DNA from: Microbacterium thalassium
GTDB lineage: Bacteria; Actinomycetota; Actinomycetes; Actinomycetales; Microbacteriaceae
Direction: 5' to 3'
Assembly: GCF_014208045.1 (NCBI RefSeq)
Contig: NZ_JACHML010000001.1
Coordinates: 2,294,001 to 2,358,000 of the forward strand
DNA: 64,000 nucleotides
Of the stretch, positions 1-64,000 are shown one piece after another (the stretch's first letter is position 1; the number at the start of each line of letters is the position of its first letter). The translations under genes and the position numbers were made by a program. The notes below the pieces were generated by a model that was not told the DNA's origin, made no database searches, and saw only the letters and a list, made by a program, of their open reading frames with translations.

Positions 1-1
1 G

Positions 2-1096
2 TTCGCGGAGGAGGTCGTCGCGCCCCGGTCGTACGAGGCCGACCGCACGCACACCCTGCCCCTGGACGTCGTGGCGCAGATGGGGGAGCTGGGCCTGTTC
101 GGGCTGCCGTTCCCCGAGGAGCACGGCGGGCAGGGCGGCGACTACTTCGCGCTGTGCCTCGCGATCGAGGGGCTCGCCCGCGTCGATCAGTCGATCGCGA
201 TCACGCTCGAGGCGGGCGTGAGCCTGGGCGCGATGCCCGTGTTCCGCTTCGGCACCGACGCGCAGAAGCAGGAGCACCTTCCCGATCTCCTGGCCGGCAC
301 CGCTCTGGCCGGCTTCGGACTCACCGAACCCGAGGCGGGGTCGGATGCCGGCGCCACGCGCACGACCGCGCGCCTCGACGGCGACGAATGGGTCATCGAC
401 GGCTCCAAGCAGTTCATCACCAACTCGGGAACCGACATCACGCGCTTCGTCACCGTCACCGCGGTCACCGGCGAGACCGACGGGCGCAAGGAGATCTCGA
501 CGATCATCGTCCCCAACGGAACCCCCGGCTTCACGGTCGAGCCCGCGTACGACAAGGTCGGCTGGAACGCCTCCGACACGCATCCGCTCACGTTCCAGGG
601 CGCGCGCGTGCCGCAGGCGAATCTGCTCGGCGAGCGCGGCCGCGGGTTCGCGAACTTCCTGCACATCCTCGACGAGGGGCGCATCGCCATCGCGGCGCTG
701 GCCACCGGCGCCGCCGAGGGGTGCCTCGAGGCCGCCGTCGAGTACGCCGGCGCGCGCACCGTGTTCGGCGACCGACTGTCGGCGCGACAGGGCATCCAGT
801 TCATGCTCGCCCGCATGCGGGCGCGCGTCCACACCGCCCGCCTCGCGTGGCACCATGCGGCTCGGCTGCGCGATGCCGGCAGGCCGTTCAAGAGCGAGGC
901 CGCGATCGCGAAGCTGACCGCGAGCGACGCCGCCATGGACAACGCCCGCGACGCCACGCAGATCTTCGGCGGGAACGGGTTCATGAACGAGTTCCCCGTC
1001 GCCCGCCACTACCGCGACTCGAAGATCCTCGAGGTCGGCGAGGGCACCTCCGAGGTGCAGCTGCTCGTGATCGCACGCGCGCTCGGGGTAGCGTGA
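2..1096 (+). CDS. acyl-CoA dehydrogenase (5' end outside the window)
   Basis: FAD-dependent flavoenzyme that introduces a 2,3 double bond into an acyl-CoA. The reading frame is open from base 2, so the true start lies upstream; 364 residues are visible of a usual 380-390. The FAD/substrate signature GLTEPEAGSDA, the C-terminal GGNGFMNEFP segment and the EVGEGTSEVQ stretch carrying the expected catalytic Glu (EGT) are all present. It is followed immediately by a MaoC hydratase and a CitE-like lyase, an actinobacterial arrangement usually seen in branched-chain (leucine/isovaleryl) or short-chain acyl-CoA degradation operons. The exact substrate is an inference and cannot be fixed from this fragment. 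Confidence 0.93.
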   Translation, partial: FAEEVVAPRSYEADRTHTLPLDVVAQMGELGLFGLPFPEEHGGQGGDYFALCLAIEGLARVDQSIAITLEAGVSLGAMPVFRFGTDAQKQEHLPDLLAGTALAGFGLTEPEAGSDAGATRTTARLDGDEWVIDGSKQFITNSGTDITRFVTVTAVTGETDGRKEISTIIVPNGTPGFTVEPAYDKVGWNASDTHPLTFQGARVPQANLLGERGRGFANFLHILDEGRIAIAALATGAAEGCLEAAVEYAGARTVFGDRLSARQGIQFMLARMRARVHTARLAWHHAARLRDAGRPFKSEAAIAKLTASDAAMDNARDATQIFGGNGFMNEFPVARHYRDSKILEVGEGTSEVQLLVIARALGVA

Positions 1097-1119
1097 CCAG
1101 GACACGCGGAGGAGGAGCG

Positions 1120-1602
1120 GTGACCGACATCGTCCAGCGGGGGCTCTACTACGACGAGCTCGAGATCGGGGATCGCTACGTCCATCGCCCCGGTCGCACG
1201 GCGACCGAGGCGGACAACGTGATGTTCTCGTCGCTGACGATGAACACGCAGGCGCTGCACCTGGACGCGGCCTTCTCGGCGTCGCAGCCGTTCGGGCAGC
1301 GCCTCATGAACAGCATGTGGACCCTCGCGACGATGGTCGGCGCCTCCGTCTCGCAGCTCACCCAGGGCACGCTCGTCGCGCAGCTGGGCCTGAGCGACAT
1401 CTCGTTCCCCGCTCCGCTGTTCCACGGCGACACGCTGTACACCGAGACCGAGATCCTCGCCAAGCGCCTGTCGGCGTCGCGCGACGGGCAGGGCATCGTC
1501 ACGATGCGCCACACCGGCCGCAATCAGGACGGCACGGTCGTCGCCCTCGCGACGCGGGTCGCCCTGATGTGGTGCCGGGATGCGGCGGAGGAGGCGCGAT
1601 GA
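1120..1602 (+). CDS. MaoC-family acyl-CoA hydratase/dehydratase
   Basis: Hot-dog-fold protein of 160 residues that should hydrate an enoyl-CoA. The N-terminal segment with ATEADNVMFSSLTMNTQALH resembles the mesaconyl-/enoyl-CoA hydratase branch of MaoC proteins, where the usual D-x-x-P-x-H motif is changed to N-x-Q-x-x-H. The GTG at 1120 is chosen because a GGAGGAGGAG ribosome site lies just upstream; another GTG at 1093 overlaps the stop of the acyl-CoA dehydrogenase but has no such site. It overlaps the next gene by ATGA, so translation is probably coupled. Its substrate is likely the product of the preceding dehydrogenase (inference from order). Confidence 0.85.
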   Translation: MTDIVQRGLYYDELEIGDRYVHRPGRTATEADNVMFSSLTMNTQALHLDAAFSASQPFGQRLMNSMWTLATMVGASVSQLTQGTLVAQLGLSDISFPAPLFHGDTLYTETEILAKRLSASRDGQGIVTMRHTGRNQDGTVVALATRVALMWCRDAAEEAR

Positions 1603-2411
1603 GCTTCGACCTCGGACCCGCACTGCTGTTCTGCCCGGGCGACCGGCCGGAACGCTACGCGAAGGCGGCTCGCGCCGCCGATGCCGTCATCCTCGACCTC
1701 GAGGACGCCGTGTCGCCCGACGCGAAGGTGGCCGCGCGCGGGGCGCTCATCGAGTCGGAGCTGGACCCGCAGCGCACGATCGTCCGGGTCAATCCGGTCG
1801 ACTCCGACCAGTTCGAGTCCGACATGTCGACGCTGTCGCAGACCGACTATCGCCTGATCATGGTGGCCAAGGCCGAGTCCGCCAAGCGCATCGGCCGCAT
1901 CGACCGGCGGTTCCAGGTCGTCGCGCTGTGCGAGACGGCGAAGGGGGTCGCACGCGCGGACCGCATCGCCGAGCTCGACAACGTCGTCGCCCTCATGTGG
2001 GGGGCGGAGGACCTCGTCGCGTCGCTCGGCGGAACGTCCAGCCGCAAGCCCAACGGCCGGTACCGCGACATCGCGCGCCACGCCCGTTCGCATGTGCTGC
2101 TGTCGGCGGGCGCACGCGGCAAAGCCGCGATCGATGCCGTCCATCTCGACATCGACGATGCGAAGGGGCTGGCCCGCGAGGCGCGCGACGCCGCCGCGTC
2201 CGGCTTCGCCGCGACCGCCTGCATCCACCCGCAGCAGGCGGGCGTGATCCGCGACGCCTATCGCCCCGACCCGGCGACGGTCGTCTGGGCGAAGCGCGTG
2301 CTCGACGCGGCCGAGGGCGAACGTGGGGTGTTCTCTGTCGACGGGCGGATGGTCGACGAGCCGGTGCTGCGCCTCGCGCGGACCGTGCTGCGCCGCGCGG
2401 GCGAGGCCTGA
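1599..2411 (+). CDS. HpcH/HpaI aldolase / CitE-like CoA ester lyase
   Basis: TIM-barrel lyase of 270 residues in the citrate lyase beta-subunit/malyl-CoA lyase family, which cleaves or forms C-C bonds of beta-hydroxyacyl-CoA esters. Visible landmarks are LLFCPGDRPERYAKA at the N-terminus, ILDLEDAV, the arginine in IVRVN, the metal-binding Glu in ALCETAKG and the Asp in MWGAEDL. Start ATG overlaps the MaoC stop (ATGA). No citrate lyase alpha or acyl-carrier subunit is nearby, so it is not a true citrate lyase; a stand-alone malyl-CoA or citramalyl-CoA lyase-like activity in acyl-CoA catabolism is the likely role. Confidence 0.87.
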   Translation: MSFDLGPALLFCPGDRPERYAKAARAADAVILDLEDAVSPDAKVAARGALIESELDPQRTIVRVNPVDSDQFESDMSTLSQTDYRLIMVAKAESAKRIGRIDRRFQVVALCETAKGVARADRIAELDNVVALMWGAEDLVASLGGTSSRKPNGRYRDIARHARSHVLLSAGARGKAAIDAVHLDIDDAKGLAREARDAAASGFAATACIHPQQAGVIRDAYRPDPATVVWAKRVLDAAEGERGVFSVDGRMVDEPVLRLARTVLRRAGEA

Positions 2412-2423
2412 GGCCGGCGCCGC

Positions 2424-3029
2424 TCAGGCGGCGATGGGCGCGTACGAGACCAGGCGCAGCCGGTCGCGCTCGTACAGCACCTCGTGGATCGATCCGTTCG
2501 CCAGGCGCTCGCCCTCGAGCGGGAGCTCCCCGCCGGACGCGTGACCGATGACCTCGCGCAGGAGCGCTCCGTGCGACACGATCACGAGCGAGGCCGGAGC
2601 GGGCGCCGTGAGCCGTCGCAGGTCGCCCACGACGTCGTCGAGCGCGCCGATCGCCCGCACCCGCAGGTCGGCGGGCTCCTCGGCACCCGGGACGCCGCCG
2701 CGGTGGCTGGCGCCGAACCGGCTGTGGAACTCCGCGATCTGCATGCCCTCGGCCTCGCCGTACGCGCGCTCGCGGAGCTGCGGGTAGACGGTCGGGGCGG
2801 CCAGGCCCAGCTCGCCGGCGATGATCGCGGCCGTCTCACGGGCGCGCGACAGGTCGCTCGAGACGACGCCGACCGGCCGTCGTGTGTCGAGGCGCCCGGT
2901 CAGCTCGGCGGCGGCGGCCCGCGCCTGCTCGCGGCCGGTGTCGTTGAGGGGGATGTCCGTCGCGCCCTGAATGCGGCGATCGCGGTTCCAGTCGGTCTCG
3001 CCGTGGCGGATGAGGAAGAGGGTCGTCAC
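2424..3029 (-). CDS. histidine phosphatase family protein
   Basis: Phosphoglycerate-mutase-like histidine phosphatase of 201 residues. The catalytic RHG motif is at residues 8-10 (LIRHGETDWN), the second catalytic histidine is in IVSHGALLRE, and an ERAYGEAEG segment supplies the acid. This family dephosphorylates small phosphometabolites; substrate cannot be read from sequence. The GTG start at 3029 lies six bases after a TAGTCT -10 hexamer (3036-3041), so the mRNA is probably leaderless. It converges on the CoA lyase operon, with 12 bases between stops. Confidence 0.9.
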   Translation of the reverse strand: MTTLFLIRHGETDWNRDRRIQGATDIPLNDTGREQARAAAAELTGRLDTRRPVGVVSSDLSRARETAAIIAGELGLAAPTVYPQLRERAYGEAEGMQIAEFHSRFGASHRGGVPGAEEPADLRVRAIGALDDVVGDLRRLTAPAPASLVIVSHGALLREVIGHASGGELPLEGERLANGSIHEVLYERDRLRLVSYAPIAA

Positions 3030-3035
3030 GGGTCG

Positions 3036-3041
3036 AGACTA
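3036..3041 (-). promoter_or_regulatory. -10 hexamer of a leaderless promoter
   Basis: TAGTCT on the minus strand, followed by six bases and the GTG of the histidine phosphatase gene. Transcription would begin at or next to the start codon. Confidence 0.55.
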
Positions 3042-3070
3042 GCCCGCGCCGAACGCGCGATCCTGGGCGA

Positions 3071-3919
3071 TCACCGAGCGGGGAGGGCGTCGGCGAGCAT
3101 TCCGAGCACCTCGCTCGTGCCCGCGTCGATCTTCACGGTGGCCCGCGCGTCGGCGCGTGTCTCACCGCGGTTGATGATCACCACGGGCAGCCGTCGACGG
3201 CGCGCGCGCTCGAGAAGGCGGATGCCGGAGTTGACGACCAGCGACGAGCCGGCCACGATGAGCGCCTCGCTGGAGTGGACGAGCTGCTCGGCCTCGCGGA
3301 ACTTCTCGACCGGGATGTACTCGCCGAAGAAGACGACGTCGGGCTTGAGCATGCCTTCGCACACGCTGCACGCCGGCACGCGGAAGCCGTCGGTGCTCTC
3401 GGGGAGCACGTCGCCGTCGGGGCCGAGCTTGATGTTCTCGGGGGCGGTCATCCACGGGTTGTCGGCCTCGACGCGCTCGGCGAGGTCGCGGCGGTCGAAC
3501 ACCTGTCCGCAACGCGTGCAGAACACGCGCCGCATCGTGCCGTGGAGCTCGACGACGCGGCGGCTTCCGGCCTTGACGTGGAGCCCGTCGACGTTCTGCG
3601 TGATGAGGCCCGAGGCGATGCCGCGTTCCTCGAGCGTCGCGAGCGCGACGTGTCCGGCGTTGGGGCTGGCCGCGGCGAACGCGTTCCAGCCCAGGTGGCT
3701 GCCGACCCAGTAGCGGCGGCGGGCCGCGTCGCTGCCGAGGAACTGGTCGACGGTCATGGGCCGCCGCACCGGCGCGCCCTGGCCGCGGTAGTCCGGGATG
3801 CCGGAGTCTGTCGACACGCCCGCGCCGGTGAGCACCGCGATGCTTCGGCCCGCCAGGGCCTCGACAGCGCGCGCGACCGACTCGGTCAGCGTGTCGTCTC
3901 GATCCGTCACCATGGTCAC
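3071..3919 (-). CDS. Sir2-family NAD-dependent protein deacylase
   Basis: Sirtuin of 282 residues. The Rossmann NAD site GAGVSTDSGIPDYRG, the QNVDGLH motif, the catalytic histidine in VELHGTMRR and a zinc ribbon (CTRC at the start, CSVC at the end) are all intact, as is the GSSLVV NAD-ribose loop. It should remove acyl groups from lysines using NAD and may act on acyl-CoA enzymes, whose regulation by acylation is known; no partner is evident beside it. The GTG at 3919 is preceded by a purine-rich GGGAGGGGG; an in-frame ATG two codons later is an alternative. Confidence 0.93.
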   Translation of the reverse strand: MTMVTDRDDTLTESVARAVEALAGRSIAVLTGAGVSTDSGIPDYRGQGAPVRRPMTVDQFLGSDAARRRYWVGSHLGWNAFAAASPNAGHVALATLEERGIASGLITQNVDGLHVKAGSRRVVELHGTMRRVFCTRCGQVFDRRDLAERVEADNPWMTAPENIKLGPDGDVLPESTDGFRVPACSVCEGMLKPDVVFFGEYIPVEKFREAEQLVHSSEALIVAGSSLVVNSGIRLLERARRRRLPVVIINRGETRADARATVKIDAGTSEVLGMLADALPAR

Positions 3920-4017
3920 CCGAAGGCCCCCTCCCGACGGACCGAGTCTAGAACGCCGCGTTTTCCGGGATGTTACGGCGAGGTGGGGGACCTGTGAGAC
4001 TTGGGGCGGAGGTGGCG

Positions 4018-4827
4018 ATGACGATCTCGCGCATCGGCGACGCGGCGGACCCGCGGCTGGCGGACTACCGCGACCTGACGGACGTGGCCCTGCGGCGTGT
4101 CCAGGAGCCGGCCGGCGGGCTCTACATCGCCGAGTCGGCGAAGGTCCTCTCGCGCGCGCTCTCCGCGGGGCACCGGCCGCGGTCGGTGCTCGTGCAGGAG
4201 AAGTGGCTCGACGACACCGTGGCGCTCCTCGCCGGTCACGAGGACGTGCCCGTGTACGTCGTTCCGCCCGAGATCGCCGAGGGCGTGACCGGCTACGCCG
4301 TGCACCGGGGACTGCTGGCGGCGATGCACCGGCCGCGGCTTCCCGAGCCCGCGGACGTGCTCCGCGACGCGCGGATGGTGCTCGTGCTCGAGGACATCGT
4401 CGACCACACGAACGTCGGCGCGGCCTTCCGGGGCGCCGCGGCGCTCGGCGCGGACGCGGTCCTGATCACCCCGCGCTGCGCGGACCCGCTCTACCGCCGG
4501 AGCGTCCGGGTCAGCATGGGGACGGTCTTCCAGGTGCCGTGGACGCGCCTGCCGGAATGGGCGGATGCACGGGACGTGCTGCACGCGGCGGGCTTCGACA
4601 TCGCAGCCCTCGCCCTCGCCGACGACGCGGTCACGCTGGACGCCTACGCGGCGCGGCGTCCCGAGCGCGTCGCCCTCGTGCTCGGGGCCGAGGGGCACGG
4701 CCTGTCGCGCGCGGCGCTCGGCGCCGCCGACACCGTGGTGACGATCCCGATGGCCGGCGGCGTCGACTCGCTCAACGTCGCCGCGGCCGGCGCCGTCGCA
4801 CTGTGGGAGCTGCGACCCGCGCGGTGA
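4018..4827 (+). CDS. TrmH/SpoU-family RNA 2'-O-methyltransferase
   Basis: SPOUT-fold methyltransferase of 269 residues. An N-terminal RNA substrate-binding domain (about residues 1-95) precedes the knotted SAM domain, which shows the three SpoU motifs: N-x-G-x-x-x-R (HTNVGAAFRGAAALG), LGAEGHGLSR and the final IPMAGGVDSLNVAAAGAVAL. It should methylate a ribose 2'-OH in rRNA or tRNA using SAM; the target is not predictable. The ATG at 4018 is preferred over an upstream ATG at 3970 because a GGCGGAGG ribosome site is correctly spaced before it and the upstream residues are not family-like. Confidence 0.92.
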   Translation: MTISRIGDAADPRLADYRDLTDVALRRVQEPAGGLYIAESAKVLSRALSAGHRPRSVLVQEKWLDDTVALLAGHEDVPVYVVPPEIAEGVTGYAVHRGLLAAMHRPRLPEPADVLRDARMVLVLEDIVDHTNVGAAFRGAAALGADAVLITPRCADPLYRRSVRVSMGTVFQVPWTRLPEWADARDVLHAAGFDIAALALADDAVTLDAYAARRPERVALVLGAEGHGLSRAALGAADTVVTIPMAGGVDSLNVAAAGAVALWELRPAR

Positions 4828-4828
4828 G

Positions 4829-5701
4829 TCAGGCCTGCGGTTCGTCGGGCGTCTCGTCCGCGGGCGCCGGAGCGGGGATCGTGACCGGCAGGGGCTCGGG
4901 CCGCTTGGCGGTGACCTCGTCGCCCGAGGACTGATGGCGCAGCCGTCGCAGCACCCACGGCACGAGGTGCGTGCGCGCCCACACCAGGTCGCCGCCGCGC
5001 GCGGCGCGCCACGTGCGCGCGGGGATCGGGTCGGGCTGCATCGGCTGCAGGTCGTTCGGCACGTTCAGCACGCGCAGCACCATGCGGGCGACCTCGTGGT
5101 GCCCGAGCGCGTTCAGGTGCAGGCGGTCGTCGTCGAAGAACCGCATGTCCTGGATCTCCTTGAGCGCCCACTGGTCGGCGACGATCGCGTCGTAGCGGTC
5201 GGCGATGGCGCGGATGTTCTCGTTGTAGATCGCGACCTTGCCGCGGATGCCGCGGAACACCGGGGTGAAGTTGGTGTCGATGCCGGTGAACACGACCACG
5301 GCGGCGCCGCCGCTGGAAAGGCGCACGACGGCGTCCTCGAAGACCTCGGCGACCTTGTCCGGGTCGCTGCCCGGACGGATGACGTCGTTGCCGCCCGCCG
5401 AGAAGGTCACGAGATCGGGCGCCAGCGCGAGCGCGGGCTCGACCTGCTCGTCGACGATCTGCTGGATCAGCCGGCCGCGGATCGCGAGGTTTCCGTACGC
5501 GAAGTCCTCCACCTGGGAGCCGAGCACCTCGGCGACGCGGTCGGCCCAGCCTCGGTACCCGTTCGGCAGGGACGGCTCGGGGTCGCCCACGCCTTCGGTG
5601 AACGAGTCGCCGACGGCCACGTAGCGCCGCCACGGGTGGGGCGACGTGTTCGGGACGTAGGGTGTGCGATTCGGCTCCGGTGCGGGATCGTTGCGCGCCA
5701 T
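4829..5701 (-). CDS. SGNH/GDSL-type hydrolase
   Basis: Esterase/lipase-like protein of 290 residues. Block I has GDSFTEGVGD with the nucleophilic Ser, block II the Gly in NLAIRG, block III GGND and block V the DRLHLN Asp-x-x-His pair, so the catalytic set is complete. There is no signal peptide, suggesting a cytoplasmic enzyme. The last about 45 residues are Pro/Ala-rich and probably disordered. AGGAGG lies just before the ATG. A clear paralogue of the same fold and spacing is at 39128-39895. Natural substrate unknown. It converges on the RNA methyltransferase with one base between stops. Confidence 0.88.
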   Translation of the reverse strand: MARNDPAPEPNRTPYVPNTSPHPWRRYVAVGDSFTEGVGDPEPSLPNGYRGWADRVAEVLGSQVEDFAYGNLAIRGRLIQQIVDEQVEPALALAPDLVTFSAGGNDVIRPGSDPDKVAEVFEDAVVRLSSGGAAVVVFTGIDTNFTPVFRGIRGKVAIYNENIRAIADRYDAIVADQWALKEIQDMRFFDDDRLHLNALGHHEVARMVLRVLNVPNDLQPMQPDPIPARTWRAARGGDLVWARTHLVPWVLRRLRHQSSGDEVTAKRPEPLPVTIPAPAPADETPDEPQA

Positions 5702-5851
5702 GGTGCCTCCTGACCTGGTTCGTGACCGGACCTCAGACTATCCGGCGCGAGGTCGGCGGGGCGGCAGGCCACGTCGGCCCGCCGTGGCGCCGATGTCGCC
5801 GGAGTCGCCTATGGTGGAGTCTCGCTGTCGCGAGCGAGGGGGAGGACGCCG

Positions 5852-7708
5852 GTGCACGAGGAGTCGACGATCGAACACGACGCCGGCACCCCCGCGACCA
5901 GCCACATCGGCTCCTTCGCCGCAGAGCACCTGTCGCCGACGTGGCCCCAGCGCGCACCGTGGGGGACGGCGCAGCGCCTGCGGGCGTGGCAGGCCGAGGC
6001 GCTGGACCTCTACTTCGGGCTGGACGGGCCGGACGGGCCCGGCTCGGGCCCCCGCGACTTCCTCGCCGCCGCCACCCCGGGCGCCGGCAAGACCACCTTC
6101 GCGCTGCGCCTGGCCAGCGAGCTGCTGCGCCGGCGGGTCGTCGACCGCATCGTGGTGGTAGCGCCCACCGAGCACCTCAAGACGCAGTGGGCCGATGCCG
6201 CCGCCCGCGTCTCGATCCGGCTCGATCCGGCGTTCTCGAACCGCCACGCGGCGCCCGCGCGGCACTACCACGGGGTCGCGGTGACCTACGCGCAGGTGGC
6301 GGTGAAGGCATCCGTCCACCAGCGGCTCGCGATGGACGCGCGCACGCTCGTGATCCTCGACGAGGTCCACCACGGCGGCGACGCGCTCAGCTGGGGCGAC
6401 GCGCTGCGCGAGGCGTACAGCCGGGCGACGCGCCGTCTCCTGCTGTCGGGAACGCCTTTCCGCAGCGACACCGCTCCGATCCCGTTCGTGGAGTACCACC
6501 CCGACGCCCACGGCATCCGCCTCTCGCGCACCGACTACGCCTACGGCTACCGCCGCGCGCTCGAGGACGGCGTGGTCCGCCCCGTGATCTTCCTGGTGTA
6601 CGCCGGCCACATGCGGTGGCGCACGAAGACGGGCGACGAGATGGAGGCACATCTCGGGCAGGACAACACCAAGGACATCACCGCGCAGGCGTGGCGCACC
6701 GCGCTCGACCCCGAGGGCGACTGGATCCCGGCGGTGCTGCGCTCGGCCGACAAGCGCCTGAGCGAGGTGCGGGAGTCGGTGCCGGATGCCGGCGGCCTGG
6801 TGATCGCGACCGACCAGACCGCGGCGCGCGCGTATGCGGCGATCCTCGAGCAGGTGTCGGGCGAGAAGGCGACCGTCGTCCTGTCGGACGAGGCCGAGGC
6901 GTCCGCCCGCATCGAGGAGTTCTCGCAGGGCACGAGCCGGTGGATGGTCGCGGTGCGGATGGTCTCCGAAGGCGTCGACGTCCCGCGCCTCGCGGTCGGC
7001 GTGTACGCCACGAGCGCGTCGACGCCGCTGTTCTTCGCGCAGGCGATCGGCCGGTTCGTGCGCGCGCGCCGCCGCGGCGAGACCGCGAGCGTGTTCCTGC
7101 CGAACGTCCCGCAGCTGCTCGCCCTCGCGGGCGAGCTCGAGCGTCAGCGCGATCACGCGCTCGATCGCGAGAGCGACGGCGACGACTGGAACGCCGAAGA
7201 GGACCTCATGGACGCCGCCGAGCGCGAGGACAAGGCGTCCGGCGCGCTCACCGAGGAGTTCTCGTATCAGGCGCTCGGATCCCTCGCGCACTTCGACAGG
7301 GTGCTCTTCGACGGGCGCGAGTTCGGCCAGCTGGCGGTGCCCGGAACGCCCGAGGAGGAGGAGTTCCTGGGCATCCCGGGCCTGCTGGAGCCCGAGCACG
7401 TGCACGACCTGCTCATGCAGCGCCAGGCGCGGCAGGGACGCCACCGCCACGCGCGCGAGGCGCGCGAGAAGGACGCGGGCCCGGATGCCGCCTCCGCCGC
7501 GATGCCGCCGGCGCTGCACCGCACGCTGAAGGAGCAGCGGCAGCTCCTCAACAGCCTCGTCGGGCTGTACGCGCGCCAATCGGGAGAGCAGCACGGAGCC
7601 GTCCACGCCGAGCTGCGACGGGTGTGCGGCGGCCCGGCGGTGTCTCACGCCACCGTCGCGCAGCTGCAGGCGCGCATCGACGTCCTGCGCCGACGCGTTC
7701 GCTCCTGA
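5852..7708 (+). CDS. DEAD/DEAH-box superfamily 2 helicase
   Basis: ATP-dependent helicase or translocase of 618 residues. Walker A is ATPGAGKTT (about residues 74-82), Walker B is DEVH (170-173), motif III is LSGTPFR, motif V is SEGVDVPRL and motif VI is QAIGRFVRAR, so both RecA-like lobes are complete. The C-terminal about 150 residues are charged and helical and match no domain that I recognise. It resembles stand-alone actinobacterial SF2 helicases of unknown role rather than RecG, UvrB or PriA. GTG start with GGGGGAGGA upstream; a TATGGT -10-like hexamer lies about 40 bases before it. No nuclease or methylase neighbour suggests a defence island. Confidence 0.88.
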   Translation: MHEESTIEHDAGTPATSHIGSFAAEHLSPTWPQRAPWGTAQRLRAWQAEALDLYFGLDGPDGPGSGPRDFLAAATPGAGKTTFALRLASELLRRRVVDRIVVVAPTEHLKTQWADAAARVSIRLDPAFSNRHAAPARHYHGVAVTYAQVAVKASVHQRLAMDARTLVILDEVHHGGDALSWGDALREAYSRATRRLLLSGTPFRSDTAPIPFVEYHPDAHGIRLSRTDYAYGYRRALEDGVVRPVIFLVYAGHMRWRTKTGDEMEAHLGQDNTKDITAQAWRTALDPEGDWIPAVLRSADKRLSEVRESVPDAGGLVIATDQTAARAYAAILEQVSGEKATVVLSDEAEASARIEEFSQGTSRWMVAVRMVSEGVDVPRLAVGVYATSASTPLFFAQAIGRFVRARRRGETASVFLPNVPQLLALAGELERQRDHALDRESDGDDWNAEEDLMDAAEREDKASGALTEEFSYQALGSLAHFDRVLFDGREFGQLAVPGTPEEEEFLGIPGLLEPEHVHDLLMQRQARQGRHRHAREAREKDAGPDAASAAMPPALHRTLKEQRQLLNSLVGLYARQSGEQHGAVHAELRRVCGGPAVSHATVAQLQARIDVLRRRVRS

Positions 7709-7821
7709 CGCCGCCGGCGGACGTTCGGAGCCCCGAAATGCTGACAATCCCGCCGTTCGGTGGGGGTGAGGCCCCCTCGCGCGGCTAATCTCGTGCAGTC
7801 CCGACGACCTCAGGAGCCTGC

Positions 7822-8910
7822 ATGAACGCCCCCGTCGCGCCGACCGACCGCGAACGTCGCCGCTGGGCCCAGTACCTCGTGAACGAGCGCGCGGAAGCGC
7901 GCGTATACCGCGAGCTCGCGGCCCGGCGGGACGGTGAGGAGCGCGAGATCCTCACGGCCCTCGCCGATGCGGAGGGCCGCCACGAGGCGCATTGGCTGGC
8001 GCTGCTCGGCGGCGAGCCCGACCACCTCCCGCGCGCGTCGGCCCAGACCCGCACGCTCGGCTGGATGGCGCGCCGGTTCGGCTCGATCTTCGTGCTCGCG
8101 CTCGCGCAGAACGCCGAGGCCCGGTCGCCCTACGACGTCGATCCGCACGCGACGCCGGCGATGCGCGCCGACGAGAAGATCCACCACGAGGTCGTGCGCG
8201 GTCTCGCCGCGCGGGGGCGGCGGCGCCTGTCGGGAACCTTCCGCGCCGCCGTGTTCGGCGCCAACGACGGGCTCGTGTCGAATCTGGCGCTGGTGATGGG
8301 GATCGGGGCGACGGGCGTCTCGTCGTCGTTCGTGCTGTTCAGCGGCCTCGCGGGTCTGCTCGCCGGGGCGCTGTCGATGGGCGCGGGCGAGTTCGTGTCG
8401 GTGCGGTCGCAGCGCGAGCTGCTCGACGCGACCGAGCCGAACAACTTCGCCGACGACGTGCTGCCCGACCTCGACCTCGACGCCAACGAGCTCGCGCTGG
8501 TGTACCGGACGCGGGGGATGGCCGCCGCGGAGGCCATGGCGCGCGCCCGCCTCGTCGTCGAGACCGCGCACACGTCGGATCGCTCGCACCCGTACGCGCG
8601 GCCGATCGACGCCGCCGACGATCACGAGGTCGTCGGCGGTGCGTGGGGGGCCGCCCTGTCGAGCTTTCTGTTCTTCGCGTCGGGAGCGATCATCCCGGTG
8701 CTGCCGTGGATCTTCGGCCTGTCGGGACTGGCGGCCGTGATCACCGCGCTCGCGCTCGTGGGCCTGGCCCTGCTGTCCACCGGCGCGATGGTGGGGCTGC
8801 TGTCGGGCGGGCCGCCGCTTCGCCGGGGGCTGCGCCAGCTCGCGATCGGGTTCGGAGCCGCCGCCGTCACCTACGGCCTCGGTCTGCTCTTCGGCGTGAC
8901 CCTGGGCTGA
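7822..8910 (+). CDS. VIT1/CCC1 metal transporter with N-terminal ferritin-like domain
   Basis: Fusion of 362 residues. Residues 1-130 look like a rubrerythrin/ferritin-like four-helix region, with E-rich helices and a GRHEAHW motif that may bind iron. Residues 140-362 form a VIT1/CCC1 membrane domain beginning FGANDGLVSNLALVMG, with the SMGAGEFVSVRSQ turn and three further C-terminal spans. VIT1/CCC1 proteins export Fe(II) or Mn(II) from the cytoplasm; the ferritin-like part may oxidise or hand over iron (inference). AGGAG lies before the ATG, and a TAATCT -10-like hexamer sits about 30 bases upstream. A strong hairpin terminator follows. Confidence 0.9.
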   Translation: MNAPVAPTDRERRRWAQYLVNERAEARVYRELAARRDGEEREILTALADAEGRHEAHWLALLGGEPDHLPRASAQTRTLGWMARRFGSIFVLALAQNAEARSPYDVDPHATPAMRADEKIHHEVVRGLAARGRRRLSGTFRAAVFGANDGLVSNLALVMGIGATGVSSSFVLFSGLAGLLAGALSMGAGEFVSVRSQRELLDATEPNNFADDVLPDLDLDANELALVYRTRGMAAAEAMARARLVVETAHTSDRSHPYARPIDAADDHEVVGGAWGAALSSFLFFASGAIIPVLPWIFGLSGLAAVITALALVGLALLSTGAMVGLLSGGPPLRRGLRQLAIGFGAAAVTYGLGLLFGVTLG

Positions 8911-8940
8911 GCCCGGGCCTGGTCGCACCAGACCGGGGAC

Positions 8941-8986
8941 GAGAAACGGCCCCCGCCTGGATTTCCCAGGTCAGGGGCCGTTTCTC
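8941..8986. terminator. bidirectional hairpin terminator
   Basis: A perfect 13-bp inverted repeat (arms 8941-8953 and 8974-8986, GAGAAACGGCCCC) with an inner 5-bp stem CCTGG/CCAGG. It lies between the VIT transporter stop and the 3' end of the oppositely directed tRNA-Leu, so it can end both transcripts. Confidence 0.85.
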
Positions 8987-8991
8987 TTCTG

Positions 8992-9077
8992 TGCGCGAGG
9001 GGGGACTTGAACCCCCACGCCCTAATACGGGCACTAGCACCTCAAGCTAGCGCGTCTACCTATTCCGCCACCCGCGC
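8992..9077 (-). tRNA. tRNA-Leu (anticodon GAG)
   Basis: 86-base class II tRNA. Acceptor arm GCGCGGG pairs with CTCGCGC plus discriminator A. The anticodon stem CTAGC/GCTAG encloses loop TTGAGGT with anticodon GAG, the variable arm is long as in leucine tRNAs, and the T arm is GGGGG-TTCAAGT-CCCCC. CCA is not encoded. It reads CUC codons, which are abundant in this GC-rich genome. A TAATGT hexamer on the minus strand about 35 bases upstream may be its -10 box. Confidence 0.95.
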
Positions 9078-9196
9078 AGGTGGTTTCTGGTTTCGCAACC
9101 GAGGAACGACATTACCACGCTCCGAGCCATCTGCCGAATCGAGCCGTGTCGAGCGCGTCGGGTCGTCGGCGGCGCGAGGCGCCTGGTGCGGCGGGG

Positions 9197-9202
9197 TAGG
9201 TT
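9197..9202 (+). promoter_or_regulatory. -10 hexamer of a leaderless promoter
   Basis: TAGGTT followed by seven bases and the ATG of the M20 peptidase gene at 9210. Confidence 0.5.
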
Positions 9203-9209
9203 TGTCGGC

Positions 9210-10511
9210 ATGCCCACCCCCGACGCGTCCCTGCCCGAGGTCGCCCGGATCGCCCGAGACCTCATCCGCTTCGACACCACCAATCACGGCGGAGGCCGGG
9301 CCAACGGCGAGCGCGAGGCCGCGGAGTACGTGGGGGAGTACCTGCGGAGCCTCGGCCTCGAACCGGAGTTCTACGAGCCGATCCCCCGCCGCACGAACGT
9401 CTGCGCGCGCATCCCGGGCCGTGATCGCGACAAGCCCGCTCTGATCCTCCACGGCCACCTCGACGTCGTCCCCGCCGTCGCAGACGACTGGAGCGTCGAC
9501 CCGTTCGCCGGCGAGATCCGGGACGGGATGCTCTGGGGGCGCGGCGCGGTCGACATGAAGGACATGGACGCCATGATCCTGACCTCGGTCGCCGACATCC
9601 TGCGCGCGGGGGAGCGACCGGAGCGCGATCTCGTCCTGGCGTTCTTCGCCGACGAGGAGAACGGCGGTGTCGAGGGGTCCGCGCTCGTCGTCGAGAACCG
9701 GCCGGAGTGGTTCGCCGGGGCGACGGAGGCGATCAGCGAGGTCGGCGGGTACTCGATCGCCGCCGGGTCCGACCGCGCATATCTGCTCCAGGTGGGCGAG
9801 AAGGCACTGCTGTGGATCCGTCTCGTCGCGCGGGGCCGGGCGGCGCACGGTTCGAGCCTGAACGCCGACAACGCGATCACCACGCTCGCCGAGGCGGTCG
9901 CCCGCCTCGGGCGCACCGCGTGGCCCGTCCGGCTCACCGACACGACCGCGGCCATGGTCGACGCGCTCGCGCGCCTGACCGGCACCGACCCGGCGGATCC
10001 CGACGCGGTCGCGGCGTCGGTCGGCGCGGCCGCCGGCTTCGTCGGCGCGACGCTGCGGACGACGACGAATCCCACAGGCCTGACCGCCGGCTACAAGCAC
10101 AACGTCATCCCCGACCGGGCCGAGGCCCTCGTGGACGTGCGCGTGCTGCCCGGCACCGAGGAGCAGGCGCTGGCGGACATCCGTCGCATCGTGGATCCGG
10201 GCGTCGAGGTCGAGACGGTGCACGCCGACATCGGGCTCGAGGTGCCCTTCGCGGGCGATCTCGTCGACGCCATGGTCGCCTCGCTGGGTCGCCACGACCC
10301 CGGCGTCCCCGTCATTCCGTACCTGATGGGCGGCGGCACCGACAACAAGGCGCTGGCGGCCCTGGGCATCCGAGGCTACGGCTTCGCGCCGCTGCGGCTG
10401 CCCGCCGACCTCGACTTCACCGGCATGTTCCACGGCGTGGACGAGCGCGTCCCGATCGACGCGCTCGTGTTCGGCCAGGCTGTGCTCACCGACCTGCTCC
10501 GCACCTACTGA
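9210..10511 (+). CDS. M20-family zinc peptidase / deacylase (ArgE-DapE-like)
   Basis: Di-zinc amidohydrolase of 433 residues. The first metal motif HGHLDVVP, the bridging Asp in [10 protein letters not shown], the catalytic Glu-Glu in FADEENGG and the late metal histidine in GMFHGVDE are all present, with the lid dimerisation domain between them (about residues 190-310). Members cleave peptides or N-acyl amino acids; the subfamily does not decide substrate. The ATG at 9210 is fixed by an upstream TAGGTT -10 box spaced for leaderless transcription; an in-frame upstream start at 9186 would precede that promoter. The uppP gene follows 50 bases later and may be co-transcribed. Confidence 0.92.
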
Positions 10512-10561
10512 CGGCCCCGGATGCCCCGACGCGGCATCCTGCATCGAAAGGCGCTCCGCCC

Positions 10562-11386
10562 ATGCTGCTCGAGGCGATCATCCTCGGCCTGGTCCAGGGA
10601 CTCACCGAATTCCTGCCCGTGTCCTCCAGCGCCCACCTGCGGATCCTGGGGGAGTTCCTGCCCACCGCGCAGGACCCGGGCGCCGCATTCACCGCGATCA
10701 CCCAGATCGGCACCGAGGCCGCCGTCGTGGTCTTCTTCTGGCGCGACATCGTGCGCATCGTCTCGCACTGGTTCCAGGCGCTCCTCGGCCGCATCCCCCG
10801 CAACGACCCCGACGCTCGCATGGGCTGGCTGATCATCATCGGCTCGATCCCGATCGTCGTGCTGGGACTGCTGTTCCAGGACCAGATCGAGACGACGCTT
10901 CGGTCGCTGTGGCTCGTGGCGGGCATGCTGATCTTCTTCGGCGTGCTGCTGGGCATCGCCGACCTCGTGGGCGCCAAGCGACGCAAGCTGAACGACCTCA
11001 CCGTCGGGCACGGCGTCATCTACGGATTCGCGCAGTCCCTCGCGCTCATCCCCGGCGTCTCGCGGTCGGGCGGCACGATCACCGCCGGGCTGTTCATGGG
11101 CTACGAGCGCGCCGCCGCCGCGCGCTACGCGTTCCTGCTGGCGATCCCCGCCGTGTTCGGCTCGGGCTTCTACCAGCTGATCAAGAGCTGGGACGAGCCG
11201 GGCGTGTTCACGCTCGGCGAGACCGCTGTGGCGACGCTGGTGGCGTTCGTGGTGGCCCTCGGCGTGATCGCGTTCTTCATGAGCTGGATCTCCAAGCGGA
11301 GCTTCCTGCCGTTCGTGATCTATCGCGTCGCGCTCGGTTCGACGCTGCTGGTGCTGCTGAGCATGGGCGTCATCGAGGCGTACTGA
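10562..11386 (+). CDS. uppP: undecaprenyl-diphosphatase
   Basis: Integral membrane phosphatase of 274 residues (BacA/UppP) that recycles undecaprenyl diphosphate to the monophosphate lipid carrier for peptidoglycan synthesis. The two family signatures are intact: [18 protein letters not shown] near the N-terminus, with the essential Glu and Ser residues, and [15 protein letters not shown] in the middle. Length and seven to eight hydrophobic segments fit the family. It gives a basal bacitracin tolerance in many bacteria (family knowledge). The purine-rich GAAAGGCG lies upstream of the ATG. Confidence 0.96.
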
Positions 11387-11407
11387 TCCGGCGCGGGCCG
11401 CGCCGCG

Positions 11408-12277
11408 TCAGCGCTGCGGGTCGTCGCGGCCCGGCTTGTGCGGGCCCTCGCCGCCGCCGCGGCGGAGGTAGCGCTCGAACTCCTGGGCGATGGCGTCGCC
11501 CGACGCCTCGGGGGAGTCCCACGTGTCGCGGGTGTGCTCGAGCTGGCGGATGTACTCCGTCATCTCCTCGTCGTCGGCGGCCGCGGCGTCGATGGACGCC
11601 TCCCAGGCGGCCGCGTCGGTGGCGAGGCTCCCGCGCTTGATCGGCGCGCCGGTGATGTCCTCGAGGCGGTCCAGCAGCGCCAGGGTCGCCTTGGGCGACG
11701 GCGTGTGGCCCGCGACGTAGTGCGGCACGCTCGCCCACAGGCTCGCGGTGGCGATGCCCGCCGCGTCGGCGGCGTGGCCGAGCACGCTCAGGATGCCGAC
11801 CGGCCCCTCGTACGTGCTTCGCTCCAGATCGAGCGTCGCGCGGACGTGCTCGTTGTCGCTGCCCGCGAACACCGAGATGGGTCGCGTGTGCGGAACGTCC
11901 GACATCATCGACCCCATCGACACGAAGCCGGAGACGTCCTCGCGCAGCGCGACGTCGATGAACTCGGCCGCGAAGGCCTGCCACGCACGCGCCGGCTCGA
12001 CGCCCGTCAGCAGCCACAGCTGGGTGCCGCGCCCGGGGCGCGTGGGCTTGAGGATCGTCGCCTCGGGCCACTTCAGCATGCGCTGACCCGTCGTGCCGTC
12101 GGTCGAGATGTGAGGCCGCGTGTACTGGTAGTCGAAGTACAGCTCGGGGTCCACGGAGAAGACCGGTTCGTACGCCCCCGATTCGCGCAGCTGCGAGATG
12201 GCGGACGACGCAGCCTCGCCGGCGTCGTTCCATCCGTCGAAAGCGGCGACCAGCACGCGTCGACCCAGTGCGTTCAC
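11408..12277 (-). CDS. PAC2-family protein
   Basis: 289-residue protein of the PAC2 (proteasome assembly chaperone 2-like) superfamily, common and conserved in actinobacteria but with no settled function there. It starts NALGRRVLVAAFDGWNDAGEAAS, the typical family opening, and has the central VHS/GSMMSDVPHTRP segment. The GTG at 12277 is chosen because GAGGAGG lies just upstream; longer in-frame extensions run into the neighbouring gene's promoter region. It is convergent with uppP. Whether it has any link with the missing proteasome genes (see findings) is unknown. Confidence 0.85.
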   Translation of the reverse strand: MNALGRRVLVAAFDGWNDAGEAASSAISQLRESGAYEPVFSVDPELYFDYQYTRPHISTDGTTGQRMLKWPEATILKPTRPGRGTQLWLLTGVEPARAWQAFAAEFIDVALREDVSGFVSMGSMMSDVPHTRPISVFAGSDNEHVRATLDLERSTYEGPVGILSVLGHAADAAGIATASLWASVPHYVAGHTPSPKATLALLDRLEDITGAPIKRGSLATDAAAWEASIDAAAADDEEMTEYIRQLEHTRDTWDSPEASGDAIAQEFERYLRRGGGEGPHKPGRDDPQR

Positions 12278-12404
12278 GCGACCTCCTCTGCCCTGCGGCG
12301 GTATCCACCCAGGATAGGCGTCGCGCGCCGGGCGTGGGCCGGGCCGACGGCGAGTCCGGCATGGGCGCGCGCCCGGGTCGCAGGGGTCGCGGACGCTCGG
12401 TCGG

Positions 12405-12410
12405 TAGCAT
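12405..12410 (+). promoter_or_regulatory. -10 hexamer of a leaderless promoter
   Basis: TAGCAT, six bases, then the GTG start of the HAD hydrolase at 12417. Confidence 0.55.
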
Positions 12411-12416
12411 GGTGCG

Positions 12417-13106
12417 GTGAATTCGCCTGCAGCGCCCGCGGCCGTCCTGTGGGACATGGACGGCACCCTGGTGGACACCGAGCCGTACTGGATGGCCTCG
12501 GAGACCCCTCTCGTCGAGAGCTTCGGCGGCACGTGGACCCATGAGCAGGCGCTGGCGCTGGTCGGGCTCGGACTCGAGGACGCGGCGCGGATCCTGCAGT
12601 CGGCGGGCGTGCGCATGGCCGAGCACGCCATCGTCGACCACCTCACCGCCGAGGTCATGCGGCAGCTGCGGGACGAGGGCGTGCCGTTCCGTCCGGGGGC
12701 GCGCGAGATGCTGCTGGCCCTCCGGCAGGCCGGCATCCGCACCGCGCTCGTGACGATGTCGCTGCGGCGGATGGCCGAGTCGGTCGTCGAGCTGATCGAC
12801 TTCGAGGCGTTCGACGTCATCATCGCCGGCGACGACGCCACCCGGCCCAAGCCCTATCCCGATCCCTACCTGCAGGCGTGCGAGGCGCTGGGCGTCGCGC
12901 CGGAGTCCGCGGTGGCGTTCGAGGACTCGCCCAACGGCATCCGATCGGCCGTCGCCTCGGGCGCCGCCGTCGTGGGCATCCCGCTGATGGTCTCGGTCGC
13001 GGGCGCCGGCGCCCACGCCACATGGCCGACGCTCGAGGGGCGCACCGTCGACGACGTCGCCGCGTTCCACACCGCACACCGCACCACGAGGGGGCACGCA
13101 CGATGA
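12417..13106 (+). CDS. HAD-superfamily hydrolase (beta-phosphoglucomutase-like)
   Basis: 229-residue HAD phosphatase. Motif I is LWDMDGTLVD with the Asp nucleophile and the acid/base Asp two residues on, motif II the Thr in ALVTMSL, motif III the Lys in RPKPYPDPY and motif IV FEDSPNGIRSA. The helical cap after motif I places it with the phosphoglycolate phosphatase/beta-phosphoglucomutase subfamily. Substrate unknown. The GTG start has a perfectly spaced -10 box for leaderless transcription. It overlaps trmI by four bases (ATGA), so the two are translationally coupled. Confidence 0.92.
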   Translation: MNSPAAPAAVLWDMDGTLVDTEPYWMASETPLVESFGGTWTHEQALALVGLGLEDAARILQSAGVRMAEHAIVDHLTAEVMRQLRDEGVPFRPGAREMLLALRQAGIRTALVTMSLRRMAESVVELIDFEAFDVIIAGDDATRPKPYPDPYLQACEALGVAPESAVAFEDSPNGIRSAVASGAAVVGIPLMVSVAGAGAHATWPTLEGRTVDDVAAFHTAHRTTRGHAR

Positions 13107-14101
13107 CCGAGCGACCGAGCGGACCGTTCCGGGTCGGCGACCGCGTCCAGCTGACCGGCCCCAAGGGGCGCCTGCACACCATCACGCTGCGCGAGGACGG
13201 CGAGCTCCACACCCACCACGGCGTGCTGCGCCACACCGAGCTGATCGGTCAGCCCGACGGGTCCGTCGTCGCCAATTCGGGCGGCCACGAGTATCTGGCG
13301 CTGCGCCCGCTGCTGCGCGACTTCGTGATGTCGATGCCGCGCGGCGCTGCGATCGTCTACCCGAAGGACGCCGCGCAGATCCTCGCCGAGGCGGATGTCT
13401 TCCCCGGCGCCACGGTCGTCGAGGCCGGTGTCGGCTCGGGGGCGCTGTCGCTGTGGCTGCTGCGCGCGGTCGGCGCCGGAGGACGACTGGTGTCGTTCGA
13501 GCGGCGCGAGGAGTTCGCCGAGGTCGCGCGCGCCAACGTCGAGACGTTCACCGGCTCCGTCCCCGAGAACTGGGACGTCGTGCTGGGCGATCTGGGCGAG
13601 GCGCTGCCGACGGCCGTCGAGCCGGGAAGCGTCGACCGCGTCGTGCTCGACATGCTCGCGCCGTGGGAGTGCATCGACGTCGTCGCGGACGCCCTCACGC
13701 CGGGCGGCGTCGTGGTCTGCTACGTCGCCACCGCGACGCAGCTCAGCCGCGTCGCCGAGTACATCCGCGGGACCGGCCGGTTCACCGAGCCCGACGCCAA
13801 CGAGACGATGGTCCGCGGCTGGCACGTCGAGGGCCTCGCCGTGCGCCCGGACCACCGGATGGTGGCGCACACCGGATTCCTGCTGTGGGCGCGACGCCTC
13901 GCGCCGGGCGCCGTCCCCCCGGAGGTGAAGCGGCGCGCGTCGAAGTCGTCCTACGGCGACGAGGACGTGGAGCTGTGGACCCCCGGAGCCGTCGGCGACC
14001 GCCAGATCACCGACAAGAACCTGCGCAAGCGCGTGCGCGAGGCGCAGCGCGCGGCGGAGGCGGTTCGCGCGGCCGGTTCGCCCGAGGACGAATCCGACTG
14101 A
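13103..14101 (+). CDS. trmI: tRNA (adenine-58-N1)-methyltransferase
   Basis: 332-residue class I SAM methyltransferase of the TrmI family, which makes m1A58 in the T loop of tRNAs and acts as a homotetramer. An N-terminal beta-rich region (GDRVQLTGPKGRLHTITL) precedes the SAM-binding motif VVEAGVGSGALSLWLL and the motif IV region VDRVVLDMLAPWE, which contains the catalytic Asp. The C-terminal about 60 residues are basic and probably flexible. In many actinobacteria trmI sits next to the Pup-proteasome cluster; here an FKBP lipoprotein and pafBC follow directly instead. Confidence 0.94.
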   Translation: MTERPSGPFRVGDRVQLTGPKGRLHTITLREDGELHTHHGVLRHTELIGQPDGSVVANSGGHEYLALRPLLRDFVMSMPRGAAIVYPKDAAQILAEADVFPGATVVEAGVGSGALSLWLLRAVGAGGRLVSFERREEFAEVARANVETFTGSVPENWDVVLGDLGEALPTAVEPGSVDRVVLDMLAPWECIDVVADALTPGGVVVCYVATATQLSRVAEYIRGTGRFTEPDANETMVRGWHVEGLAVRPDHRMVAHTGFLLWARRLAPGAVPPEVKRRASKSSYGDEDVELWTPGAVGDRQITDKNLRKRVREAQRAAEAVRAAGSPEDESD

Positions 14102-14111
14102 CGCGCGCCCA

Positions 14112-14117
14112 TAGACT
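14112..14117 (+). promoter_or_regulatory. -10 hexamer of a leaderless promoter
   Basis: TAGACT, six bases, then the GTG start of the FKBP lipoprotein gene at 14124. Confidence 0.6.
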
Positions 14118-14123
14118 GTTGCG

Positions 14124-15086
14124 GTGCGCAAGATCCCCGCTGCCCTCGCCCTGACCGCTCTGACCGCTGTCGGCCTCACCGGCTGCTCGCTGCCGGCGGG
14201 CACGGAGGCCTGCCCGCGCCCCGCCGTCTCGGATGCGGACGTGATGGATCTCATCTCCGTCTCGGGATCGACCAGTTCGGTCGCGACCGTCGACGTCTAC
14301 GCGCCGTTCAGCACGTCGGCCACGCAGTACGAGGACGTCCGCACCGGCTCCGGCCCGGCGCTGACCACCGACACGCAGCTGGCCGTCATCGACGTCACGC
14401 TCGTGGCGGGCGACAGCGGCGAGTTCATCGGGTCCACCCCGTACGACGGCGACCTGAGCGCGACCGTGGCGATGTCGCAGGTCTACGCGCTGTACCCGGG
14501 TCTCGAAGAGGGGCTCACGTGCGCCACCGAGGGGTCGCGCGTGGCGATCGCCCTCGCTCCCGACGGGGTCGAGCCGACGAACGCCGAGCGTCTCGGGCTG
14601 GCCGCCGACGAGTCCGCGGTCGCGGTCGTCGACCTGCGGAAGGTCTACCTGCCCCACGCAGAGGGCACGCTGCAGTTCAACTCCGGCTACGGCCTGCCGT
14701 CCGTGGTGCGCGCCGAGGACGGACGCCCCGGCATCATCGTCCCCGACGGTGAGGCTCCCGAGGAGCTCGTCGTGCAGACGCTCATCAAGGGCGACGGCGA
14801 GGAGGTCACCGGTGAGCAGGCCGTGCGCGTGCACTACACCGGCGTGACGTGGGCCGACAAGGAGGTCTTCGACTCCTCGTGGGACGGCGAGCCGAGCTCG
14901 ATGTCGCTGGACTCGGTGGTTCCCGGATTCGCCCAGGCGCTCGAAGGGCAGACGGTCGGCTCGCAGGTGATGGTCGTGATCCCGCCGGAGCTCGGCTACG
15001 GCGACCAGACGCAGGGCTCGATCCCGGCCGGCTCGACGCTCGTGTTCGTCATCGACATCCTGGGTCTGGACGAGCCGGCGTCCTGA
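14124..15086 (+). CDS. FKBP-type peptidyl-prolyl isomerase, predicted lipoprotein
   Basis: 320 residues with a type II signal peptide: short charged start MRKIP, hydrophobic stretch, lipobox LTGC with the acylated Cys at residue 21. The C-terminal about 100 residues form the FKBP domain (VHYTGVTWADKEVFDSSWDG ... VPGFAQALEG ... PPELGYGD ... IPAGSTLVFVIDILGL). The middle 25-210 is a degenerate FKBP-like or linker region. It should assist folding outside the membrane. In related genomes an FKBP gene of this kind sits just upstream of pafB, as here. GTG start, leaderless promoter. Confidence 0.92.
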   Translation: MRKIPAALALTALTAVGLTGCSLPAGTEACPRPAVSDADVMDLISVSGSTSSVATVDVYAPFSTSATQYEDVRTGSGPALTTDTQLAVIDVTLVAGDSGEFIGSTPYDGDLSATVAMSQVYALYPGLEEGLTCATEGSRVAIALAPDGVEPTNAERLGLAADESAVAVVDLRKVYLPHAEGTLQFNSGYGLPSVVRAEDGRPGIIVPDGEAPEELVVQTLIKGDGEEVTGEQAVRVHYTGVTWADKEVFDSSWDGEPSSMSLDSVVPGFAQALEGQTVGSQVMVVIPPELGYGDQTQGSIPAGSTLVFVIDILGLDEPAS

Positions 15087-15119
15087 CCGTCGCTCGCGGG
15101 CCGGCGCCGGCTCCGACCA

Positions 15120-15125
15120 TAGGAT
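15120..15125 (+). promoter_or_regulatory. -10 hexamer of a leaderless promoter
   Basis: TAGGAT, six bases, then the GTG of pafB at 15132. Confidence 0.6.
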
Positions 15126-15131
15126 GAGGGG

Positions 15132-16127
15132 GTGCCCGCCCACGTGTCCGCGAAGATCCCGCCCGAGGAGCGCCTGGTCAACCTGGTCGTGGCCCTCATG
15201 GCCACCGAGCAGGGGCTGACGAAGGACACCATCCTCGCGTCCGTCTCGGGCTATCGCGAGCAGTCGTCGTCCGGCTCGTCGAAGGACGCGCTCGAGAAGA
15301 TGTTCGAGCGCGACAAGGAGAACCTCCGCAGTCTCGGCGTGCCGATCGAGACCATCGGCGACCGCGCCGACCCCGACGACCTGCGCGAAGCGCGATACCG
15401 GGTGCCCTCCGCGGAATACGAGCTGCCGGAGGACATCGAGTTCACCCCGGCCGAGCTCGCGCTGCTGAACCTCGCCGGCGGCGTGTGGAGCGAGGGCTCG
15501 CTGTCGGCCGAGGCGCGCACGGGACTGCGCAAGATCCGGGCCCTCGGGATCCCGGTCGAGGATCCCATCATCGGCTTCTCACCGCGCATCAGCGTCCGGG
15601 AGCCGTCGTTCGCCCCGCTTCAGCAGGCGATCGAGCAGTCGCGCGTCGTGACGTTCCCGTACTTCCGCCCCGGCGGCAGCCACCCGCGCGTGCGCCGCAT
15701 CCAGCCGCTCGCCCTCGTGGAATACGAAGCCCGATGGCACGTCTTCGGCAACGATCTCGGCATCGGCGCGGAGCGCACGTTCCTGCTCCAGCGCATCGTC
15801 GGCCCCGTCGAGATCACGCGGGCACGCTTCGACCCCGCCCTGCGCGACGGCGCGGGCGAGCACGCTCTGGCGGGTCTGGCCGAGGTCGCCGCCCGCAGCG
15901 GCGCCCTCCTCGAGGTCAACCCCGGCACCGAGGCCGCCCTGCGCCTGGCGCGGCGCGCGGAGGCCGCGCCGCAGGGAATCCGCGTGCCGTACGTCGACCT
16001 GCAGATCTTCGCCGACGAGCTGGCGTCGTACGGGCCCGAAGTGCGCGTCGTCGAGCCGGCCGAGCTGCGCGAAGCCGTGATCGAGCGCCTGACGGCGACG
16101 GCCGCCGTCAACGGAGGCGCCTCGTGA
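15132..16127 (+). CDS. pafB: WYL-domain transcriptional regulator PafB
   Basis: 331 residues with an N-terminal winged helix (about 1-80), a linker, a WYL domain (about 150-235, FPYFRPGG ... RRIQPLALVEYEARWHVFGND) and a C-terminal WCX-type extension. PafB and PafC form a heterodimeric activator of the LexA-independent DNA-damage response in mycobacteria and relatives (family knowledge), with the WYL domain thought to sense single-stranded nucleic acid. pafC follows with a GTGA overlap. The upstream TAGGAT box gives pafB its own leaderless promoter. Confidence 0.93.
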   Translation: MPAHVSAKIPPEERLVNLVVALMATEQGLTKDTILASVSGYREQSSSGSSKDALEKMFERDKENLRSLGVPIETIGDRADPDDLREARYRVPSAEYELPEDIEFTPAELALLNLAGGVWSEGSLSAEARTGLRKIRALGIPVEDPIIGFSPRISVREPSFAPLQQAIEQSRVVTFPYFRPGGSHPRVRRIQPLALVEYEARWHVFGNDLGIGAERTFLLQRIVGPVEITRARFDPALRDGAGEHALAGLAEVAARSGALLEVNPGTEAALRLARRAEAAPQGIRVPYVDLQIFADELASYGPEVRVVEPAELREAVIERLTATAAVNGGAS

Positions 16128-17086
16128 GCGCGCGCCGGCCGCTGGTCGCGGCGGACCGCGCCGCGCTGCTGCTGCAGCTCGTGCCCTACCTGATCGGCAA
16201 GGGCGAGGTGTCGCTCGTCGAAGCGGCCGACGAGTTCGACGTCGGCGTCGATCAGATGCGCGAGATGGTCGAGAAGCTGACCGTCATCGGGCTCCCCGGC
16301 GAGGCCGGGTACTGGCAGATGGCGAACGACCTGTTCGACATCGACTGGGAGCTGCTCGACCGCGACGACCTGATCGTGATCACGAACTCCGTCGGACTCG
16401 AGCGCTCGCCCAAGCTGACGGCGCGCGAGGCCGCCGCGCTCCTGGCAGGGCTCCAGCTGGCGAGCTCGATCCCCGGCGTGGGAGACACGCAGCTGTTCGC
16501 CGGCCTCCTGGCCAAACTGGCCCGCGGGGCCTCGAGCGTTCCCGCCGACGTCATCGTCGCCCCCGAGCCGGTCGACGCGGTGCGCGCCGCCGTGTCCGAC
16601 GCGCTGCGCCGCGGCGTGGCGGTCTCGTTCTCGTACAAGGCTCCGAACGCGGCGGCCACCACGCGCACGGTCGATCCCATCAAGGTGCAGATCGCGGACG
16701 GCCAGTGGTACCTGCAGGGGTGGTGCCACCTGCGGCGGGCGATGCGGACCTTCCACCTCGACCGCGTCAGCGATCTCGCCCTGACCGACATCCCGACCAC
16801 GCACGCCGAGGAGCCGGTTCCCGGCTGGTTCGAGTCCGGCCGGGACGATGTCGTCGCCCGCATCCGCTATCGCACCGACCTCGCCCCGCTGCTGGGCGAA
16901 TACCTCAGCCGCGCCGTCATCGAGTCCGACGGCGAGCACTCGATCGCGACCATGCGCGTGGCCGACGAGGCGAGCCTCCGCCGGCTCGCGGCGCAGCGGG
17001 GCGGCGAGGTGGAGATCCTCGAGCCGGAGGGCGCCCGGCGCGCCGCCGCCGCGTGGGCGGCCGACGGACTCGCCCAGTACCTCTGA
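16124..17086 (+). CDS. pafC: WYL-domain transcriptional regulator PafC
   Basis: 320-residue partner of PafB with the same plan: an N-terminal winged helix (LLLQLVPYLIGKGEVSLVEAADEFDV), a WYL domain (about 150-230, DGQWYLQGWCHLRRAMRTFHLDRVSD) and a C-terminal domain. The GTG at 16124 overlaps the pafB stop, so the two subunits are coupled in translation, as expected for a heterodimer. tatA follows after 82 bases and appears to have its own promoter region. Confidence 0.93.
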   Translation: MSARRPLVAADRAALLLQLVPYLIGKGEVSLVEAADEFDVGVDQMREMVEKLTVIGLPGEAGYWQMANDLFDIDWELLDRDDLIVITNSVGLERSPKLTAREAAALLAGLQLASSIPGVGDTQLFAGLLAKLARGASSVPADVIVAPEPVDAVRAAVSDALRRGVAVSFSYKAPNAAATTRTVDPIKVQIADGQWYLQGWCHLRRAMRTFHLDRVSDLALTDIPTTHAEEPVPGWFESGRDDVVARIRYRTDLAPLLGEYLSRAVIESDGEHSIATMRVADEASLRRLAAQRGGEVEILEPEGARRAAAAWAADGLAQYL

Positions 17087-17168
17087 CGTTCAGCGGACGT
17101 TGACCTGTCGCGGTGACGACGCATCGACGGCGGGGGTTACACTGGGGACACCCTTCGAAAGGAACTCC

Positions 17169-17423
17169 ATGGGTATTCAAGGCTGGCAGTGGCTGCTCAT
17201 CCTGGCCGTGATCCTGCTCCTGTTCGGCGCGGCGAAGCTGCCTGCGCTCGCGAAGAGCATGGGTCAGTCCGCCCGCGTGTTCAAGGGCGAGATGAAGGCC
17301 ATGAAGGACGAGGACGCGACCGCCAAGGACGACGCCGCGACCGAAGAGACCACCGTCGCAACCTCGGAGGCGGCCAAGCCCGCTCGACCTGAAGCGGGCG
17401 GCTCCAGCAGCGCGAGCAGCTGA
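17169..17423 (+). CDS. tatA: Sec-independent protein translocase subunit TatA
   Basis: 84 residues: one N-terminal membrane span (QWLLILAVILLLFGAAKLP) with the conserved FG hinge, an amphipathic helix (ALAKSMGQSARVFKGEMK) and a charged, Ala/Thr/Glu-rich disordered tail. It forms the pore-like component of the Tat system that exports folded proteins. GAAAGGA precedes the ATG. TatC is encoded five bases downstream. No TatB is visible here, as is usual for this actinobacterial locus. Confidence 0.96.
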   Translation: MGIQGWQWLLILAVILLLFGAAKLPALAKSMGQSARVFKGEMKAMKDEDATAKDDAATEETTVATSEAAKPARPEAGGSSSASS

Positions 17424-17428
17424 GCGGC

Positions 17429-18250
17429 GTGGTGACGGCGGGACCGCCGCGCGTGGAGGATCCCGACTCACCGCGGCGTGACAAGCGCATGTCGCTCGGC
17501 GCCCACCTCGTCGAGCTCAAGAAGCGCGCCATCATCTCGGCGATCGCGCTCGTGGTGGGCATGATCGTCGCCTTCGTGATCACCGACCCGGTGATCACCC
17601 TGATCACCGAGCCGATCCGGCTCGTCGCCGAAGAGCGCGGCGACCAGTCGCAGGTCGAGCTGATGTTCAGCACGGTCTCCTCCGGGTTCGACCTGAGGCT
17701 GCGCATGTCGATCGCGATCGGGCTTCTGCTGTCCGCCCCGATCTGGATCTGGCAGGCCTGGGCGTTCATCGTCCCCGGTCTGACCCGCAAGGAGATCAGG
17801 TACACGATCGGCTTCGTCGCGGCCGCGGTGCCGCTGTTCTTCCTGGGAGCCGCGACCGGCCTGTTCGTCATGCCGAACATCGTCAAGCTCATGGCGGGCT
17901 TCGTCCCCGAGGGCGCGGCCGCCTTCTACGACGCGTCGTACTACTACGACTTCGTCTTCAAGCTGCTGCTGTTCGTCGGCGTCGCCTACGTGCTGCCGGT
18001 CTTCCTGGTGGCGCTCAATCTCGCGGGGATCATGTCCGGCAAGGCCATCCTCAAGGGCTGGCGCGTCGCGATCATCGTGTCGGTGGTGTTCGCCGCCATC
18101 GCGACGCCTCCGGCCGACGTCGCGACCACGTTCCTGCTCGCGGCCATCATGATGGTGCTGTTCTTCAGCGCGGCGGGCATCTCGATGCTGTTCGACCGCC
18201 GGCGCCGCAAGCGCGACGCCAAGCTCCTGCCGCCCGAGCCGAGCGCATGA
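17429..18250 (+). CDS. tatC: Sec-independent protein translocase subunit TatC
   Basis: 273-residue polytopic protein that recognises twin-arginine signal peptides and nucleates the TatA pore. Six membrane spans can be picked out, starting at about residue 36, and the family motifs MSLGAHLVELKKR and APIWIWQAWAFIVPGL are intact. GTG start (the protein begins VTAGPP) only five bases after tatA; the in-frame ATG at residue 21 (MSLGAHL) is a shorter alternative that keeps the whole core. It overlaps helY by four bases. Confidence 0.95.
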   Translation: MVTAGPPRVEDPDSPRRDKRMSLGAHLVELKKRAIISAIALVVGMIVAFVITDPVITLITEPIRLVAEERGDQSQVELMFSTVSSGFDLRLRMSIAIGLLLSAPIWIWQAWAFIVPGLTRKEIRYTIGFVAAAVPLFFLGAATGLFVMPNIVKLMAGFVPEGAAAFYDASYYYDFVFKLLLFVGVAYVLPVFLVALNLAGIMSGKAILKGWRVAIIVSVVFAAIATPPADVATTFLLAAIMMVLFFSAAGISMLFDRRRRKRDAKLLPPEPSA

Positions 18251-20736
18251 GCGAGCCCGGCCCGGGCGAGCGCTACGCGCGGGCCCGGGCGCGCGCCGCC
18301 GGCGACCGGGAGCACCCGGTGACGGCGGACTTCGCACGGTCCCAGCGGTTCGAGCTGGACGAGTTCCAGATCGCCGGATGCCGCGCGCTCGAGTCCGGAC
18401 ACAGCGTGCTCGTCGCCGCGCCCACGGGAGCCGGCAAGACGATCGTGGGCGAGTTCGCGATCCACCTGGCCATGCTCGAGCCGGGCGACAAGGCGTTCTA
18501 CACGACGCCGATGAAGGCGCTGTCGAATCAGAAGTTCCGCGAGCTCCAGGCCGTCTACGGCGCCGACCAGGTGGGCCTGCTCACCGGCGACACCAACATC
18601 AACGGGTCGGCCCGCATCGTCGTGATGACCACCGAGGTGCTGCGGAACATGCTGTACGCCGACTCGCCGGCGCTGCGGGGGCTGCGGTACGTCGTGATGG
18701 ACGAGGTCCACTATCTCGCCGACCGCTTCCGCGGCGCGGTGTGGGAAGAGGTCATCATCCACCTGCCCCGCTCGGTTCGGCTGATCGCGCTGTCGGCGAC
18801 CGTCTCCAACGCGGAGGAGTTCGGCGACTGGCTCGACACCGTCCGCGGCGACACCGAGGTGATCGTCTCCGAGGTCCGTCCCGTCCCGCTCGAACAGCAC
18901 GTGCTGGTGCGCGACGATCTGCTGCCGCTCTTCGACGACCGTGCGGGGGTGGCGACCGCGCAGGTCAACCAGGAGCTCATGCGCATCCGCTCCTTCAAGG
19001 GGGCGAACTTCGAGCGGAACCGCAGCACGCAGGCCGCCCGCAGCAGCGGTCACCGCGACGGGTACGGCTCGCGCCGCCCCGGCCGCGGCGGTCGTCGCCC
19101 CGTGCGCGCCGCGAACGTCAGCCGAATCGAGCGGATGGACCGCCCCGACGTCATCCAGCTGCTCGGGCGGTCGAACCTGCTTCCGGCGATCTTCTTCATC
19201 TTCAGCCGTGCCGGGTGCGACGCAGCCGTGCAGCAGGTGCGGCGCAGCGGCGTGCGGCTGACGTCGCCCGAGGAGCGCCGCGAGATCCGCGAGACCGCCG
19301 AGGTGCGGATGCGGACGCTGCCGGACGAGGATCTCGCCGTCCTGGGGTACTGGGAGTGGCTCGACAACCTCGAGCGCGGCGTCGCCGCCCACCACGCGGG
19401 GCTTCTGCCGGCGTTCAAGGAGGTGGTCGAGGAGCTGTTCCAGCGCAAGCTCCTCAAGGCGGTCTTCGCCACCGAGACGCTCGCCCTCGGCATCAACATG
19501 CCCGCGCGCACGGTCGTGCTCGAGAAGCTCGAGAAGTTCAACGGCGAGGCGCGCGTCGCGATCACGTCGGGAGAGTACACGCAGCTGACCGGCCGGGCCG
19601 GGCGCCGCGGCATCGATGTCGAGGGCCATGCCGTCATCCAGTGGACCGAGGGCCTCGACCCGCAGGCGGTGGCGGCGCTCGCATCGCGGAGAACCTATCC
19701 GCTGAACTCCAGCTTCCGCCCGACGTACAACATGGCGGTCAACCTCATCGACCGGTTCGGGCGGGAGCGAGCCCGCGAGGTGCTGGAGTCGTCCTTCGCG
19801 CAGTTCCAGGCCGACCGATCGGTCGTCGGTCTCGCGCGCGAGGTGAAGGAGAAGGAGGAGTCGCTCGCCGGGTACCAGGAGGCGATGTCGTGCGACCGCG
19901 GCGACTTCGTCGCGTACGCCTCGATCCGCCGGGAACTGAGTGATCTGGAGAAGATCAACCGCAAGGATGCGAGCGCGTCGCGCGCCACGCGCGAGAAGCG
20001 GCAGCAGCAGATCGCGAGCCTGCGCAAGCGCATGCAGCGGCATCCGTCCCACCAGTGTCCCGATCGCGAGAATCACGCCCGGTGGGCCGAGCGCTACTGG
20101 CGCCTGCGCCGAGACGTCGAGCGCACGCGTCGGCAGATCCAGAACCGCACCGGCACCGTCGCCCGGGTCTTCGACCGCGTGGTCGACGTGCTCACCGAAG
20201 TGGACTACGTGCGCGTGGACGAGGATGGCCGGACGATCCTCACCGACGCCGGCCGCACCATGCGCCGCATCTACGGCGAGCGCGATCTGCTCGTCGCGGA
20301 GTGCCTGCGGCAGGGGCTGTGGCGGACGCTGGACGCCCCGTCGCTCGCGGCTTTGGCGTGCTGCCTCGTCTACGAGCCGCGCCGCGACGAGGCGGGGGAG
20401 CGGGCGCTCCCGCGCGGGGCGTTCCGCATCGCGCTGACGGCGACGCAGGACCAGTGGCAGCGCCTCGACGACCTCGAGCGCGACCACCATCTGCCCGGCT
20501 CCGAGCCGGTCGCGGCCGGCCTCGCCCAGGCGATGCACTCGTGGGCGCGCGGCGCGGCGCTGGACCGCGTCCTCATCGAGGCCGACATGGCCGCCGGCGA
20601 CTTCGTGCGCTGGGCGAAGCAGACCATCGACCTGCTCGACCAGCTCTCGCTCGTCGCGGCGCCCGAGGTCGCCACGACGGCGCGACAGGCGCTCGACCAG
20701 GTGCGCCGCGGCATCGTCGCGTACACGTCGGTGTAG
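18247..20736 (+). CDS. helY: Ski2-like ATP-dependent RNA helicase HelY
   Basis: 829-residue superfamily 2 helicase of the Ski2/Mtr4 type. Walker A is APTGAGKTIVGEF, Walker B is DEVH in VVMDEVHYLADRFRG, motif III is LSATVSNAEE, and the second lobe has ALGINMPARTVV and the QLTGRAGRRGID motif. A basic Arg/Gly-rich insertion (about residues 255-290) lies between the lobes. The C-terminal third resembles the winged-helix and helical-bundle region of the family. It sits after tatC in many actinobacteria, and its cellular role is probably RNA processing or decay. Confidence 0.94.
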   Translation: MSEPGPGERYARARARAAGDREHPVTADFARSQRFELDEFQIAGCRALESGHSVLVAAPTGAGKTIVGEFAIHLAMLEPGDKAFYTTPMKALSNQKFRELQAVYGADQVGLLTGDTNINGSARIVVMTTEVLRNMLYADSPALRGLRYVVMDEVHYLADRFRGAVWEEVIIHLPRSVRLIALSATVSNAEEFGDWLDTVRGDTEVIVSEVRPVPLEQHVLVRDDLLPLFDDRAGVATAQVNQELMRIRSFKGANFERNRSTQAARSSGHRDGYGSRRPGRGGRRPVRAANVSRIERMDRPDVIQLLGRSNLLPAIFFIFSRAGCDAAVQQVRRSGVRLTSPEERREIRETAEVRMRTLPDEDLAVLGYWEWLDNLERGVAAHHAGLLPAFKEVVEELFQRKLLKAVFATETLALGINMPARTVVLEKLEKFNGEARVAITSGEYTQLTGRAGRRGIDVEGHAVIQWTEGLDPQAVAALASRRTYPLNSSFRPTYNMAVNLIDRFGRERAREVLESSFAQFQADRSVVGLAREVKEKEESLAGYQEAMSCDRGDFVAYASIRRELSDLEKINRKDASASRATREKRQQQIASLRKRMQRHPSHQCPDRENHARWAERYWRLRRDVERTRRQIQNRTGTVARVFDRVVDVLTEVDYVRVDEDGRTILTDAGRTMRRIYGERDLLVAECLRQGLWRTLDAPSLAALACCLVYEPRRDEAGERALPRGAFRIALTATQDQWQRLDDLERDHHLPGSEPVAAGLAQAMHSWARGAALDRVLIEADMAAGDFVRWAKQTIDLLDQLSLVAAPEVATTARQALDQVRRGIVAYTSV

Positions 20737-20764
20737 TGGCGTCCTCGACCGGCGCGCGGGCACG

Positions 20765-20770
20765 TAGGCT
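20765..20770 (+). promoter_or_regulatory. -10 hexamer of a leaderless promoter
   Basis: TAGGCT, seven bases, then the ATG of lnt at 20778. Confidence 0.5.
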
Positions 20771-20777
20771 CGAACGC

Positions 20778-22352
20778 ATGCCTGCTCCGTCCCACCCGCG
20801 ACCGGTGCTGCCGCTGTGGGCCGCGCTCATCGCGTCGGTGGTCGGCGGCATCGCGCTGGACCTGTCGTTCCCTGATGTCGGATGGTGGCCGTTCGCGCTC
20901 GTCGGCGTCGGCCTGTCGCTGGTCGGGCTCATCGGGCGCGGTCTGTGGTCCTCGGTCCTCGTGGGCTTCGTCTTCGGCGCGACCTTCTACTTCACCCACA
21001 TCGTGTGGATCACCCGCTACCTGGGGATGATCCCGTGGTTCGCGCTCGCGGGCATCGAGACGGTGTTCCTGGCGGCGGGGTCGATCCTCATCACGCTCGC
21101 GTACCGGTGGATGCCGCGCGTGCTCACGTCGCTGTGGGCGCGGCTCATCCTGCTGCCGGCGCTCGTGGCGGGGCTGTGGACGGCGCGCGAGCAATTCATG
21201 GGCTCGTGGCCGTACACCGGCTTCCCGTGGGGCCGGATCGGCATGAGCCAGTCCGAGAGCCCCCTCGCGCACCTGGCCTCGTGGGTGGGCGTATCGGGGC
21301 TGACGTTCCTGATGGTGTTCTTCACGGCGGCCGTCATCGAGTGGATCCGCGTCGGCCGCCTCCGCGACATCCGGACCGCGCTGCCCGCGGCGGGCCTGGC
21401 CGTCGTGCTCCTGGCCGTGCCGGCGTTCCCCACGACGCCCGCGGGGACCCTGCGGGTCGGTGCGGTGCAGGGGAACGGCCCCAGCGGCTACTTCGACGAG
21501 CGCTCCCGCAACGCGGTGCTCGACGCGCAGCTCGAGGCGACGGTGCCGCTCATCGGCGAGGACGTCGACGTGCTGCTGTGGCCCGAGGGCGGCATCGACT
21601 CGGATCCGCTCGCGAACGACACGACCGGATCCGTGCTCGACGCCGTGTCGGAGCGGCTCGACGCGCCGCTCGTCGTCAACGCGGCCACGACGCGCGGCGA
21701 CGACACCTTCAACACCTCGATCCTGTGGGTCGCGGGGGAGGGCGCCGTGGCGATCCACGACAAGCGCAACCCGGTCCCGATGGGGGAGTACGTTCCCGAC
21801 CGCTGGTTCTACGAGATGCTCGTGCCCGACCTCATCGGGCTCATCCAGCGCGAGTACACACCGGGGACGAATCCGCCGTTCTTCGACGTCGACGGGGTCG
21901 GCGTCGGACTCGCGATCTGCTTCGACGTCATCTACGACGCGGTCATCTGGGAGGGCGCGGCCGACGGCGCCGAGGTCTACATGTTCCAGACCAACAACGC
22001 CGACTTCCGCGACACCGACGAGAACCTCCAGCAGCTCGCCTTCGCCCGCATGCGGGCCATCGAGACCGGGCGCTCCGTCGTGAACATCTCCACGGTCGGC
22101 ACGAGCCAGGTGATCGCGCCCGACGGGTCGACGATCGATGCGCTGGATGCCGGCGAGTCCGGTCACATGCTCACGGATGTGCCGCTGCGCACCGGGATGA
22201 CTCCGGCCGTGCTCATCGGCCCCGGTGTGAAGGCCGTCCTCGGGTGGGGGAGCGTGCTGTGGCTCGTCGCGCTGGGCGTCCTGCTGCGATTCCGCCGGTG
22301 GAATGCGAAGACGCCGGCCCCCGAGGGGACCGGCGTCGAGCTGGACGGCTGA
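20778..22352 (+). CDS. lnt: apolipoprotein N-acyltransferase
   Basis: 524-residue membrane enzyme that adds the third acyl chain to the N-terminal Cys of lipoproteins. About six to eight N-terminal membrane spans (residues 8-215) precede a periplasm-side nitrilase domain with a complete catalytic triad: Glu270 (LLWPEGGID), Lys329 (HDKRNPVP) and Cys381 (LAICFDV). One more span lies near the C-terminus (about 478-500). Unlike the mycobacterial Lnt-Ppm1 fusion, there is no mannosyltransferase domain. It ends three bases from the convergent rbpA. The FKBP and other lipoproteins here are possible substrates. Confidence 0.94.
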   Translation: MPAPSHPRPVLPLWAALIASVVGGIALDLSFPDVGWWPFALVGVGLSLVGLIGRGLWSSVLVGFVFGATFYFTHIVWITRYLGMIPWFALAGIETVFLAAGSILITLAYRWMPRVLTSLWARLILLPALVAGLWTAREQFMGSWPYTGFPWGRIGMSQSESPLAHLASWVGVSGLTFLMVFFTAAVIEWIRVGRLRDIRTALPAAGLAVVLLAVPAFPTTPAGTLRVGAVQGNGPSGYFDERSRNAVLDAQLEATVPLIGEDVDVLLWPEGGIDSDPLANDTTGSVLDAVSERLDAPLVVNAATTRGDDTFNTSILWVAGEGAVAIHDKRNPVPMGEYVPDRWFYEMLVPDLIGLIQREYTPGTNPPFFDVDGVGVGLAICFDVIYDAVIWEGAADGAEVYMFQTNNADFRDTDENLQQLAFARMRAIETGRSVVNISTVGTSQVIAPDGSTIDALDAGESGHMLTDVPLRTGMTPAVLIGPGVKAVLGWGSVLWLVALGVLLRFRRWNAKTPAPEGTGVELDG

Positions 22353-22355
22353 GCG

Positions 22356-22739
22356 TCAGGCGCTGATCTTGTCGGCCTCGGTCGCCTTGCCGGCGCCGCG
22401 GCGCTCGCGCAGGAGAGCGAGGCGCTCCTCCAGGAGCTCCTCGAGCTCCGGGATGGTGCGGCGCTCGAGCAGCATGTCCCAGTGGCTGCGGGGCGTCTTG
22501 TCGCCCGAGTGGTCGACCGTGGCGGTCTCATCGCCGATGCGCAGCAGCGCCTCGGCGCCGCACGTGCGGCACTCCCATGCCTCGGGGACCTCTGCGTCTG
22601 CCGCGAAGGTCAGGGTGGTGTCTCGTCCGCAGGACGAGCACGCGTAGATGTGCTGTGCGCGCTCATGGAAAACGACGCCCTCTTCGCTCTGTAGGCTCTG
22701 GGCGCCGAGTCGGATGCCGCGCAGACTGCGGTCTGCCAT
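22356..22739 (-). CDS. rbpA: RNA polymerase-binding protein RbpA
   Basis: 127-residue actinobacterial transcription factor that binds sigma and the RNA polymerase beta' subunit and stabilises open promoter complexes. It has the four-Cys core domain (Cys34, Cys37, Cys57, Cys60), the basic linker and the C-terminal sigma-interaction helix (SHWDMLLERRTIPELEELLEERL). It begins MADRSLRG as usual. GAGAGGA precedes the ATG. Found only in Actinobacteria, it supports the taxonomic assignment. Confidence 0.96.
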   Translation of the reverse strand: MADRSLRGIRLGAQSLQSEEGVVFHERAQHIYACSSCGRDTTLTFAADAEVPEAWECRTCGAEALLRIGDETATVDHSGDKTPRSHWDMLLERRTIPELEELLEERLALLRERRGAGKATEADKISA

Positions 22740-22767
22740 TGTGTGGTCCTCTCGTCGCTGATCAGGT

Positions 22768-22793
22768 ATAACGAATCGACCTGAGCGGATCAT
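22768..22793 (-). promoter_or_regulatory. candidate rbpA promoter, weakly SigR-like
   Basis: On the minus strand GGATG is followed by 18 bases and GTT, the spacing of SigR-type (GGAAT-N18-GTT) promoters, although only three of five -35 bases match. A TATACC hexamer overlapping the GTT could instead serve a housekeeping sigma factor. rbpA is SigR-controlled in Streptomyces (known), which is why this is noted. Confidence 0.25.
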
Positions 22794-22852
22794 CCGAACG
22801 ACACCGTTCAGGGGCGGTTTCACAGCCGATCCCCAGCGGTTCACGCTCGGGC

Positions 22853-22858
22853 GCTAGC
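22853..22858. repeat. IS481 target-site duplication, left copy (GCTAGC)
   Basis: Six-base direct repeat GCTAGC, identical to 23919-23924, flanking the IS element. It matches the NCTAGN target known for IS481. Its CTA supplies the TAG stop codon of the transposase on the minus strand. Confidence 0.85.
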
Positions 22859-23825
22859 TGTACTGACCTCGACCGTTGTTGACTCGGTCGATGGGGATGC
22901 CTCTGATGCCGAGGTGGGTTCTGTCTAGGTTGTAGTAGTCGAGCCAGGCGGGCAAGGCTGCGGTGCGGTCGGCGTTCGAGGTCCAGGGCTGCGAGTACGC
23001 CCATTCGGTCGCGAGGGTGCGGTTCAGGCGCTCCACCTTCCCGTTCGTCCAGGGGCAGTGCGGCTTGATGAACTTCTGTGTGATGCCGTGGGTGTCGATC
23101 ACGGCTCGGAACACGTTCGAGTGCCGGTAGGCGAACGCGTTGTCGCTGATGACCCGTTCGACGCTCACGCCGAGGGTCGCGTAGAACGCGATCGCACGTT
23201 CCAGGAATCCCGCCGCGGTTGCGCCCTTCTCGTCGTCATGAACTTCGGCGTAGGCGACGCGGGAGTGGTCATCGATCGCGGTGTGGACGTAGTCGTAGCC
23301 CAGACCTCGGTGGCGGTTCGGGCGTTCCCCGCGGCCGTGGAGCCGCCATCCGCCGCCCTCAGGGATGCGGCCGAGCTTCTTCACGTCGACGTGGATCAGC
23401 GACCCGGGATGGTCGTGCTCATACCTCTCAGCGGACCGGCGGGTCGCGCGGATGATCGTCCCGGTCACCGGGTCCAGCTCCCGCAGCAACGGGGTTCGGT
23501 GACGGCGCAGCACCCGTCCGACCGTGGAAGCATGCATGCCGAGCCTGCCGGCGATGAACACCGGCCCGCGACGTGTGAGGTGCCGCATGATCCGCACCCG
23601 CGTCTCCGCACACGGAGCAGTCCGGAGCGGATGGGTGTGAGCGATGCTGGAACGGTCGACCAGACCCGTAGGTCCGTACTCCCGGTATCGGCGCCACCAC
23701 CGCCACGCGGTCGTGCGGGAGACACCCATCTCCGCCGCTACGTGCGCGACCGCGCGCCCCGACTGGATGCGCTGAACAAGGATCAACCTGCCGGCAGGCG
23801 CCAGCCGGGCATTACCGTGGGACAC
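22854..23825 (-). CDS. IS481-family transposase
   Basis: 323-residue DDE transposase. An N-terminal helix-turn-helix pair (about residues 13-110, VSRTTAWRWWRRYREYGPTG) precedes an integrase-like RNase H fold with the catalytic Asp in LIHVDVKKLG, the second Asp in VISDNAFAY and the Glu in NGKVERLNRTL. The stop codon TAG is not inside the element: it is made by the CTAG of the target duplication at 22854-22856. An intact frame implies a functional enzyme. Confidence 0.95.
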   Translation of the reverse strand: MSHGNARLAPAGRLILVQRIQSGRAVAHVAAEMGVSRTTAWRWWRRYREYGPTGLVDRSSIAHTHPLRTAPCAETRVRIMRHLTRRGPVFIAGRLGMHASTVGRVLRRHRTPLLRELDPVTGTIIRATRRSAERYEHDHPGSLIHVDVKKLGRIPEGGGWRLHGRGERPNRHRGLGYDYVHTAIDDHSRVAYAEVHDDEKGATAAGFLERAIAFYATLGVSVERVISDNAFAYRHSNVFRAVIDTHGITQKFIKPHCPWTNGKVERLNRTLATEWAYSQPWTSNADRTAALPAWLDYYNLDRTHLGIRGIPIDRVNNGRGQYS

Positions 23826-23918
23826 GAGAGGCCTCCGTGTGAACGAGCAGGGGAACTAGACAGCTCCAACTCGACCCCGGAGGCCTCTCCTACGTCAACA
23901 ACGATCCGGGTCAGTACA
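22859..23918 (-). mobile_element. complete IS481-family insertion sequence, 1060 bp
   Basis: The ends are TGT...ACA with 25-bp terminal inverted repeats (22859-22883 and 23894-23918; 22 of 25 positions match) and a six-base GCTAGC duplication outside. One transposase gene fills the element. Intact ends, an intact reading frame and a perfect duplication suggest a recent insertion. It lies between rbpA and the glycerophosphodiesterase gene and alters neither protein. Confidence 0.92.
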
Positions 23919-23924
23919 GCTAGC
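23919..23924. repeat. IS481 target-site duplication, right copy (GCTAGC)
   Basis: Second copy of GCTAGC. Its CTA (23920-23922) is the natural TAG stop codon of the glycerophosphodiester phosphodiesterase gene, so the insertion duplicated a stop codon. Confidence 0.85.
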
Positions 23925-24738
23925 GGCCGCCGGAATCCGGCCGGCCGACGACGCCGAGCGCCACGTCGGCGCGGTCGGTGACGATGCCGTCGACCCCGCT
24001 GTCGAGCAGGCGCCGCATGTCCTCCGCGGCGTTCACGGTCCACACGTGGACCTCGACCCCGCAGGAGTGCGCGAGGTCGATCAGACGCGGGCTGAGGACG
24101 CGGATGCGGCCCTGACGCTCGGGGATCTGCAGCGCGTCCACACCCGCCAGCACGCGGGACGCCAGCGACCGCGACCGCAGCGTCACCGCGGCCAGGAGGC
24201 GCGTGATCGTGGCGGATCCGGCGGAGGTCGCCGGCCGGGCGCCGCCCACGCGCGCCGCGGCCGCGAGCGCCGCGTGCCGGCGAGCGTCCGAGAAGCTCGT
24301 GAGGAGCACGCGGTCGGCGTGCGCGGCCACGAGGCGGCCGACGCTGTCGGCGGCATCCGGCGCCTTCACATCGAGGTTGAACCGGGACGCGGGGAACGAC
24401 TCCAGCGCCTGGGTGAGCGTGATGAGACCGCCGCGGTCGGCCATGAGCTCGTCCAGTTCGCGTGCCGTGACCTCGGCGACCCTGCGGGGATCGCCGGCGA
24501 CGCGCGCGAGGTCGTCGTCGTGGAACAGCACGACCTCCCCGTCGACGGTCAGGTGGCAGTCCGACTCGATGTATTCGACACCGGCCGCGTGCGCGGCGGC
24601 GACGGCGAGGAAAGAGTTCTCGGCCACGCCGTTCGCGGCGTCCTCGTCCGACACGAAGCCGCGGTGCGCGAGCACACGGGGGTGGTCGCCGCCGAAGTAC
24701 GGATGCCGCTGCGCCCCGCGACCGTCAGCTGCGGGCAT
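23920..24738 (-). CDS. glycerophosphodiester phosphodiesterase
   Basis: TIM-barrel phosphodiesterase of 272 residues that hydrolyses glycerophosphodiesters to glycerol-3-phosphate and an alcohol. The catalytic His pair and metal residues are present: LAHRG, ENSFLA, IESDCHLT and LFHDDDLARV. No signal peptide, so cytoplasmic. The ATG at 24738 overlaps the end of the SPFH gene by 14 bases, which suggests an operon with SPFH and NfeD. Its stop codon lies in the IS481 target duplication, and the protein is unaltered by the insertion. Distal gene of the operon. Confidence 0.9.
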   Translation of the reverse strand: MPAADGRGAQRHPYFGGDHPRVLAHRGFVSDEDAANGVAENSFLAVAAAHAAGVEYIESDCHLTVDGEVVLFHDDDLARVAGDPRRVAEVTARELDELMADRGGLITLTQALESFPASRFNLDVKAPDAADSVGRLVAAHADRVLLTSFSDARRHAALAAAARVGGARPATSAGSATITRLLAAVTLRSRSLASRVLAGVDALQIPERQGRIRVLSPRLIDLAHSCGVEVHVWTVNAAEDMRRLLDSGVDGIVTDRADVALGVVGRPDSGGR

Positions 24739-25789
24739 CGGGCGGCGCCGCGGCCCCGGGGGTCGCGTTGCGGGCCTCGGTCGCGATGTCGTCGGCGGCG
24801 GAGGCCGCCTGCATCGCCGCCGCCACGGCCTCTTCGGCACCCGCGGAGGTGACCGGGGCGGTGCCGCGCTCGGGACGCGGGGCCGTCGGCTTCGCCTGCC
24901 CGGCGAATGCGTCGCCGATGCCCTTGAGCGCCTCGGTGAACTCGCTGGGGATGATCCACATCTTGCTCGACGCGCTCTCGGCGATCTTCGGCAGCGTCTG
25001 CAGGTACTGGTACGCGAGCAGCTTGTCGTCGGGGTCGCCGGCGTGGATGGCGTTGAAGACCATCTGGATCGCCTCGGACTCACCCGCCGCCCGCAGCACC
25101 GCGGCCTGCTTGTCGCCCTCGGCGCGCAGGATCTCGGCCTGGCGACGGCCCTCGGCCTCGAGGATCTGCGACTGCTTCGAGCCCTCGGCGGTGAGGATCG
25201 CGGCGCGCCGGTCGCGTTCGGCGCGCATCTGCTTCTCCATGGAGTCCTGGATCGACAGCGGCGGGTCGATCGCCTTGAGCTCGACGCGAGAGACGCGCAG
25301 GCCCCACTTGCCCGTGGCCTCGTCGAGGACGAGGCGCAGCTGGCCGTTGATGTTGTCGCGGCTCGTGAGGGCCTCTTCGAGGTTCAGGCCGCCGACCACG
25401 TTGCGCAGCGTCGTCGTGGTCAGCTGCTCGACGGCGCTGAGGTAGTTGGCGATCTCGTACGTCGCGGCCCGCGCGTCGGTGACCTGGAAGTAGACGACGG
25501 TGTCGATCGAGACGACGAGGTTGTCCTCGGTGATCACCGGCTGCGGCGGGAACGACACGACCTGCTCGCGCATGTCGACCAGCGGCCGCAGGCGGTCGAT
25601 GAAGGGCACCAGCAGGTTCAGCCCGGGCTTGAGGGTGCGCTGATAGCGCCCCAGCCGCTCGACGACGCCGGCGTAGGCCTGCGGGATGATGCGGATCGAG
25701 CGGAAGATCACCACCACGACGAAGATCGCGATGACGACCAGCAGGATGATGATGAAGATCTGGCCGATGAAGCCTCCGATGTCAACCAT
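24725..25789 (-). CDS. SPFH/Band 7 membrane protein (stomatin/QmcA-like)
   Basis: 354 residues: one N-terminal membrane span (about 8-30), a Band 7 domain (about 30-190, IIPQAYAGVVERLGRYQRTLKPGLNLL), a long coiled coil with the repeated ILTAEGSKQSQILEAEGRRQ pattern (about 195-250), then a conserved helix and an Ala/Pro-rich tail. Such proteins form large membrane-associated assemblies that organise lipid domains and proteases. Its start overlaps the nfeD-like gene by eight bases; the SPFH-NfeD pairing is a known conserved partnership. Confidence 0.93.
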   Translation of the reverse strand: MVDIGGFIGQIFIIILLVVIAIFVVVVIFRSIRIIPQAYAGVVERLGRYQRTLKPGLNLLVPFIDRLRPLVDMREQVVSFPPQPVITEDNLVVSIDTVVYFQVTDARAATYEIANYLSAVEQLTTTTLRNVVGGLNLEEALTSRDNINGQLRLVLDEATGKWGLRVSRVELKAIDPPLSIQDSMEKQMRAERDRRAAILTAEGSKQSQILEAEGRRQAEILRAEGDKQAAVLRAAGESEAIQMVFNAIHAGDPDDKLLAYQYLQTLPKIAESASSKMWIIPSEFTEALKGIGDAFAGQAKPTAPRPERGTAPVTSAGAEEAVAAAMQAASAADDIATEARNATPGAAAPPDARS

Positions 25790-26285
25790 CGTCGTCCGTC
25801 CTTTCGTAGGCGGCGGGGCGGGCGCCCGCCGGCGAGACCTCCACGGTCGCGCCGTGAACGGCCGTCACCACGGCGCGGTCGCCGACGCCGAGCGCGGCAT
25901 CGGGAGTCCCCTGGGCCAGACGTGCGGTCCACGTCTCGCCGTTGTCGAGCTTGACCGAGCCGGCTCCGTCCGAGAACGGTGCGAGCACCTTCGCGCCCAT
26001 GCCGTAGATCGCGTCGACGTTGGTGACCTCGTGCGTCGAGTTGCGCCGCAGCGCGTGCAGCAGCAGGGGCCGGATCGTGAACAGCAGCAGCGCCGACAGC
26101 ACGGCGGCGACGCCGATCTGGAGCCACCACGGGCCCCCCAGGAGATTCACGCCCAGCCCGCCGATGAGGCTGCCCGCCGCGAGCATCAGGAAGGTGAACT
26201 CGAGGGTGACGAGCTCGATGATGACGAAGAGGAACGCCAGGGCGAGCCAGAGGATCCACATCCACTGCGTCAGATCCGGAAGCAT
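25782..26285 (-). CDS. NfeD-family membrane protein
   Basis: 167-residue short NfeD (NfeD1b-type): three to four membrane spans in residues 8-90 (WILWLALAFLFVIIELVTLE) followed by a C-terminal OB-fold domain (about 95-160, NVDAIYGMGAKVLAPFSDGAG). It works with the SPFH protein encoded next to it. First gene of a three-gene operon with SPFH and GDPD. GAAAGGACC precedes the ATG. Confidence 0.9.
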   Translation of the reverse strand: MLPDLTQWMWILWLALAFLFVIIELVTLEFTFLMLAAGSLIGGLGVNLLGGPWWLQIGVAAVLSALLLFTIRPLLLHALRRNSTHEVTNVDAIYGMGAKVLAPFSDGAGSVKLDNGETWTARLAQGTPDAALGVGDRAVVTAVHGATVEVSPAGARPAAYERTDDDG

Positions 26286-26311
26286 CGCGGTCCTTTCGAG
26301 GCCCTTGCGAT

Positions 26312-26354
26312 GACACTACCAACCGCAGGGGCGGCGGGGCCGGTTGATAGTGTC
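26312..26354. promoter_or_regulatory. dyad between divergent nfeD and SDR genes
   Basis: Arms 26312-26325 (GACACTACCAACCG) and 26341-26354 (CGGTTGATAGTGTC) match at 13 of 14 positions around a 15-base centre. Each arm contains an outward-facing TAGTGT hexamer that can act as a -10 box for its own gene. It may be a symmetric divergent promoter or a shared operator. Confidence 0.45.
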
Positions 26355-26405
26355 GTTTCGGCCCGCCGTCGCCGTGCGGGCGCCGCACCGACCCAGGAGC
26401 ACCCC

Positions 26406-27170
26406 ATGACCCAGCCTCTCGCCCCGGCCACGCTCGCCGGACGCACCGCCCTCGTGACCGGCTCGTCGCGCGGGATCGGCGCCGACACGGTCCGCTACCT
26501 CGCTCAGGCGGGGGCCGACGTCGTCATCAACTACCGCAACAAGGCTCCGCGCGCCGAGAAGCTCGCCACCGAGCTGCGCGGACTGGGCGTCGAGGCTCTC
26601 GTCGTAGGCGCCGACCTCACCGACCCCGCGTCGGTGCAGGCGATGTTCGACGCCGTCGGAGAGGCGTTCGGCACGCTGGACATCCTGGTCCTCAATGCCT
26701 CGGGCGGCATGGAGGCCGGCATGGCCGAGGACTACGCCCTGAAGCTGAACCGCGACGCGCAGGTGAACGTGCTCGAGACCGCGCTGCCGCTCATGGCCGA
26801 AGGCTCGCGCGTCGTGTTCGTCACGAGCCACCAGGCGCACTTCATCCGCAGCACGCCGACGATGCCCGAGTACGAGCCCGTCGCGCTGTCCAAGCGCGCC
26901 GGCGAGGACGCCCTCCGCGAGCGGATCCCCGCCCTCGCCGACAAGGGCGTCGAGTTCGTCGTCGTCTCGGGCGACATGATCGAGGGCACCATCACCGCGA
27001 CGCTGCTCGAGCGTGCGAACCCGGGCGCCATCGCGTCGCGCCGCGAGTCGGCCGGCAAGCTCTACAACGTCTCGGAGTTCGCCGCCGAGGTCGCGATGGC
27101 CGCGGTGGACCCGGTCCCCGCCGACAACACGCGCCTCGTCGGCGACACCGGCTCGTTCGCCGGGGAGTGA
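26406..27170 (+). CDS. SDR-family oxidoreductase with atypical active site
   Basis: 254-residue Rossmann-fold protein. The nucleotide motif TGSSRGIGADTVRYL is intact and residue use (INYRNKAPRAEKL after strand 2) suggests NADP. The LVLNASGG motif is present. The catalytic YxxxK is altered: the sequence reads EYEPVALSK, with Val four residues before the Lys and the only Tyr seven before it. CAGGAGC lies before the ATG. An S9 peptidase gene overlaps its stop. Reaction unknown. Confidence 0.87.
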   Translation: MTQPLAPATLAGRTALVTGSSRGIGADTVRYLAQAGADVVINYRNKAPRAEKLATELRGLGVEALVVGADLTDPASVQAMFDAVGEAFGTLDILVLNASGGMEAGMAEDYALKLNRDAQVNVLETALPLMAEGSRVVFVTSHQAHFIRSTPTMPEYEPVALSKRAGEDALRERIPALADKGVEFVVVSGDMIEGTITATLLERANPGAIASRRESAGKLYNVSEFAAEVAMAAVDPVPADNTRLVGDTGSFAGE

Positions 27171-29164
27171 CGGTGCGGGCGCACGACATCGAGACCCTCG
27201 TCGGCGTCGGCCGCCCCGTCATCGCCCCCGACGGATCGTTCGCGGTCTTCGCGACCTCGCGGCCCGACATCGTCGCGGACAGCGCCGTCGGTCAGCTGTG
27301 GCGCATCGACCTGCCGGACGGCGCGGCGCGCCGCCTCACGCGCGGCAAGAAGGACTCCGCGCCGCGGTTGTCGCCCGACGGCACGCGCATCGCCTTCCTG
27401 CGGGCCGACGCCAAGGGCCGCGCCCAGATCTTCGTCGTGGACGCCGGGGGAGGGGAGCCGGTCCAGGCCACCGATGCCCCGCTCGGCGCCGGTGCGCCCG
27501 AGTGGTCGCCGGACGGCTCGCTCCTGGCCTTCACCGCCCGCGTCCCCGAGACGGGGCGGTACGGCAGCGTCGAGGGCCTCGAGGCGGTCGCCGAGGCGCC
27601 CCGGCGCATCACCGGCATCCGCTGGCACGCGAACGGACTCGGCTACACCGCCGATCGTCCCGCGCACGTCTTCGTCGTCGACGCGCCCGATCCCGGCGCC
27701 GAGCCCGCCTACGAGCCCGCGCCGGTCGTCGTCCCCGAGGGGGAGGATGCCCCCACGCTGCGCGTGGTGCCCGCGGAGGCGCGCCGGCTCACCGACGGCG
27801 ACGCGTCGCACTCCGGCGCGGTTTTCTCGGCCGACGGCTCCGAGGTCCTGACGGTCCCCGACGAGACGGAGGGCCGCCAGCGCGACCTGCGCTCCCGCGT
27901 GCTCGCCCTCAGGACCGACGGCTCCGGCAGCCGCGTCGTGCTCGATCGCGACGCGAACCTGTCCGTCGACGCCATGGCGGTCGCCCCCGACGGCACCGTG
28001 GCGCTCATCGCCGGGGACGTGGGGGAGCGGGGTGTCGACTTCGTCGCCGTCGCCGTGTCGCTGTACGTGCTCGACGCGGGCGCACCGCGACTCGTCGTCG
28101 ACGGCGCATCGATCGACCTCGGCGAGAGCGACGTCGTGGCCGTGGACGAGGATTTCCTGGTCCGCGAGCGGACCCGCGGGCGCCTGCGCCTGCTCCGCGT
28201 GTCGCGCGAGGGGGTCGTCACCGCGCTGCTCGGAGGCGACGTCGAGGTCTCGGGCCAGGACGCCGCCGGCGCGCGGGTCGTGGCATCCGCGTCGTCGCCG
28301 ACCTCGTTCGGCGAGCTCGTGCTGATCGACGCCGGCGAGGCGTCCGTCCTCACCGACTTCGGCGCAGCCGCCCGCGTCACGGGCGTCGTCGTGCCCGAAG
28401 AGATCACCGTGACCGGCCGCGACGGCTACCCCGTGCACGGCTGGGTCGCCAAGCCCGCAGGAGGCGGCCCGTTCCCGGTCATCCTGCAGATCCACGGCGG
28501 TCCGTACGCCGCGTACGGCGTCCACCTGTTCGACGAGACGCAGGTGCTCGTGGACGCCGGCTACGCGGTCGTGTACTGCAACCCGCGCGGCTCGGCCGGC
28601 TACGGGCTCGAGCACGGACGCTGCATCCGCCAGGCGATGGGCACCGTCGACTTCGCCGACGTCATCGACTTCCTCGAGGGCGCGGTGTCGGGCGACGATG
28701 CGCTGGTCGGCGATCGGGTCGGGATCATGGGCGGCTCCTACGGCGGCTACCTGACCGCGTGGACGATCGCGCACGACCACCGGTTCGCGGGCGCCATCGT
28801 CGAACGCGGTTTCCTGGATCCGGTGAGCTTCCAGGGCACCGCCGACATCGGCTCCTTCTTCGGTGACGAATACGTCGGCGTCGATCCGGCGATCATCGCG
28901 TCCCAGAGCCCGATGGCGGTGGTCGGCGACGTGCGGACGCCGACGCTCGTGATGCATTCCGAACTCGACTTCCGCTGTCCCCTCGAGCAGGCGACGCGCT
29001 ACTACTCGGCGCTCAAGCGCGGGGGAGTGGAGACCGAGATGCTGGTGTTCCCCGGCGAAGACCATGAGCTCACGCGCGCCGGGCGTCCGCGTCACCGCGT
29101 TCAGCGCTTCGAGGCCGTGCTCGACTGGTGGAGCAGGCATCTGCCGGTCACGTCGCAGCAGTGA
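27167..29164 (+). CDS. S9 family prolyl oligopeptidase / acylaminoacyl peptidase
   Basis: 665-residue serine peptidase. Residues 1-400 form a beta-propeller with TolB/WD-like repeats (SPDGTRIAFLR, SPDGSLLAFTAR). Residues 410-660 form an alpha/beta-hydrolase domain with nucleophile GGSYGGYLTAW, the Asp in SELDFRCPLEQ and the His in FPGEDHELTR. No signal peptide, so cytoplasmic peptide turnover. The GTG at 27167 overlaps the SDR stop; a GTG two codons later is an equally likely start. Transcription would end at the hairpin now split by the IS30 element. Confidence 0.92.
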   Translation: MTVRAHDIETLVGVGRPVIAPDGSFAVFATSRPDIVADSAVGQLWRIDLPDGAARRLTRGKKDSAPRLSPDGTRIAFLRADAKGRAQIFVVDAGGGEPVQATDAPLGAGAPEWSPDGSLLAFTARVPETGRYGSVEGLEAVAEAPRRITGIRWHANGLGYTADRPAHVFVVDAPDPGAEPAYEPAPVVVPEGEDAPTLRVVPAEARRLTDGDASHSGAVFSADGSEVLTVPDETEGRQRDLRSRVLALRTDGSGSRVVLDRDANLSVDAMAVAPDGTVALIAGDVGERGVDFVAVAVSLYVLDAGAPRLVVDGASIDLGESDVVAVDEDFLVRERTRGRLRLLRVSREGVVTALLGGDVEVSGQDAAGARVVASASSPTSFGELVLIDAGEASVLTDFGAAARVTGVVVPEEITVTGRDGYPVHGWVAKPAGGGPFPVILQIHGGPYAAYGVHLFDETQVLVDAGYAVVYCNPRGSAGYGLEHGRCIRQAMGTVDFADVIDFLEGAVSGDDALVGDRVGIMGGSYGGYLTAWTIAHDHRFAGAIVERGFLDPVSFQGTADIGSFFGDEYVGVDPAIIASQSPMAVVGDVRTPTLVMHSELDFRCPLEQATRYYSALKRGGVETEMLVFPGEDHELTRAGRPRHRVQRFEAVLDWWSRHLPVTSQQ

Positions 29165-29166
29165 CA

Positions 29167-29186
29167 CGACGAAGCCCCGGGGGTCG
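29167..29186. terminator. left arm of a terminator stem split by IS30
   Basis: This 20-base arm is the exact reverse complement of 30664-30683. Before the insertion the two arms were 25 bases apart and formed a bidirectional terminator between the convergent S9 peptidase and HdeD-like genes. The IS30 element now sits in the loop. Confidence 0.8.
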
Positions 29187-29198
29187 GGGGGGCGAGTT

Positions 29199-29202
29199 CT
29201 AG
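29199..29202. repeat. IS30 target duplication, left copy (CTAG)
   Basis: CTAG repeats at 30651-30654. Joining the flanks restores the palindrome TTCTAGAA. Confidence 0.65.
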
Positions 29203-29203
29203 C

Positions 29204-29244
29204 GATCCCCGCAACACCCTGGATTTCAGGGAGTTGCGGGGATC
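29204..29244 (+). promoter_or_regulatory. hairpin in IS30 left end abutting the transposase start
   Basis: Perfect 12-bp stem (29204-29215 with 29233-29244), an A-A mismatch, then a 5-bp stem CCCTG/CAGGG with loop GATTT. The GTG start follows directly at 29245. In a read-through transcript the only purine-rich ribosome-site candidate (GCGGGG) would be locked in the stem, a known way by which insertion sequences avoid activation by outside promoters. Confidence 0.55.
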
Positions 29245-30627
29245 GTGGATTTCGGGGAGTTGAAGGAGCGCTTCTTCGAGGCGTTGGATCGTGAGCTGGG
29301 CAATATCACGGAGGCCGCGCGAGCGGTCGGGGTGAACCGGAACACCGCGTATGGCTGGGCGCGGACGGCGGGGATTCGCGGGCGTGGCAAGCCCGGCAGG
29401 TTGGGGCATCCAGGGCGGGCGGTGTACGAGCAGCTCCGCGCCAACGGGGTGCGACGGCGCGATGCCGCCGCCCGGGTCGGGGTGCATGAGCGGACCGCGG
29501 AGGACTGGGACAAAGGGATCCGGAGCATCAACCACACGCGCCTCTACCCTGATGGGCGGCGCATCGACTACAAGACGGGTGTGACCAGTTTCAACACATC
29601 CGGTTCGATGCCCTCGCTGGCTGCGGTGGAGGCGGAGTTGCACCCGCGGTTCCTGACGATCGTGGAGCGGGAGACGATCGCGGATCTACACCGGCAGCAC
29701 CTGTCGTTGCGAGCGATCGGCAGGCAGCTGGGCCGGCCGGCGTCGACGATCAAACGGGAGCTCGACGCCTACTCGGTGGGCGGCGTCTACCGACCGCACG
29801 CCGCGCACCGGACCTGGGTCAAGCGTCGCGGTCGCCCCAAGCGCTCCAAGCTCGCCGCACCCGGTCCGCTGCGCGAGTACGTCTCCGGCAAGCTCGGAGT
29901 GCACTGGTCGCCGGAGCAAATCTGCCACGCTCTGGTCAAGGAGTTCCCCGACGACGAGAGCATGCGCGTGAGCACCGAGACGATCTACCAGGCGATCTAC
30001 GTCCAAGCCCGAGGCGGTCTGCGCCGCGAGATCGCCGACGCGCTGCGCACCGGCCGCACCCGCCGCAAACCACACCGTCACCCGGAGCAGCGCACGCCGC
30101 GGTTCACGGACCCGATGGTGATGATCTCCGACCGTCCCGCCGAGGTCGAAGACCGCGCCGTTCCCGGACACTGGGAAGGAGACCTGATCGTCGGCACCGG
30201 ATCGCAATCCGCGATCGTGACCCTCGTCGAACGCACCACGAGATACGTCCTGCTCGGCCACCTGCCCGCCGGTCACACCGCCGAACAAGTCCGAGACGTG
30301 CTCGTCCCGCTGATCGGCACCCTGCCCCCTCATCTGCGGGGGTCGCTGACCTGGGATCAGGGCAGCGAGATGGCCGCGCACAAGCAGTTCACCGTCGCGA
30401 CCGATGTCCCGGTCTACTTCTGCGACCCGCACTCGCCCTGGCAGCGCGGATCGAACGAGAACACCAACGGCCTGCTGCGGCAGTACTTCCCCAAGGGCAC
30501 CGACCTGACCGTCTACGGACCCGAAGACCTCGAACACGTCGCCCAGGAACTCAACGGCCGGCCACGCAAAACGCTCGGCTGGGATACCCCAGCCGAGCGT
30601 CTGCGTGATCTACTGACAACCACATAG
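29245..30627 (+). CDS. IS30-family transposase
   Basis: 460-residue DDE transposase. Two N-terminal helix-turn-helix regions (about 14-40, ITEAARAVGVNRNTAYGWA, and about 130-170, LHRQHLSLRAIGRQLGRPAS) precede the catalytic core with Asp in HWEGDLIVG, Asp in TWDQGSEMA and Glu in RGSNENTNGLLRQYFPKGTD, the IS30 hallmark. The frame is intact. GTG start directly after the left-end hairpin. Confidence 0.95.
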   Translation: MDFGELKERFFEALDRELGNITEAARAVGVNRNTAYGWARTAGIRGRGKPGRLGHPGRAVYEQLRANGVRRRDAAARVGVHERTAEDWDKGIRSINHTRLYPDGRRIDYKTGVTSFNTSGSMPSLAAVEAELHPRFLTIVERETIADLHRQHLSLRAIGRQLGRPASTIKRELDAYSVGGVYRPHAAHRTWVKRRGRPKRSKLAAPGPLREYVSGKLGVHWSPEQICHALVKEFPDDESMRVSTETIYQAIYVQARGGLRREIADALRTGRTRRKPHRHPEQRTPRFTDPMVMISDRPAEVEDRAVPGHWEGDLIVGTGSQSAIVTLVERTTRYVLLGHLPAGHTAEQVRDVLVPLIGTLPPHLRGSLTWDQGSEMAAHKQFTVATDVPVYFCDPHSPWQRGSNENTNGLLRQYFPKGTDLTVYGPEDLEHVAQELNGRPRKTLGWDTPAERLRDLLTTT

Positions 30628-30650
30628 GCCATCAGGTGTTGCGAGGACTC

Positions 30651-30654
30651 CTAG
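30651..30654. repeat. IS30 target duplication, right copy (CTAG)
   Basis: Second CTAG copy, followed by AATCC; see 29199-29202. Confidence 0.65.
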
Positions 30655-30663
30655 AATCCGCCT

Positions 30664-30683
30664 CGACCCCCGGGGCTTCGTCG
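30664..30683. terminator. right arm of the terminator stem split by IS30
   Basis: Exact reverse complement of 29167-29186. It lies four bases beyond the stop of the HdeD-like gene on the minus strand. Confidence 0.8.
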
Positions 30684-30687
30684 TTCG

Positions 30688-31245
30688 TCAGGCGTTCTTG
30701 CCGAACGTGAACGCGCGGACGATCTGGATGATGCCGAGGATGATCAGCGAGATGCCCAGCAGCCACCACAGCACGACCGCGCCCCAGATCGGCGAGAACA
30801 GCAGCACGATGCCGGCGACGATGCTGAGGATCGCGAAGAAGATCGTCCAGCCCTTCGACGACGCGTCGCCGAGGGTCGACAGTGCGACCACGCCCTCGAT
30901 GATCCACATGATGCCGACGAGGATGCCGAGGAAGATCGCGAGCCACGCGGTGGTCTGGCTGAGGTTCAGGAACGCGACGACGCCGGCGATGATGAACAGC
31001 ACGCCGAGGGCGATGTGGCCGACGCGCGACCATCCCCCCTTCGTCTTCGAGAAGATGCCGAGCCCGGCGTAGACCAGGCCGGCCGCGATGGCATAGATCG
31101 CGATGATCGCCGTGACGACCATGGCGGTCTTGCCGGGCCACACGAGAATCAGGATGCCGATGATGGCGGCGAGCACACCGCCGATGCCGAGAGCGGTCCG
31201 GACTGCGTTGACTGCGGACTTCTCAGCCGAAGCTTCGGTGGACAT
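30688..31245 (-). CDS. HdeD-family (DUF308) membrane protein
   Basis: 185 residues with six predicted membrane spans as three hairpins (LGIGGVLAAIIGILILVWPGKTA, then the repeated WSRVGHIALGVLFIIAGVVAFLN). Members are often called acid-resistance membrane proteins after E. coli HdeD, but the function in actinobacteria is unknown. GAAAGGACC precedes the ATG. The gene reads towards the IS30-split terminator; its own coding sequence is intact. Confidence 0.88.
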   Translation of the reverse strand: MSTEASAEKSAVNAVRTALGIGGVLAAIIGILILVWPGKTAMVVTAIIAIYAIAAGLVYAGLGIFSKTKGGWSRVGHIALGVLFIIAGVVAFLNLSQTTAWLAIFLGILVGIMWIIEGVVALSTLGDASSKGWTIFFAILSIVAGIVLLFSPIWGAVVLWWLLGISLIILGIIQIVRAFTFGKNA

Positions 31246-31380
31246 GGAGGTCCTTTCTGTGAGTTCCCTGGGAATGGGGACACCTGGATTCTAGTGGTGG
31301 GCGGCAGGGGAGCGGGGGAACAAAGTCCCGTGTTGCGCGGGGTGCGTCTGCGTCGGGACAGGGCTCGGTGTGGAGCGGTC

Positions 31381-32301
31381 TCAGCCCAGGAGCAGCGTCA
31401 GCGCGAGGATCACCGGCACGCAGCCGATCGTCGTGAGGAAGACGGTGTCGCGTGCGATCGTCTCGCCGACGTCGTAGCGCTGCGAGTAGTTGAAGACGTT
31501 CTGCGCGGTCGGCAGCGCCGCCAGCACTGTGACGACCAGGACCTCGTGCGGTGACATGCCGAAGACGAACTCGGCGACCGCCCACGCCACCAGAGGCATC
31601 CCGATGAGCTTCAGCGCCGTGGCCAGCATGATGTCGCGGCGACGGCCGCTCGGCCCGAGCACGCGCTGGCCGTAGAGCGACATGCCGTAGCTGATGAGCA
31701 GCACGGGCACACAGGCGTCGGCGACCAGGCGCAGCGGCTCGATCACGATCGGCGCGAGTTCGATGCCGCTGATCGAGACGACCGTGCCGAGCGCCGAGCC
31801 GATGACGATCGGGTTCGTGAGGGTCCGCCGGACGGTGCGCCCGAACGACGAGCGGCCGAACGCGACCGCGTCGAGCACGGCCATCGTGATGGGGGTGAAC
31901 ACGAGCAGCTGCATCAGGATCACCGGCGCCGGGTAGGCCGCGCTGCCGAGCAGGTAGAGCGAGAGCGGGATGCCGATGTTGTTCGAGTTCACCTGACCGG
32001 CGCTGAGCGTGCCGATGACCACGTCGCCGAGGGGGCGACGCCACACGAAGCGCGCGAACAGGACGTACACGACGAACACCGCGACGGCTGCGATGAACGA
32101 GACCGGCAGCAGCGCCGAGAAGAGAGTGCGCACGTCGGCCTCTGCGAGGACCACGAACAGCAGGAAGGGCGACAGGACGAAGAACGTCAGCCGCGCCAGG
32201 ACGGGACGTGCGTGCTCGCCGAGCAGATCGATGCGGCCGAGGACATAGCCCACGAGGATCGCCAGGCCCACCACGACGAAGCCGGTGAGCGAAGCGAGCA
32301 T
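31381..32301 (-). CDS. AEC-family (auxin efflux carrier-like) transporter
   Basis: 306-residue permease with about ten membrane spans in two inverted five-span repeats. The family features NSNNIGIPLSLYLLG near span 4 and AALPTAQNVFNYSQRYD near span 9 are clear. AEC members export small organic anions or malonate/malate; the substrate is not predictable here. The ATG at 32301 is six bases from a TAGGCT -10 box (32308-32313), giving a leaderless mRNA. Confidence 0.9.
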   Translation of the reverse strand: MLASLTGFVVVGLAILVGYVLGRIDLLGEHARPVLARLTFFVLSPFLLFVVLAEADVRTLFSALLPVSFIAAVAVFVVYVLFARFVWRRPLGDVVIGTLSAGQVNSNNIGIPLSLYLLGSAAYPAPVILMQLLVFTPITMAVLDAVAFGRSSFGRTVRRTLTNPIVIGSALGTVVSISGIELAPIVIEPLRLVADACVPVLLISYGMSLYGQRVLGPSGRRRDIMLATALKLIGMPLVAWAVAEFVFGMSPHEVLVVTVLAALPTAQNVFNYSQRYDVGETIARDTVFLTTIGCVPVILALTLLLG

Positions 32302-32307
32302 GAGTCG

Positions 32308-32313
32308 AGCCTA
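32308..32313 (-). promoter_or_regulatory. -10 hexamer of a leaderless promoter
   Basis: TAGGCT on the minus strand, six bases, then the ATG of the AEC transporter gene. Confidence 0.55.
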
Positions 32314-32439
32314 GAAGCCCGCGGTCGGGCATCTGCGCCGTGCGTCGTACGGACGTCGCATCGGCGATGTGAGCGCGGGTGCTCATGAAGCGGATGCCGC
32401 CGGTCGGGGCCTGGTCGCCGGGTGGGATATGAATTGCCG

Positions 32440-32458
32440 ATAATGCACATTATGTCAA
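32440..32458 (-). promoter_or_regulatory. AT-rich dyad next to a consensus -35 box
   Basis: The palindrome ATAATG-CA-CATTAT (32440-32453) abuts a perfect TTGACA on the minus strand (32453-32458). Such an AT-rich palindrome stands out in this GC-rich sequence and could be a repressor operator for a second, leadered AEC transporter promoter. No good -10 box is clear at the right distance. Confidence 0.35.
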
Positions 32459-32466
32459 CTCACGTT

Positions 32467-32510
32467 GAGCGCACGCGCGATGCGCCCTCGCAGAGGGGCG
32501 CCGTGCGCTC
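32467..32510 (-). terminator. hairpin downstream of the MBL-fold gene
   Basis: Outer 9-bp stem GAGCGCACG/CGTGCGCTC and an inner GCGCCC/GGGCGC stem, 39 bases beyond the stop of the metallo-beta-lactamase-fold gene. No T tract is seen. Confidence 0.5.
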
Positions 32511-32548
32511 CCCTCCTGCACGGTGATCGGATGCGTGGCGGAGGACGT

Positions 32549-33307
32549 CTACCGGAGGTACTCGGCGACGAGTTCTCTCAGACGCTCGCCGCTGAAGCTC
32601 TCGCCGTGGCCCGGGTGCACGATGTCGACGTCGAGTCCCGCGAGCCGGCGCATGCTCGCGCGATACTGCCCGACGTCGCTGCCGCCGAGGTCGTCGAGCA
32701 GGTCCTCGATCGGCTCGTAGACGACGTCGCCGGTGAAGAGGATCCGGCTCCCCTCGTCGTGGAGGCCGATACTCCCGGGAGTATGACCCGGAAGGTGCAG
32801 CACCGTCAGGGTCCGCTCCCCCAGATCGATCCGGTCGCCATCCCGCAGGCGCCGTGTCGGGCGCACAGGGCGCAGTTCGTATCCGTCGATGTCGTAGCCC
32901 TCATGCGGAAGCGCCGTCAGCATGACCTCGGCAGGCCCGTCCTCGCCGATCGCTTCGGTGCCGAGGATCTGCAGCAGCCGACTGCCGGAAAGCGTTCCCC
33001 GACCGGTTTCCTCGGTCGGTTCCCGCTCGTGCGCCCAGCATTCGGCGAACTCGTGGGCGGACCCCATGTGGTCGAGGTGGGCGTGAGACAGGATCGCCAC
33101 GGGTTCCCGCCCGAACCGCGACACCAGCTCGTCGCGCAGCGACTGCACTCCCAGGCCGGTGTCGAACACGACATCGAATTCGCTTCCGCGCACATGCCAG
33201 CTGTTCGCCGAGACCCACGGGTCGGCGCACGGCTCCTCGATGCGCGTGATCGTGCCGTCGATCGGCGTGACGCGGAACCACGGCGAGGCGACGGGGAGAT
33301 CGGTCAT
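32549..33307 (-). CDS. metallo-beta-lactamase-fold hydrolase
   Basis: 252-residue MBL-fold enzyme. The metal motif HAHLDHMG, the distal histidine in LPGHTPGSIGL, the Asp in FTGDVVYEP and a final HPGHGES are complete. These features fit glyoxalase II-like or quorum-quenching lactonase-like hydrolases; substrate unknown. AAGGCGG precedes the ATG. It is a single-gene unit with a hairpin downstream. Confidence 0.9.
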   Translation of the reverse strand: MTDLPVASPWFRVTPIDGTITRIEEPCADPWVSANSWHVRGSEFDVVFDTGLGVQSLRDELVSRFGREPVAILSHAHLDHMGSAHEFAECWAHEREPTEETGRGTLSGSRLLQILGTEAIGEDGPAEVMLTALPHEGYDIDGYELRPVRPTRRLRDGDRIDLGERTLTVLHLPGHTPGSIGLHDEGSRILFTGDVVYEPIEDLLDDLGGSDVGQYRASMRRLAGLDVDIVHPGHGESFSGERLRELVAEYLR

Positions 33308-33408
33308 CGTTCCGCCTTCGAGGAGGGTGACGGCGAACGTGCGCCGCCTGGCGCCACCATATCCCGCTGGCGATGCACGCGCGCCGGGCTCCTTATCCGA
33401 CGGCCCGG

Positions 33409-35079
33409 TCAGGCGGACTCGCGCTCGATGTGGCTGCGCGCGTGCGCGATCGCGTCGGGGAGCGTCGCGAACAGGTGCTTGTGGTGGCGTAGCGCGTCGA
33501 GGACTCCGACGGTGCGGAAGAGCTCCTCATGGCCTTCGCGGACGCCCTTGATCAGCACGGTGACGCCGTCGCGCTCGAGACGCTGCACGATCTCGGTGAG
33601 GATGCGGGCGCCGGTGGCGTCGACGAGTTCGAGCTGAGACATCCGCAGGATCACGACCGACACTCCCCCGAGCGAGGTGACCTCGTCGGCGACACGGTCG
33701 GCCGCCGCGAAGAACAGTGGTCCGTCCAGGCGCACGATGGCGATCCGCTCGTCGCCGGGATGCGGCTCCCCGGCGATCGGCTCGCGGTGCACGCCGGTCG
33801 CCCCCGCGAGATTCCGGATCGCGAAGACACCGGCGACCGCGATGCCGATCACGACGGCGACGATCAGGTCGACCGAGACGGTGACGATCGCGGTGATCAC
33901 GAAGGCCGCGGCATCCGCCTTCGTCGACCGCAGGATCGACGACACCGTCGCCACATGAACCATGCGAACGGCGGTCACCATGAGGACCGCCGACAGCGCC
34001 GCGAGCGGGATCATTCCCACCGGCTGCGCGACCGCGAGCACCACGACGAGCAGCACGACCGCATGCGTGACGGCGGCGATGCGCGTCCGGCCGCCTGCCC
34101 GGACGTTCACCGCGGTGCGGGCTATCGCGCCGGTCGCGGGCATGCCGCCGAACAGCCCCGCCGCGACCGAGGCGAGGCCCTGCCCCACGAGCTCCCGATC
34201 GGGGTTGTAGGGGCCGGTGTCGGCGAGGGACGCCGCGACCCGCGCCGAGAGCAGGGATTCGATCGCCGCCAGCGCCGCGACCGTGACGGCCGGCAGCGCC
34301 AGGGCGGAGAGGGTCGAGAGGTCCCACGCGGGAACCGCGGGTGCGGGCAGGCTGTGCGGCAGATCGCCGATCACGCGCAGCGGCGACGGAAGGATCAGTG
34401 ACACCAGCGTCACGACGACGATGCCCACCAGCGACCCCGGGATCGCCGGGTGCAGCTTCGGCAGCAGGAGCATGCACGCCGCCACGATCGCGACGGCGCC
34501 GAGCGACCACAGCAGATACGTCGGGTCGGCGCCGATCAGGGACTCCCCCGCCTCGACCGCGACGTTCGTGTGCGACGCGCCGTGCACCCCGGGGCTCGTG
34601 AGGGCGGGGACCTGCTGCAGGAAGATGATGACGGCGATGCCGAGGGTGAACCCTTCGATCACCGGCCACGGGATGAACGACACCGCGCGGCCCAGCCGCG
34701 TCGCGCCCGCCGCGAGGACGAGGATGCCGGCCATGACGCTCACGAGCGCGACCGCGCCCAGGCCGTGGGTAGCGACGATGGGCGCGAGCACGACCACCAT
34801 GGCGCCGGTCGGTCCCGAGACCTGTACGTTCGAGCCCCCGAAGACGGCGGCGACGACCCCCGCGACGATCGCCGTGATGAGGCCCGCCTCGGCTCCGGCG
34901 CCCGACGAGATCCCGAACCCGAGAGCGAGCGGAAGGGCCACGATCCCGACCGTGAGCCCCGCGATCAGATCGCGGCGCCATGTCCGCTTCGCGGAGCGGT
35001 AGTCATCCGCGGAAGGCAGCAGGCTGCGCAGATGCGTCGCCATCCTGCGGACGGCCGACGGTGCGGTGGTGTCCGTCAC
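33409..35079 (-). CDS. SulP-family anion transporter with STAS domain
   Basis: 556-residue transporter: about 12-14 membrane spans (residues 30-415, ending before an IRNLAGATG linker) and a C-terminal STAS domain (about 440-550, IAIVRLDGPLFFAAADRVADE). SulP proteins move sulfate, bicarbonate or other anions, with proton or sodium symport. The ATG overlaps the stop of the ArsR-family gene, so the two form an operon. That points to metal, redox or anion-responsive control of uptake (inference). Confidence 0.93.
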   Translation of the reverse strand: MTDTTAPSAVRRMATHLRSLLPSADDYRSAKRTWRRDLIAGLTVGIVALPLALGFGISSGAGAEAGLITAIVAGVVAAVFGGSNVQVSGPTGAMVVVLAPIVATHGLGAVALVSVMAGILVLAAGATRLGRAVSFIPWPVIEGFTLGIAVIIFLQQVPALTSPGVHGASHTNVAVEAGESLIGADPTYLLWSLGAVAIVAACMLLLPKLHPAIPGSLVGIVVVTLVSLILPSPLRVIGDLPHSLPAPAVPAWDLSTLSALALPAVTVAALAAIESLLSARVAASLADTGPYNPDRELVGQGLASVAAGLFGGMPATGAIARTAVNVRAGGRTRIAAVTHAVVLLVVVLAVAQPVGMIPLAALSAVLMVTAVRMVHVATVSSILRSTKADAAAFVITAIVTVSVDLIVAVVIGIAVAGVFAIRNLAGATGVHREPIAGEPHPGDERIAIVRLDGPLFFAAADRVADEVTSLGGVSVVILRMSQLELVDATGARILTEIVQRLERDGVTVLIKGVREGHEELFRTVGVLDALRHHKHLFATLPDAIAHARSHIERESA

Positions 35080-35453
35080 CGTGCCGAACCCGCGCCGACG
35101 GGGATCTCCGGGAGTGAAGCCGCGTCCGCGAGCAGCCCCGTGTCGCTCTGCAGCAGGTCGATCAGAAGCCTGCGGGCGACCGCCAGGAGCGCGGCGACGT
35201 CCCGGTTCGCGAGCCGGTAGTAGACGTGGCTCCCCCGCCGCTCCGACATGACCAGTCGGTGACGCCGCAGAACCGCCAGGTGCTGCGACAGGTGCGAGGC
35301 CTCGAGACCGGTCTCGAGCTGCAGGTCTGCGACACTCACCTCGGCCGCGGCGGAGAGGAGCTCCAGGATGCGGATGCGGAAGGGATGCGCGAGCCCCTTG
35401 AAGAGGTTCGCCTTGACTTCGTAGAGCGGCCGCTGTGCGTTGCTGAATGGCAT
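35076..35453 (-). CDS. ArsR/SmtB-family winged-helix regulator
   Basis: 125-residue winged-helix repressor. The recognition helix lies in SVADLQLETGLEASHLSQHLAVLRRHRLV (about residues 37-65), followed by the wing SERRGSHVYYRLANRD. It lacks the ELCVCDL metal-binding Cys box and contains no Cys at all, so it does not sense metals through the classical alpha3 site. The ATG is at 35453, and the following sulP gene overlaps by ATGA. A perfect 7-bp inverted repeat covers its start codon and promoter, which fits autorepression. Confidence 0.9.
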   Translation of the reverse strand: MPFSNAQRPLYEVKANLFKGLAHPFRIRILELLSAAAEVSVADLQLETGLEASHLSQHLAVLRRHRLVMSERRGSHVYYRLANRDVAALLAVARRLLIDLLQSDTGLLADAASLPEIPVGAGSAR

Positions 35454-35468
35454 GATGAAGTCATCATA
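35452..35468 (-). promoter_or_regulatory. operator-like dyad over the arsR-sulP promoter
   Basis: ATGATGA-AG-TCATCAT (35452-35467) is a perfect 7-bp inverted repeat. It overlaps both the start codon and a TATGAT -10-like hexamer on the minus strand (35463-35468). It is a typical place for an ArsR-family autoregulatory operator. Confidence 0.5.
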
Positions 35469-35524
35469 TCGACGGACGTCGTCGCCCGGTGGCCCGCGCG
35501 GTCGGCCGACGTCCGTCCGATGGC

Positions 35525-36271
35525 TCAGCGCGACCGGGGCGTCCACCCGGGCGGCAGCGGTGCGTCGATCGCGGCCCGCTCGCGGTCGGCTGCCGCAGAC
35601 CAGCCCTGTGCGGCATCCGTGGTGTCGAACCCGCCGCGCGCGAGCCGCAGGCCGACGTCCTCGTGGTGCATGCGCGGAGCGCCGCCGCGGCGCGTCGACG
35701 CCCGGACGCTCCACGCGTCGTCGGCGAACCCGCCCCCGCGGAAGACGCGGTACTCGTCGTAGCGGGCCGGGTCGAGGAGATCCCAGCACCACTCCCACAC
35801 GTTGCCGAGCATGTCGAAGGCGCCGTTGAGGTTCGGCATCCTGCCGCCGACCGGCTGCGGCGACGTGACGCCGTCGGCCGCGGTCCAGGCGACCTCGGTA
35901 AGCGGCCCGTAGTGCGGCCCGGTGGAGCCGGCGCGGCACGCGAACTCCCACTCGGCCTCGGTCGGCAGGCGGAAGCCGTCGGCGTCGACGTGCCACGTGA
36001 CCTCCTCGCCCTCGAACCCGTACGCGGGGTCGAGCCCCTCCCACTCCGACGCCGCGTTGCAGAAGTGGACGGCGCGCAGCCAGCTGACGTCGGTCGCCGG
36101 TCGGTCCGGATGCCGCGCGGCGACGCCCAGGACCTCGGCGACCTGCTCTTCGGTGACCGGGTAGACGCCGATCTCGAACGGCTCGAGCCGCACGACGCGT
36201 CGCGTGCGGCGGCGGGCGTCGTGCAGCGTCACCTCTCCCCCGGCGATGCGCGTCATCTCGAAGTCGACCAC
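35525..36271 (-). CDS. SUMF1/FGE-fold protein lacking the catalytic cysteines
   Basis: 248 residues of the formylglycine-generating-enzyme-sulfatase fold: RIAGGEVTLHD at the start, VSWLRAVHFCNAASE, LPTEAEWEFACRAGS, NVWEWCWDLLDP and RGGGFADDAWSVRAS. In true FGE the segment after RGGSF carries the two copper-binding cysteines; here RGGGFADDAW has none, so sulfatase-activating activity is unlikely, and no sulfatase is nearby. It may be a ligand-binding or EgtB/PvdO-like relative. GTG start with a TAGAGT leaderless -10 box. Confidence 0.87.
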   Translation of the reverse strand: MVDFEMTRIAGGEVTLHDARRRTRRVVRLEPFEIGVYPVTEEQVAEVLGVAARHPDRPATDVSWLRAVHFCNAASEWEGLDPAYGFEGEEVTWHVDADGFRLPTEAEWEFACRAGSTGPHYGPLTEVAWTAADGVTSPQPVGGRMPNLNGAFDMLGNVWEWCWDLLDPARYDEYRVFRGGGFADDAWSVRASTRRGGAPRMHHEDVGLRLARGGFDTTDAAQGWSAAADRERAAIDAPLPPGWTPRSR

Positions 36272-36277
36272 GCGGGA

Positions 36278-36283
36278 ACTCTA
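36278..36283 (-). promoter_or_regulatory. -10 hexamer of a leaderless promoter
   Basis: TAGAGT on the minus strand, six bases, then the GTG of the SUMF1-like gene at 36271. Confidence 0.55.
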
Positions 36284-36304
36284 GTCGCGTCCGGGCGGAC
36301 GAGA

Positions 36305-36338
36305 GGGGCGGGACCGGTTCATCGACCGGTCCCGCCCC
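36305..36338 (-). terminator. perfect 14-bp hairpin terminator
   Basis: Arms 36305-36318 and 36325-36338 (GGGGCGGGACCGGT) pair perfectly with a six-base loop. It lies 20 bases beyond the DUF6458-type gene stop on the minus strand. Confidence 0.75.
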
Positions 36339-36357
36339 GTGGAGGGTCTCGTGTGGC

Positions 36358-36621
36358 TCAGAGGCCGGCGGTGTCGTCCGTGGTGCTGGTGGACTGGCGC
36401 GTGACGCGCTCGTTGCTCGCCGGGTCGACCTGGGTGCGCGTGACGGTCTCGCTCTGGCGGCGGCGGACCATCAGGACGATCCCGATGAGGAAGACGATGA
36501 CACCGGCGCCCATCAGGATGTACCCGATCAGGTCGAGGTTGATCCACTCGAGGTCGACGTTCACGGCGAACGCGAGGATGGCTCCGATGACGAACAGGAC
36601 GATTCCGGTTCCGATGCTCAT
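36358..36621 (-). CDS. small two-span membrane protein (DUF6458-like)
   Basis: 87 residues with two membrane spans (about 4-20 and 30-50) and a short basic, Thr/Ser-rich cytoplasmic tail. The opening MSIGTGIVLFVIGAILAFAV and the EWINLDLIGYILMGAGV segment are typical of a small actinobacterial family, DUF6458, of unknown function. GAAAGGAACC precedes the ATG. Its transcript ends at a strong hairpin before the SUMF1-like gene. Confidence 0.82.
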   Translation of the reverse strand: MSIGTGIVLFVIGAILAFAVNVDLEWINLDLIGYILMGAGVIVFLIGIVLMVRRRQSETVTRTQVDPASNERVTRQSTSTTDDTAGL

Positions 36622-36782
36622 GCGAGGTTCCTTTCCGGGGCTGCGGGTGTGCTCCCCTGGGCTGGGGCGCTCGTGTGCGCCGCACAGCAGGATGCCAGCC
36701 GGTCGGGAGATCACCGCCGGGGGTTGACAACGCGGGCGCGCCTGTGATCCGGCAGGGTTCGTGCCGACGGATGCGGTTGCGG

Positions 36783-36788
36783 CAGGAT
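36783..36788 (+). promoter_or_regulatory. -10-like hexamer of a leaderless promoter
   Basis: CAGGAT, six bases, then the ATG of psuG at 36795. The first base differs from the usual T. Confidence 0.4.
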
Positions 36789-36794
36789 GCACTC

Positions 36795-37709
36795 ATGAGC
36801 AGCGTCCATGTCGCCGACGAGGTGCGGGCGGCGGTCGCCGACGGCATCCCCGTCCTCGCCCTCGAATCCACGATCTTCACGCACGGGCTCCCCCGTCCGC
36901 GGAACCTGGAGGTGGCCCTCGACGCGGACCGCCGCGTGCGGGAGGCGGGAGTCGTGCCGGCGACGATCGGCGTCGTCGACGGACGCCCGACGGTGGGCCT
37001 GAGCGTCGACGAGATCGAGCGGATGTCGACCGACGACGCGGTCGTGAAGGCGAGCGTGCGCGACCTGCCGGTCACGGTCGCGAAGGGATTGAGCGCGGGC
37101 ACGACGGTCGCCGCCACGGCGCACCTCGCGCACCTCGCCGGCATCCGCGTGTTCTCCACCGGAGGTCTCGGCGGTGTCCACCGGGACGCTCCCGACACGT
37201 TCGACGAGTCCGCCGACCTCCCGTCGCTCGCCGCCCTGCCGCTTGTCGTGGTGAGCGCCGGCGTGAAGTCGATCCTCGACATCCCGCTGACGCTCGAGCG
37301 TCTCGAGACCCTCGGCCTCGTCGTCGTCGGGTACCGGACGACCGACTATCCCGGCTTCTACATCGCCGATTCCGGCTACGACATCGAGTACGCGGTCGAC
37401 TCCCCCGCCGAGATCGCCCGCATGGTCGCGGCCCGCGACGAACTGGCGATCGGGTCGTCGATCCTGGTTGCGAATCCCGTGGACGAGGCCGAGCAGCTGT
37501 CGCCCGCCCTGCACGATCGGGTGCTCGCGCAGGCCCTCGCCGCCGCCGCCGAGGCGGGCGTGACCGGGCACGACATGACACCCTTCCTGCTCGACTTCAT
37601 GCAGCGTGAGACCGGCGGCCGCAGCCTCGACGTGAACGTTGCCGTCTACCGCGGCAACGTCGATCTCGGGGCGCAGATCGCCCGCGCCGTCGCGGAGTCG
37701 CGCGGGTGA
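36795..37709 (+). CDS. psuG: pseudouridine-5'-phosphate glycosidase
   Basis: 304-residue enzyme that splits pseudouridine-5'-phosphate into uracil and ribose-5-phosphate. Family motifs are clear: VLALESTIFTHGLPRPRN with the catalytic/metal Glu, TIGVVDGRPTVGL, the lysine in VKASVRDL, the FSTGGLGGVHRDA Gly-rich phosphate loop and VVSAGVKSILDI. The gene overlaps psuK by four bases, as expected for the two-step salvage or degradation pathway for modified RNA nucleosides. Confidence 0.95.
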   Translation: MSSVHVADEVRAAVADGIPVLALESTIFTHGLPRPRNLEVALDADRRVREAGVVPATIGVVDGRPTVGLSVDEIERMSTDDAVVKASVRDLPVTVAKGLSAGTTVAATAHLAHLAGIRVFSTGGLGGVHRDAPDTFDESADLPSLAALPLVVVSAGVKSILDIPLTLERLETLGLVVVGYRTTDYPGFYIADSGYDIEYAVDSPAEIARMVAARDELAIGSSILVANPVDEAEQLSPALHDRVLAQALAAAAEAGVTGHDMTPFLLDFMQRETGGRSLDVNVAVYRGNVDLGAQIARAVAESRG

Positions 37710-38542
37710 TCGTCGTCCTCGGGGACCTCATCGCGGATGTCGTGGCGCTCGGCGTCGGAGAGCTCGAGAGCGGAACCGACAACACGGCGCAGGTCGCGCT
37801 GACGCGCGGTGGAAGCGCCGCCAACGTCGCGGCCGCCGTCGCCGCAGACGGCGTTCCCGCGCGCTTCATCGGCCGTGTGGGCGACGACGTGCTCGGACGC
37901 ACCCTGACCGAGGAGCTCGCGCGCACGGGCGTCGACGTGCGGGTGCAGCGGGCCGGACGCACCGGCGCCATCGTCATCGTGGTGGATGAGCAGGGCGAGC
38001 GAACCATGATCACCGACCGCGGTGCGGCGGCCGAGCTCGAGGACGTCGACCCTGTGTGGCTCGACGGTGCGCGCTGGCTGCACGTGCCTCTGTACGGCAT
38101 GTCGACGCCGGTGTCGTGGCGGGCGATCGCCGCCGCGGTGGCCGCTCTTCCCGACGGCGTGCCGGTGAGCGTCGACCTTTCCAGCGTCACGACGCTGCGC
38201 GCGCTCGGACCGTCGAGAGTCGCCGAGGCGCTGAAGGCCCTGCGGCCGGCCGCCGTCTTCGCCAACGCGGACGAAGCATCGTGGGTCGAGGTGGAGGGTC
38301 TCCGGGTCGACGGGACGTTCGTGGTCAAGCGCGGCGCCGACCCGGTACTGGTCCATTCGAAGGGGCGCGTCGAAGCTGTGCCCGTTCCGCCCGTAGCGGG
38401 CATCGTCGACACGACGGGGGCGGGAGACGCCTTCGCGGCGGGGTACATCGCGGCCGCAGCGGACAGCGCCGGTCCACCGGAGGCGGCGCGAGCCGGGGCG
38501 GAACGCGCCCGCTCAGCGCTTGTCCGCGCCGGCGCCCTCTGA
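37706..38542 (+). CDS. psuK: PfkB-family kinase, probable pseudouridine kinase
   Basis: 278-residue ribokinase-fold kinase that should phosphorylate pseudouridine at O5' to feed PsuG. PfkB signature 1 region GGSAANVAAAVAADG and signature 2 DTTGAGDAFAAGYIAA, including the catalytic Asp, are intact. GTG start overlapping the psuG stop (GTGA). Assignment to pseudouridine rests on the psuG partnership; the protein alone would be called a PfkB sugar kinase. It is slightly shorter than E. coli PsuK, which carries extra N-terminal sequence. Confidence 0.87.
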   Translation: MIVVLGDLIADVVALGVGELESGTDNTAQVALTRGGSAANVAAAVAADGVPARFIGRVGDDVLGRTLTEELARTGVDVRVQRAGRTGAIVIVVDEQGERTMITDRGAAAELEDVDPVWLDGARWLHVPLYGMSTPVSWRAIAAAVAALPDGVPVSVDLSSVTTLRALGPSRVAEALKALRPAAVFANADEASWVEVEGLRVDGTFVVKRGADPVLVHSKGRVEAVPVPPVAGIVDTTGAGDAFAAGYIAAAADSAGPPEAARAGAERARSALVRAGAL

Positions 38543-38561
38543 CACCGTCGGCGCCCGCGCG

Positions 38562-38567
38562 TACGGT
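38562..38567 (+). promoter_or_regulatory. -10 hexamer of a leaderless promoter
   Basis: TACGGT, six bases, then the ATG of the reductase-like gene at 38574. Confidence 0.5.
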
Positions 38568-38573
38568 GGGGCC

Positions 38574-39158
38574 ATGGACGCATCCCGCCCGCGCGTGATC
38601 TTCAACACCGCGACGACCCTCAACGGCTTCCTCGCCGATGACACGGATTCGCTGGAGTGGCTGTTCGCCGTTCCGGGAGCGGATGCTGCCGAGAGCGGCT
38701 TCGCGGACTTCCTCGCAGGCGTCGGCACCTTCGTGATGGGCTCGACGACGTACGAGTGGGTGGTCGCCCACGAGCGCCTGCTGGAGCGTCCGCAGCTGTG
38801 GCACGAGATGTACGGCGACCGGCCGTCGTTCGTGCTGTCGACCCGCGAGCAGGATGTCCCCGCGGGCACCGACATCCGGGTCCGCTCGGGCGCCGTCGAG
38901 GACACGTGGCCCGAGATCGCCGCGGCGGCGGGCGACAGGGCGGTGTGGCTGGTCGGCGGCGGAGACCTCGTGGGTCAGTTCGCCGACGCCGGACTGCTCG
39001 ACGAGATCCGCGTGAGCGTCGCGCCCGTGACCCTGGTCGCAGGCAGGCCGCTCCTCCCCCGCCGGCTCGAGTCCGATCGGCTGCGGCTGGCCGAGGTGCA
39101 TCAGGCAGGCCAGTTCGCCGAGCTGGTCTACGAGGTGCGCACGCCCGGCGCGACCTGA
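38574..39158 (+). CDS. RibD C-terminal/dihydrofolate reductase-fold protein
   Basis: 194 residues with the DHFR-like NADPH fold: N-terminal FNTATTLNGFLAD, the middle VMGSTTYEWV and the cofactor loop VWLVGGGDLVGQF. It belongs to the RibD_C family that includes riboflavin deaminase-reductases and many single-domain proteins of unknown substrate. No riboflavin genes are nearby, so the role is unknown. Its 3' end overlaps the convergent SGNH gene by 31 bases. The ATG at 38574 is fixed by the leaderless -10 box. Confidence 0.87.
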   Translation: MDASRPRVIFNTATTLNGFLADDTDSLEWLFAVPGADAAESGFADFLAGVGTFVMGSTTYEWVVAHERLLERPQLWHEMYGDRPSFVLSTREQDVPAGTDIRVRSGAVEDTWPEIAAAAGDRAVWLVGGGDLVGQFADAGLLDEIRVSVAPVTLVAGRPLLPRRLESDRLRLAEVHQAGQFAELVYEVRTPGAT

Positions 39159-39895
39159 TGCCACTGGCCGTACTTCGGCTCGCGCCCGTCCCCGGATGAT
39201 GTGCCCGTCAGGCGTCGCCGCACCCACGGCCCGACGTGGTCGCGATAGTACGACGCGGTGCGCACCGCCCGGGCATCGAGCTCCGGCAGCGTCCACCACT
39301 CGGTCGGCGGCTCGAAGCCCACTGCCGTCAGCACCCTCGCGGCGACGCGGTGGTGCCCACGCAGGTTCATGTGCAGGCGGTCCTCCGACCAGTACGGGGG
39401 CGTCGACAGCTCGCGGTCGGGCCAGTTGAAGGCCCGGATGACGTCCGGGCGGTCACGGAGCACCTCTTCGACGGCTGCCGAGAGCTGGTCGCCGCGTCGC
39501 TGGATCACGCGGCTGAGCGGAAGCTGCGGCGACGGGTTGGCGCCCGACAGCACGATCAGCTGAACGCCCTCGTCGTCGCAGCGCTTGAGGACGCGTTCGA
39601 AGGCGGTGGTGACCTTCGCGATGCTCGTCCGCGGGCGAAGCATGTCGTTGCCGCCGCCGTTGAACGACAGATGTGTCGGCTTCAGCGCCAGCGCGGGCTC
39701 GAGCTGCTGATCGACGATCGGCCACACGAGCTTGCCGCGGATCGCGAGATTCGCGTAGTCGACCGGCTCGCCCGTGGCGTCGGCCCATCCCTGGGCCACC
39801 AGATCCGCCCACCCGCGCACACGGCCGTCGGGAAGATTGTCGCCCACGCCTTCCGTGAAGGAGTCTCCGATGGCCACATAGCGGATGCTGCTCAC
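39128..39895 (-). CDS. SGNH/GDSL-type hydrolase, second paralogue
   Basis: 255 residues with the complete catalytic set: AIGDSFTEGVGD (Ser), NLAIRGKLV (Gly), NGGGNDMLRP (Asn) and DRLHMNLRGHH (Asp-x-x-His). It aligns through its whole length with the SGNH protein at 4829-5701, including WADLVAQ and PWVRRRL, so the two are paralogues. GTG start, six bases from a TAGGGT -10 box (39902-39907). The last 31 bases overlap the convergent reductase-like gene. Cytoplasmic; substrate unknown. Confidence 0.88.
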   Translation of the reverse strand: MSSIRYVAIGDSFTEGVGDNLPDGRVRGWADLVAQGWADATGEPVDYANLAIRGKLVWPIVDQQLEPALALKPTHLSFNGGGNDMLRPRTSIAKVTTAFERVLKRCDDEGVQLIVLSGANPSPQLPLSRVIQRRGDQLSAAVEEVLRDRPDVIRAFNWPDRELSTPPYWSEDRLHMNLRGHHRVAARVLTAVGFEPPTEWWTLPELDARAVRTASYYRDHVGPWVRRRLTGTSSGDGREPKYGQWHQVAPGVRTS

Positions 39896-39901
39896 TCCCC
39901 C

Positions 39902-39907
39902 ACCCTA
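39902..39907 (-). promoter_or_regulatory. -10 hexamer of a leaderless promoter
   Basis: TAGGGT on the minus strand, six bases, then the GTG of the second SGNH hydrolase gene. Confidence 0.55.
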
Positions 39908-40029
39908 CGTGGAGCTCCCGGCCCGCTCACGGGACCTTGGCGCCCCGGGACCGCCCCCGCATCAAGCACCACCGCCTCCATGGTCGATGCCGGATCTCAG
40001 CGCGACGAGCACGCCCCGATCGACGGCGG

Positions 40030-40043
40030 TATACTCCGGGTAT
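40030..40043 (+). promoter_or_regulatory. leaderless promoter and possible operator of the toxin-antitoxin pair
   Basis: TATACT (40030-40035) is a near-consensus -10 box six bases before the antitoxin ATG. A short inverted repeat ATAC-TCCGG-GTAT (40031-40034 and 40040-40043) covers the -10 box and start codon, a likely autorepression site. Confidence 0.5.
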
Positions 40044-40275
40044 GACTACGACCATCAAGGTCAGCGACGAACTCCGCGACCGGCTCAAGGCGCAAGCCGC
40101 GCGTGACGGCCTCACGCTCGGCGCGCACCTTGCGCAGCTCGCGGATGCCGAGGACCGACGGTGGCGCCTCCACCTGCTGAAGTCCGCGATCAGCGCTTCA
40201 GCCGGTTCGGACGCCGAGTCGCATGCAGAGGAGACTGCCGACTGGGAGCGCACCGAACTGACTGACGCGTCGTGA
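40042..40275 (+). CDS. MazE/RHH-type antitoxin
   Basis: 77 residues. The N-terminal about 45 residues (TTTIKVSDELRDRLKAQAARDGLTLGAHLAQL) form a ribbon-helix-helix DNA-binding fold; the acidic C-terminal tail (AESHAEETADWERTEL) is the expected toxin-neutralising segment. The toxin gene follows with a GTGA overlap, the standard arrangement. Leaderless start with a -10 box six bases upstream. Expected to repress its own operon with the toxin. Confidence 0.88.
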   Translation: MTTTIKVSDELRDRLKAQAARDGLTLGAHLAQLADAEDRRWRLHLLKSAISASAGSDAESHAEETADWERTELTDAS

Positions 40276-40616
40276 CCGCGCCGGACCTCGCTCCGGGTGT
40301 TGTCGCCTGGGCGGCACTCGAGCCGGTCCGCGGTCGTGAGCAGGGCGGCCATCGCCCGGTGCTGGTCGTCTCGTCAGCGGGCTACCTGGACGCGGTGACG
40401 ACTCTCGTCATCGCGTTGCCGATCACCACGACCGACCGCGGCTGGCCGAACCACGTCCCGGTGGATGGCCGGAGCGGGCTGGATCGGCCGTCGTGGATCA
40501 TGACCGAACAGCCTCGCACGCTCGCTCGTGACAGGGTCACCGGGATCGCGGGTGAGGTGTCGACCGAGTGCCTCACAGCGGTCCGGACCTGGCTCGGCGA
40601 CTTCCTCGATCTCTGA
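40272..40616 (+). CDS. MazF/PemK-type endoribonuclease toxin
   Basis: 114 residues of the MazF/PemK fold: PGVVAWAALEPVRGREQGGHRPVLVVSS is the characteristic beta-strand and Arg loop, followed by VIALPITTTDRGWPNHVPV, containing the conserved Thr, and the DRPSWIMTEQPRTLARDRV region. Such toxins cut mRNA or tRNA at short sequences when the labile antitoxin is lost. GTG start overlapping the antitoxin stop. Full length, so likely functional. The cleavage specificity cannot be predicted. Confidence 0.9.
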   Translation: MTAPDLAPGVVAWAALEPVRGREQGGHRPVLVVSSAGYLDAVTTLVIALPITTTDRGWPNHVPVDGRSGLDRPSWIMTEQPRTLARDRVTGIAGEVSTECLTAVRTWLGDFLDL

Positions 40617-40683
40617 GCCCCCACCGGTGCCTGTGACAGCCCGGCTTGCGCGCGCCGACCCGCTCCCATCCATGCAGCACCAC

Positions 40684-40689
40684 TAGAGT
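40684..40689 (+). promoter_or_regulatory. -10 hexamer of a leaderless promoter
   Basis: TAGAGT, six bases, then the ATG of the PAP2 phosphatase gene at 40696. Confidence 0.6.
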
Positions 40690-40695
40690 GCGGGC

Positions 40696-41379
40696 ATGCC
40701 GTTGCTCCGAGGTGTCGTCCTGCCGGGGCTCGGCGCCATCGCCGTCCTCGCCGCTGCGGGGCGGGCGATACGGCTCCTCGGCGGCGACGACCCACGCGAG
40801 GACCGGGCCGTGCGCGCGCTCCAGGGCGCGTTCGGCCACCGGCCGGTCGACGGCGATACCGCCGTCGCGACCCGCGCCGCTGATTCGACGGGGCCACGCG
40901 ACCCGATCGACCGCGTCACCGAGCCGCTTTCGTGGTACTCCGGTGTGCCGCAGACCATCGTGAACGGGGCGATCTGGTGCGGCGTCACCTGGATGCTGAC
41001 GCGCGACCGGCGCTCAGCGGTCGCCCCCGCATCGGCGCTCGCCCTCGAGACAGCGTGCTTCGTGGCATCCGCAGCGCTCGTGGGACGGCCGCGACCCGAG
41101 CGAGTGTGGCGCCCGGAGCAGCCGCACGCGACGTCGTCGTTCCCCTCCGGGCACACGGCGGCGGCCTTCGCGCTCCACGGTGCCCTCGCCGACCTGCTCG
41201 AGCACCACGGCGTCCGTGGCGCGCGGGTTCTCGGGCCCCTCCTCCGGTACGGGATTCCCGGAGCGATCGCGTTCTCGCGGGTCTACCGGGGCCAGCACCA
41301 CATCTCGGACACCGTCGCGGGCGCCATCCTCGGACGGTGGAGCGCCGCTGCGGTGCGGCGGGAGCTGCTCTCGTCGTAG
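40696..41379 (+). CDS. PAP2-superfamily membrane phosphatase
   Basis: 227 residues. The three-part phosphatase signature is intact: GRPRPER (K/R-x6-RP variant), SFPSGHTAAA and SRVYRGQHHISDTVAG. Three to five membrane spans can be drawn, with a signal-anchor-like first segment (residues 6-20). The family dephosphorylates lipid phosphates such as phosphatidic acid or undecaprenyl diphosphate. It has its own leaderless promoter and a hairpin two bases after the stop, so it is monocistronic. Confidence 0.9.
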   Translation: MPLLRGVVLPGLGAIAVLAAAGRAIRLLGGDDPREDRAVRALQGAFGHRPVDGDTAVATRAADSTGPRDPIDRVTEPLSWYSGVPQTIVNGAIWCGVTWMLTRDRRSAVAPASALALETACFVASAALVGRPRPERVWRPEQPHATSSFPSGHTAAAFALHGALADLLEHHGVRGARVLGPLLRYGIPGAIAFSRVYRGQHHISDTVAGAILGRWSAAAVRRELLSS

Positions 41380-41380
41380 G

Positions 41381-41401
41381 CGGACGGGACGCCCCCGTCC
41401 G
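41381..41401 (+). terminator. hairpin after the PAP2 gene
   Basis: Perfect 8-bp stem CGGACGGG/CCCGTCCG with a five-base loop, starting two bases after the PAP2 stop codon. Confidence 0.6.
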
Positions 41402-41456
41402 ACGCCCGCGCGGGTCTTGCAGGTCGCCCGCCAACCGATCGAGCCGGAAGGGAACC

Positions 41457-41543
41457 ATGTGCATGGACTGCCGGTGTTGCCCCCGTCGTGCTCGCGAGGG
41501 TCAGCCCGCGCATTCGATGAGCCCGTACGCGGACATTCGCTGA
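41457..41543 (+). CDS. possible Cys-rich small ORF (28 residues)
   Basis: ATG preceded by GGAAGGG at suitable spacing. The predicted peptide begins MCMDCRCCP, with four Cys in its first eight residues. It overlaps the 3' end of the convergent lipoprotein gene and has no clear promoter or downstream partner on this strand. It may be a real small protein or a chance ORF; no family is recognised. Confidence 0.25.
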   Translation: MCMDCRCCPRRAREGQPAHSMSPYADIR

Positions 41544-41932
41544 GTGACATCCGCAAACGGGTCCGCGCCGCTGCCGATCTCGCTGGGGTCGGCACCGGCG
41601 AGATCGTCGAGTATCGCGGTGGTGTCATCGAAGATCGCTGCCAGTGCCTCCTCGTCACCCGCCGGATAGCCGAGGTCTCTGATGTCCGCGACCATCTGTC
41701 GGATCCGCGGCAGGACTTCGTCGAGGTAGAGCTGCTTGTTCTCATCTGTGTCCGCGTCGCTCGTCTGCCATTCCAGCGCCTCGATCGCAGCGTTGGCATC
41801 GGCGCAGATCGCGTCGGCATCCTCGATGAACTGCTCCTGCGTGATCGATGGCCCGGCCGCGCAGCCTGACACGCCTGCTGCGATCGTCGCCCCGAGCAGA
41901 CTCGTGGCCAGAAGTCGCCGTGCTGGGATCAT
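41501..41932 (-). CDS. predicted lipoprotein of unknown function
   Basis: 143 residues. A signal peptide ends in the lipobox VSGC (acylated Cys at about residue 24). The mature part is acidic and helical (ITQEQFIEDADAICADANAAIEAL ... LPRIRQMVADIRDLGYP), similar in style to small actinobacterial lipoproteins with an AICADAN motif. No known enzyme domain. The ATG overlaps the stop of the upstream membrane protein by four bases, so the two are co-translated. Together they diverge from the large BTAD regulator gene. Confidence 0.75.
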   Translation of the reverse strand: MIPARRLLATSLLGATIAAGVSGCAAGPSITQEQFIEDADAICADANAAIEALEWQTSDADTDENKQLYLDEVLPRIRQMVADIRDLGYPAGDEEALAAIFDDTTAILDDLAGADPSEIGSGADPFADVTQRMSAYGLIECAG

Positions 41933-42747
41933 GATGGGCCTCCAGACCTGTGATCGTGTGGTTCGAGGACAAAGACCTCCACCGCGTTGTCCCGTCCGAC
42001 CAGGCGGAGGACCGTTCCTGTCGCGTGCTGCTCGTCGAATAGGTCTCGGAGGTGGTCTGTGACGACCAGGTCGAAGGTGGGCGCCCGGTCGCCGGCGGTG
42101 CATACGTCCAGGGAGAGCCCCGTCAGGCGTGCGTGCCCGGTCAAGAGGCATGTCCGGCCATGCTCTGCGGTCGCGGTCCAGACCATGAGCACGTCGTAGA
42201 GCATCTCGTGCGCCTGCATCGACTCGACGGCCACGTCGCGGTTGCTCAAGTACATCTCCCATGTCGGGTCCGGCATGACATCGGTCTCGGCGAGGATGAT
42301 GGCGGGGCGGGGCGCAGCCGCTGCGGGAAGCCCGAGCCCGGCGATGAGTCCGACCGCCAGCCCGAGCAGCAAAGTCGAGACGACTCTGGCTCGGTGCTTG
42401 GGCGCCATGTCAGAGCGTTGCCGTCGCCCCGACCGCTCGTGCGGGTGCGGCGCGCCGGTGCGGGCGAGTGCCGTCGCCGTTGCGGCCGGTGGATCGATGG
42501 TCTGGGGCGCAGGGAAGTCTGCCGCATTGTCTTCGCCGTCGCCGCCACCGGGGGCGTGGCCCCGCTGTTCTCGCACGATCGCCTCAAGGGCGGCGAGGCG
42601 CGCTCGCCCGACTTGATCCAGGGGCCCATCAACGTCGACTCCAGGACCGTACGCACGTCGGCGGAGATCGGCGAGTTCGCGCGCGTGCCCGGATCCTCCG
42701 CGGCGGTCGGCGGGAGCTTCGCGCTTCAGTGAGCCGACGTAGGTCAT
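41929..42747 (-). CDS. membrane-anchored protein of unknown function
   Basis: 272 residues: a charged cytoplasmic N-terminus (1-118) containing an ELADLRRRAYGPGVDVD motif seen in other actinobacterial membrane proteins, one membrane span (about 122-144) and an extracytoplasmic domain of about 125 residues (DPTWEMYLSNRDVAVESM ... LRLVGRDNAVEVFVLEPHD). The ATG at 42747 has GAGGGGG upstream; an earlier in-frame start at 42789 lacks one. It is the first gene of a two-gene operon with the lipoprotein. No recognised domain. Confidence 0.72.
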   Translation of the reverse strand: MTYVGSLKREAPADRRGGSGHARELADLRRRAYGPGVDVDGPLDQVGRARLAALEAIVREQRGHAPGGGDGEDNAADFPAPQTIDPPAATATALARTGAPHPHERSGRRQRSDMAPKHRARVVSTLLLGLAVGLIAGLGLPAAAAPRPAIILAETDVMPDPTWEMYLSNRDVAVESMQAHEMLYDVLMVWTATAEHGRTCLLTGHARLTGLSLDVCTAGDRAPTFDLVVTDHLRDLFDEQHATGTVLRLVGRDNAVEVFVLEPHDHRSGGPS

Positions 42748-42907
42748 GGCGACCCCCTCTGCGCTCTCTCGGTTGGGAACCGGATTCAACGCCCTGTTTC
42801 CAGGTTCGTCCCTACGGGCATGTGTCTAGCGCGGCTGGGTATGCGGATTGCATGTGCCCGGTTCGGAGGGGGTTGACCGGCCATGTGCCGAGGTCGAACA
42901 TGGCGCC

Positions 42908-45900
42908 ATGGCTATCGACGTCCTGGGGGCGACGCGCGTCGAGGGTGCGGCGCTGCATCCCAGGGAGTTGGCGGTGATTGCGGCGCTCGTCGTACGAAGC
43001 GGGCGGCCCCTCTCGACGCAGGATCTCGCGGAGATCGTCTGGCCCGAGTCGGAGCGGCCCGCAACATGGAACAAGCAGATCCATGCGTCGATCGCGAGGG
43101 TGCGCAGAGCGGTCGGGCCGCGACGCATTGTGACGACTGCTTCGGGCTACCATCTCGATATCGATCCGGACGAGGTCGACGCGCGCCTCTTCGAGTCGCT
43201 CGTGTCGCGCGCCCGCAAGCAGCACACGATGGGCGAGCCCGACCGGGCGGTCGCGACGTACCGGCGGGCTCTCGATCTCTGGCGCGGCCGTCCCTACGAG
43301 GAGCTGGTGGCGTGGCCAGAGGCGATGGCGGCAGCGATCGATCTCGAGAATCTCCAGATCGAGGCAAGCGAGGAGATCCTCCACGCGCGACTCGACGCCG
43401 GCGATTCCGTCGGCGTCATCTCAGAGGCGGAGAGCCTTCTGCGGGATGAACCGCTGCGTGAGTCACGCTGGGCTCTTCTCGCGCTCGCCTCCTACCGGGC
43501 GGGAAGGCAGGCCGACGCGCTGTCCGTCCTCCGATCGGCACGCGAGCGGCTCGCGGAGGAGCTCGGCATCGACCCGGGCCCGGCGATCGGCGACCTAGAG
43601 TCCGCGATCCTCCGGCATGACAAGAGACTCGAGACGGAACCCGGGGCACTCCCCGCACGCGCCGATTGCCCGTACCGTGGACTCGCGGCATACCAGCCGG
43701 CTGACGCCGATGACTTCTTCGGACGGGAGGCCGAGATCGCCGCAGCGGTCCGCCGACTCGACGCAGCCGGATTCCTGGTGGTGACCGGCGCCTCCGGGTC
43801 GGGCAAGTCATCCCTTGCGCGTGCGGGCGTCGTGCCGTCATTGCGGCGCCGCGGTCGCCGGGTCCTGGTCGTCGCACCGGGATCCGCGCTCGCGGAAGCG
43901 TTGCGGGACGTGAACGACAGCGGCAGGCAAGTGGACACCGTCGTCGTGGATCAGTTCGAAGAGGTCCTCGAGGCCGGGGACGGTTCGGGCGCCCAAGTCT
44001 CGGCGCTGCTCGCCCGCTTCGCAGGGTCCGGCGGACAGGTCGTCCTCACCGTTCGGTCTGACTTCCTGGATCGCTGCGCTGCCGACCGCGCACTGGGTCC
44101 GCTCATGACGGAGAGCGTCATGGTGGTGTCCCCGATGACGGATCCCGACCTCAGGCGCGTGATCGAGGAACCGGCGCTCCGTGCCGGCCTCCGGCTCGAG
44201 CCGGGGCTCGTCGAACTCATGATGCGAGACGCCGCCGGAGCGCCGGGCGTCCTCCCGCATCTTTCGCACGCGCTCGCAGAGACGTGGGTGCACCGCGAGG
44301 GACCCGTCCTCACCGTCGCCGGCTACAAGGCGACCGGCGGCATCGACGGTGCGATCGCACAGACCGCCGAACGGTTCTACGCCACCCTGGACCCCACCGA
44401 CCGCGAACTCTGCCGATCGACTCTCCTGCGCCTGGTCACCGTCTCCCCGGACGGACTCGCCATCCGTCGACGTCTCAGCGCACACCCGCTGCGCGACGAT
44501 CCCGCTCTCGGACAGCTCTTCGACCAGCTCATCCGCGCACGTCTCGTGACCATCGAGGGCGACTCCGCAGTACTCGTCCACGAAGCGGTCACGAGCGCGT
44601 GGGACCGATTCCGCACGTGGCTCGAAGACAGCGCCGAAGACCTCGGAATCCTCGCCCACATCGAGGCCGGCGCCGCGGCATGGGACGCGGGGGGACGCGC
44701 CGACGACGACCTCGCTCGCGGCGTGCGTCTCCACGCCATGCTCGATCTCCGCGAGCGCTCCGATCCCGCGCTCGCCGAGACCGAGGCCGCGTTCATCGAC
44801 GCATCCGCCGCTCACGAGGCGGACGAGAGCCGGATGCTCGCCGCTGCTGCCGCCGCGGAACGGCATCGGAACCGGCGACTCCGGCTGCTCGTCGTCGCCG
44901 TCGCCGTCATCGCGGTGATCGCGCTCGTCACCGGGGCCGTCGCCATTCGCAGCGCCATGGCCGAAGCCGAAGCGGCCGAGAGCGCCAGGATCGGCGAAGT
45001 GATCCGCACCTCGTCGGCACTGCGCGATACGGACTCGGTCGTCGCCGCACTGCTGGCCGCCGAGTCGTACCGCCGCTGGCCGGACGATGCCCGTACGCTC
45101 GGCGCGATGCTCGCAGTCCTCATGTCGCCCGCCGGCGAGGTCAGCAACGCCTACATCCCGCGAACCCAGCGGCTCATGGGTGCGGCGATGATCCCCGGGA
45201 CCGAGACCGCCCTGGTCATACGAGACGACATCCACGCCGAGATCCGGAACGTCGCGACCGGTGACCTCGTGCGCCGGCTCGACGTCGAACTGCGCCAGTC
45301 GTCGCGGGCACGTCAGCCGCTCGTGCACGTGAGCGCCGACGGGCGCATCGCGACCGTGAGCGTCTCAGTCGTCAGACCACAGGCGGACGACCCACCCGCC
45401 CCGGAGGACATCGGCAGCTGGCTTTCCATCATCGACCTGCGCAGCGGCGAACTCCTCGGCCAGCCCAGGCTGCTGGACCGGGAGATCGAATCCTTCGCAC
45501 TCAGTCCCGACGGGCTCCACGCCGCCTACGTGCACCAGAGCGGCACTCTTGTCCTCGTCGACACCCTCGGTGGATCGGTCCGCGAGCTCACCGCTCTCGC
45601 GGGCACGGAACCCGTGTCCTGGGACCGCGGCGCCGTGGGCTTCACGGCCGACTCACGCACCATGGTCGTCGGCACCGGGACCGGCGCACTGGTCCATGTC
45701 GATGTGGAGTCCGGCGAAGCGAGCCGGCGGGTCTCCATCCCGCAGCAGACCGCGAACTCGCGCGTATTGCCGCTCGCAGACGGATCGGTCATCGCGAGCG
45801 GCGACGCGGGCACAGTCTCGATCTCCTCGACGGGAGAGACGCAGTGGTACAAGGAGGCGGCGACCCCGCGCGAGTGCGGATACCTGGCCCTCTCCCCGTC

Positions 45901-47140
45901 GACGGGCACGATGTTCTGCGGCGACCCCGACGGCCACGTCGTCGAGCGACGCATCGATACCGGAGAACTCACCGGTCGGGCACTGACATACCAGGCGGGC
46001 GCATCAGGAGAGATGTGGGTCGACACGGATGGATCTCGAGTGGTGATGATGACCGCAGGCGGATACAGCATCGGCACATGGCACCTGGCCGGCGCCGTCG
46101 GGTCGTCACCGCTCATCGTGTCCGGCCTCGGGCTTGCGCGGGCGCCCAGCCCCACTGGCCGCTACCTGCTCGCCGGCGAGAGACCCGTCGACCTCACCGG
46201 GGACGGGCCGTCGACCGTGGACTCCCAGACCTTCACCGTCTGGGACATGGAGGCCGGGAGAGCCACGTACGAGGTCTTCGGCCTCGATGCGAACTGGGCA
46301 GGTGCCGGTGTCCTGCGGACGGTCTCGCCTGAGCGCGAGGTGCACTACGTCGACCTGGAGAGTCAGACGGTCACGCCGGCCCCTGAACACGACCGCGACC
46401 TCTACGCCGGAACAGAATGGTGGGCACAATTCGCGACGAACGCCACCGGCGAGGTGCTGTTCGAGATGCGCGCGGGCCTGCCGATCGTACGTCAACTGGA
46501 TCCGACCACGGGTGAACCCATCGGACCCGACCTCGACACAGGCGGTCCCGCCTCCCAAGCGGTCTCGGTGGCATCCACAGCCGATGGCGCCCAGGTGGTG
46601 ACCGGCAACTTCCGAGACGAAGGCCCACAGCTCACGGTCTTCGACGCCTCTACCGGCGAGGTGCTCGCCCAGCGCACCGGGCCCAACAGCGTCATCGCGA
46701 CAATCACCTCCGACCAGGAGATCATCGCCGGCGGCTACGACCGGATCGTCAGACTCGACATGGATCTCGACCAGGTCGGTGCGTTGCCGACTCCGCCCTC
46801 GGGGAGGATCTCGACTCTCCAGAGCAGCCACGACGGGCGAACGCTCCTCGTCACCACATGGTCGAACGACATCGCGCTATACGACCTCGAGTCCTCAACT
46901 CTGCTCGGCATCCCGGTGAGCGCACCTGCGACCGCCGGTCTCGCCGCCGCACTGGCGGCTGATGGGACGGCGCTGTTCGTCTCTACAGAGCGCGGCATCG
47001 TGCGCTGGAGCCTCGCCGGCGAAGACCTGCTGGCACAGGTGTGCCGTGTCGCCGGACGGAACCTCAGCGCCGAGGAATGGCACACCTACCTCGCCGGCAT
47101 CGGCGAACGGCGGGAGACCTGCGGCTTCGCCACGGAATGA
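42908..47140 (+). CDS. BTAD (SARP-type) regulator with nSTAND NTPase, membrane span and propeller-like tail
   Basis: 1410 residues. 1-95: winged helix of the SARP/OmpR type (TQDLAEIVWPESERPATWNKQ). 100-250: BTAD helical repeat (DARLFESLVSRARKQHTMG). About 270-560: nSTAND NTPase, with Walker A GASGSGKSS (Lys300) and Walker B VVVDQFEE (Asp348). About 560-655: winged-helix/helical part. About 658-683: a strong membrane span preceded by RHRNRRLR. 690-1410: repeated beta strands of WD40/propeller type. The basic residues before the span put the DNA-binding half in the cytoplasm and the propeller outside. It diverges from an operon of two membrane or lipoprotein genes, possible targets. ATG at 42908; an in-frame start at 42848 is less likely. 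Confidence 0.85.
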   Translation: MAIDVLGATRVEGAALHPRELAVIAALVVRSGRPLSTQDLAEIVWPESERPATWNKQIHASIARVRRAVGPRRIVTTASGYHLDIDPDEVDARLFESLVSRARKQHTMGEPDRAVATYRRALDLWRGRPYEELVAWPEAMAAAIDLENLQIEASEEILHARLDAGDSVGVISEAESLLRDEPLRESRWALLALASYRAGRQADALSVLRSARERLAEELGIDPGPAIGDLESAILRHDKRLETEPGALPARADCPYRGLAAYQPADADDFFGREAEIAAAVRRLDAAGFLVVTGASGSGKSSLARAGVVPSLRRRGRRVLVVAPGSALAEALRDVNDSGRQVDTVVVDQFEEVLEAGDGSGAQVSALLARFAGSGGQVVLTVRSDFLDRCAADRALGPLMTESVMVVSPMTDPDLRRVIEEPALRAGLRLEPGLVELMMRDAAGAPGVLPHLSHALAETWVHREGPVLTVAGYKATGGIDGAIAQTAERFYATLDPTDRELCRSTLLRLVTVSPDGLAIRRRLSAHPLRDDPALGQLFDQLIRARLVTIEGDSAVLVHEAVTSAWDRFRTWLEDSAEDLGILAHIEAGAAAWDAGGRADDDLARGVRLHAMLDLRERSDPALAETEAAFIDASAAHEADESRMLAAAAAAERHRNRRLRLLVVAVAVIAVIALVTGAVAIRSAMAEAEAAESARIGEVIRTSSALRDTDSVVAALLAAESYRRWPDDARTLGAMLAVLMSPAGEVSNAYIPRTQRLMGAAMIPGTETALVIRDDIHAEIRNVATGDLVRRLDVELRQSSRARQPLVHVSADGRIATVSVSVVRPQADDPPAPEDIGSWLSIIDLRSGELLGQPRLLDREIESFALSPDGLHAAYVHQSGTLVLVDTLGGSVRELTALAGTEPVSWDRGAVGFTADSRTMVVGTGTGALVHVDVESGEASRRVSIPQQTANSRVLPLADGSVIASGDAGTVSISSTGETQWYKEAATPRECGYLALSPSTGTMFCGDPDGHVVERRIDTGELTGRALTYQAGASGEMWVDTDGSRVVMMTAGGYSIGTWHLAGAVGSSPLIVSGLGLARAPSPTGRYLLAGERPVDLTGDGPSTVDSQTFTVWDMEAGRATYEVFGLDANWAGAGVLRTVSPEREVHYVDLESQTVTPAPEHDRDLYAGTEWWAQFATNATGEVLFEMRAGLPIVRQLDPTTGEPIGPDLDTGGPASQAVSVASTADGAQVVTGNFRDEGPQLTVFDASTGEVLAQRTGPNSVIATITSDQEIIAGGYDRIVRLDMDLDQVGALPTPPSGRISTLQSSHDGRTLLVTTWSNDIALYDLESSTLLGIPVSAPATAGLAAALAADGTALFVSTERGIVRWSLAGEDLLAQVCRVAGRNLSAEEWHTYLAGIGERRETCGFATE

Positions 47141-47199
47141 CCCGATGGTTCGACCGGATCGAGGCGTGGGGTGCCGATTCCGCGCCAGGGCGCCTTGCA

Positions 47200-48141
47200 C
47201 TAGCCGAGCAGCGCCACGCCGAACCCGGCGACGACAGTTCGGACTTCCGCGAGGTAGCGCTCCGCCTGCTCGGTGAGGGGGATCGAGGCGTGACCGATCC
47301 AGCCGATCTCGATGCGCTCGTCGACCTCGAGCGGGATGGCGACGATCTCGGGGTCGAGCTCTTCGCTGATGATGCCCGTCGAGATCGTGTAGCCGCCGAG
47401 CCCGATCATGAGGTTGAAGATCGTCGCGCGGTCGGACACTCGGATCTCCTGCTTGCTCGACTGGGTCGAGAGGATCTCCTCGGCGAAGTAGAACGAGTTG
47501 TTCGCACCCTGGTCGAAGGTGAGCCGCGGCACATCGGCGAGATCGGCGAGAGTCGCGCGATCCCGAGAGGCGAGCGGGTTGCTCCGGGCGATGAAGATGT
47601 GCGGCTCGGCGAGGAACAGCGGGTGGAATGCCAGCCCCGAGTCTCGGAGCAGCTTGTCGATGACCTTCCGGTTGAAGTCGTTCCGGTAGAGGATGCCGAT
47701 CTCGCTGCGGAGCGTCCGGACATCCTCGATGATGTCCCACGTGCGGGTCTCCCGCAGCGCGAACTCGTACTCGGCCGCATCCGCAGCCTTGACCATCCGA
47801 ACGAACGCATCCACCGCGAACGAGTAGTGCTGCGCCGAGACTCCGAGCAGGCGCCGGGACGGCGGCGTGCCGAGGTAGCGCTGCTCGAGGAGCTCCACCT
47901 GCTCGACCACCTGTCTCGCGTAGCCGAGGAACTCCGCGCCGTCGGCGGTGAGGGTGACTCCACGGGCCGAGCGGACCAGCAGCGCGCGGCCCACCCGCGC
48001 CTCGAGGTCCTTCATCGCCGCGGACATGGTCGGCTGTGCGACGTAGAGCACGTCGGCGGCCGCGGAGATCGACCCCTCCGCGGCGACTTCGATGAAGTAG
48101 CGCAGCTGCTGCAGCGTCAGCCCGCTCGACCCCTGAGACAT
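47200..48141 (-). CDS. LysR-family transcriptional regulator
   Basis: 313 residues: N-terminal winged helix (LTLQQLRYFIEVAAEGSISAAADVLYVAQPTMSAAMKDLE, about 8-60) and a two-lobed periplasmic-binding-like effector domain (90-305). It diverges from the mesX-mesD-flavin reductase operon, the usual position of a LysR regulator relative to its target, so it probably responds to a methionine, homocysteine or flavin-related signal (inference). The ATG at 48141 is chosen because a TAGGAT box lies six bases upstream; an in-frame TTG at 48147 falls inside that spacer. Confidence 0.9.
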   Translation of the reverse strand: MSQGSSGLTLQQLRYFIEVAAEGSISAAADVLYVAQPTMSAAMKDLEARVGRALLVRSARGVTLTADGAEFLGYARQVVEQVELLEQRYLGTPPSRRLLGVSAQHYSFAVDAFVRMVKAADAAEYEFALRETRTWDIIEDVRTLRSEIGILYRNDFNRKVIDKLLRDSGLAFHPLFLAEPHIFIARSNPLASRDRATLADLADVPRLTFDQGANNSFYFAEEILSTQSSKQEIRVSDRATIFNLMIGLGGYTISTGIISEELDPEIVAIPLEVDERIEIGWIGHASIPLTEQAERYLAEVRTVVAGFGVALLG

Positions 48142-48147
48142 AGCCAA

Positions 48148-48166
48148 ATCCTATATGAACGCATAG
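48148..48166 (-). promoter_or_regulatory. LysR promoter overlapped by a T-N11-A type dyad
   Basis: TAGGAT (minus strand, 48148-48153) is the leaderless -10 box of the LysR gene. It is overlapped by the inverted repeat CTAT-N8-ATAG (48151-48166), a plausible LysR binding site that would give autorepression while activating mesX on the other strand. Confidence 0.5.
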
Positions 48167-48262
48167 AAGAGCCGAGTTACCCGATATCAGCCGACCGCTT
48201 GCACCATGGATGCAGCCCCTTTCAACGGCCGATCCCGGCCTAGACCCACCGGATTGGCCACT

Positions 48263-49252
48263 ATGGACGCGTTCACGTTCAGCATCACCACCACCCTCTT
48301 CGACGAGGACTACTCGCCGTCGGAGAGCTCCCGCATCACGACGAACTTCGCCAACCTCGCAAGGGGCGAGCACCGTCGGCAGAACCTGCGCAACGCCCTG
48401 ACGATGATCAACCGTCGCTTCAACGATCTCGCGCATTGGGACAACCCGACCCGGGACCGCTACGCCGTCGAACTCGACATCGTCTCCGTGCAGCTGGAGT
48501 TCACGGCCGAGGGCACGGATCAGCAGTTCCCGCTGCTCGAAGTCCTCGACACGCAGATCGTCGACCGGCGGACCGGCATCCGCCACCGCGGGATCGTGGG
48601 GAACAACTTCTCGTCCTATGTACGCGACTTCGACTTCAGCGTGCTGCTGCCTGCGGCAGGCGGCGGCGCCGGCAAGCCCGTCGTCCCCCAGGACTTCGGC
48701 GTTCTGCACGGCAAGCTGTTCCAGCACTTCCTCGACTCCGCGGCATACCGGGAGCACTTCCCGAAGCAGCCCGTGATCTGCATCAGCGTGTCGACGAGCA
48801 AGACGTACCACCGGACCGGGAACCACCACCCCGTCCTCGGCGTCGAGTACCAGCAGGAGGAGTTCTCGCTGACCGACGAGTACTTCGCGAAGATGGGCCT
48901 GCAGGTCCGCTACTTCATGCCCAGCGGCGCCGTGGCGCCGCTCGCGTTCTACTTCCGCGGCGACCTGCTCAACGACTACTCGAACCTGCAGCTCATCAGC
49001 ACGGTCAGCACCATGGAGACGTTCCAGAAGATCTACCGCCCCGAGATCTACAACGCGAACTCCGCCGCCGCAGACGTGTACCGGCCGAGCCTGGAGGCGC
49101 AGGACTACTCGCGCACCCAGGTCGACTACGACCGCGTCGAGCGCAGTCAGCTCGCGGTCCAGCAGGGCAAGTACACCCAGGAGCACTTCATCGAGCCGCA
49201 CAAGGACGTGCTCGAGCAGTGGGCCGCCGGCTACCCCGCCCGCGTCGCATGA
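48263..49252 (+). CDS. mesX: MesX, DUF1852 protein (partner of methionine synthase MesD)
   Basis: 329-residue DUF1852 protein. Conserved blocks include FTFSI, the SRITTNFANLARGE block, GIVGNNFSSYVRDFDFSVLLP, HPVLGVEYQQ and TMETFQKIYRPEIYNANS. DUF1852 proteins, named MesX in work on folate-independent methionine synthases, are required together with MesD for methionine formation in aerobic bacteria (literature knowledge); their chemistry was unresolved as far as I know. The ATG at 48263 is chosen because the family begins right at the FTFSI block; an in-frame ATG at 48206 adds 19 unconserved residues. mesD overlaps by ATGA. Confidence 0.9.
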   Translation: MDAFTFSITTTLFDEDYSPSESSRITTNFANLARGEHRRQNLRNALTMINRRFNDLAHWDNPTRDRYAVELDIVSVQLEFTAEGTDQQFPLLEVLDTQIVDRRTGIRHRGIVGNNFSSYVRDFDFSVLLPAAGGGAGKPVVPQDFGVLHGKLFQHFLDSAAYREHFPKQPVICISVSTSKTYHRTGNHHPVLGVEYQQEEFSLTDEYFAKMGLQVRYFMPSGAVAPLAFYFRGDLLNDYSNLQLISTVSTMETFQKIYRPEIYNANSAAADVYRPSLEAQDYSRTQVDYDRVERSQLAVQQGKYTQEHFIEPHKDVLEQWAAGYPARVA

Positions 49253-50310
49253 CCGCCGCGGAATCGTCCACCGCGCCCGCGCTCCTGCCGACCTCGATCG
49301 TCGGCAGCCTGCCGAAGCCTTCGTGGCTCGCGCAGCCGGAAGTCCTCTGGTCCCCCTGGAAGCTCGAGGACGCTGCGCTGGTCGAGGGCAAGCAGGATGC
49401 GCTGCGTGTCGCCGTGCAGGAGCAGACCCGACGCGGCATCGACATCGTGAGCGACGGGGAGCAGACCCGCCAGCACTTCGTCACGACGTTCATCGAGCAC
49501 CTCAGCGGGGTCGATTTCGAGCAGCGCGAGACCGTGCGGATCCGAGATCGCTACGACGCGAGCGTGCCGACCGTCGTCGGATCGGTCAGTCGCGAGCGGC
49601 CCGTGTTCGTCGACGACGCGACGTTCCTGCGCGCGTCCACCGATCGCCCGATCAAGTGGGCGCTCCCCGGTCCGATGACGATGGTCGACACGCTCTACGA
49701 CGCCCACTACAAGAGCCGCGAGAAGCTGGCGTGGGAGTTCGCGACGATCCTCAACCAGGAGGCGAAGGAACTCGAGGCGGCGGGCGTGGACATCATCCAG
49801 TTCGACGAGCCCTCGTTCAACGTCTTCTTCGACGAGGTCCAAGACTGGGGGGTCGCCGCGCTGGAACGAGCGGCAGAAGGATTGAAGGCGGAGACCGCCG
49901 TGCACATCTGCTACGGCTACGGGATCAAGGCGAACACCGACTGGAAGGCGACCCTCGGGTCGCAGTGGCGGCAGTACGAGGAGTCGTTCCCCCTGCTCCA
50001 GCAGTCCACCATCGACATCGTCTCGCTGGAGTGCCACCACTCCCATGTCCCGATGGACCTCATCGAGCTCGTCCGCGGCAAGAAGGTGATGCTCGGGGCC
50101 ATCGACGTGGCGAACCAGGCGATCGAGACCCCCGAAGAGGTCGCCGACACCCTGCGGAAGGCGCTCACCTTCGTCGATGCGGAAAATCTCATCCCCAGCA
50201 CGAATTGCGGAATGGCTCCGTTCCCTCGCGACGTTGCACTGAAGAAGCTGAGCGCACTCAGCGCGGGAACCGACATCATTCGTGAGGAGCTGGCCGTTGA
50301 GCAGACCTGA
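49249..50310 (+). CDS. mesD: MesD, core (folate-domain-lacking) methionine synthase
   Basis: 353-residue protein equal to the catalytic C-terminal half of MetE, lacking the N-terminal folate-binding barrel. The zinc ligands match MetE: His219 and Cys221 (VHICYG), Glu261 (SLECHHSH) and Cys320 (TNCGM). SIVGSLPKP at the start and PGPMTMVDTLYD are family blocks. It should methylate homocysteine to methionine with a methyl donor other than methyl-tetrahydrofolate polyglutamate. The MesD assignment rests on the adjacent DUF1852 gene. A flavin reductase gene overlaps its end. Confidence 0.9.
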   Translation: MTAAESSTAPALLPTSIVGSLPKPSWLAQPEVLWSPWKLEDAALVEGKQDALRVAVQEQTRRGIDIVSDGEQTRQHFVTTFIEHLSGVDFEQRETVRIRDRYDASVPTVVGSVSRERPVFVDDATFLRASTDRPIKWALPGPMTMVDTLYDAHYKSREKLAWEFATILNQEAKELEAAGVDIIQFDEPSFNVFFDEVQDWGVAALERAAEGLKAETAVHICYGYGIKANTDWKATLGSQWRQYEESFPLLQQSTIDIVSLECHHSHVPMDLIELVRGKKVMLGAIDVANQAIETPEEVADTLRKALTFVDAENLIPSTNCGMAPFPRDVALKKLSALSAGTDIIREELAVEQT

Positions 50311-50878
50311 CTCGCAGGCATCCGCCGCCACCCCGCTCGAGGCACCGGAGCACGTCTTCTCGTCCTCGCTGTCGCCCGACGAGTTCAAGGCCCTGTTCCG
50401 CGGGCACCCCGGGGGTGTCGCTGTCATCACGGCGGATGCCGGTGATGGGCCCGTCGCGCTGACGGCGACGTCGGTCTCATCGGTGAGCGCCGAGCCGCCG
50501 CTGCTGATTTTCTCGATCTCGGCGCTGTCGTCGGCATCCGACGTGCTCTCGCGCGCCGATACCGTGGTCGTGCACCTGCTCGACGCGCACGACCTCGACG
50601 TCGCGAAGCTCGGCGCGACCCGCGGCATCGACCGCTTCACCCAGACGCACCGCTGGTCGCGGTTGGCCACCGGTGAGCCGGTCTACCGCGATGTCCGCGC
50701 CTGGGTGCGCTGCGCCGTCATCAATCGCATGGATGCCGGGACCTCCACGGTCATCGCCGCCCACGCACTGCAATCCCACATCGAGCGCGACGTCCACCCC
50801 GGCGGACCCGGCGACGCCCTGGTCTACCACAACCGCACGTGGCACCGTCTGGGCGAGCACTCCCGCATCGAGGATTGA
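50297..50878 (+). CDS. flavin reductase family protein (FMN-binding split barrel)
   Basis: 193 residues of the NADH:FMN oxidoreductase-like split-barrel family: FKALFRGHPGGVAVITADAG, VALTATSVSSVSAEPPLLIFSIS (flavin phosphate region), VVHLLDAHDLDVAKLGA and a late DALVYHNRTWHRLG. Such proteins supply reduced FMN to oxygen-dependent partner enzymes. It overlaps the mesD stop, so it belongs to the mesXD operon and may feed reduced flavin to MesX or MesD (inference). TTG at 50297 follows a well-spaced GAGGAG; GTG at 50282 is an alternative start. Confidence 0.86.
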   Translation: MSRPDSQASAATPLEAPEHVFSSSLSPDEFKALFRGHPGGVAVITADAGDGPVALTATSVSSVSAEPPLLIFSISALSSASDVLSRADTVVVHLLDAHDLDVAKLGATRGIDRFTQTHRWSRLATGEPVYRDVRAWVRCAVINRMDAGTSTVIAAHALQSHIERDVHPGGPGDALVYHNRTWHRLGEHSRIED

Positions 50879-50912
50879 CGGGGCGCGGTGCTTCCTCCTG
50901 CCCGCTCACGGA

Positions 50913-51298
50913 TCAGGTCTGCACCGCGCGGCGACGTGTCCCGCGCGTCGCCGCCGCACTGATCGCCACTGACCATCCGCCCAGGGAAGCTCCCGCTGCC
51001 GTCCCGGCGATCCGAAAGATCGGGCTGAGCGCATGCGGCCAGGTGGCGTGCCCCGGGGCGAGAACGAGGACGAGGACGACCGCGGCACCGATTGCGACAC
51101 CCGTTCGAGCCAGACGGAGGCGGGCATCCACACAACAGCGCCGGCCAGGGCGAACGCGCCCGCCAACCCGACCAGCACGCCGACCGCAGACCCGACGGAC
51201 ATGTCCCACTGACTGATCGGACCGCTGACCGCCAGGGTCCCGACCAGAGGAGCCGCACCCCAGACCGGGATGCCCCAGGCGAACTCGCGCCTGCGCAT
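50913..51298 (-). pseudogene. frameshifted small membrane protein gene
   Basis: Starts at an ATG (MRRREFAWGIPVWG) and runs in one frame through two hydrophobic segments, to about ASVWLER. The membrane-protein character then continues in the next frame (TGVAIGAAVVLVLVLAPGHATWPHALSPIF...) to a stop at 50913. The switch lies near 51105-51125. A single one-base change would give an intact protein of about 128 residues with four membrane spans. Either a recent pseudogene or an assembly error. No family recognised. It fills most of the 600-base gap between the flavin reductase and dodecin genes. Confidence 0.55.
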
Positions 51299-51480
51299 GA
51301 CGCGAGTGTGGCATGAGCGAAGCGCGAGGAACGTGAATCTCCGGTGAACGTCAACCCGGCCAGTGCCCCTCCTCCCAAGACGGCGGCGCGCTATGCCCAG
51401 CGCCGCAGGTGCACCCCTTTCCCGCGTGCGCGTCGGCGAGGAGGATGGAGTCGTCATCATCCAGCGACAAAGGGGTTGAG

Positions 51481-51687
51481 ATGAGCGTCTACCGAGTGAT
51501 CGATGTCGTCGGCACGAGTGCAACGTCCTGGGAGGAGGCGGCGCGGGAGGCGATCACCACCGCCGGTGGATCGCTGCACGACCTGCGCGTCGCCGAGGTG
51601 GCGAAGCAGGACATCGCCATCGCCGACGACGGGACCCTGCTGTTCCGGTCCCGGATCCAGCTCTCGTTCAAGTACGCGCCCGAGTAG
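51481..51687 (+). CDS. dodecin family flavin-binding protein
   Basis: 68 residues with the dodecin beta-alpha-beta-beta fold: SVYRVIDVVGTSATSWEEAAREAITTA, then LHDLRVAEVAKQDIAI and FRSRIQLSFKYAPE. Dodecins form hollow dodecamers that store flavins, FMN or FAD in actinobacteria, and protect the cell from free flavin. It lies 600 bases from the flavin reductase gene on the same strand, possibly a flavin-handling neighbourhood. AAAGGGG precedes the ATG. Confidence 0.93.
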   Translation: MSVYRVIDVVGTSATSWEEAAREAITTAGGSLHDLRVAEVAKQDIAIADDGTLLFRSRIQLSFKYAPE

Positions 51688-51790
51688 GCCGATATCCGGC
51701 TGCTCCGCCCCGGTCGACCCGTCCCCACGAGGATGGGTCGTGCCGGGAACGGAGCTCGCACACGCGCACGCGGGTCGGATGCGGGAGCCT

Positions 51791-51796
51791 TAGGTT
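51791..51796 (+). promoter_or_regulatory. -10 hexamer of a leaderless promoter
   Basis: TAGGTT, six bases, then the GTG of the acetyltransferase gene at 51803. Confidence 0.55.
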
Positions 51797-51802
51797 GGGT
51801 GT

Positions 51803-52402
51803 GTGAGCCCAGCACCGTTCCTCGACAAGCCGACTCTCGAGGGCGAGCGTGCGCTCCTCCGCCCGTTCACTCCGCGCGACATCGCGGCGATGGGGCCCGT
51901 CCTGGCTGACGCCGAGGTGCTGAAGCTCACCGGGAGCGTCCACACGACGGCGGAGACGCTCGCGCAGTCCGACGAGCTCGATGCCCGCACGCAGCAGTGG
52001 TACGAGACGCGAGAGGCGCAGCCCGACCGGCTCGACCTCGCCATCGTCGACCGCGCCACGGGGGTCTGCGTCGGCGAGGCCGTGCTCAACGAATGGAGCG
52101 AGCCCGACGCCTCGTGCAACTTCCGCATCCTCATCGGCGCGGCCGGGCGCGGTAAGGGCCTGGGTCTCGAGGCGACGCGGATGCTGCTGGACCATGCGTT
52201 CCGGTCGACCGATCTCAACCGCATCGAGCTCGAGGTGTACGACTTCAACCCCCGCGCGCGGCACGTGTACCGGCGGGCGGGGTTCGTCGAGGAGGGGCGG
52301 CGCCGGCAGGCGTTCACGTTCGACGGCATCCGCATCGACGCGATCGTCATGTCGATGCTCCGCGACGACTGGATCGACCGTCAGCGCACGAGCGGTGACT
52401 GA
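51803..52402 (+). CDS. GNAT-family N-acetyltransferase (RimJ/RimL type)
   Basis: 199 residues. The fold begins TLEGERALLRPFTPRDIAAM as in RimJ/RimL-like enzymes; motif A for acetyl-CoA binding is GAAGRGKGLGLEATRMLLDHAF (Q/R-x-x-G-x-G/A), followed by NRIELEVYDFNPRARHVYRRAGF. Acetyl acceptor unknown. GTG start fixed by the leaderless -10 box six bases upstream. Confidence 0.9.
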   Translation: MSPAPFLDKPTLEGERALLRPFTPRDIAAMGPVLADAEVLKLTGSVHTTAETLAQSDELDARTQQWYETREAQPDRLDLAIVDRATGVCVGEAVLNEWSEPDASCNFRILIGAAGRGKGLGLEATRMLLDHAFRSTDLNRIELEVYDFNPRARHVYRRAGFVEEGRRRQAFTFDGIRIDAIVMSMLRDDWIDRQRTSGD

Positions 52403-52514
52403 CGGGCCGACCACTGAGTGCTCGTCGAGCGCTCCGTCCAGCGCCTCTCGCGCGACACCCGTCCGTCGGTGATCCCGATCGACGCCGACATCCGGCAAGG
52501 CCGCCGGAACGGGT

Positions 52515-52520
52515 TAGGGT
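52515..52520 (+). promoter_or_regulatory. -10 hexamer of a leaderless promoter
   Basis: TAGGGT, six bases, then GTG at 52527. This favours the second of two tandem GTG codons as the start of the AlbA_2 gene. Confidence 0.5.
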
Positions 52521-52526
52521 CGGGTG

Positions 52527-53399
52527 GTGTCCGACAACGTCCTCGCCACCGCGCCGCCGTGGGCCGTCGCCGTGGTCATCCTCGGCGCGGTGCTCGTCGC
52601 CCTCGTCTTCTCGGGGATCGCACGTCTGCTTCTGCGCGGGCGCGCGCGTCTGCGCACGTCTACGGCCATCCTGCTCTCCCTCCTCGGGATCGTCGTGGGG
52701 CTCCTCGTCGCGCAGCTGATCGATCCCGAACCCCGCCTGGGAAGCCCGCTGGTACTGGTGACCACGCTCGGGATGGCGGTCCTGTCCATCGGCGTCTACG
52801 GCGCGGTCGCCGCCCACCTGCAGCGCCCCACCCGGGCGAGCATCGTCCAGCTGATGCGCGCCGGCGAGTCCGACCAGGTCGAGTTCAAGTCGACCGCGCG
52901 CATCAACCTGCACACGGGCAAGAAGGACGACCGCATGGAGCAGGTCATCGCCAAGACGGTCGCGGCGTTCCTGAACGCGGACGGCGGCGCACTGCTCATC
53001 GGCGTCGACGACTCCGGTGCCGCCCTCGGCCTGGACGCCGATCTCGCGACCCTGCGCACGCCCGACCTCGATCGCTACGAACTGTGGCTGCGAGATCTCA
53101 TGACGACCTCGCTCGGCACCGCGGCGGCATCTCTCGTGCGCGTGGACTTCGCCGACGTGCCGGCGGACGAGGGACACCGCACCGTGTGCCGCGTGGAGAT
53201 GTCCGCGTCACCGCGGCCGGTCTACCTGCGAGCGGGCAAGTCGGCCGACCCGGAGCTGTGGGTGCGCGCGGGCAACTCCACGCGCAAGCTCGCCGTCGAC
53301 GAAGCTGCCGCGTACATCATCCACCGGTGGCCCCTCGGCGTGGGGTCCAACGTCGCCGCGCAGTTCCGGGCTGCAGTGCGATTCTCCGAGGACCGCTGA
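52527..53399 (+). CDS. membrane-anchored AlbA_2 (Schlafen-like) domain protein
   Basis: 290 residues. Three membrane spans lie in the first 100 residues (WAVAVVILGAVLVALVFSGIA, ILLSLLGIVVGLLVAQ, VLVTTLGMAVLSIGVYGAV). A cytoplasmic AlbA_2 domain follows from about residue 110: ESDQVEFKSTARINLHTG, AKTVAAFLNADGGALLIGVDDSG and a C-terminal VYLRAGKSADPELWVRAGNST. AlbA_2 domains bind nucleic acids or nucleotides and usually occur in soluble proteins, so the membrane anchor is unusual. Function unknown. Tandem GTG codons at 52524 and 52527; the promoter spacing favours 52527. Confidence 0.82.
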   Translation: MSDNVLATAPPWAVAVVILGAVLVALVFSGIARLLLRGRARLRTSTAILLSLLGIVVGLLVAQLIDPEPRLGSPLVLVTTLGMAVLSIGVYGAVAAHLQRPTRASIVQLMRAGESDQVEFKSTARINLHTGKKDDRMEQVIAKTVAAFLNADGGALLIGVDDSGAALGLDADLATLRTPDLDRYELWLRDLMTTSLGTAAASLVRVDFADVPADEGHRTVCRVEMSASPRPVYLRAGKSADPELWVRAGNSTRKLAVDEAAAYIIHRWPLGVGSNVAAQFRAAVRFSEDR

Positions 53400-53452
53400 C
53401 AGGCGCACCGCCCGCTTGCGGCACACCCCTCGTGGGCGTGGCGCCCGCGGCG

Positions 53453-53458
53453 TAGCGT
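53453..53458 (+). promoter_or_regulatory. -10 hexamer of a leaderless promoter
   Basis: TAGCGT, six bases, then the ATG of the phosphoribosyltransferase gene at 53465. Confidence 0.55.
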
Positions 53459-53464
53459 GGCGAT

Positions 53465-54088
53465 ATGGCGCTGTTCGCCGATCGAGGGGCGGCCGGGGAC
53501 GACCTCGCCTCGGCTCTGGAGGCCTGGCGCGGTTCGGATGCCGTCGTCTTCGGCATCCCCCGCGGCGGGGTGGTGGTGGCGGCTCGCGTCGCCCGGGCAC
53601 TCGAGCTGCCGCTCGACGTCGCCGTCGTGCGCAAGATCGGCACGCCGGCGCACGAGGAGTACGCGGTCGGCGCGATCGCCGAAGGCGTGCGGGTCCTGGA
53701 CGAGAGCGCGGCCGGCGGCGTCAGCGACGAAGACCTTGAGGCCGTGGAAGAGACCGAACGGCGGGAACTCGCCCGCCGAACGAGGGTATTCCCTCGCCGC
53801 GTGACCGATCTCTCGGGCCGCGCGGCGCTCGTCGTCGACGACGGCGTCGCCACCGGCGCCACCGCGACGGCGGCCTGCCTCGCCCTGCGCGCCGAGGGCG
53901 CGGCGCGGATCGTGCTGGCGTCTCCGGTCGCCCCGGCCTCCTGGCATCCGTCCGCCGACGCCGTGGACGAGTACGTGTGCCTGCACCCGGCAGCGGACTT
54001 CTGGGCCGTCGGGCAGTACTACGACGACTTCACCCAGACGAGCGACGAGGAGGTCATCGGACTGCTGTCCGACGACCTCCCCGCGTGA
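53465..54088 (+). CDS. phosphoribosyltransferase-fold protein
   Basis: 207 residues of the type I PRTase fold. The PRPP-binding loop ALVVDDGVATGATATAA is intact, and the N-terminal FGIPRGGVVVAARVARALELPLDVAVVRKIG is the hallmark of a widespread predicted PRTase family often encoded beside dienelactone-hydrolase or stress proteins. The substrate base is unknown, and some members have been proposed to be nucleotide-binding regulators. ATG start set by the leaderless -10 box. Confidence 0.88.
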   Translation: MALFADRGAAGDDLASALEAWRGSDAVVFGIPRGGVVVAARVARALELPLDVAVVRKIGTPAHEEYAVGAIAEGVRVLDESAAGGVSDEDLEAVEETERRELARRTRVFPRRVTDLSGRAALVVDDGVATGATATAACLALRAEGAARIVLASPVAPASWHPSADAVDEYVCLHPAADFWAVGQYYDDFTQTSDEEVIGLLSDDLPA

Positions 54089-54110
54089 TCACGTCTCGCG
54101 CCGCGGCTGC

Positions 54111-55784
54111 TCAGCCGACCAGCGCGGTGCGCAGCGTGTCGAGGCCGACGCTGCCGATGTTCAGCGCCCGCTTGTGGAACGCCTTGATCGAGAAGTCGTC
54201 GCCCTCGCGCTCGGCGACCTCGTCGCGCAGCTGCTCCCAGATGCGCTGCCCCACCTTGTAGCTGGGGGCCTGGCCCGGCCAGCCGAGGTAGCGGTTCACC
54301 TCGAACCGGACGAAGGCGTCGGGCATGTTGACGTTGGCGCGCATGAACTCCAGCGCGTAGTCGGCATCCCACGTCCCCTGTCCGTCGGGGCGCGGCTTGC
54401 CCAGGTGCACACCGATGTCGAGGACCACGCGCGCGGCGCGCATGCGCTGACCGTCGAGCATCCCCAGGCGATCGGCCGGGTCGTCGAGGTAGCCGAGCTG
54501 CTCCATGAGGCGCTCGGCGTACAGGGCCCACCCCTCGGCGTGCCCGCTGGTGCCGGCCAGCAGTCGACGCCACGAGTTCAGCTCGGCACGGTTGTAGACC
54601 TGCTGGGCGATCTGCAGGTGATGCCCGGGGACGCCCTCGTGGTAGACGGTGGTCAGCTCGCGCCACGTGTCGAACTCGGTGACCCCCTCGGGCACCGACC
54701 ACCACATGCGCCCGGGGCGCGAGAAGTCGTCGGTGGGACCGGTGTAGTAGATCCCGCCCTCCTGCGTCGGCGCGATCATGCACTCGAGCGCGCGGATGGG
54801 CTCGGGGATGTCGAAGTGGGTGCGGCCGAGCTCCTCGATCGCACGATCCGAGGTCTCCTGCATCCACTTCTGGAGGGCGTCGGTGCCGTGCAGCTTGTGC
54901 GAGGCGTCGGCCTCGAGGAACGCGACGGCCTCTTCGACGGTGGCGCCGGGCTTGATCTCGTTCGCGATCGACTCCTGCTCGGCGACCATGCGCGCGAGTT
55001 CCTCGACACCCCACTCGTACGTCTCGTCGAGGTCGACGGCGGCGCCGAGGAAGCGGCGCGAGTGAAGCGCGTAGAGGTCGCGGCCGACGGCGTCCTCCTC
55101 GCTCGCGGCCGGAGCGAGCTCGGTGCGCAGGATGTCGGCGAGCCGGTCGTATGCGACGCGCACCGCGTTGGCGTTGTCGGCGAGGTCGCGGGCGAGGGCG
55201 GCCGGCAGCTGGCCCTCCTTCGGCGCGGCGTTGCCGGCGAATTCGGCGAAGAAGCCGGACGGCGCCGTGTAGCGCTCGATCTGGGCGACGACCTCGAGGA
55301 CCTGGCGGCGTGCGGGGACGACATCCCCGGCGATCCCCGCGCGCAGCGTCTCGACGTAGCCGTCGAGGGCGGCCGGAAGCGCGCGCAGGCGCTTCGAGAC
55401 GACCTCCCAGTCGTCGGCGGTGTCGGTCGGCATCAGGTCGAACACGCCGCGCAGGTTCTGTGCGGGGCTCGCGATGACGTTCACATCGCGAAGATCCCAC
55501 TGCGCGTGGTGCAGCTCGAGCGAGAGCTCGAGGTCGCGCACGAGGTCGGTCTTGGTCACCTCGTCGATCGCGTCGACGGGCGTCGCCTCGCGCACGGCGC
55601 CGAGCGTGCGGCGGATCTCCTCCGCGACGCGCTCGTGTCCGGCCGGCGAGAGGTCCTCGAGGCGCTCGTTGTGCTCGGAGCGACCGATGTAGGTGGCGGT
55701 CGAGGGCGACAGATCGGCGACGGTGTCGACCCAGGCCTCGGCGATCGCGTCGATCTGCGACGGAGTACGGGAAGGGTTGGTCAT
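54111..55784 (-). CDS. DUF885 family zinc metallopeptidase-like protein
   Basis: 557 residues of the DUF885 family, largely helical and related to M32-type carboxypeptidases. The zinc motif is TVYHEGVPGHHLQI (HExxxHH variant, HEGVPGHH) with a downstream Glu in GHAEGWALYAERLM. There is no signal peptide, so it is cytoplasmic. Role probably peptide hydrolysis; not well characterised. ATG start six bases from a TAGGCT -10 box. It is transcribed towards the phosphoribosyltransferase gene. Confidence 0.9.
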   Translation of the reverse strand: MTNPSRTPSQIDAIAEAWVDTVADLSPSTATYIGRSEHNERLEDLSPAGHERVAEEIRRTLGAVREATPVDAIDEVTKTDLVRDLELSLELHHAQWDLRDVNVIASPAQNLRGVFDLMPTDTADDWEVVSKRLRALPAALDGYVETLRAGIAGDVVPARRQVLEVVAQIERYTAPSGFFAEFAGNAAPKEGQLPAALARDLADNANAVRVAYDRLADILRTELAPAASEEDAVGRDLYALHSRRFLGAAVDLDETYEWGVEELARMVAEQESIANEIKPGATVEEAVAFLEADASHKLHGTDALQKWMQETSDRAIEELGRTHFDIPEPIRALECMIAPTQEGGIYYTGPTDDFSRPGRMWWSVPEGVTEFDTWRELTTVYHEGVPGHHLQIAQQVYNRAELNSWRRLLAGTSGHAEGWALYAERLMEQLGYLDDPADRLGMLDGQRMRAARVVLDIGVHLGKPRPDGQGTWDADYALEFMRANVNMPDAFVRFEVNRYLGWPGQAPSYKVGQRIWEQLRDEVAEREGDDFSIKAFHKRALNIGSVGLDTLRTALVG

Positions 55785-55790
55785 CCTTCG

Positions 55791-55796
55791 AGCCTA
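55791..55796 (-). promoter_or_regulatory. -10 hexamer of a leaderless promoter
   Basis: TAGGCT on the minus strand, six bases, then the ATG of the DUF885 gene at 55784. Confidence 0.6.
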
Positions 55797-55831
55797 GCCG
55801 CCGCGGGACGCGGTCCCGTCACCGGCCGGAC

Positions 55832-58471
55832 TCAGTGCGCGGCCTCGTCCCAGTCCTCGCCGCGGCCGATCTGCACATCCAGTGGCACCGTCAGTTCGGC
55901 GGCATCGCCCATGCGATCGCGCACGATCCGCTCGGCCGCGTCCCACTCCCCCGGCGCGACCTCGACCACGAGCTCGTCGTGGATCTGCAGCAGGACGCGG
56001 GAGCGCATGTCGGCGTCGAGGAACTCGCGGTGGATCCGGAACAGCGCGATCTTCATGATGTCGGCGGCGCTGCCCTGGATGGGGGCGTTGAGCGCCGCGC
56101 GCTCGGCGTTCTCGCGCAGCACGCGGTTGGGGCTGCCGAGGTCGGGGAACGGCCGGCGTCGGCCGAAGATCGTCTCGGTGTAGCCGTCGATGCGCGCCTG
56201 CTCGACCGACGAGCGCAGATAGTCGCGCACGGCGCCGAAGCGCGCGAAGTACTCCAGCATGAGCTGCTTGGCCTCGGACTGCTCGATGCGCAGCTGCTTG
56301 GACAGTCCGAACGCCGACAGGCCGTAGACCAGGCCGTACGACATCGCCTTGACCTTGGTGCGCATCGCCGGTGTGACGTCCTCGGGCTCCACGCCGAACA
56401 CGCGTGCGCCGACGAAACGGTGCAGATCCTCGCCGGAGTTGAACGCCTCGATGAGGCCCGGATCCTCGGACAGATGCGCCATGATCCGCATCTCGATCTG
56501 CGAGTAGTCCGCCGTCAGCAGGGTCTCGTATCCCTCGCCCACCTCGAACGCGGCGCGGATGCGGCGGCTCTCGACCGTGCGCACGGGGATGTTCTGAAGA
56601 TTCGGGTCGGTGCTGCTCAGGCGGCCGGTCTGGCTGCCGGTCTGCACGTAGGTGGTGTGGATGCGTGCGTCGGCGGCGATCGAGCCGTCGAGCGACTCGA
56701 TGATCTGGCGCAGCTTGGTCGCTTCGCGGTGCTGGAGCAGCAGGTCCAGGAACGGGTGCGGGCTCTTCTCCTGCAGATCGGCGAGCACGGCGGCGTCCGT
56801 GGAGTAGCCGGTCTTGGTCTTGCGGGTCTTCGGCAGCCCGAGATCCTCGAAGAGCACCTCCTGCAGCTGCTTCGGCGAGCCGAGGTTGACCTCGCGGCCG
56901 ATCGTGGCGAAAGCCTCCTGGGCGATGCCGTCGGCCCGCCGGCCGAGCTCGCCCGAGAACTCCGAGAGCTTGTCGTGCGAGACCGCGACGCCCGCCAGCT
57001 CCATGTCGGCGAGGGCCTGGAGCGTGGGCAGCTCGATGTCGGTGAGGACGGATGCCACCGCGGCCGGCATCTCGGCGCGCAGTGCGTCGGCGACGCGCAG
57101 CGCGAACCACGCCAGCTGGCCCGGCGTGGCGCCTTCGGTCTCGGGCACGAGCTGGGTGGGGTCCGCCTCGGGGAGCTTCTCGTCCAGGTACCGCTCCACC
57201 AGGTCGGCGAGGGTCTTGTCGGGGAAGCTCGGCCGCACGAGCCATCCCGCGATGATCGGATCGAACGCCAGAGCGTCGAAGCGGATGCCGGCACGGCGCA
57301 GCGCCTTCACCTGAGGCTTCGCATCGCTCATGACCTTCGCCGCGGCCGAGGCCAGCCAGGGCCCGATGGCGGCGGCGAGCTCGTCGCTCCAGGTCGCCTC
57401 GGCCGCGGCGTCCGCCGTCGCGACGCCGATGCGCACGGGCAGACCGCCCTCGGTCACGACGGTGACGCCGACCTCGCCGGTCGCCCCCTCGACGAAGGCC
57501 AGCAGACCGGCGGCGTCGGGTTCGGCCGGCGCGGGCATCGACGCCGCGGGAGCCTGCTGGACCGGCGCCATCGCCTCGTCGACGCCGGCCGCCTCGAACA
57601 CGCGCGGCAGCAGCGTGCGGAACTCCAGCCGGGCGAAGATGTCGCGCACGGCCTGGGCGTCGAGGGGGCGGACCGCCAGCTCGTCCACCGTCACCGGGAG
57701 CTCGACGTCGCGCAGCAGGCTGTTGAGCGCCCGGTTGCGGCGGACGTCGTCGAGGTGCTCGCGCAGGTTGCCGCCCACGACGCCCTTGATCTCGCCGGAG
57801 CGCTCGAGCAGTTCGTCGAGCGTGCCGAACTGGGTCAGCCACTTCACGGCGGTCTTCTCCCCCACCTTGGGCACGCCCGGGAGGTTGTCGCTGGTCTCGC
57901 CGACGAGGGCCGCGATGTCGGGGTACTGGGCGGGCGGCAGACCGTACTTCTCGACCACGGCAGCCGGGTCGTAGCGCTTGAGCTGCGACACGCCCTGCAC
58001 GTTCGGGTAGAGGAGCGTGATGTCGTCGTTCACGAGCTGGATCGTGTCGCGGTCGCCCGAGCACACCAGGACCTCGTACCCGCGCTCGGCGCCCTGCGTG
58101 GCGAGCGTGGCGAGGATGTCGTCGGCCTCGATGTCCTCCTTCTGCAGGACCGTGATGCCCATCGCGTCCAGACAGTCCTGCAGGAGCGGGATCTGCCCCT
58201 TGAACTCCGCGGGCGTCTCGGAGCGGTTCGCCTTGTACTCGGCGTACTCGCGCGTGCGGAACGACTGACGGGACGTGTCGAAGGCGACCGCCATGTGCGT
58301 CGGGCGCTCGGCCTTGATGAGGTTGACCAGCATCGCCAGGAACCCGTAGATGCCGTTGGTGTGCTGGCCGTCCTTGGTCGAGAAGTTGTCGATCGGAAGG
58401 GCGTAGAACGCCCGATACGCCAGCGAGTGGCCGTCGACGACCAGGAGGGTAGGCTTTGCGGAGTCCGTCAC
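55832..58471 (-). CDS. polA: DNA polymerase I
   Basis: 879 residues, full length for Pol I. 1-290: 5'-3' exonuclease/flap endonuclease (LLVVDGHSLAYRAFYALP, VCSGDRDTIQLV). 310-480: 3'-5' exonuclease-like domain in which the metal-binding DxE motif is replaced (GLLAFVEGATGEVGV), so proofreading is probably lost, as in other actinobacterial Pol I. 490-879: polymerase with motif A DYSQIEMRIMAHLS, the O-helix KAMSYGLVYGLSAFGL and motif C QIHDELVVEV. It fills gaps in repair and lagging-strand synthesis. GTG start with a TAGGCT leaderless -10 box. Confidence 0.97.
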   Translation of the reverse strand: MTDSAKPTLLVVDGHSLAYRAFYALPIDNFSTKDGQHTNGIYGFLAMLVNLIKAERPTHMAVAFDTSRQSFRTREYAEYKANRSETPAEFKGQIPLLQDCLDAMGITVLQKEDIEADDILATLATQGAERGYEVLVCSGDRDTIQLVNDDITLLYPNVQGVSQLKRYDPAAVVEKYGLPPAQYPDIAALVGETSDNLPGVPKVGEKTAVKWLTQFGTLDELLERSGEIKGVVGGNLREHLDDVRRNRALNSLLRDVELPVTVDELAVRPLDAQAVRDIFARLEFRTLLPRVFEAAGVDEAMAPVQQAPAASMPAPAEPDAAGLLAFVEGATGEVGVTVVTEGGLPVRIGVATADAAAEATWSDELAAAIGPWLASAAAKVMSDAKPQVKALRRAGIRFDALAFDPIIAGWLVRPSFPDKTLADLVERYLDEKLPEADPTQLVPETEGATPGQLAWFALRVADALRAEMPAAVASVLTDIELPTLQALADMELAGVAVSHDKLSEFSGELGRRADGIAQEAFATIGREVNLGSPKQLQEVLFEDLGLPKTRKTKTGYSTDAAVLADLQEKSPHPFLDLLLQHREATKLRQIIESLDGSIAADARIHTTYVQTGSQTGRLSSTDPNLQNIPVRTVESRRIRAAFEVGEGYETLLTADYSQIEMRIMAHLSEDPGLIEAFNSGEDLHRFVGARVFGVEPEDVTPAMRTKVKAMSYGLVYGLSAFGLSKQLRIEQSEAKQLMLEYFARFGAVRDYLRSSVEQARIDGYTETIFGRRRPFPDLGSPNRVLRENAERAALNAPIQGSAADIMKIALFRIHREFLDADMRSRVLLQIHDELVVEVAPGEWDAAERIVRDRMGDAAELTVPLDVQIGRGEDWDEAAH

Positions 58472-58477
58472 CCCGAC

Positions 58478-58483
58478 AGCCTA
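58478..58483 (-). promoter_or_regulatory. -10 hexamer of a leaderless promoter
   Basis: TAGGCT on the minus strand, six bases, then the GTG of polA at 58471. Confidence 0.6.
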
Positions 58484-58527
58484 GTCCGGGCCCCGGACGC
58501 CCCGTCCGCCCCTCCCCGAAGGTGACC

Positions 58528-58980
58528 ATGACCGAGCACGCCCCCGCGAACGTCAACGGACTCGAGTGGGCCGCCCGGCGCGGGCTCGGCGCGCTCGCGG
58601 ACAAGATGGGCATGCGGTTCACGGAGTTCACCGTCGACCGTGCGGTCGCCACGATGCCGGTCGAGGGCAACACGCAGCCGGTCGGGCTCATGCACGGCGG
58701 CGCATACGTCGTGCTGGGCGAGTCGCTCGGTTCGATGTCGGCGAACCTGTACGCGGGTCCCGGGCGCCTCGCGGTCGGCGTCGACATCAACGCCACGCAC
58801 ACGCGGTCGGCGACGTCCGGCCTCGTGACGGCGGTGTGCACGCCGGTCCACCTCGGACGGTCGCTGACGGTGCACGAGATCGTCGTCACCGACGATCAGG
58901 GACGCCGCTGCTCCACCATCCGCATCACGAACATGATCAAGGACGTCGAGAGCGCGACGTCCCCGGCACCCACGGCGTAG
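58528..58980 (+). CDS. PaaI-family hot-dog thioesterase
   Basis: 150 residues with the single hot-dog fold of PaaI/YbdB-type acyl-CoA thioesterases: MPVEGNTQPVGLMHGGAYVVLGESLGSMSA holds the catalytic/CoA-binding HGG region, followed by GVDINATHTRSATSG. It should hydrolyse a short or aromatic acyl-CoA; substrate unknown. Diverges from polA. The ATG at 58528 is chosen because GAAGGTGA lies upstream and the preceding in-frame residues are unlike the family. Confidence 0.9.
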   Translation: MTEHAPANVNGLEWAARRGLGALADKMGMRFTEFTVDRAVATMPVEGNTQPVGLMHGGAYVVLGESLGSMSANLYAGPGRLAVGVDINATHTRSATSGLVTAVCTPVHLGRSLTVHEIVVTDDQGRRCSTIRITNMIKDVESATSPAPTA

Positions 58981-59068
58981 ACGGCGTCGCCGACGGGCGC
59001 GGTCCGACCGCGCTCCGCGGAGGACCTTCGGCCTTGCGCGACCGCCGGCGGCGAGGTCGAATCCAGGC

Positions 59069-59509
59069 ATGGGGTCGAGCGAGGTCGTCTACGCGGTGAG
59101 CGCTCTGGCGTTCCAGACCGTTCTCGTCGTCCACTTCGCCGTGCGCCTGATCAGCCTCGACATCGCCGTCCGCCTCGGGTGGATCGTGTACGCCCTGTCG
59201 ATCCCGGCCGCCGGCGTCGGTATCGCGCTGCTCGTCGCGGGAGCCGACTGGTCGTTCGCACTCGCCGGGCTCCTCTTCCTGGTCTGGGCGACATTCGGAT
59301 TCGTCGTGGAGTACGTCCTGCGCATCTCCTGGCGGTCGCCGATCAGGTGGGGTGTGTTCGTCCCCTACGTCGTGCTGTATCTGGCGACGGCGATGTTCTA
59401 CTGGTGGCCGCTCGCGTCCATCAGCCGCGCGCTGTGGTTCACGGCCGGCGGCCTGTTCGTGGTCGCGACCGCGCTCAACGTCGCATCCCACCGACGCGTG
59501 CGCCGCTGA
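59069..59509 (+). CDS. hypothetical four-span membrane protein
   Basis: 146 residues with four clear hydrophobic segments (about 8-28, 37-58, 62-84 and 100-140, the last probably two spans). It has an aromatic-rich part (FVPYVVLYLATAMFYWWPL) and a basic end (SHRRVRR). No domain is recognised. Codon use is like that of its neighbours. No clear ribosome site or -10 box was found, so the start is less certain. It converges on the ANTAR regulator gene with 12 bases between stops. Confidence 0.7.
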   Translation: MGSSEVVYAVSALAFQTVLVVHFAVRLISLDIAVRLGWIVYALSIPAAGVGIALLVAGADWSFALAGLLFLVWATFGFVVEYVLRISWRSPIRWGVFVPYVVLYLATAMFYWWPLASISRALWFTAGGLFVVATALNVASHRRVRR

Positions 59510-59521
59510 GCGGGCGCCGCG

Positions 59522-60142
59522 TCAGGCCTTCTTGGGCGCCAGCTGCTCGATGATCGCCTTCGCGACGTCCTGCATGGTGAGGCGACGGTCCATCGACGCC
59601 TTCTGGATCCAGCGGAACGCCTCGGGCTCGCTCAGGCCCATCTTCTCGTTGAGCAGACCCTTCGCGCGGTCCACGAGCTTGCGGGTCTCGAAGCGCTCGA
59701 CCATGTCGGCGACCTCGGCCTCGAGCGTGATGATCTGCTCGTAGCGGGCCAGCGCGATCTCGATCGCCGGCAGCAGGTCGTTCGGGGTGAACGGCTTCAC
59801 GACGTACGCGAGGGCGCCGGCCTCGCTCGCGCGCTCGACGAGCTCCTTCTGGCTGAAGGCGGTGAGGAGCACGACGGGGGCGATGTGGCTCTTGCTGAGC
59901 TTCTCGGCCGCCGAGATGCCGTCCAGCTGCGGCATCTTGACGTCCATGATCACGAGGTCGGGACGCAGCTCGGTCGCGAGCGCGACCGCGGTCTCTCCAT
60001 CGCCGGCCTCGCCGACCACGTCGAAGCCGTTGTCACGCAGGATCTCGACGATGTCGAGGCGGATCAGCGACTCGTCCTCCGCCACGACGACGCGACGGGG
60101 GGTCGAACTGGCTGCGGGGGCGTTCTGCTCTTGCTCGGTCAC
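59522..60142 (-). CDS. ANTAR-domain response regulator
   Basis: 206 residues: a receiver domain (about 18-130) with the phosphoacceptor Asp in DLVIMDVKMP, Thr in VLLTAFSQK and Lys in VVKPFTPNDLL, then a coiled linker and a C-terminal ANTAR RNA-binding domain (LVDRAKGLLNEKMGLSEPEAFRWIQK). It resembles PdtaR of mycobacteria, which acts by binding two-hairpin RNA antiterminators when phosphorylated. No cognate histidine kinase is adjacent. GTG start, leaderless -10 box TAGGAT (60149-60154). Confidence 0.94.
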   Translation of the reverse strand: MTEQEQNAPAASSTPRRVVVAEDESLIRLDIVEILRDNGFDVVGEAGDGETAVALATELRPDLVIMDVKMPQLDGISAAEKLSKSHIAPVVLLTAFSQKELVERASEAGALAYVVKPFTPNDLLPAIEIALARYEQIITLEAEVADMVERFETRKLVDRAKGLLNEKMGLSEPEAFRWIQKASMDRRLTMQDVAKAIIEQLAPKKA

Positions 60143-60148
60143 CTTTGA

Positions 60149-60154
60149 ATCCTA
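60149..60154 (-). promoter_or_regulatory. -10 hexamer of a leaderless promoter
   Basis: TAGGAT on the minus strand, six bases, then the GTG of the ANTAR regulator gene at 60142. Confidence 0.6.
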
Positions 60155-60180
60155 CGGTATGGTCATTCGCGGACGTGCCC

Positions 60181-60263
60181 GCCGGTGTGGCGGAATGGCA
60201 GACGCGACCGACTCAAAATCGGTTGCCCGAAAGGGCGTGTGGGTTCGACCCCCACCACCGGCA
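60181..60263 (+). tRNA. tRNA-Leu (anticodon CAA)
   Basis: 83-base class II tRNA: acceptor GCCGGTG pairs with CACCGGC plus discriminator A. The anticodon stem ACCGA/TCGGT has loop CTCAAAA with anticodon CAA, the long variable arm is GCCCGAAAGGGC, and the T arm is GTGGG-TTCGACC-CCCAC. It reads UUG codons, rare in this genome. A TATGGT hexamer about 20 bases upstream may be its -10 box. Confidence 0.95.
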
Positions 60264-60268
60264 CGTGA

Positions 60269-60298
60269 GCGGGCGGTCGTGACAGCACGACCGCCCGC
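60269..60298. terminator. hairpin after tRNA-Leu(CAA)
   Basis: Perfect 13-bp stem GCGGGCGGTCGTG with loop ACAG, six bases after the tRNA. It also lies beyond the stop of the convergent SHOCT-domain gene, so it can act in both directions. Confidence 0.8.
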
Positions 60299-60307
60299 AT
60301 CCACTGC

Positions 60308-60697
60308 TCACGCTCCGAAGTACTGGTTGCCCAGCGCCTTGCTCTTGAGCGCGTCGAACTCCCCCTGGCTGATGGCGCCGGAGTCGAGCAGCGCCTTGGC
60401 GCGCGCGATGTCCTCGGACGGACTCGCCGAGGCCGCGGGCCGGTAGTCGTCCTCCTCGGGCACGGCGGCGCGACGGCCCTGTGTGCGGGCGGCCATGCCC
60501 CTGCCCCGCGCGATGATGTACACCAGTCCGGTCAGGAACGGCACGAACACGAGGAAGACGATCCACACCGCCTTCAACCAGCCGTTGAGCTCCTCGTCGC
60601 GGAACAGGTCCATGATGACGAGCACCACGATGTAGATGTACGCCATGAAGTAGAAGCTCCACAGCAGGATCCAGAAGAAATCCCCCAGCAGACCCAT
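60308..60697 (-). CDS. PLDc_N/SHOCT-domain membrane protein
   Basis: 129 residues: two membrane spans (about 5-28, GDFFWILLWSFYFMAYIYIVVLVIM, and 40-62, KAVWIVFLVFVPFLTGLVYIIA) of the PLDc_N type, a basic/Pro linker and a C-terminal SHOCT helix pair (DIARAKALLDSGAISQGEFDALKSKAL). Function unknown; SHOCT motifs are thought to mediate oligomerisation. The second of two close ATG codons (60697) is chosen because AGGAGG abuts the first ATG directly, leaving six bases to the second. Confidence 0.87.
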   Translation of the reverse strand: MGLLGDFFWILLWSFYFMAYIYIVVLVIMDLFRDEELNGWLKAVWIVFLVFVPFLTGLVYIIARGRGMAARTQGRRAAVPEEDDYRPAASASPSEDIARAKALLDSGAISQGEFDALKSKALGNQYFGA

Positions 60698-60718
60698 CGG
60701 CATCCTCCTCGATACAAG

Positions 60719-60759
60719 CGACGACGGTCGCTCTCACGATAGTGGAGCGACCGTCGTCG
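60719..60759 (-). terminator. hairpin terminator of pyk
   Basis: Perfect 14-bp stem (60719-60732 with 60746-60759) and 13-base loop, 18 bases after the pyruvate kinase stop on the minus strand. It also separates pyk from the SHOCT gene start at 60697. Confidence 0.75.
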
Positions 60760-60777
60760 TCGGAGTATCGCCGTGGG

Positions 60778-62220
60778 CTACTCGCGGTACACCGGAGCCT
60801 TTCCGTGCACGGCGTCGCCGACACGGTGGATGCGGATGTCGTTGGTCGAGCCGATGATGCCGGGAGGCGAGCCGGAGATCACCACGACCTTGTCGCCGAC
60901 CGTGGCGAGATCGTTCGACAGCAGGTAGTCGTCCACCTGGATGAACATGCGGTCGGTGTGGGACACCGGCTGCACGAGGGTCGAGCGCACGCCCCACGTG
61001 ATCGCCATGCGGCGGCGGATCGCGGGGTCGGTCGCGAAGCCGATCGTCGGGATGCCGGGGCGCAGGCGCGACATGCGCCGCGCGGTGTCGCCGGACTCCG
61101 TGAAGATGCACAGGTACTTGGCGTCGACGAACTCGGCCACCTCCATCGCGGCGAGCGTGATGGCGCCGCCCTGCGTGCGGGGCTTGTTCTGGAGCTTCGC
61201 GATGCGCTCGAGCCCGTGCTCCTCGGTGGCCTCGATGATGCGGGCCATGGTCTCGACGACGATCGTCGGATACTCGCCGACGCTCGTCTCGCCCGAGAGC
61301 ATGACGGCATCCGCACCGTCGAGCACGGCGTTGGCGACGTCGCTCGTCTCGGCGCGCGTGGGAACCGGGCTGTGGATCATCGACTCGAGCATCTGGGTCG
61401 CCACGATGACGGGCTTCGCCATGCGGCGGCACAGCTCGACGGCGCGCTTCTGCACGATCGGCACGGCCTCGAGCGGCAGCTCGACGCCCAGGTCGCCGCG
61501 GGCGACCATGATGCCGTCGAACGCGTCGATGATCTCCTCGAGGTTGTCCACCGCCTGCGGCTTCTCGATCTTGGCGATGACGGGGATGCGGTACCCCTCC
61601 TCGGCCATGATCGTGTGCACGCGCTGGACGTCCTTGGCGTTGCGCACGAACGACAGCGCGATGAAGTCCGCGCGGGCTTTGAGAGCCCATCGCAGGTCGG
61701 CTTCGTCCTTCTCGCTGAGCGCGGGGACGTTGACGGCGACGCCGGGCAGGTTGATGCCCTTGTTGTCCGAGACCGGGCCGCCGACGACGACCTTCGTGGT
61801 GACGACGGTGCCGTCGGTCTCGACGACCTCGACGCGGACCTTGCCGTCGTCGATCAGGAGCATGTCGCCGGCCTCGACGTCCTGGGGCAGCCCCTTGAAC
61901 GTCGTTCCGCAGATCTCCTTGGTGCCGGCGATGTCCTCGATCGTGATCTTGAAGATGTCGCCCTCGGCGAGGTCGTGGGGGCCGGCGGCGAACTTGCCGA
62001 GGCGGATCTTGGGCCCCTGCAGGTCGACGAGCGCCGCGACCGAGCGCCCGGCGTCGTCGGCCGCCTTGCGCACATTGGCGAAGTTGTTCTCGTGGACCGA
62101 GTAGTCCCCGTGGCTCAGGTTGAATCGAGCGACGTCGACTCCGGCGTCGATGATGGCTCGCACCATCTCGTACGACGAAGTCGCAGGTCCCAGCGTGGCG
62201 ACGATCTTGGCGCGTCTCAT
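60778..62220 (-). CDS. pyk: pyruvate kinase
   Basis: 480-residue glycolytic enzyme that makes pyruvate and ATP from phosphoenolpyruvate. MRRAKIVATLGPATSS opens the barrel, the active-site segment is IAKIEKPQAVDNLEEIID, the metal Glu/Asp pair is in VARGDLGVELPLE, and the substrate loop VIVATQMLESMIHSPVPTRAE is intact. The C-terminal allosteric domain (about 350-480) is present, ending TNDIRIHRVGDAVHGKAPVYRE. Single-gene unit with a hairpin terminator. ATG start. Confidence 0.97.
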   Translation of the reverse strand: MRRAKIVATLGPATSSYEMVRAIIDAGVDVARFNLSHGDYSVHENNFANVRKAADDAGRSVAALVDLQGPKIRLGKFAAGPHDLAEGDIFKITIEDIAGTKEICGTTFKGLPQDVEAGDMLLIDDGKVRVEVVETDGTVVTTKVVVGGPVSDNKGINLPGVAVNVPALSEKDEADLRWALKARADFIALSFVRNAKDVQRVHTIMAEEGYRIPVIAKIEKPQAVDNLEEIIDAFDGIMVARGDLGVELPLEAVPIVQKRAVELCRRMAKPVIVATQMLESMIHSPVPTRAETSDVANAVLDGADAVMLSGETSVGEYPTIVVETMARIIEATEEHGLERIAKLQNKPRTQGGAITLAAMEVAEFVDAKYLCIFTESGDTARRMSRLRPGIPTIGFATDPAIRRRMAITWGVRSTLVQPVSHTDRMFIQVDDYLLSNDLATVGDKVVVISGSPPGIIGSTNDIRIHRVGDAVHGKAPVYRE

Positions 62221-62268
62221 TCCGTGCTTTCTGTGTGAGTCCCAGGTGGCCTGGAGGCCGTCGCCAGC

Positions 62269-63727
<1,459 letters not shown>

Positions 63728-63735
<8 letters not shown>

Positions 63736-64000
63736 CCGTCACCTCCAGGATCCGGCCCCAGACGACCTCGCCGTCGGGGTCCAGCCCCTCGGCGACCGCG
63801 GCCTGGCGCGTCTGCAGCACGGCCGCGTAGTCGCGCGGGAGCACCCGCACGAACCGGCCGATCACGTTGTCGAAGTCGTCCAGCATGGACTGCGCGAGCT
63901 CGGAGCCGGTCTCGGCCACGTGACGCTCGAGCAGATCGTGCAGGATCTCGGCGTCGCCCGAGCCGAGGGGCGAGAGTTCGAGCTCGCGCCCGGCCAGCGC
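63728..64000 (-). CDS. gltB: glutamate synthase large subunit (C-terminal end only)
   Basis: The last 90 residues of the ferredoxin/NADPH-dependent glutamate synthase alpha subunit are visible; the frame is open to the window edge (ALAGRELELSPLGSGDAEILHDLLERHV...). The sequence ends DFDNVIGRFVRVLPRDYAAVLQTRQAAV...GRILEVTGG, the typical GltB C-terminus after the beta-helix domain. It overlaps gltD by eight bases, so the two subunits are coupled. The remainder, more than 1400 residues, lies outside the window. Confidence 0.95.

Follow-up and report, generated by a model that had tools for sequence, protein, structure and literature searches.

The lysR-mesX-mesD locus

The window, by which we mean the whole stretch of DNA analysed (64,000 nucleotides), was initially annotated as carrying a mesX-mesD-flavin reductase operon beside a lysR gene, and all four genes are present and match their family models. 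mesX (DUF1852/PF08908; 48263–49252, + strand) encodes 329 residues and matches PF08908 over its full length (profile positions 3–323 of 323, 576 bits, E 1.8e-173). It ends in the reported ATGA overlap (49249–49252) with mesD (49249–50310, + strand), which is followed by a PF01613 flavin reductase gene (50297–50878, + strand; 97 bits). As claimed, lysR (47200–48141, − strand; PF00126/PF03466, HTH 72 bits) is divergent from mesX. The operon is confirmed. Its description as three translation-coupled genes stands in part: the reductase gene and the end of mesD share 14 bases here, but this overlap is absent in three other loci (L003, L010, L042), which makes coupling of the third gene a local rather than a general feature.

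The most likely mesX start, favoured by relatives, is ATG 48263. An extra ATG lies 45–70 bases upstream in 53 of 60 mesX leaders and is in frame and open in 17 of the 60, the window included (ATG 48206), so that a longer mesX start is possible and not conserved. lysR is best read from ATG 48141 rather than TTG 48147. For the reductase, TTG 50297 is the best reading. A GAGGAG precedes it by 8 bases and recurs, with TTG, ATG or GTG as the start at that place, in four other loci (L002, L013, L016, L031); the ORF could also begin at GTG 50282.

MesD matches PF01717 (126 bits) and the NCBIfam model PRK09121 (662 bits against a cut-off of 392), and its residues 6–349 align with PDB entry 3rpd, 'Methionine synthase (B12-independent)', at 601 bits. 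The two full-length MetE chains among the matches listed align significantly with MesD through their C-terminal half only, from residue 435 on. At 353 residues aligned to the catalytic C-terminal half of MetE (cobalamin-independent methionine synthase), MesD lacks the N-terminal folate domain, as had been claimed, and keeps the MetE zinc site, the proposed ligands His219, Cys221, Glu261 and Cys320 all being in place. Unlike MetE, MesD requires MesX and oxygen, according to the available text of Price et al. 2021 (PMC7857596).

For comparison we used 80 loci from genome contigs, which are the best 80 of at least 586 and hence biased to close relatives (one, L048, ends inside mesD); a family-level set of 34 loci (L133–L166, from 33 genomes of the family draw described below and G343); and 13 plasmid loci, 12 of them proteobacterial, of our own choice from 60 listed of 209 records.

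That lysR is a dedicated regulator is well supported in Actinobacteria by a LysR match beside mesX and a conserved candidate dyad. Copies 80–89% identical lie beside mesX in the five relatives compared, and a LysR match above 300 bits is found in 65 of the best 80 loci and in 25 of the 34 family-level loci; in L065, L148, L150 and L156 lysR is on the mesX strand rather than divergent. At 48139–48166 lies CATAG-N7-CTAT-N8-ATAG, a candidate LysR operator whose dyad, CTAT-N8-ATAG (48151–48166), recurs unchanged in 59 of the 60 lysR-mesX intergenic regions used, the window counted, out of 65 collected. The regulator may respond to methionine or B12 status. The mesX leader also contains a short inverted repeat, GGCCG-N4-CGGCC (48227–48240, + strand); 49 of 60 leaders contain a stem of at least 5 base pairs, compared with 21% of shuffles, and 31 of 60 have GGCCG/CGGCC itself. 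A search of 46500–51500 for Rfam RNAs, riboswitches included, returned mir-598 alone (25 bits, where the gathering score is 69), which we took as chance. The gene for dodecin, a flavin-storage protein, at 51481–51687 was considered as a part of the system and rejected as a coincidence, because no copy lies near mesXD in the loci searched.

Methionine synthases in the Microbacteriaceae

The operon is a further member of the already known MesD/MesX system. With MesD/MesX of Acinetobacter baylyi (ACIAD3523/ACIAD3524) and Sphingomonas koreensis, as described in the available text of PMC7857596, it shares both families, the adjacency of their genes, an aerobic host, a putative flavin reductase often found nearby, retained MesD zinc ligands and independence of MetF and cobalamin. 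It differs from them in that MesD here is apparently the sole methionine synthase, with no canonical MetF found, in its divergent lysR with a conserved candidate operator, and in its reductase, which overlaps mesD and is no more than a distant relative (29% identity) of that of the Acinetobacter locus L075. The same text reports that E. coli metE or metF deletions were rescued, aerobically only, by mesD and mesX alone, both taken from S. koreensis (PMC7857596).

A draw of 199 Microbacteriaceae genomes comprised 34 with MesX, in 22 of 85 genera, and 165 without. These genomes were searched in six frames with thresholds that we set ourselves (MetE at least 400 bits, MetH at least 700 bits, canonical MetF at least 88 bits, MTHFR-like below 65 bits). 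MetE, MetH and canonical MetF were all missing in 33 of the 34 MesX-positive genomes, G585 being the sole one with all three. A full MetE or MetH was found in 1/34 genomes with MesX and 100/165 without (Fisher p 6e-11), and a canonical MetF in 1/34 and 96/165 (p 3e-10), both tests ignoring genome relatedness. Thus, MesXD seems, from gene content, to replace the methyl-folate branch in the family. The window's genome has no MetH match and no full MetE, and its MTHFR-like proteins are limited to a single weak one (33 bits). Two MetE-like proteins, one of them above the PRK06520 cut-off, could be synthases and count against the sole-synthase view; MesXD is nevertheless probably the cell's only methionine synthase.

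Flavin reductases beside mesXD

The initial annotation had suggested from the adjacent reductase that MesX is a reduced-flavin, oxygen-dependent enzyme. The idea is not new, since an oxygen-dependent, probably flavin-using MesX was proposed from the same neighbourhood argument in Price et al. 2021 (available text of PMC7857596), and our comparison supports it in part: dissimilar FMN reductases do lie beside mesXD, but the window's reductase is not conserved in the family. This reductase is RutF/HsaB/FerA/HpaC-like and reaches the cut-off of none of the 8 NCBIfam models that it matches. A lack of conservation beside mesXD in relatives had been named beforehand as a refutation, and within the family this is largely what we see: of the 33 MesX genomes in the draw besides the window's own, no more than 2 have a reductase there. 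In the window's own genus it accompanies mesXD in G000, G316 and G343, the last from a separate phylum draw. Neither PF01613 nor PF03358 was found among 128 chosen neighbour ORFs of the 31 family loci without a reductase, 117 of these ORFs being judged on 25 of 37 matched families listed. The gene is broken in two Glutamicibacter loci (L044, L046) in which mesX, mesD and lysR are intact, it is cut short on a Thioclava plasmid (L120; positions 2–68 of 153 covered), and no reductase lies beside mesXD in 8 of the 12 plasmid loci from proteobacteria. A single conserved flavin reductase partner was therefore rejected, on the family draw and the broken copies. From the decayed and missing copies, supply in trans is predicted to suffice.

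FMN reductases beside mesXD were found in all 14 proteobacterial loci among the best 80 (13 MsuE-type, one PF01613), in 4 of the 12 proteobacterial plasmid loci and in 25 of 66 actinobacterial loci, 2 of these 25 being broken. They are dissimilar across lineages, with three PF01613 groups and the MsuE type, the latter lying upstream of mesX in 13 beta- and gammaproteobacterial loci. Of the MsuE-type genes, the five scanned against Pfam (one on a plasmid) all have PF03358, and the one scanned for TIGR03566 has that domain; the remaining MsuE-type calls depend on a profile made from 11 MsuE-type genes. The reductase overlaps mesD in the window and in Paracoccus (L128), and it stands 42–57 bases before mesX in seven loci (L129, L059, L060, L063, L064, L067, L072). 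Acinetobacter MesX is 67% identical to that of the window and its linked reductase only 29%, which is less than the 50% identity of a paralogue elsewhere in the window's genome. We infer that dissimilar reductases were recruited independently beside mesXD. Their presence in several lineages is a stronger argument that reduced flavin is needed than a single conserved neighbour would be, and what had been a hint from gene neighbourhood becomes a comparative argument.

At least one PF01613 gene is present in all 34 MesX-positive family genomes. Regardless of adjacency, the reductase subfamily (at least about 50% identity) was found in 17/34 genomes with MesX and 44/165 without (p 0.013), and matches at E≤1e-15 in at least 31/34 and at least 121/165 (p 0.027), among the matches listed and with relatedness ignored in both tests; the phylogenetic profile, giving only a weak association with MesX, was set aside as evidence. 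A PF01613 or MsuE-type reductase beside a putative oxygenase likewise characterizes the two-component FMNH2-dependent monooxygenases SsuED, MsuED, HpaBC and RutAF, but MesX matches none of their oxygenase families by sequence, and no such oxygenase is among its structure matches listed. According to the available text of PMC12892962, the DUF1852 gene of A. baumannii is lowered by B12 (log2 −8.3), as is the flavin reductase ABUW_3196, two locus numbers away (log2 −2.5); the shared direction was counted for a flavin link, and the far smaller response of the reductase than of mesX against it.

The MesX reaction and its alternatives

How would MesX and MesD make methionine? On balance, we favour a LysR-controlled MesX-MesD operon that makes methionine without methyl-folate or cobalamin, probably as the sole synthase, and in which the PF01613 protein most likely feeds MesX reduced flavin. 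Homocysteine would be methylated by MesD, acting as a zinc methyltransferase that dispenses with the folate half of MetE, and MesX would generate or activate the methyl donor for MesD in an O2-requiring reaction. The PF01613 gene would most likely give MesX FMNH2 formed from NAD(P)H, and relatives would draw reduced flavin from another reductase beside mesXD or from one encoded elsewhere in the genome. MesX probably uses flavin. The rescue of E. coli by mesD and mesX alone is neutral on this point, since that host possesses its own flavin reductases. In this route the methyl group is conjectural in both identity and source; the latter was open in 2021, and no later answer was found in the literature searched.

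The MesX single sequence matched nothing in the PDB at E≤10; a MesX profile gave three weak PDB matches (best E 0.052), taken as chance. A viral structure library gave nothing at E≤0.001. When 64 MesX sequences were compared with family models, six families matched at E≤10, none of them an acetyltransferase family. Acetyltransferases lead, weakly, the structure matches listed for the MesX model (pLDDT 90), with 40 of 50 listed PDB rows for the whole protein and 23 of the first 24 for a truncated core of 238 residues, which was modelled worse (pLDDT 71); in these counts AtaT and Kre33 are presumed to be acetyltransferases. The order of strands and helices in the model resembles that of the GNAT acyltransferase fold, which we take to be beta1-alpha1-alpha2-beta2-4-alpha3-beta5-alpha4-beta6-7. 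The comparison with flavin monooxygenases proposed in the initial annotation gave no such match, and no flavin enzyme of any kind is among the matches listed (the best 50 of 573, and at most 50 entries in a second search), a non-match that excludes nothing. It is conceivable, if unlikely, that MesX founds a new structural class of O2- and FMNH2-dependent enzymes on a GNAT-like core, not on a flavin monooxygenase fold already known, splitting a one-carbon unit off a central metabolite for MesD with flavin from any host reductase, and replacing the methyl-folate branch in Microbacteriaceae-like actinobacteria; because of the fold, the source would then possibly be a CoA- or pantetheine-linked acyl group.

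Alternatively, MesX may depend on O2 without flavin, for example as a metal-dependent oxygenase using His149, His189, Glu195, Asp122 and Asp124, all invariant across the 64 MesX sequences, and the reductase would be an often co-regulated accessory of aerobic sulfur or C1 metabolism. We regard this as possible but doubtful. The missing reductase in most family genomes examined, its decay in Glutamicibacter and the lack of a flavin-enzyme match among those listed for the model all speak for it; it fits poorly with the finding that different lineages have, beside mesXD, several flavin reductases that are unrelated or have diverged deeply, some overlapping mesD or closely preceding mesX, and with a PF01613 gene in every MesX-positive family genome that could act in trans.

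Far less probable is a reductase that protects rather than feeds, keeping MesD, homocysteine or a product aldehyde or peroxide in the right redox state. Such a role would suit a gene that is dispensable in many lineages yet recurrent, but nothing found in the analysis points to protection, and PF01613 and MsuE-type enzymes are known as suppliers of FMNH2 to monooxygenases. Equally improbable is a route in which a folate C1 unit provides the methyl group for MesX by way of the divergent MTHFR-like protein, a frequent companion of mesXD. Among the best 80 loci, 11 of the 13 with an MsuE-mesXD cluster have this protein nearby; in L019 it is accompanied by PurU and divided between two ORFs; and a weak PF02219 match is found in 16/34 genomes with MesX and 15/165 without (p 9e-7, relatedness ignored; the bit-score class may mix families). 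Against it, 18 of the 34 MesX-positive genomes have no weak PF02219 match, a PurU-linked MTHFR would better fit C1 disposal, and mesD with mesX rescued an E. coli metF deletion (available text of PMC7857596).

Given the apparent replacement at family level, there should be natural hosts that depend for their methionine on nothing but MesXD. Such MesXD-only hosts would have no methyl-folate background, so that labelling and deletion tests in them should be clean.

The mesXD locus and its regulator

The locus is a real, well-formed member of the known MesD/MesX system. Pfam and NCBIfam both uphold the four gene identities proposed in the initial annotation: a LysR regulator (lysR, 47200–48141, minus strand, divergent from mesX), mesX (48263–49252; PF08908 MesX, "putative oxygenase"), mesD (49249–50310; PF01717, and 662 bits to the methionine synthase model PRK09121) and a PF01613 flavin reductase gene (50297–50878). 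The reported overlap is borne out, mesD starting at 49249 and mesX ending at 49252 with ATGA common to both, and the four zinc ligands claimed for MesD (His219, Cys221, Glu261 and Cys320) are all in place. For the flavin reductase, TTG 50297 is the most likely start, after a Shine-Dalgarno-like GAGGAG within mesD, judging by the sequence and by the same arrangement in 4 of 9 relatives compared. The closest solved sequence to MesD is 3rpd, titled "Methionine synthase (B12-independent)". Among MesX relatives that carry an organism name, the nearest comes from "Microbacter sp. GSS18" (90%), which makes the host a probable member of Microbacteriaceae. On the lysR side, a 1430-aa BTAD-nSTAND1 regulator-like protein with a propeller-like C-terminal part (42848–47140) has its stop 60 bases ahead of the lysR 3′ end. 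Downstream of the flavin reductase gene lies a dodecin (flavin-storage protein, PF07311; 51481–51687), and the loci searched yielded no dodecin copy close to mesXD.

A LysR match above 300 bits adjoins mesX in 65 of 80 named loci (the best 80 of at least 586) and in 25 of 34 family-level loci. It is divergent in nearly all, lies on the mesX strand in L065, L148, L150 and L156, and in five relatives compared directly is 80–89% identical to the window's. Between lysR and mesX, CTAT-N8-ATAG occurs without mismatch in 59 of 60 intergenic regions (the window's among them) and is likely to be the LysR operator; an extra CATAG in the window overlaps the lysR start. Between this candidate operator and the start codon, the mesX leader carries a short inverted repeat (48227–48240), found as GGCCG-N4-CGGCC in 31 of 60 leaders; in 53 of 60, an ATG, mostly out of frame, stands ~45–70 bases ahead of mesX.

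Apparent replacement of MetE, MetH and MetF

The host genome (one contig, 3.70 Mb) holds a single MesX copy, no match to MetH and no full MetE, its sole TIGR01371 match (99 bits) being mesD. For MTHFR, it has only a weak MTHFR-like protein. Elsewhere it encodes two MetE-like proteins of ~370 aa, one above the PRK06520 cut-off, either of which may be a synthase.

In an even draw of 199 family genomes, MesX was present in 34, spread over 22 of 85 genera. Full MetE was found in 1/34 genomes with MesX against 78/165 without, full MetH in 1/34 against 34/165, and either synthase in 1/34 against 100/165 (p = 6e-11, ignoring shared ancestry); canonical MetF followed suit (1/34 against 96/165). Thus, by these markers, MetE, MetH and canonical MetF are all missing from 33 of the 34, the lone exception being G585, which has all three plus a linked flavin reductase. 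By the thresholds used, 65 genomes of the draw have neither MesX nor full MetE nor full MetH; these are either methionine auxotrophs or users of another synthase.

Flavin reductases beside mesXD

In most of the family genomes examined, the flavin reductase does not adjoin mesXD. Besides G585, the gene adjoins mesXD in the window's own genus (the host G000, G316, and G343, the last drawn separately at phylum level). In the other 31 MesX-containing genomes of the family draw, neither the profile for the window's subfamily nor that for the MsuE type picked up a reductase by mesXD. Neither PF01613 nor PF03358 appeared in 128 of their neighbour ORFs, picked by size, strand and distance and scanned as 117 plus 11 (for the 117, among the matches listed, 25 of 37 families). 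Each of the 34 genomes nevertheless has at least one PF01613 gene. Among the best 80 of at least 586 named loci, 26 have a PF01613 gene beside mesXD: 23 directly downstream in one open frame, one beyond lysR (L014) and two that are broken. The broken copies, from Glutamicibacter protophormiae and G. soli (L044, L046), are split between frames or truncated; mesX, mesD and lysR of both loci still align full length or nearly. Of 13 hand-picked plasmid records, three carry PF01613 (the Thioclava copy covering only positions 2–68 of 153), one the MsuE type and nine neither.

In 13 beta- and gammaproteobacterial loci of the same best 80, an MsuE-type FMN reductase stands in place of PF01613, on the mesX strand and 56–543 bases upstream of mesX. 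Its family, PF03358, is unrelated to PF01613 and was confirmed by scan in 4 of the 13 and in a Comamonas plasmid copy; the single gene scanned against TIGR03566 scored 255 bits (cut-off 212). The PF01613 copies themselves seem to belong to more than one lineage. The window's reductase is 50% identical to its own-genome paralogue, 29% to that of Acinetobacter locus L075 (66% identical to its A. lwoffii counterpart) and 28% over 53 residues to a Paracoccus copy, against 62–67% for MesX across those lineages.

Separate recruitment of reductases is the simplest reading of these comparisons and would speak for a real need of reduced flavin. Since the gene is often absent or decayed, we infer that this need can be met from elsewhere. 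As the initial annotation puts it, the inference from the linked flavin reductase is partly supported, with the recurrence of dissimilar reductases in its favour and their frequent absence or decay against it. It was also already in print: in the available text of Price et al. 2021 (PMC7857596), who named MesD and MesX, the pair substitutes for MetE in E. coli without MetF only with air, a putative flavin reductase is often close by, and MesX is predicted to be oxygen-dependent and probably flavin-using. From the accessible parts of later papers, N2O-tolerant strains appear to rely on MesD (PMC13059711), and vitamin B12 strongly represses the DUF1852 gene of A. baumannii and also lowers its flavin reductase ABUW_3196 (PMC12892962); both build on MesD/MesX, in those parts, without settling the methyl donor. 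A solved donor was not found in the literature on MesX, DUF1852 and MesD, a search with preprints and most subscription journals outside its scope.

One-carbon genes and other neighbours

A divergent MTHFR-like family occurs near the MsuE-mesXD cluster in 11 of the 13 loci, and in L019 an MTHFR-like gene, split across two ORFs, lies with PurU beside lysR. Weak matches to PF02219 (possibly a mixture of families) are present in 16/34 family genomes with MesX against 15/165 without. The host's own MTHFR-like protein is 43% identical to the Stenotrophomonas one and is encoded in a cluster (L082, L089; G000:C1 ~1,038,000–1,042,600) together with PurU, another PF01613 gene and two luciferase-like monooxygenases, one matching the NtaA/DmoA model and the other a similar ORF. 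By analogy with chloromethane metabolism, MTHFR-like with PurU looks like C1 disposal. The MTHFR-like protein as a requirement for MesXD is ruled out because, in the available text of PMC7857596, the pair functions in an E. coli metF deletion.

Other neighbours include a luciferase-like flavin monooxygenase ORF immediately upstream of mesX (L161:6033–8186, G513) and another annotated ~1.5 kb past mesD on an Agrobacterium plasmid (L125:7549–8934). A TauE/SafE-type sulfite exporter gene is divergent beside mesX on Pseudoalteromonas and Vibrio plasmids (L123, L131), and on those of Acinetobacter lwoffii and Robbsia (L122, L130) mesX has an annotated epoxyqueuosine reductase, QueH, nearby.

To the known system, this locus adds a near-exclusive replacement of MetE, MetH and MetF, flavin reductases that are varied and dispensable beside mesXD, a candidate operator and an unusual MesX structure model.
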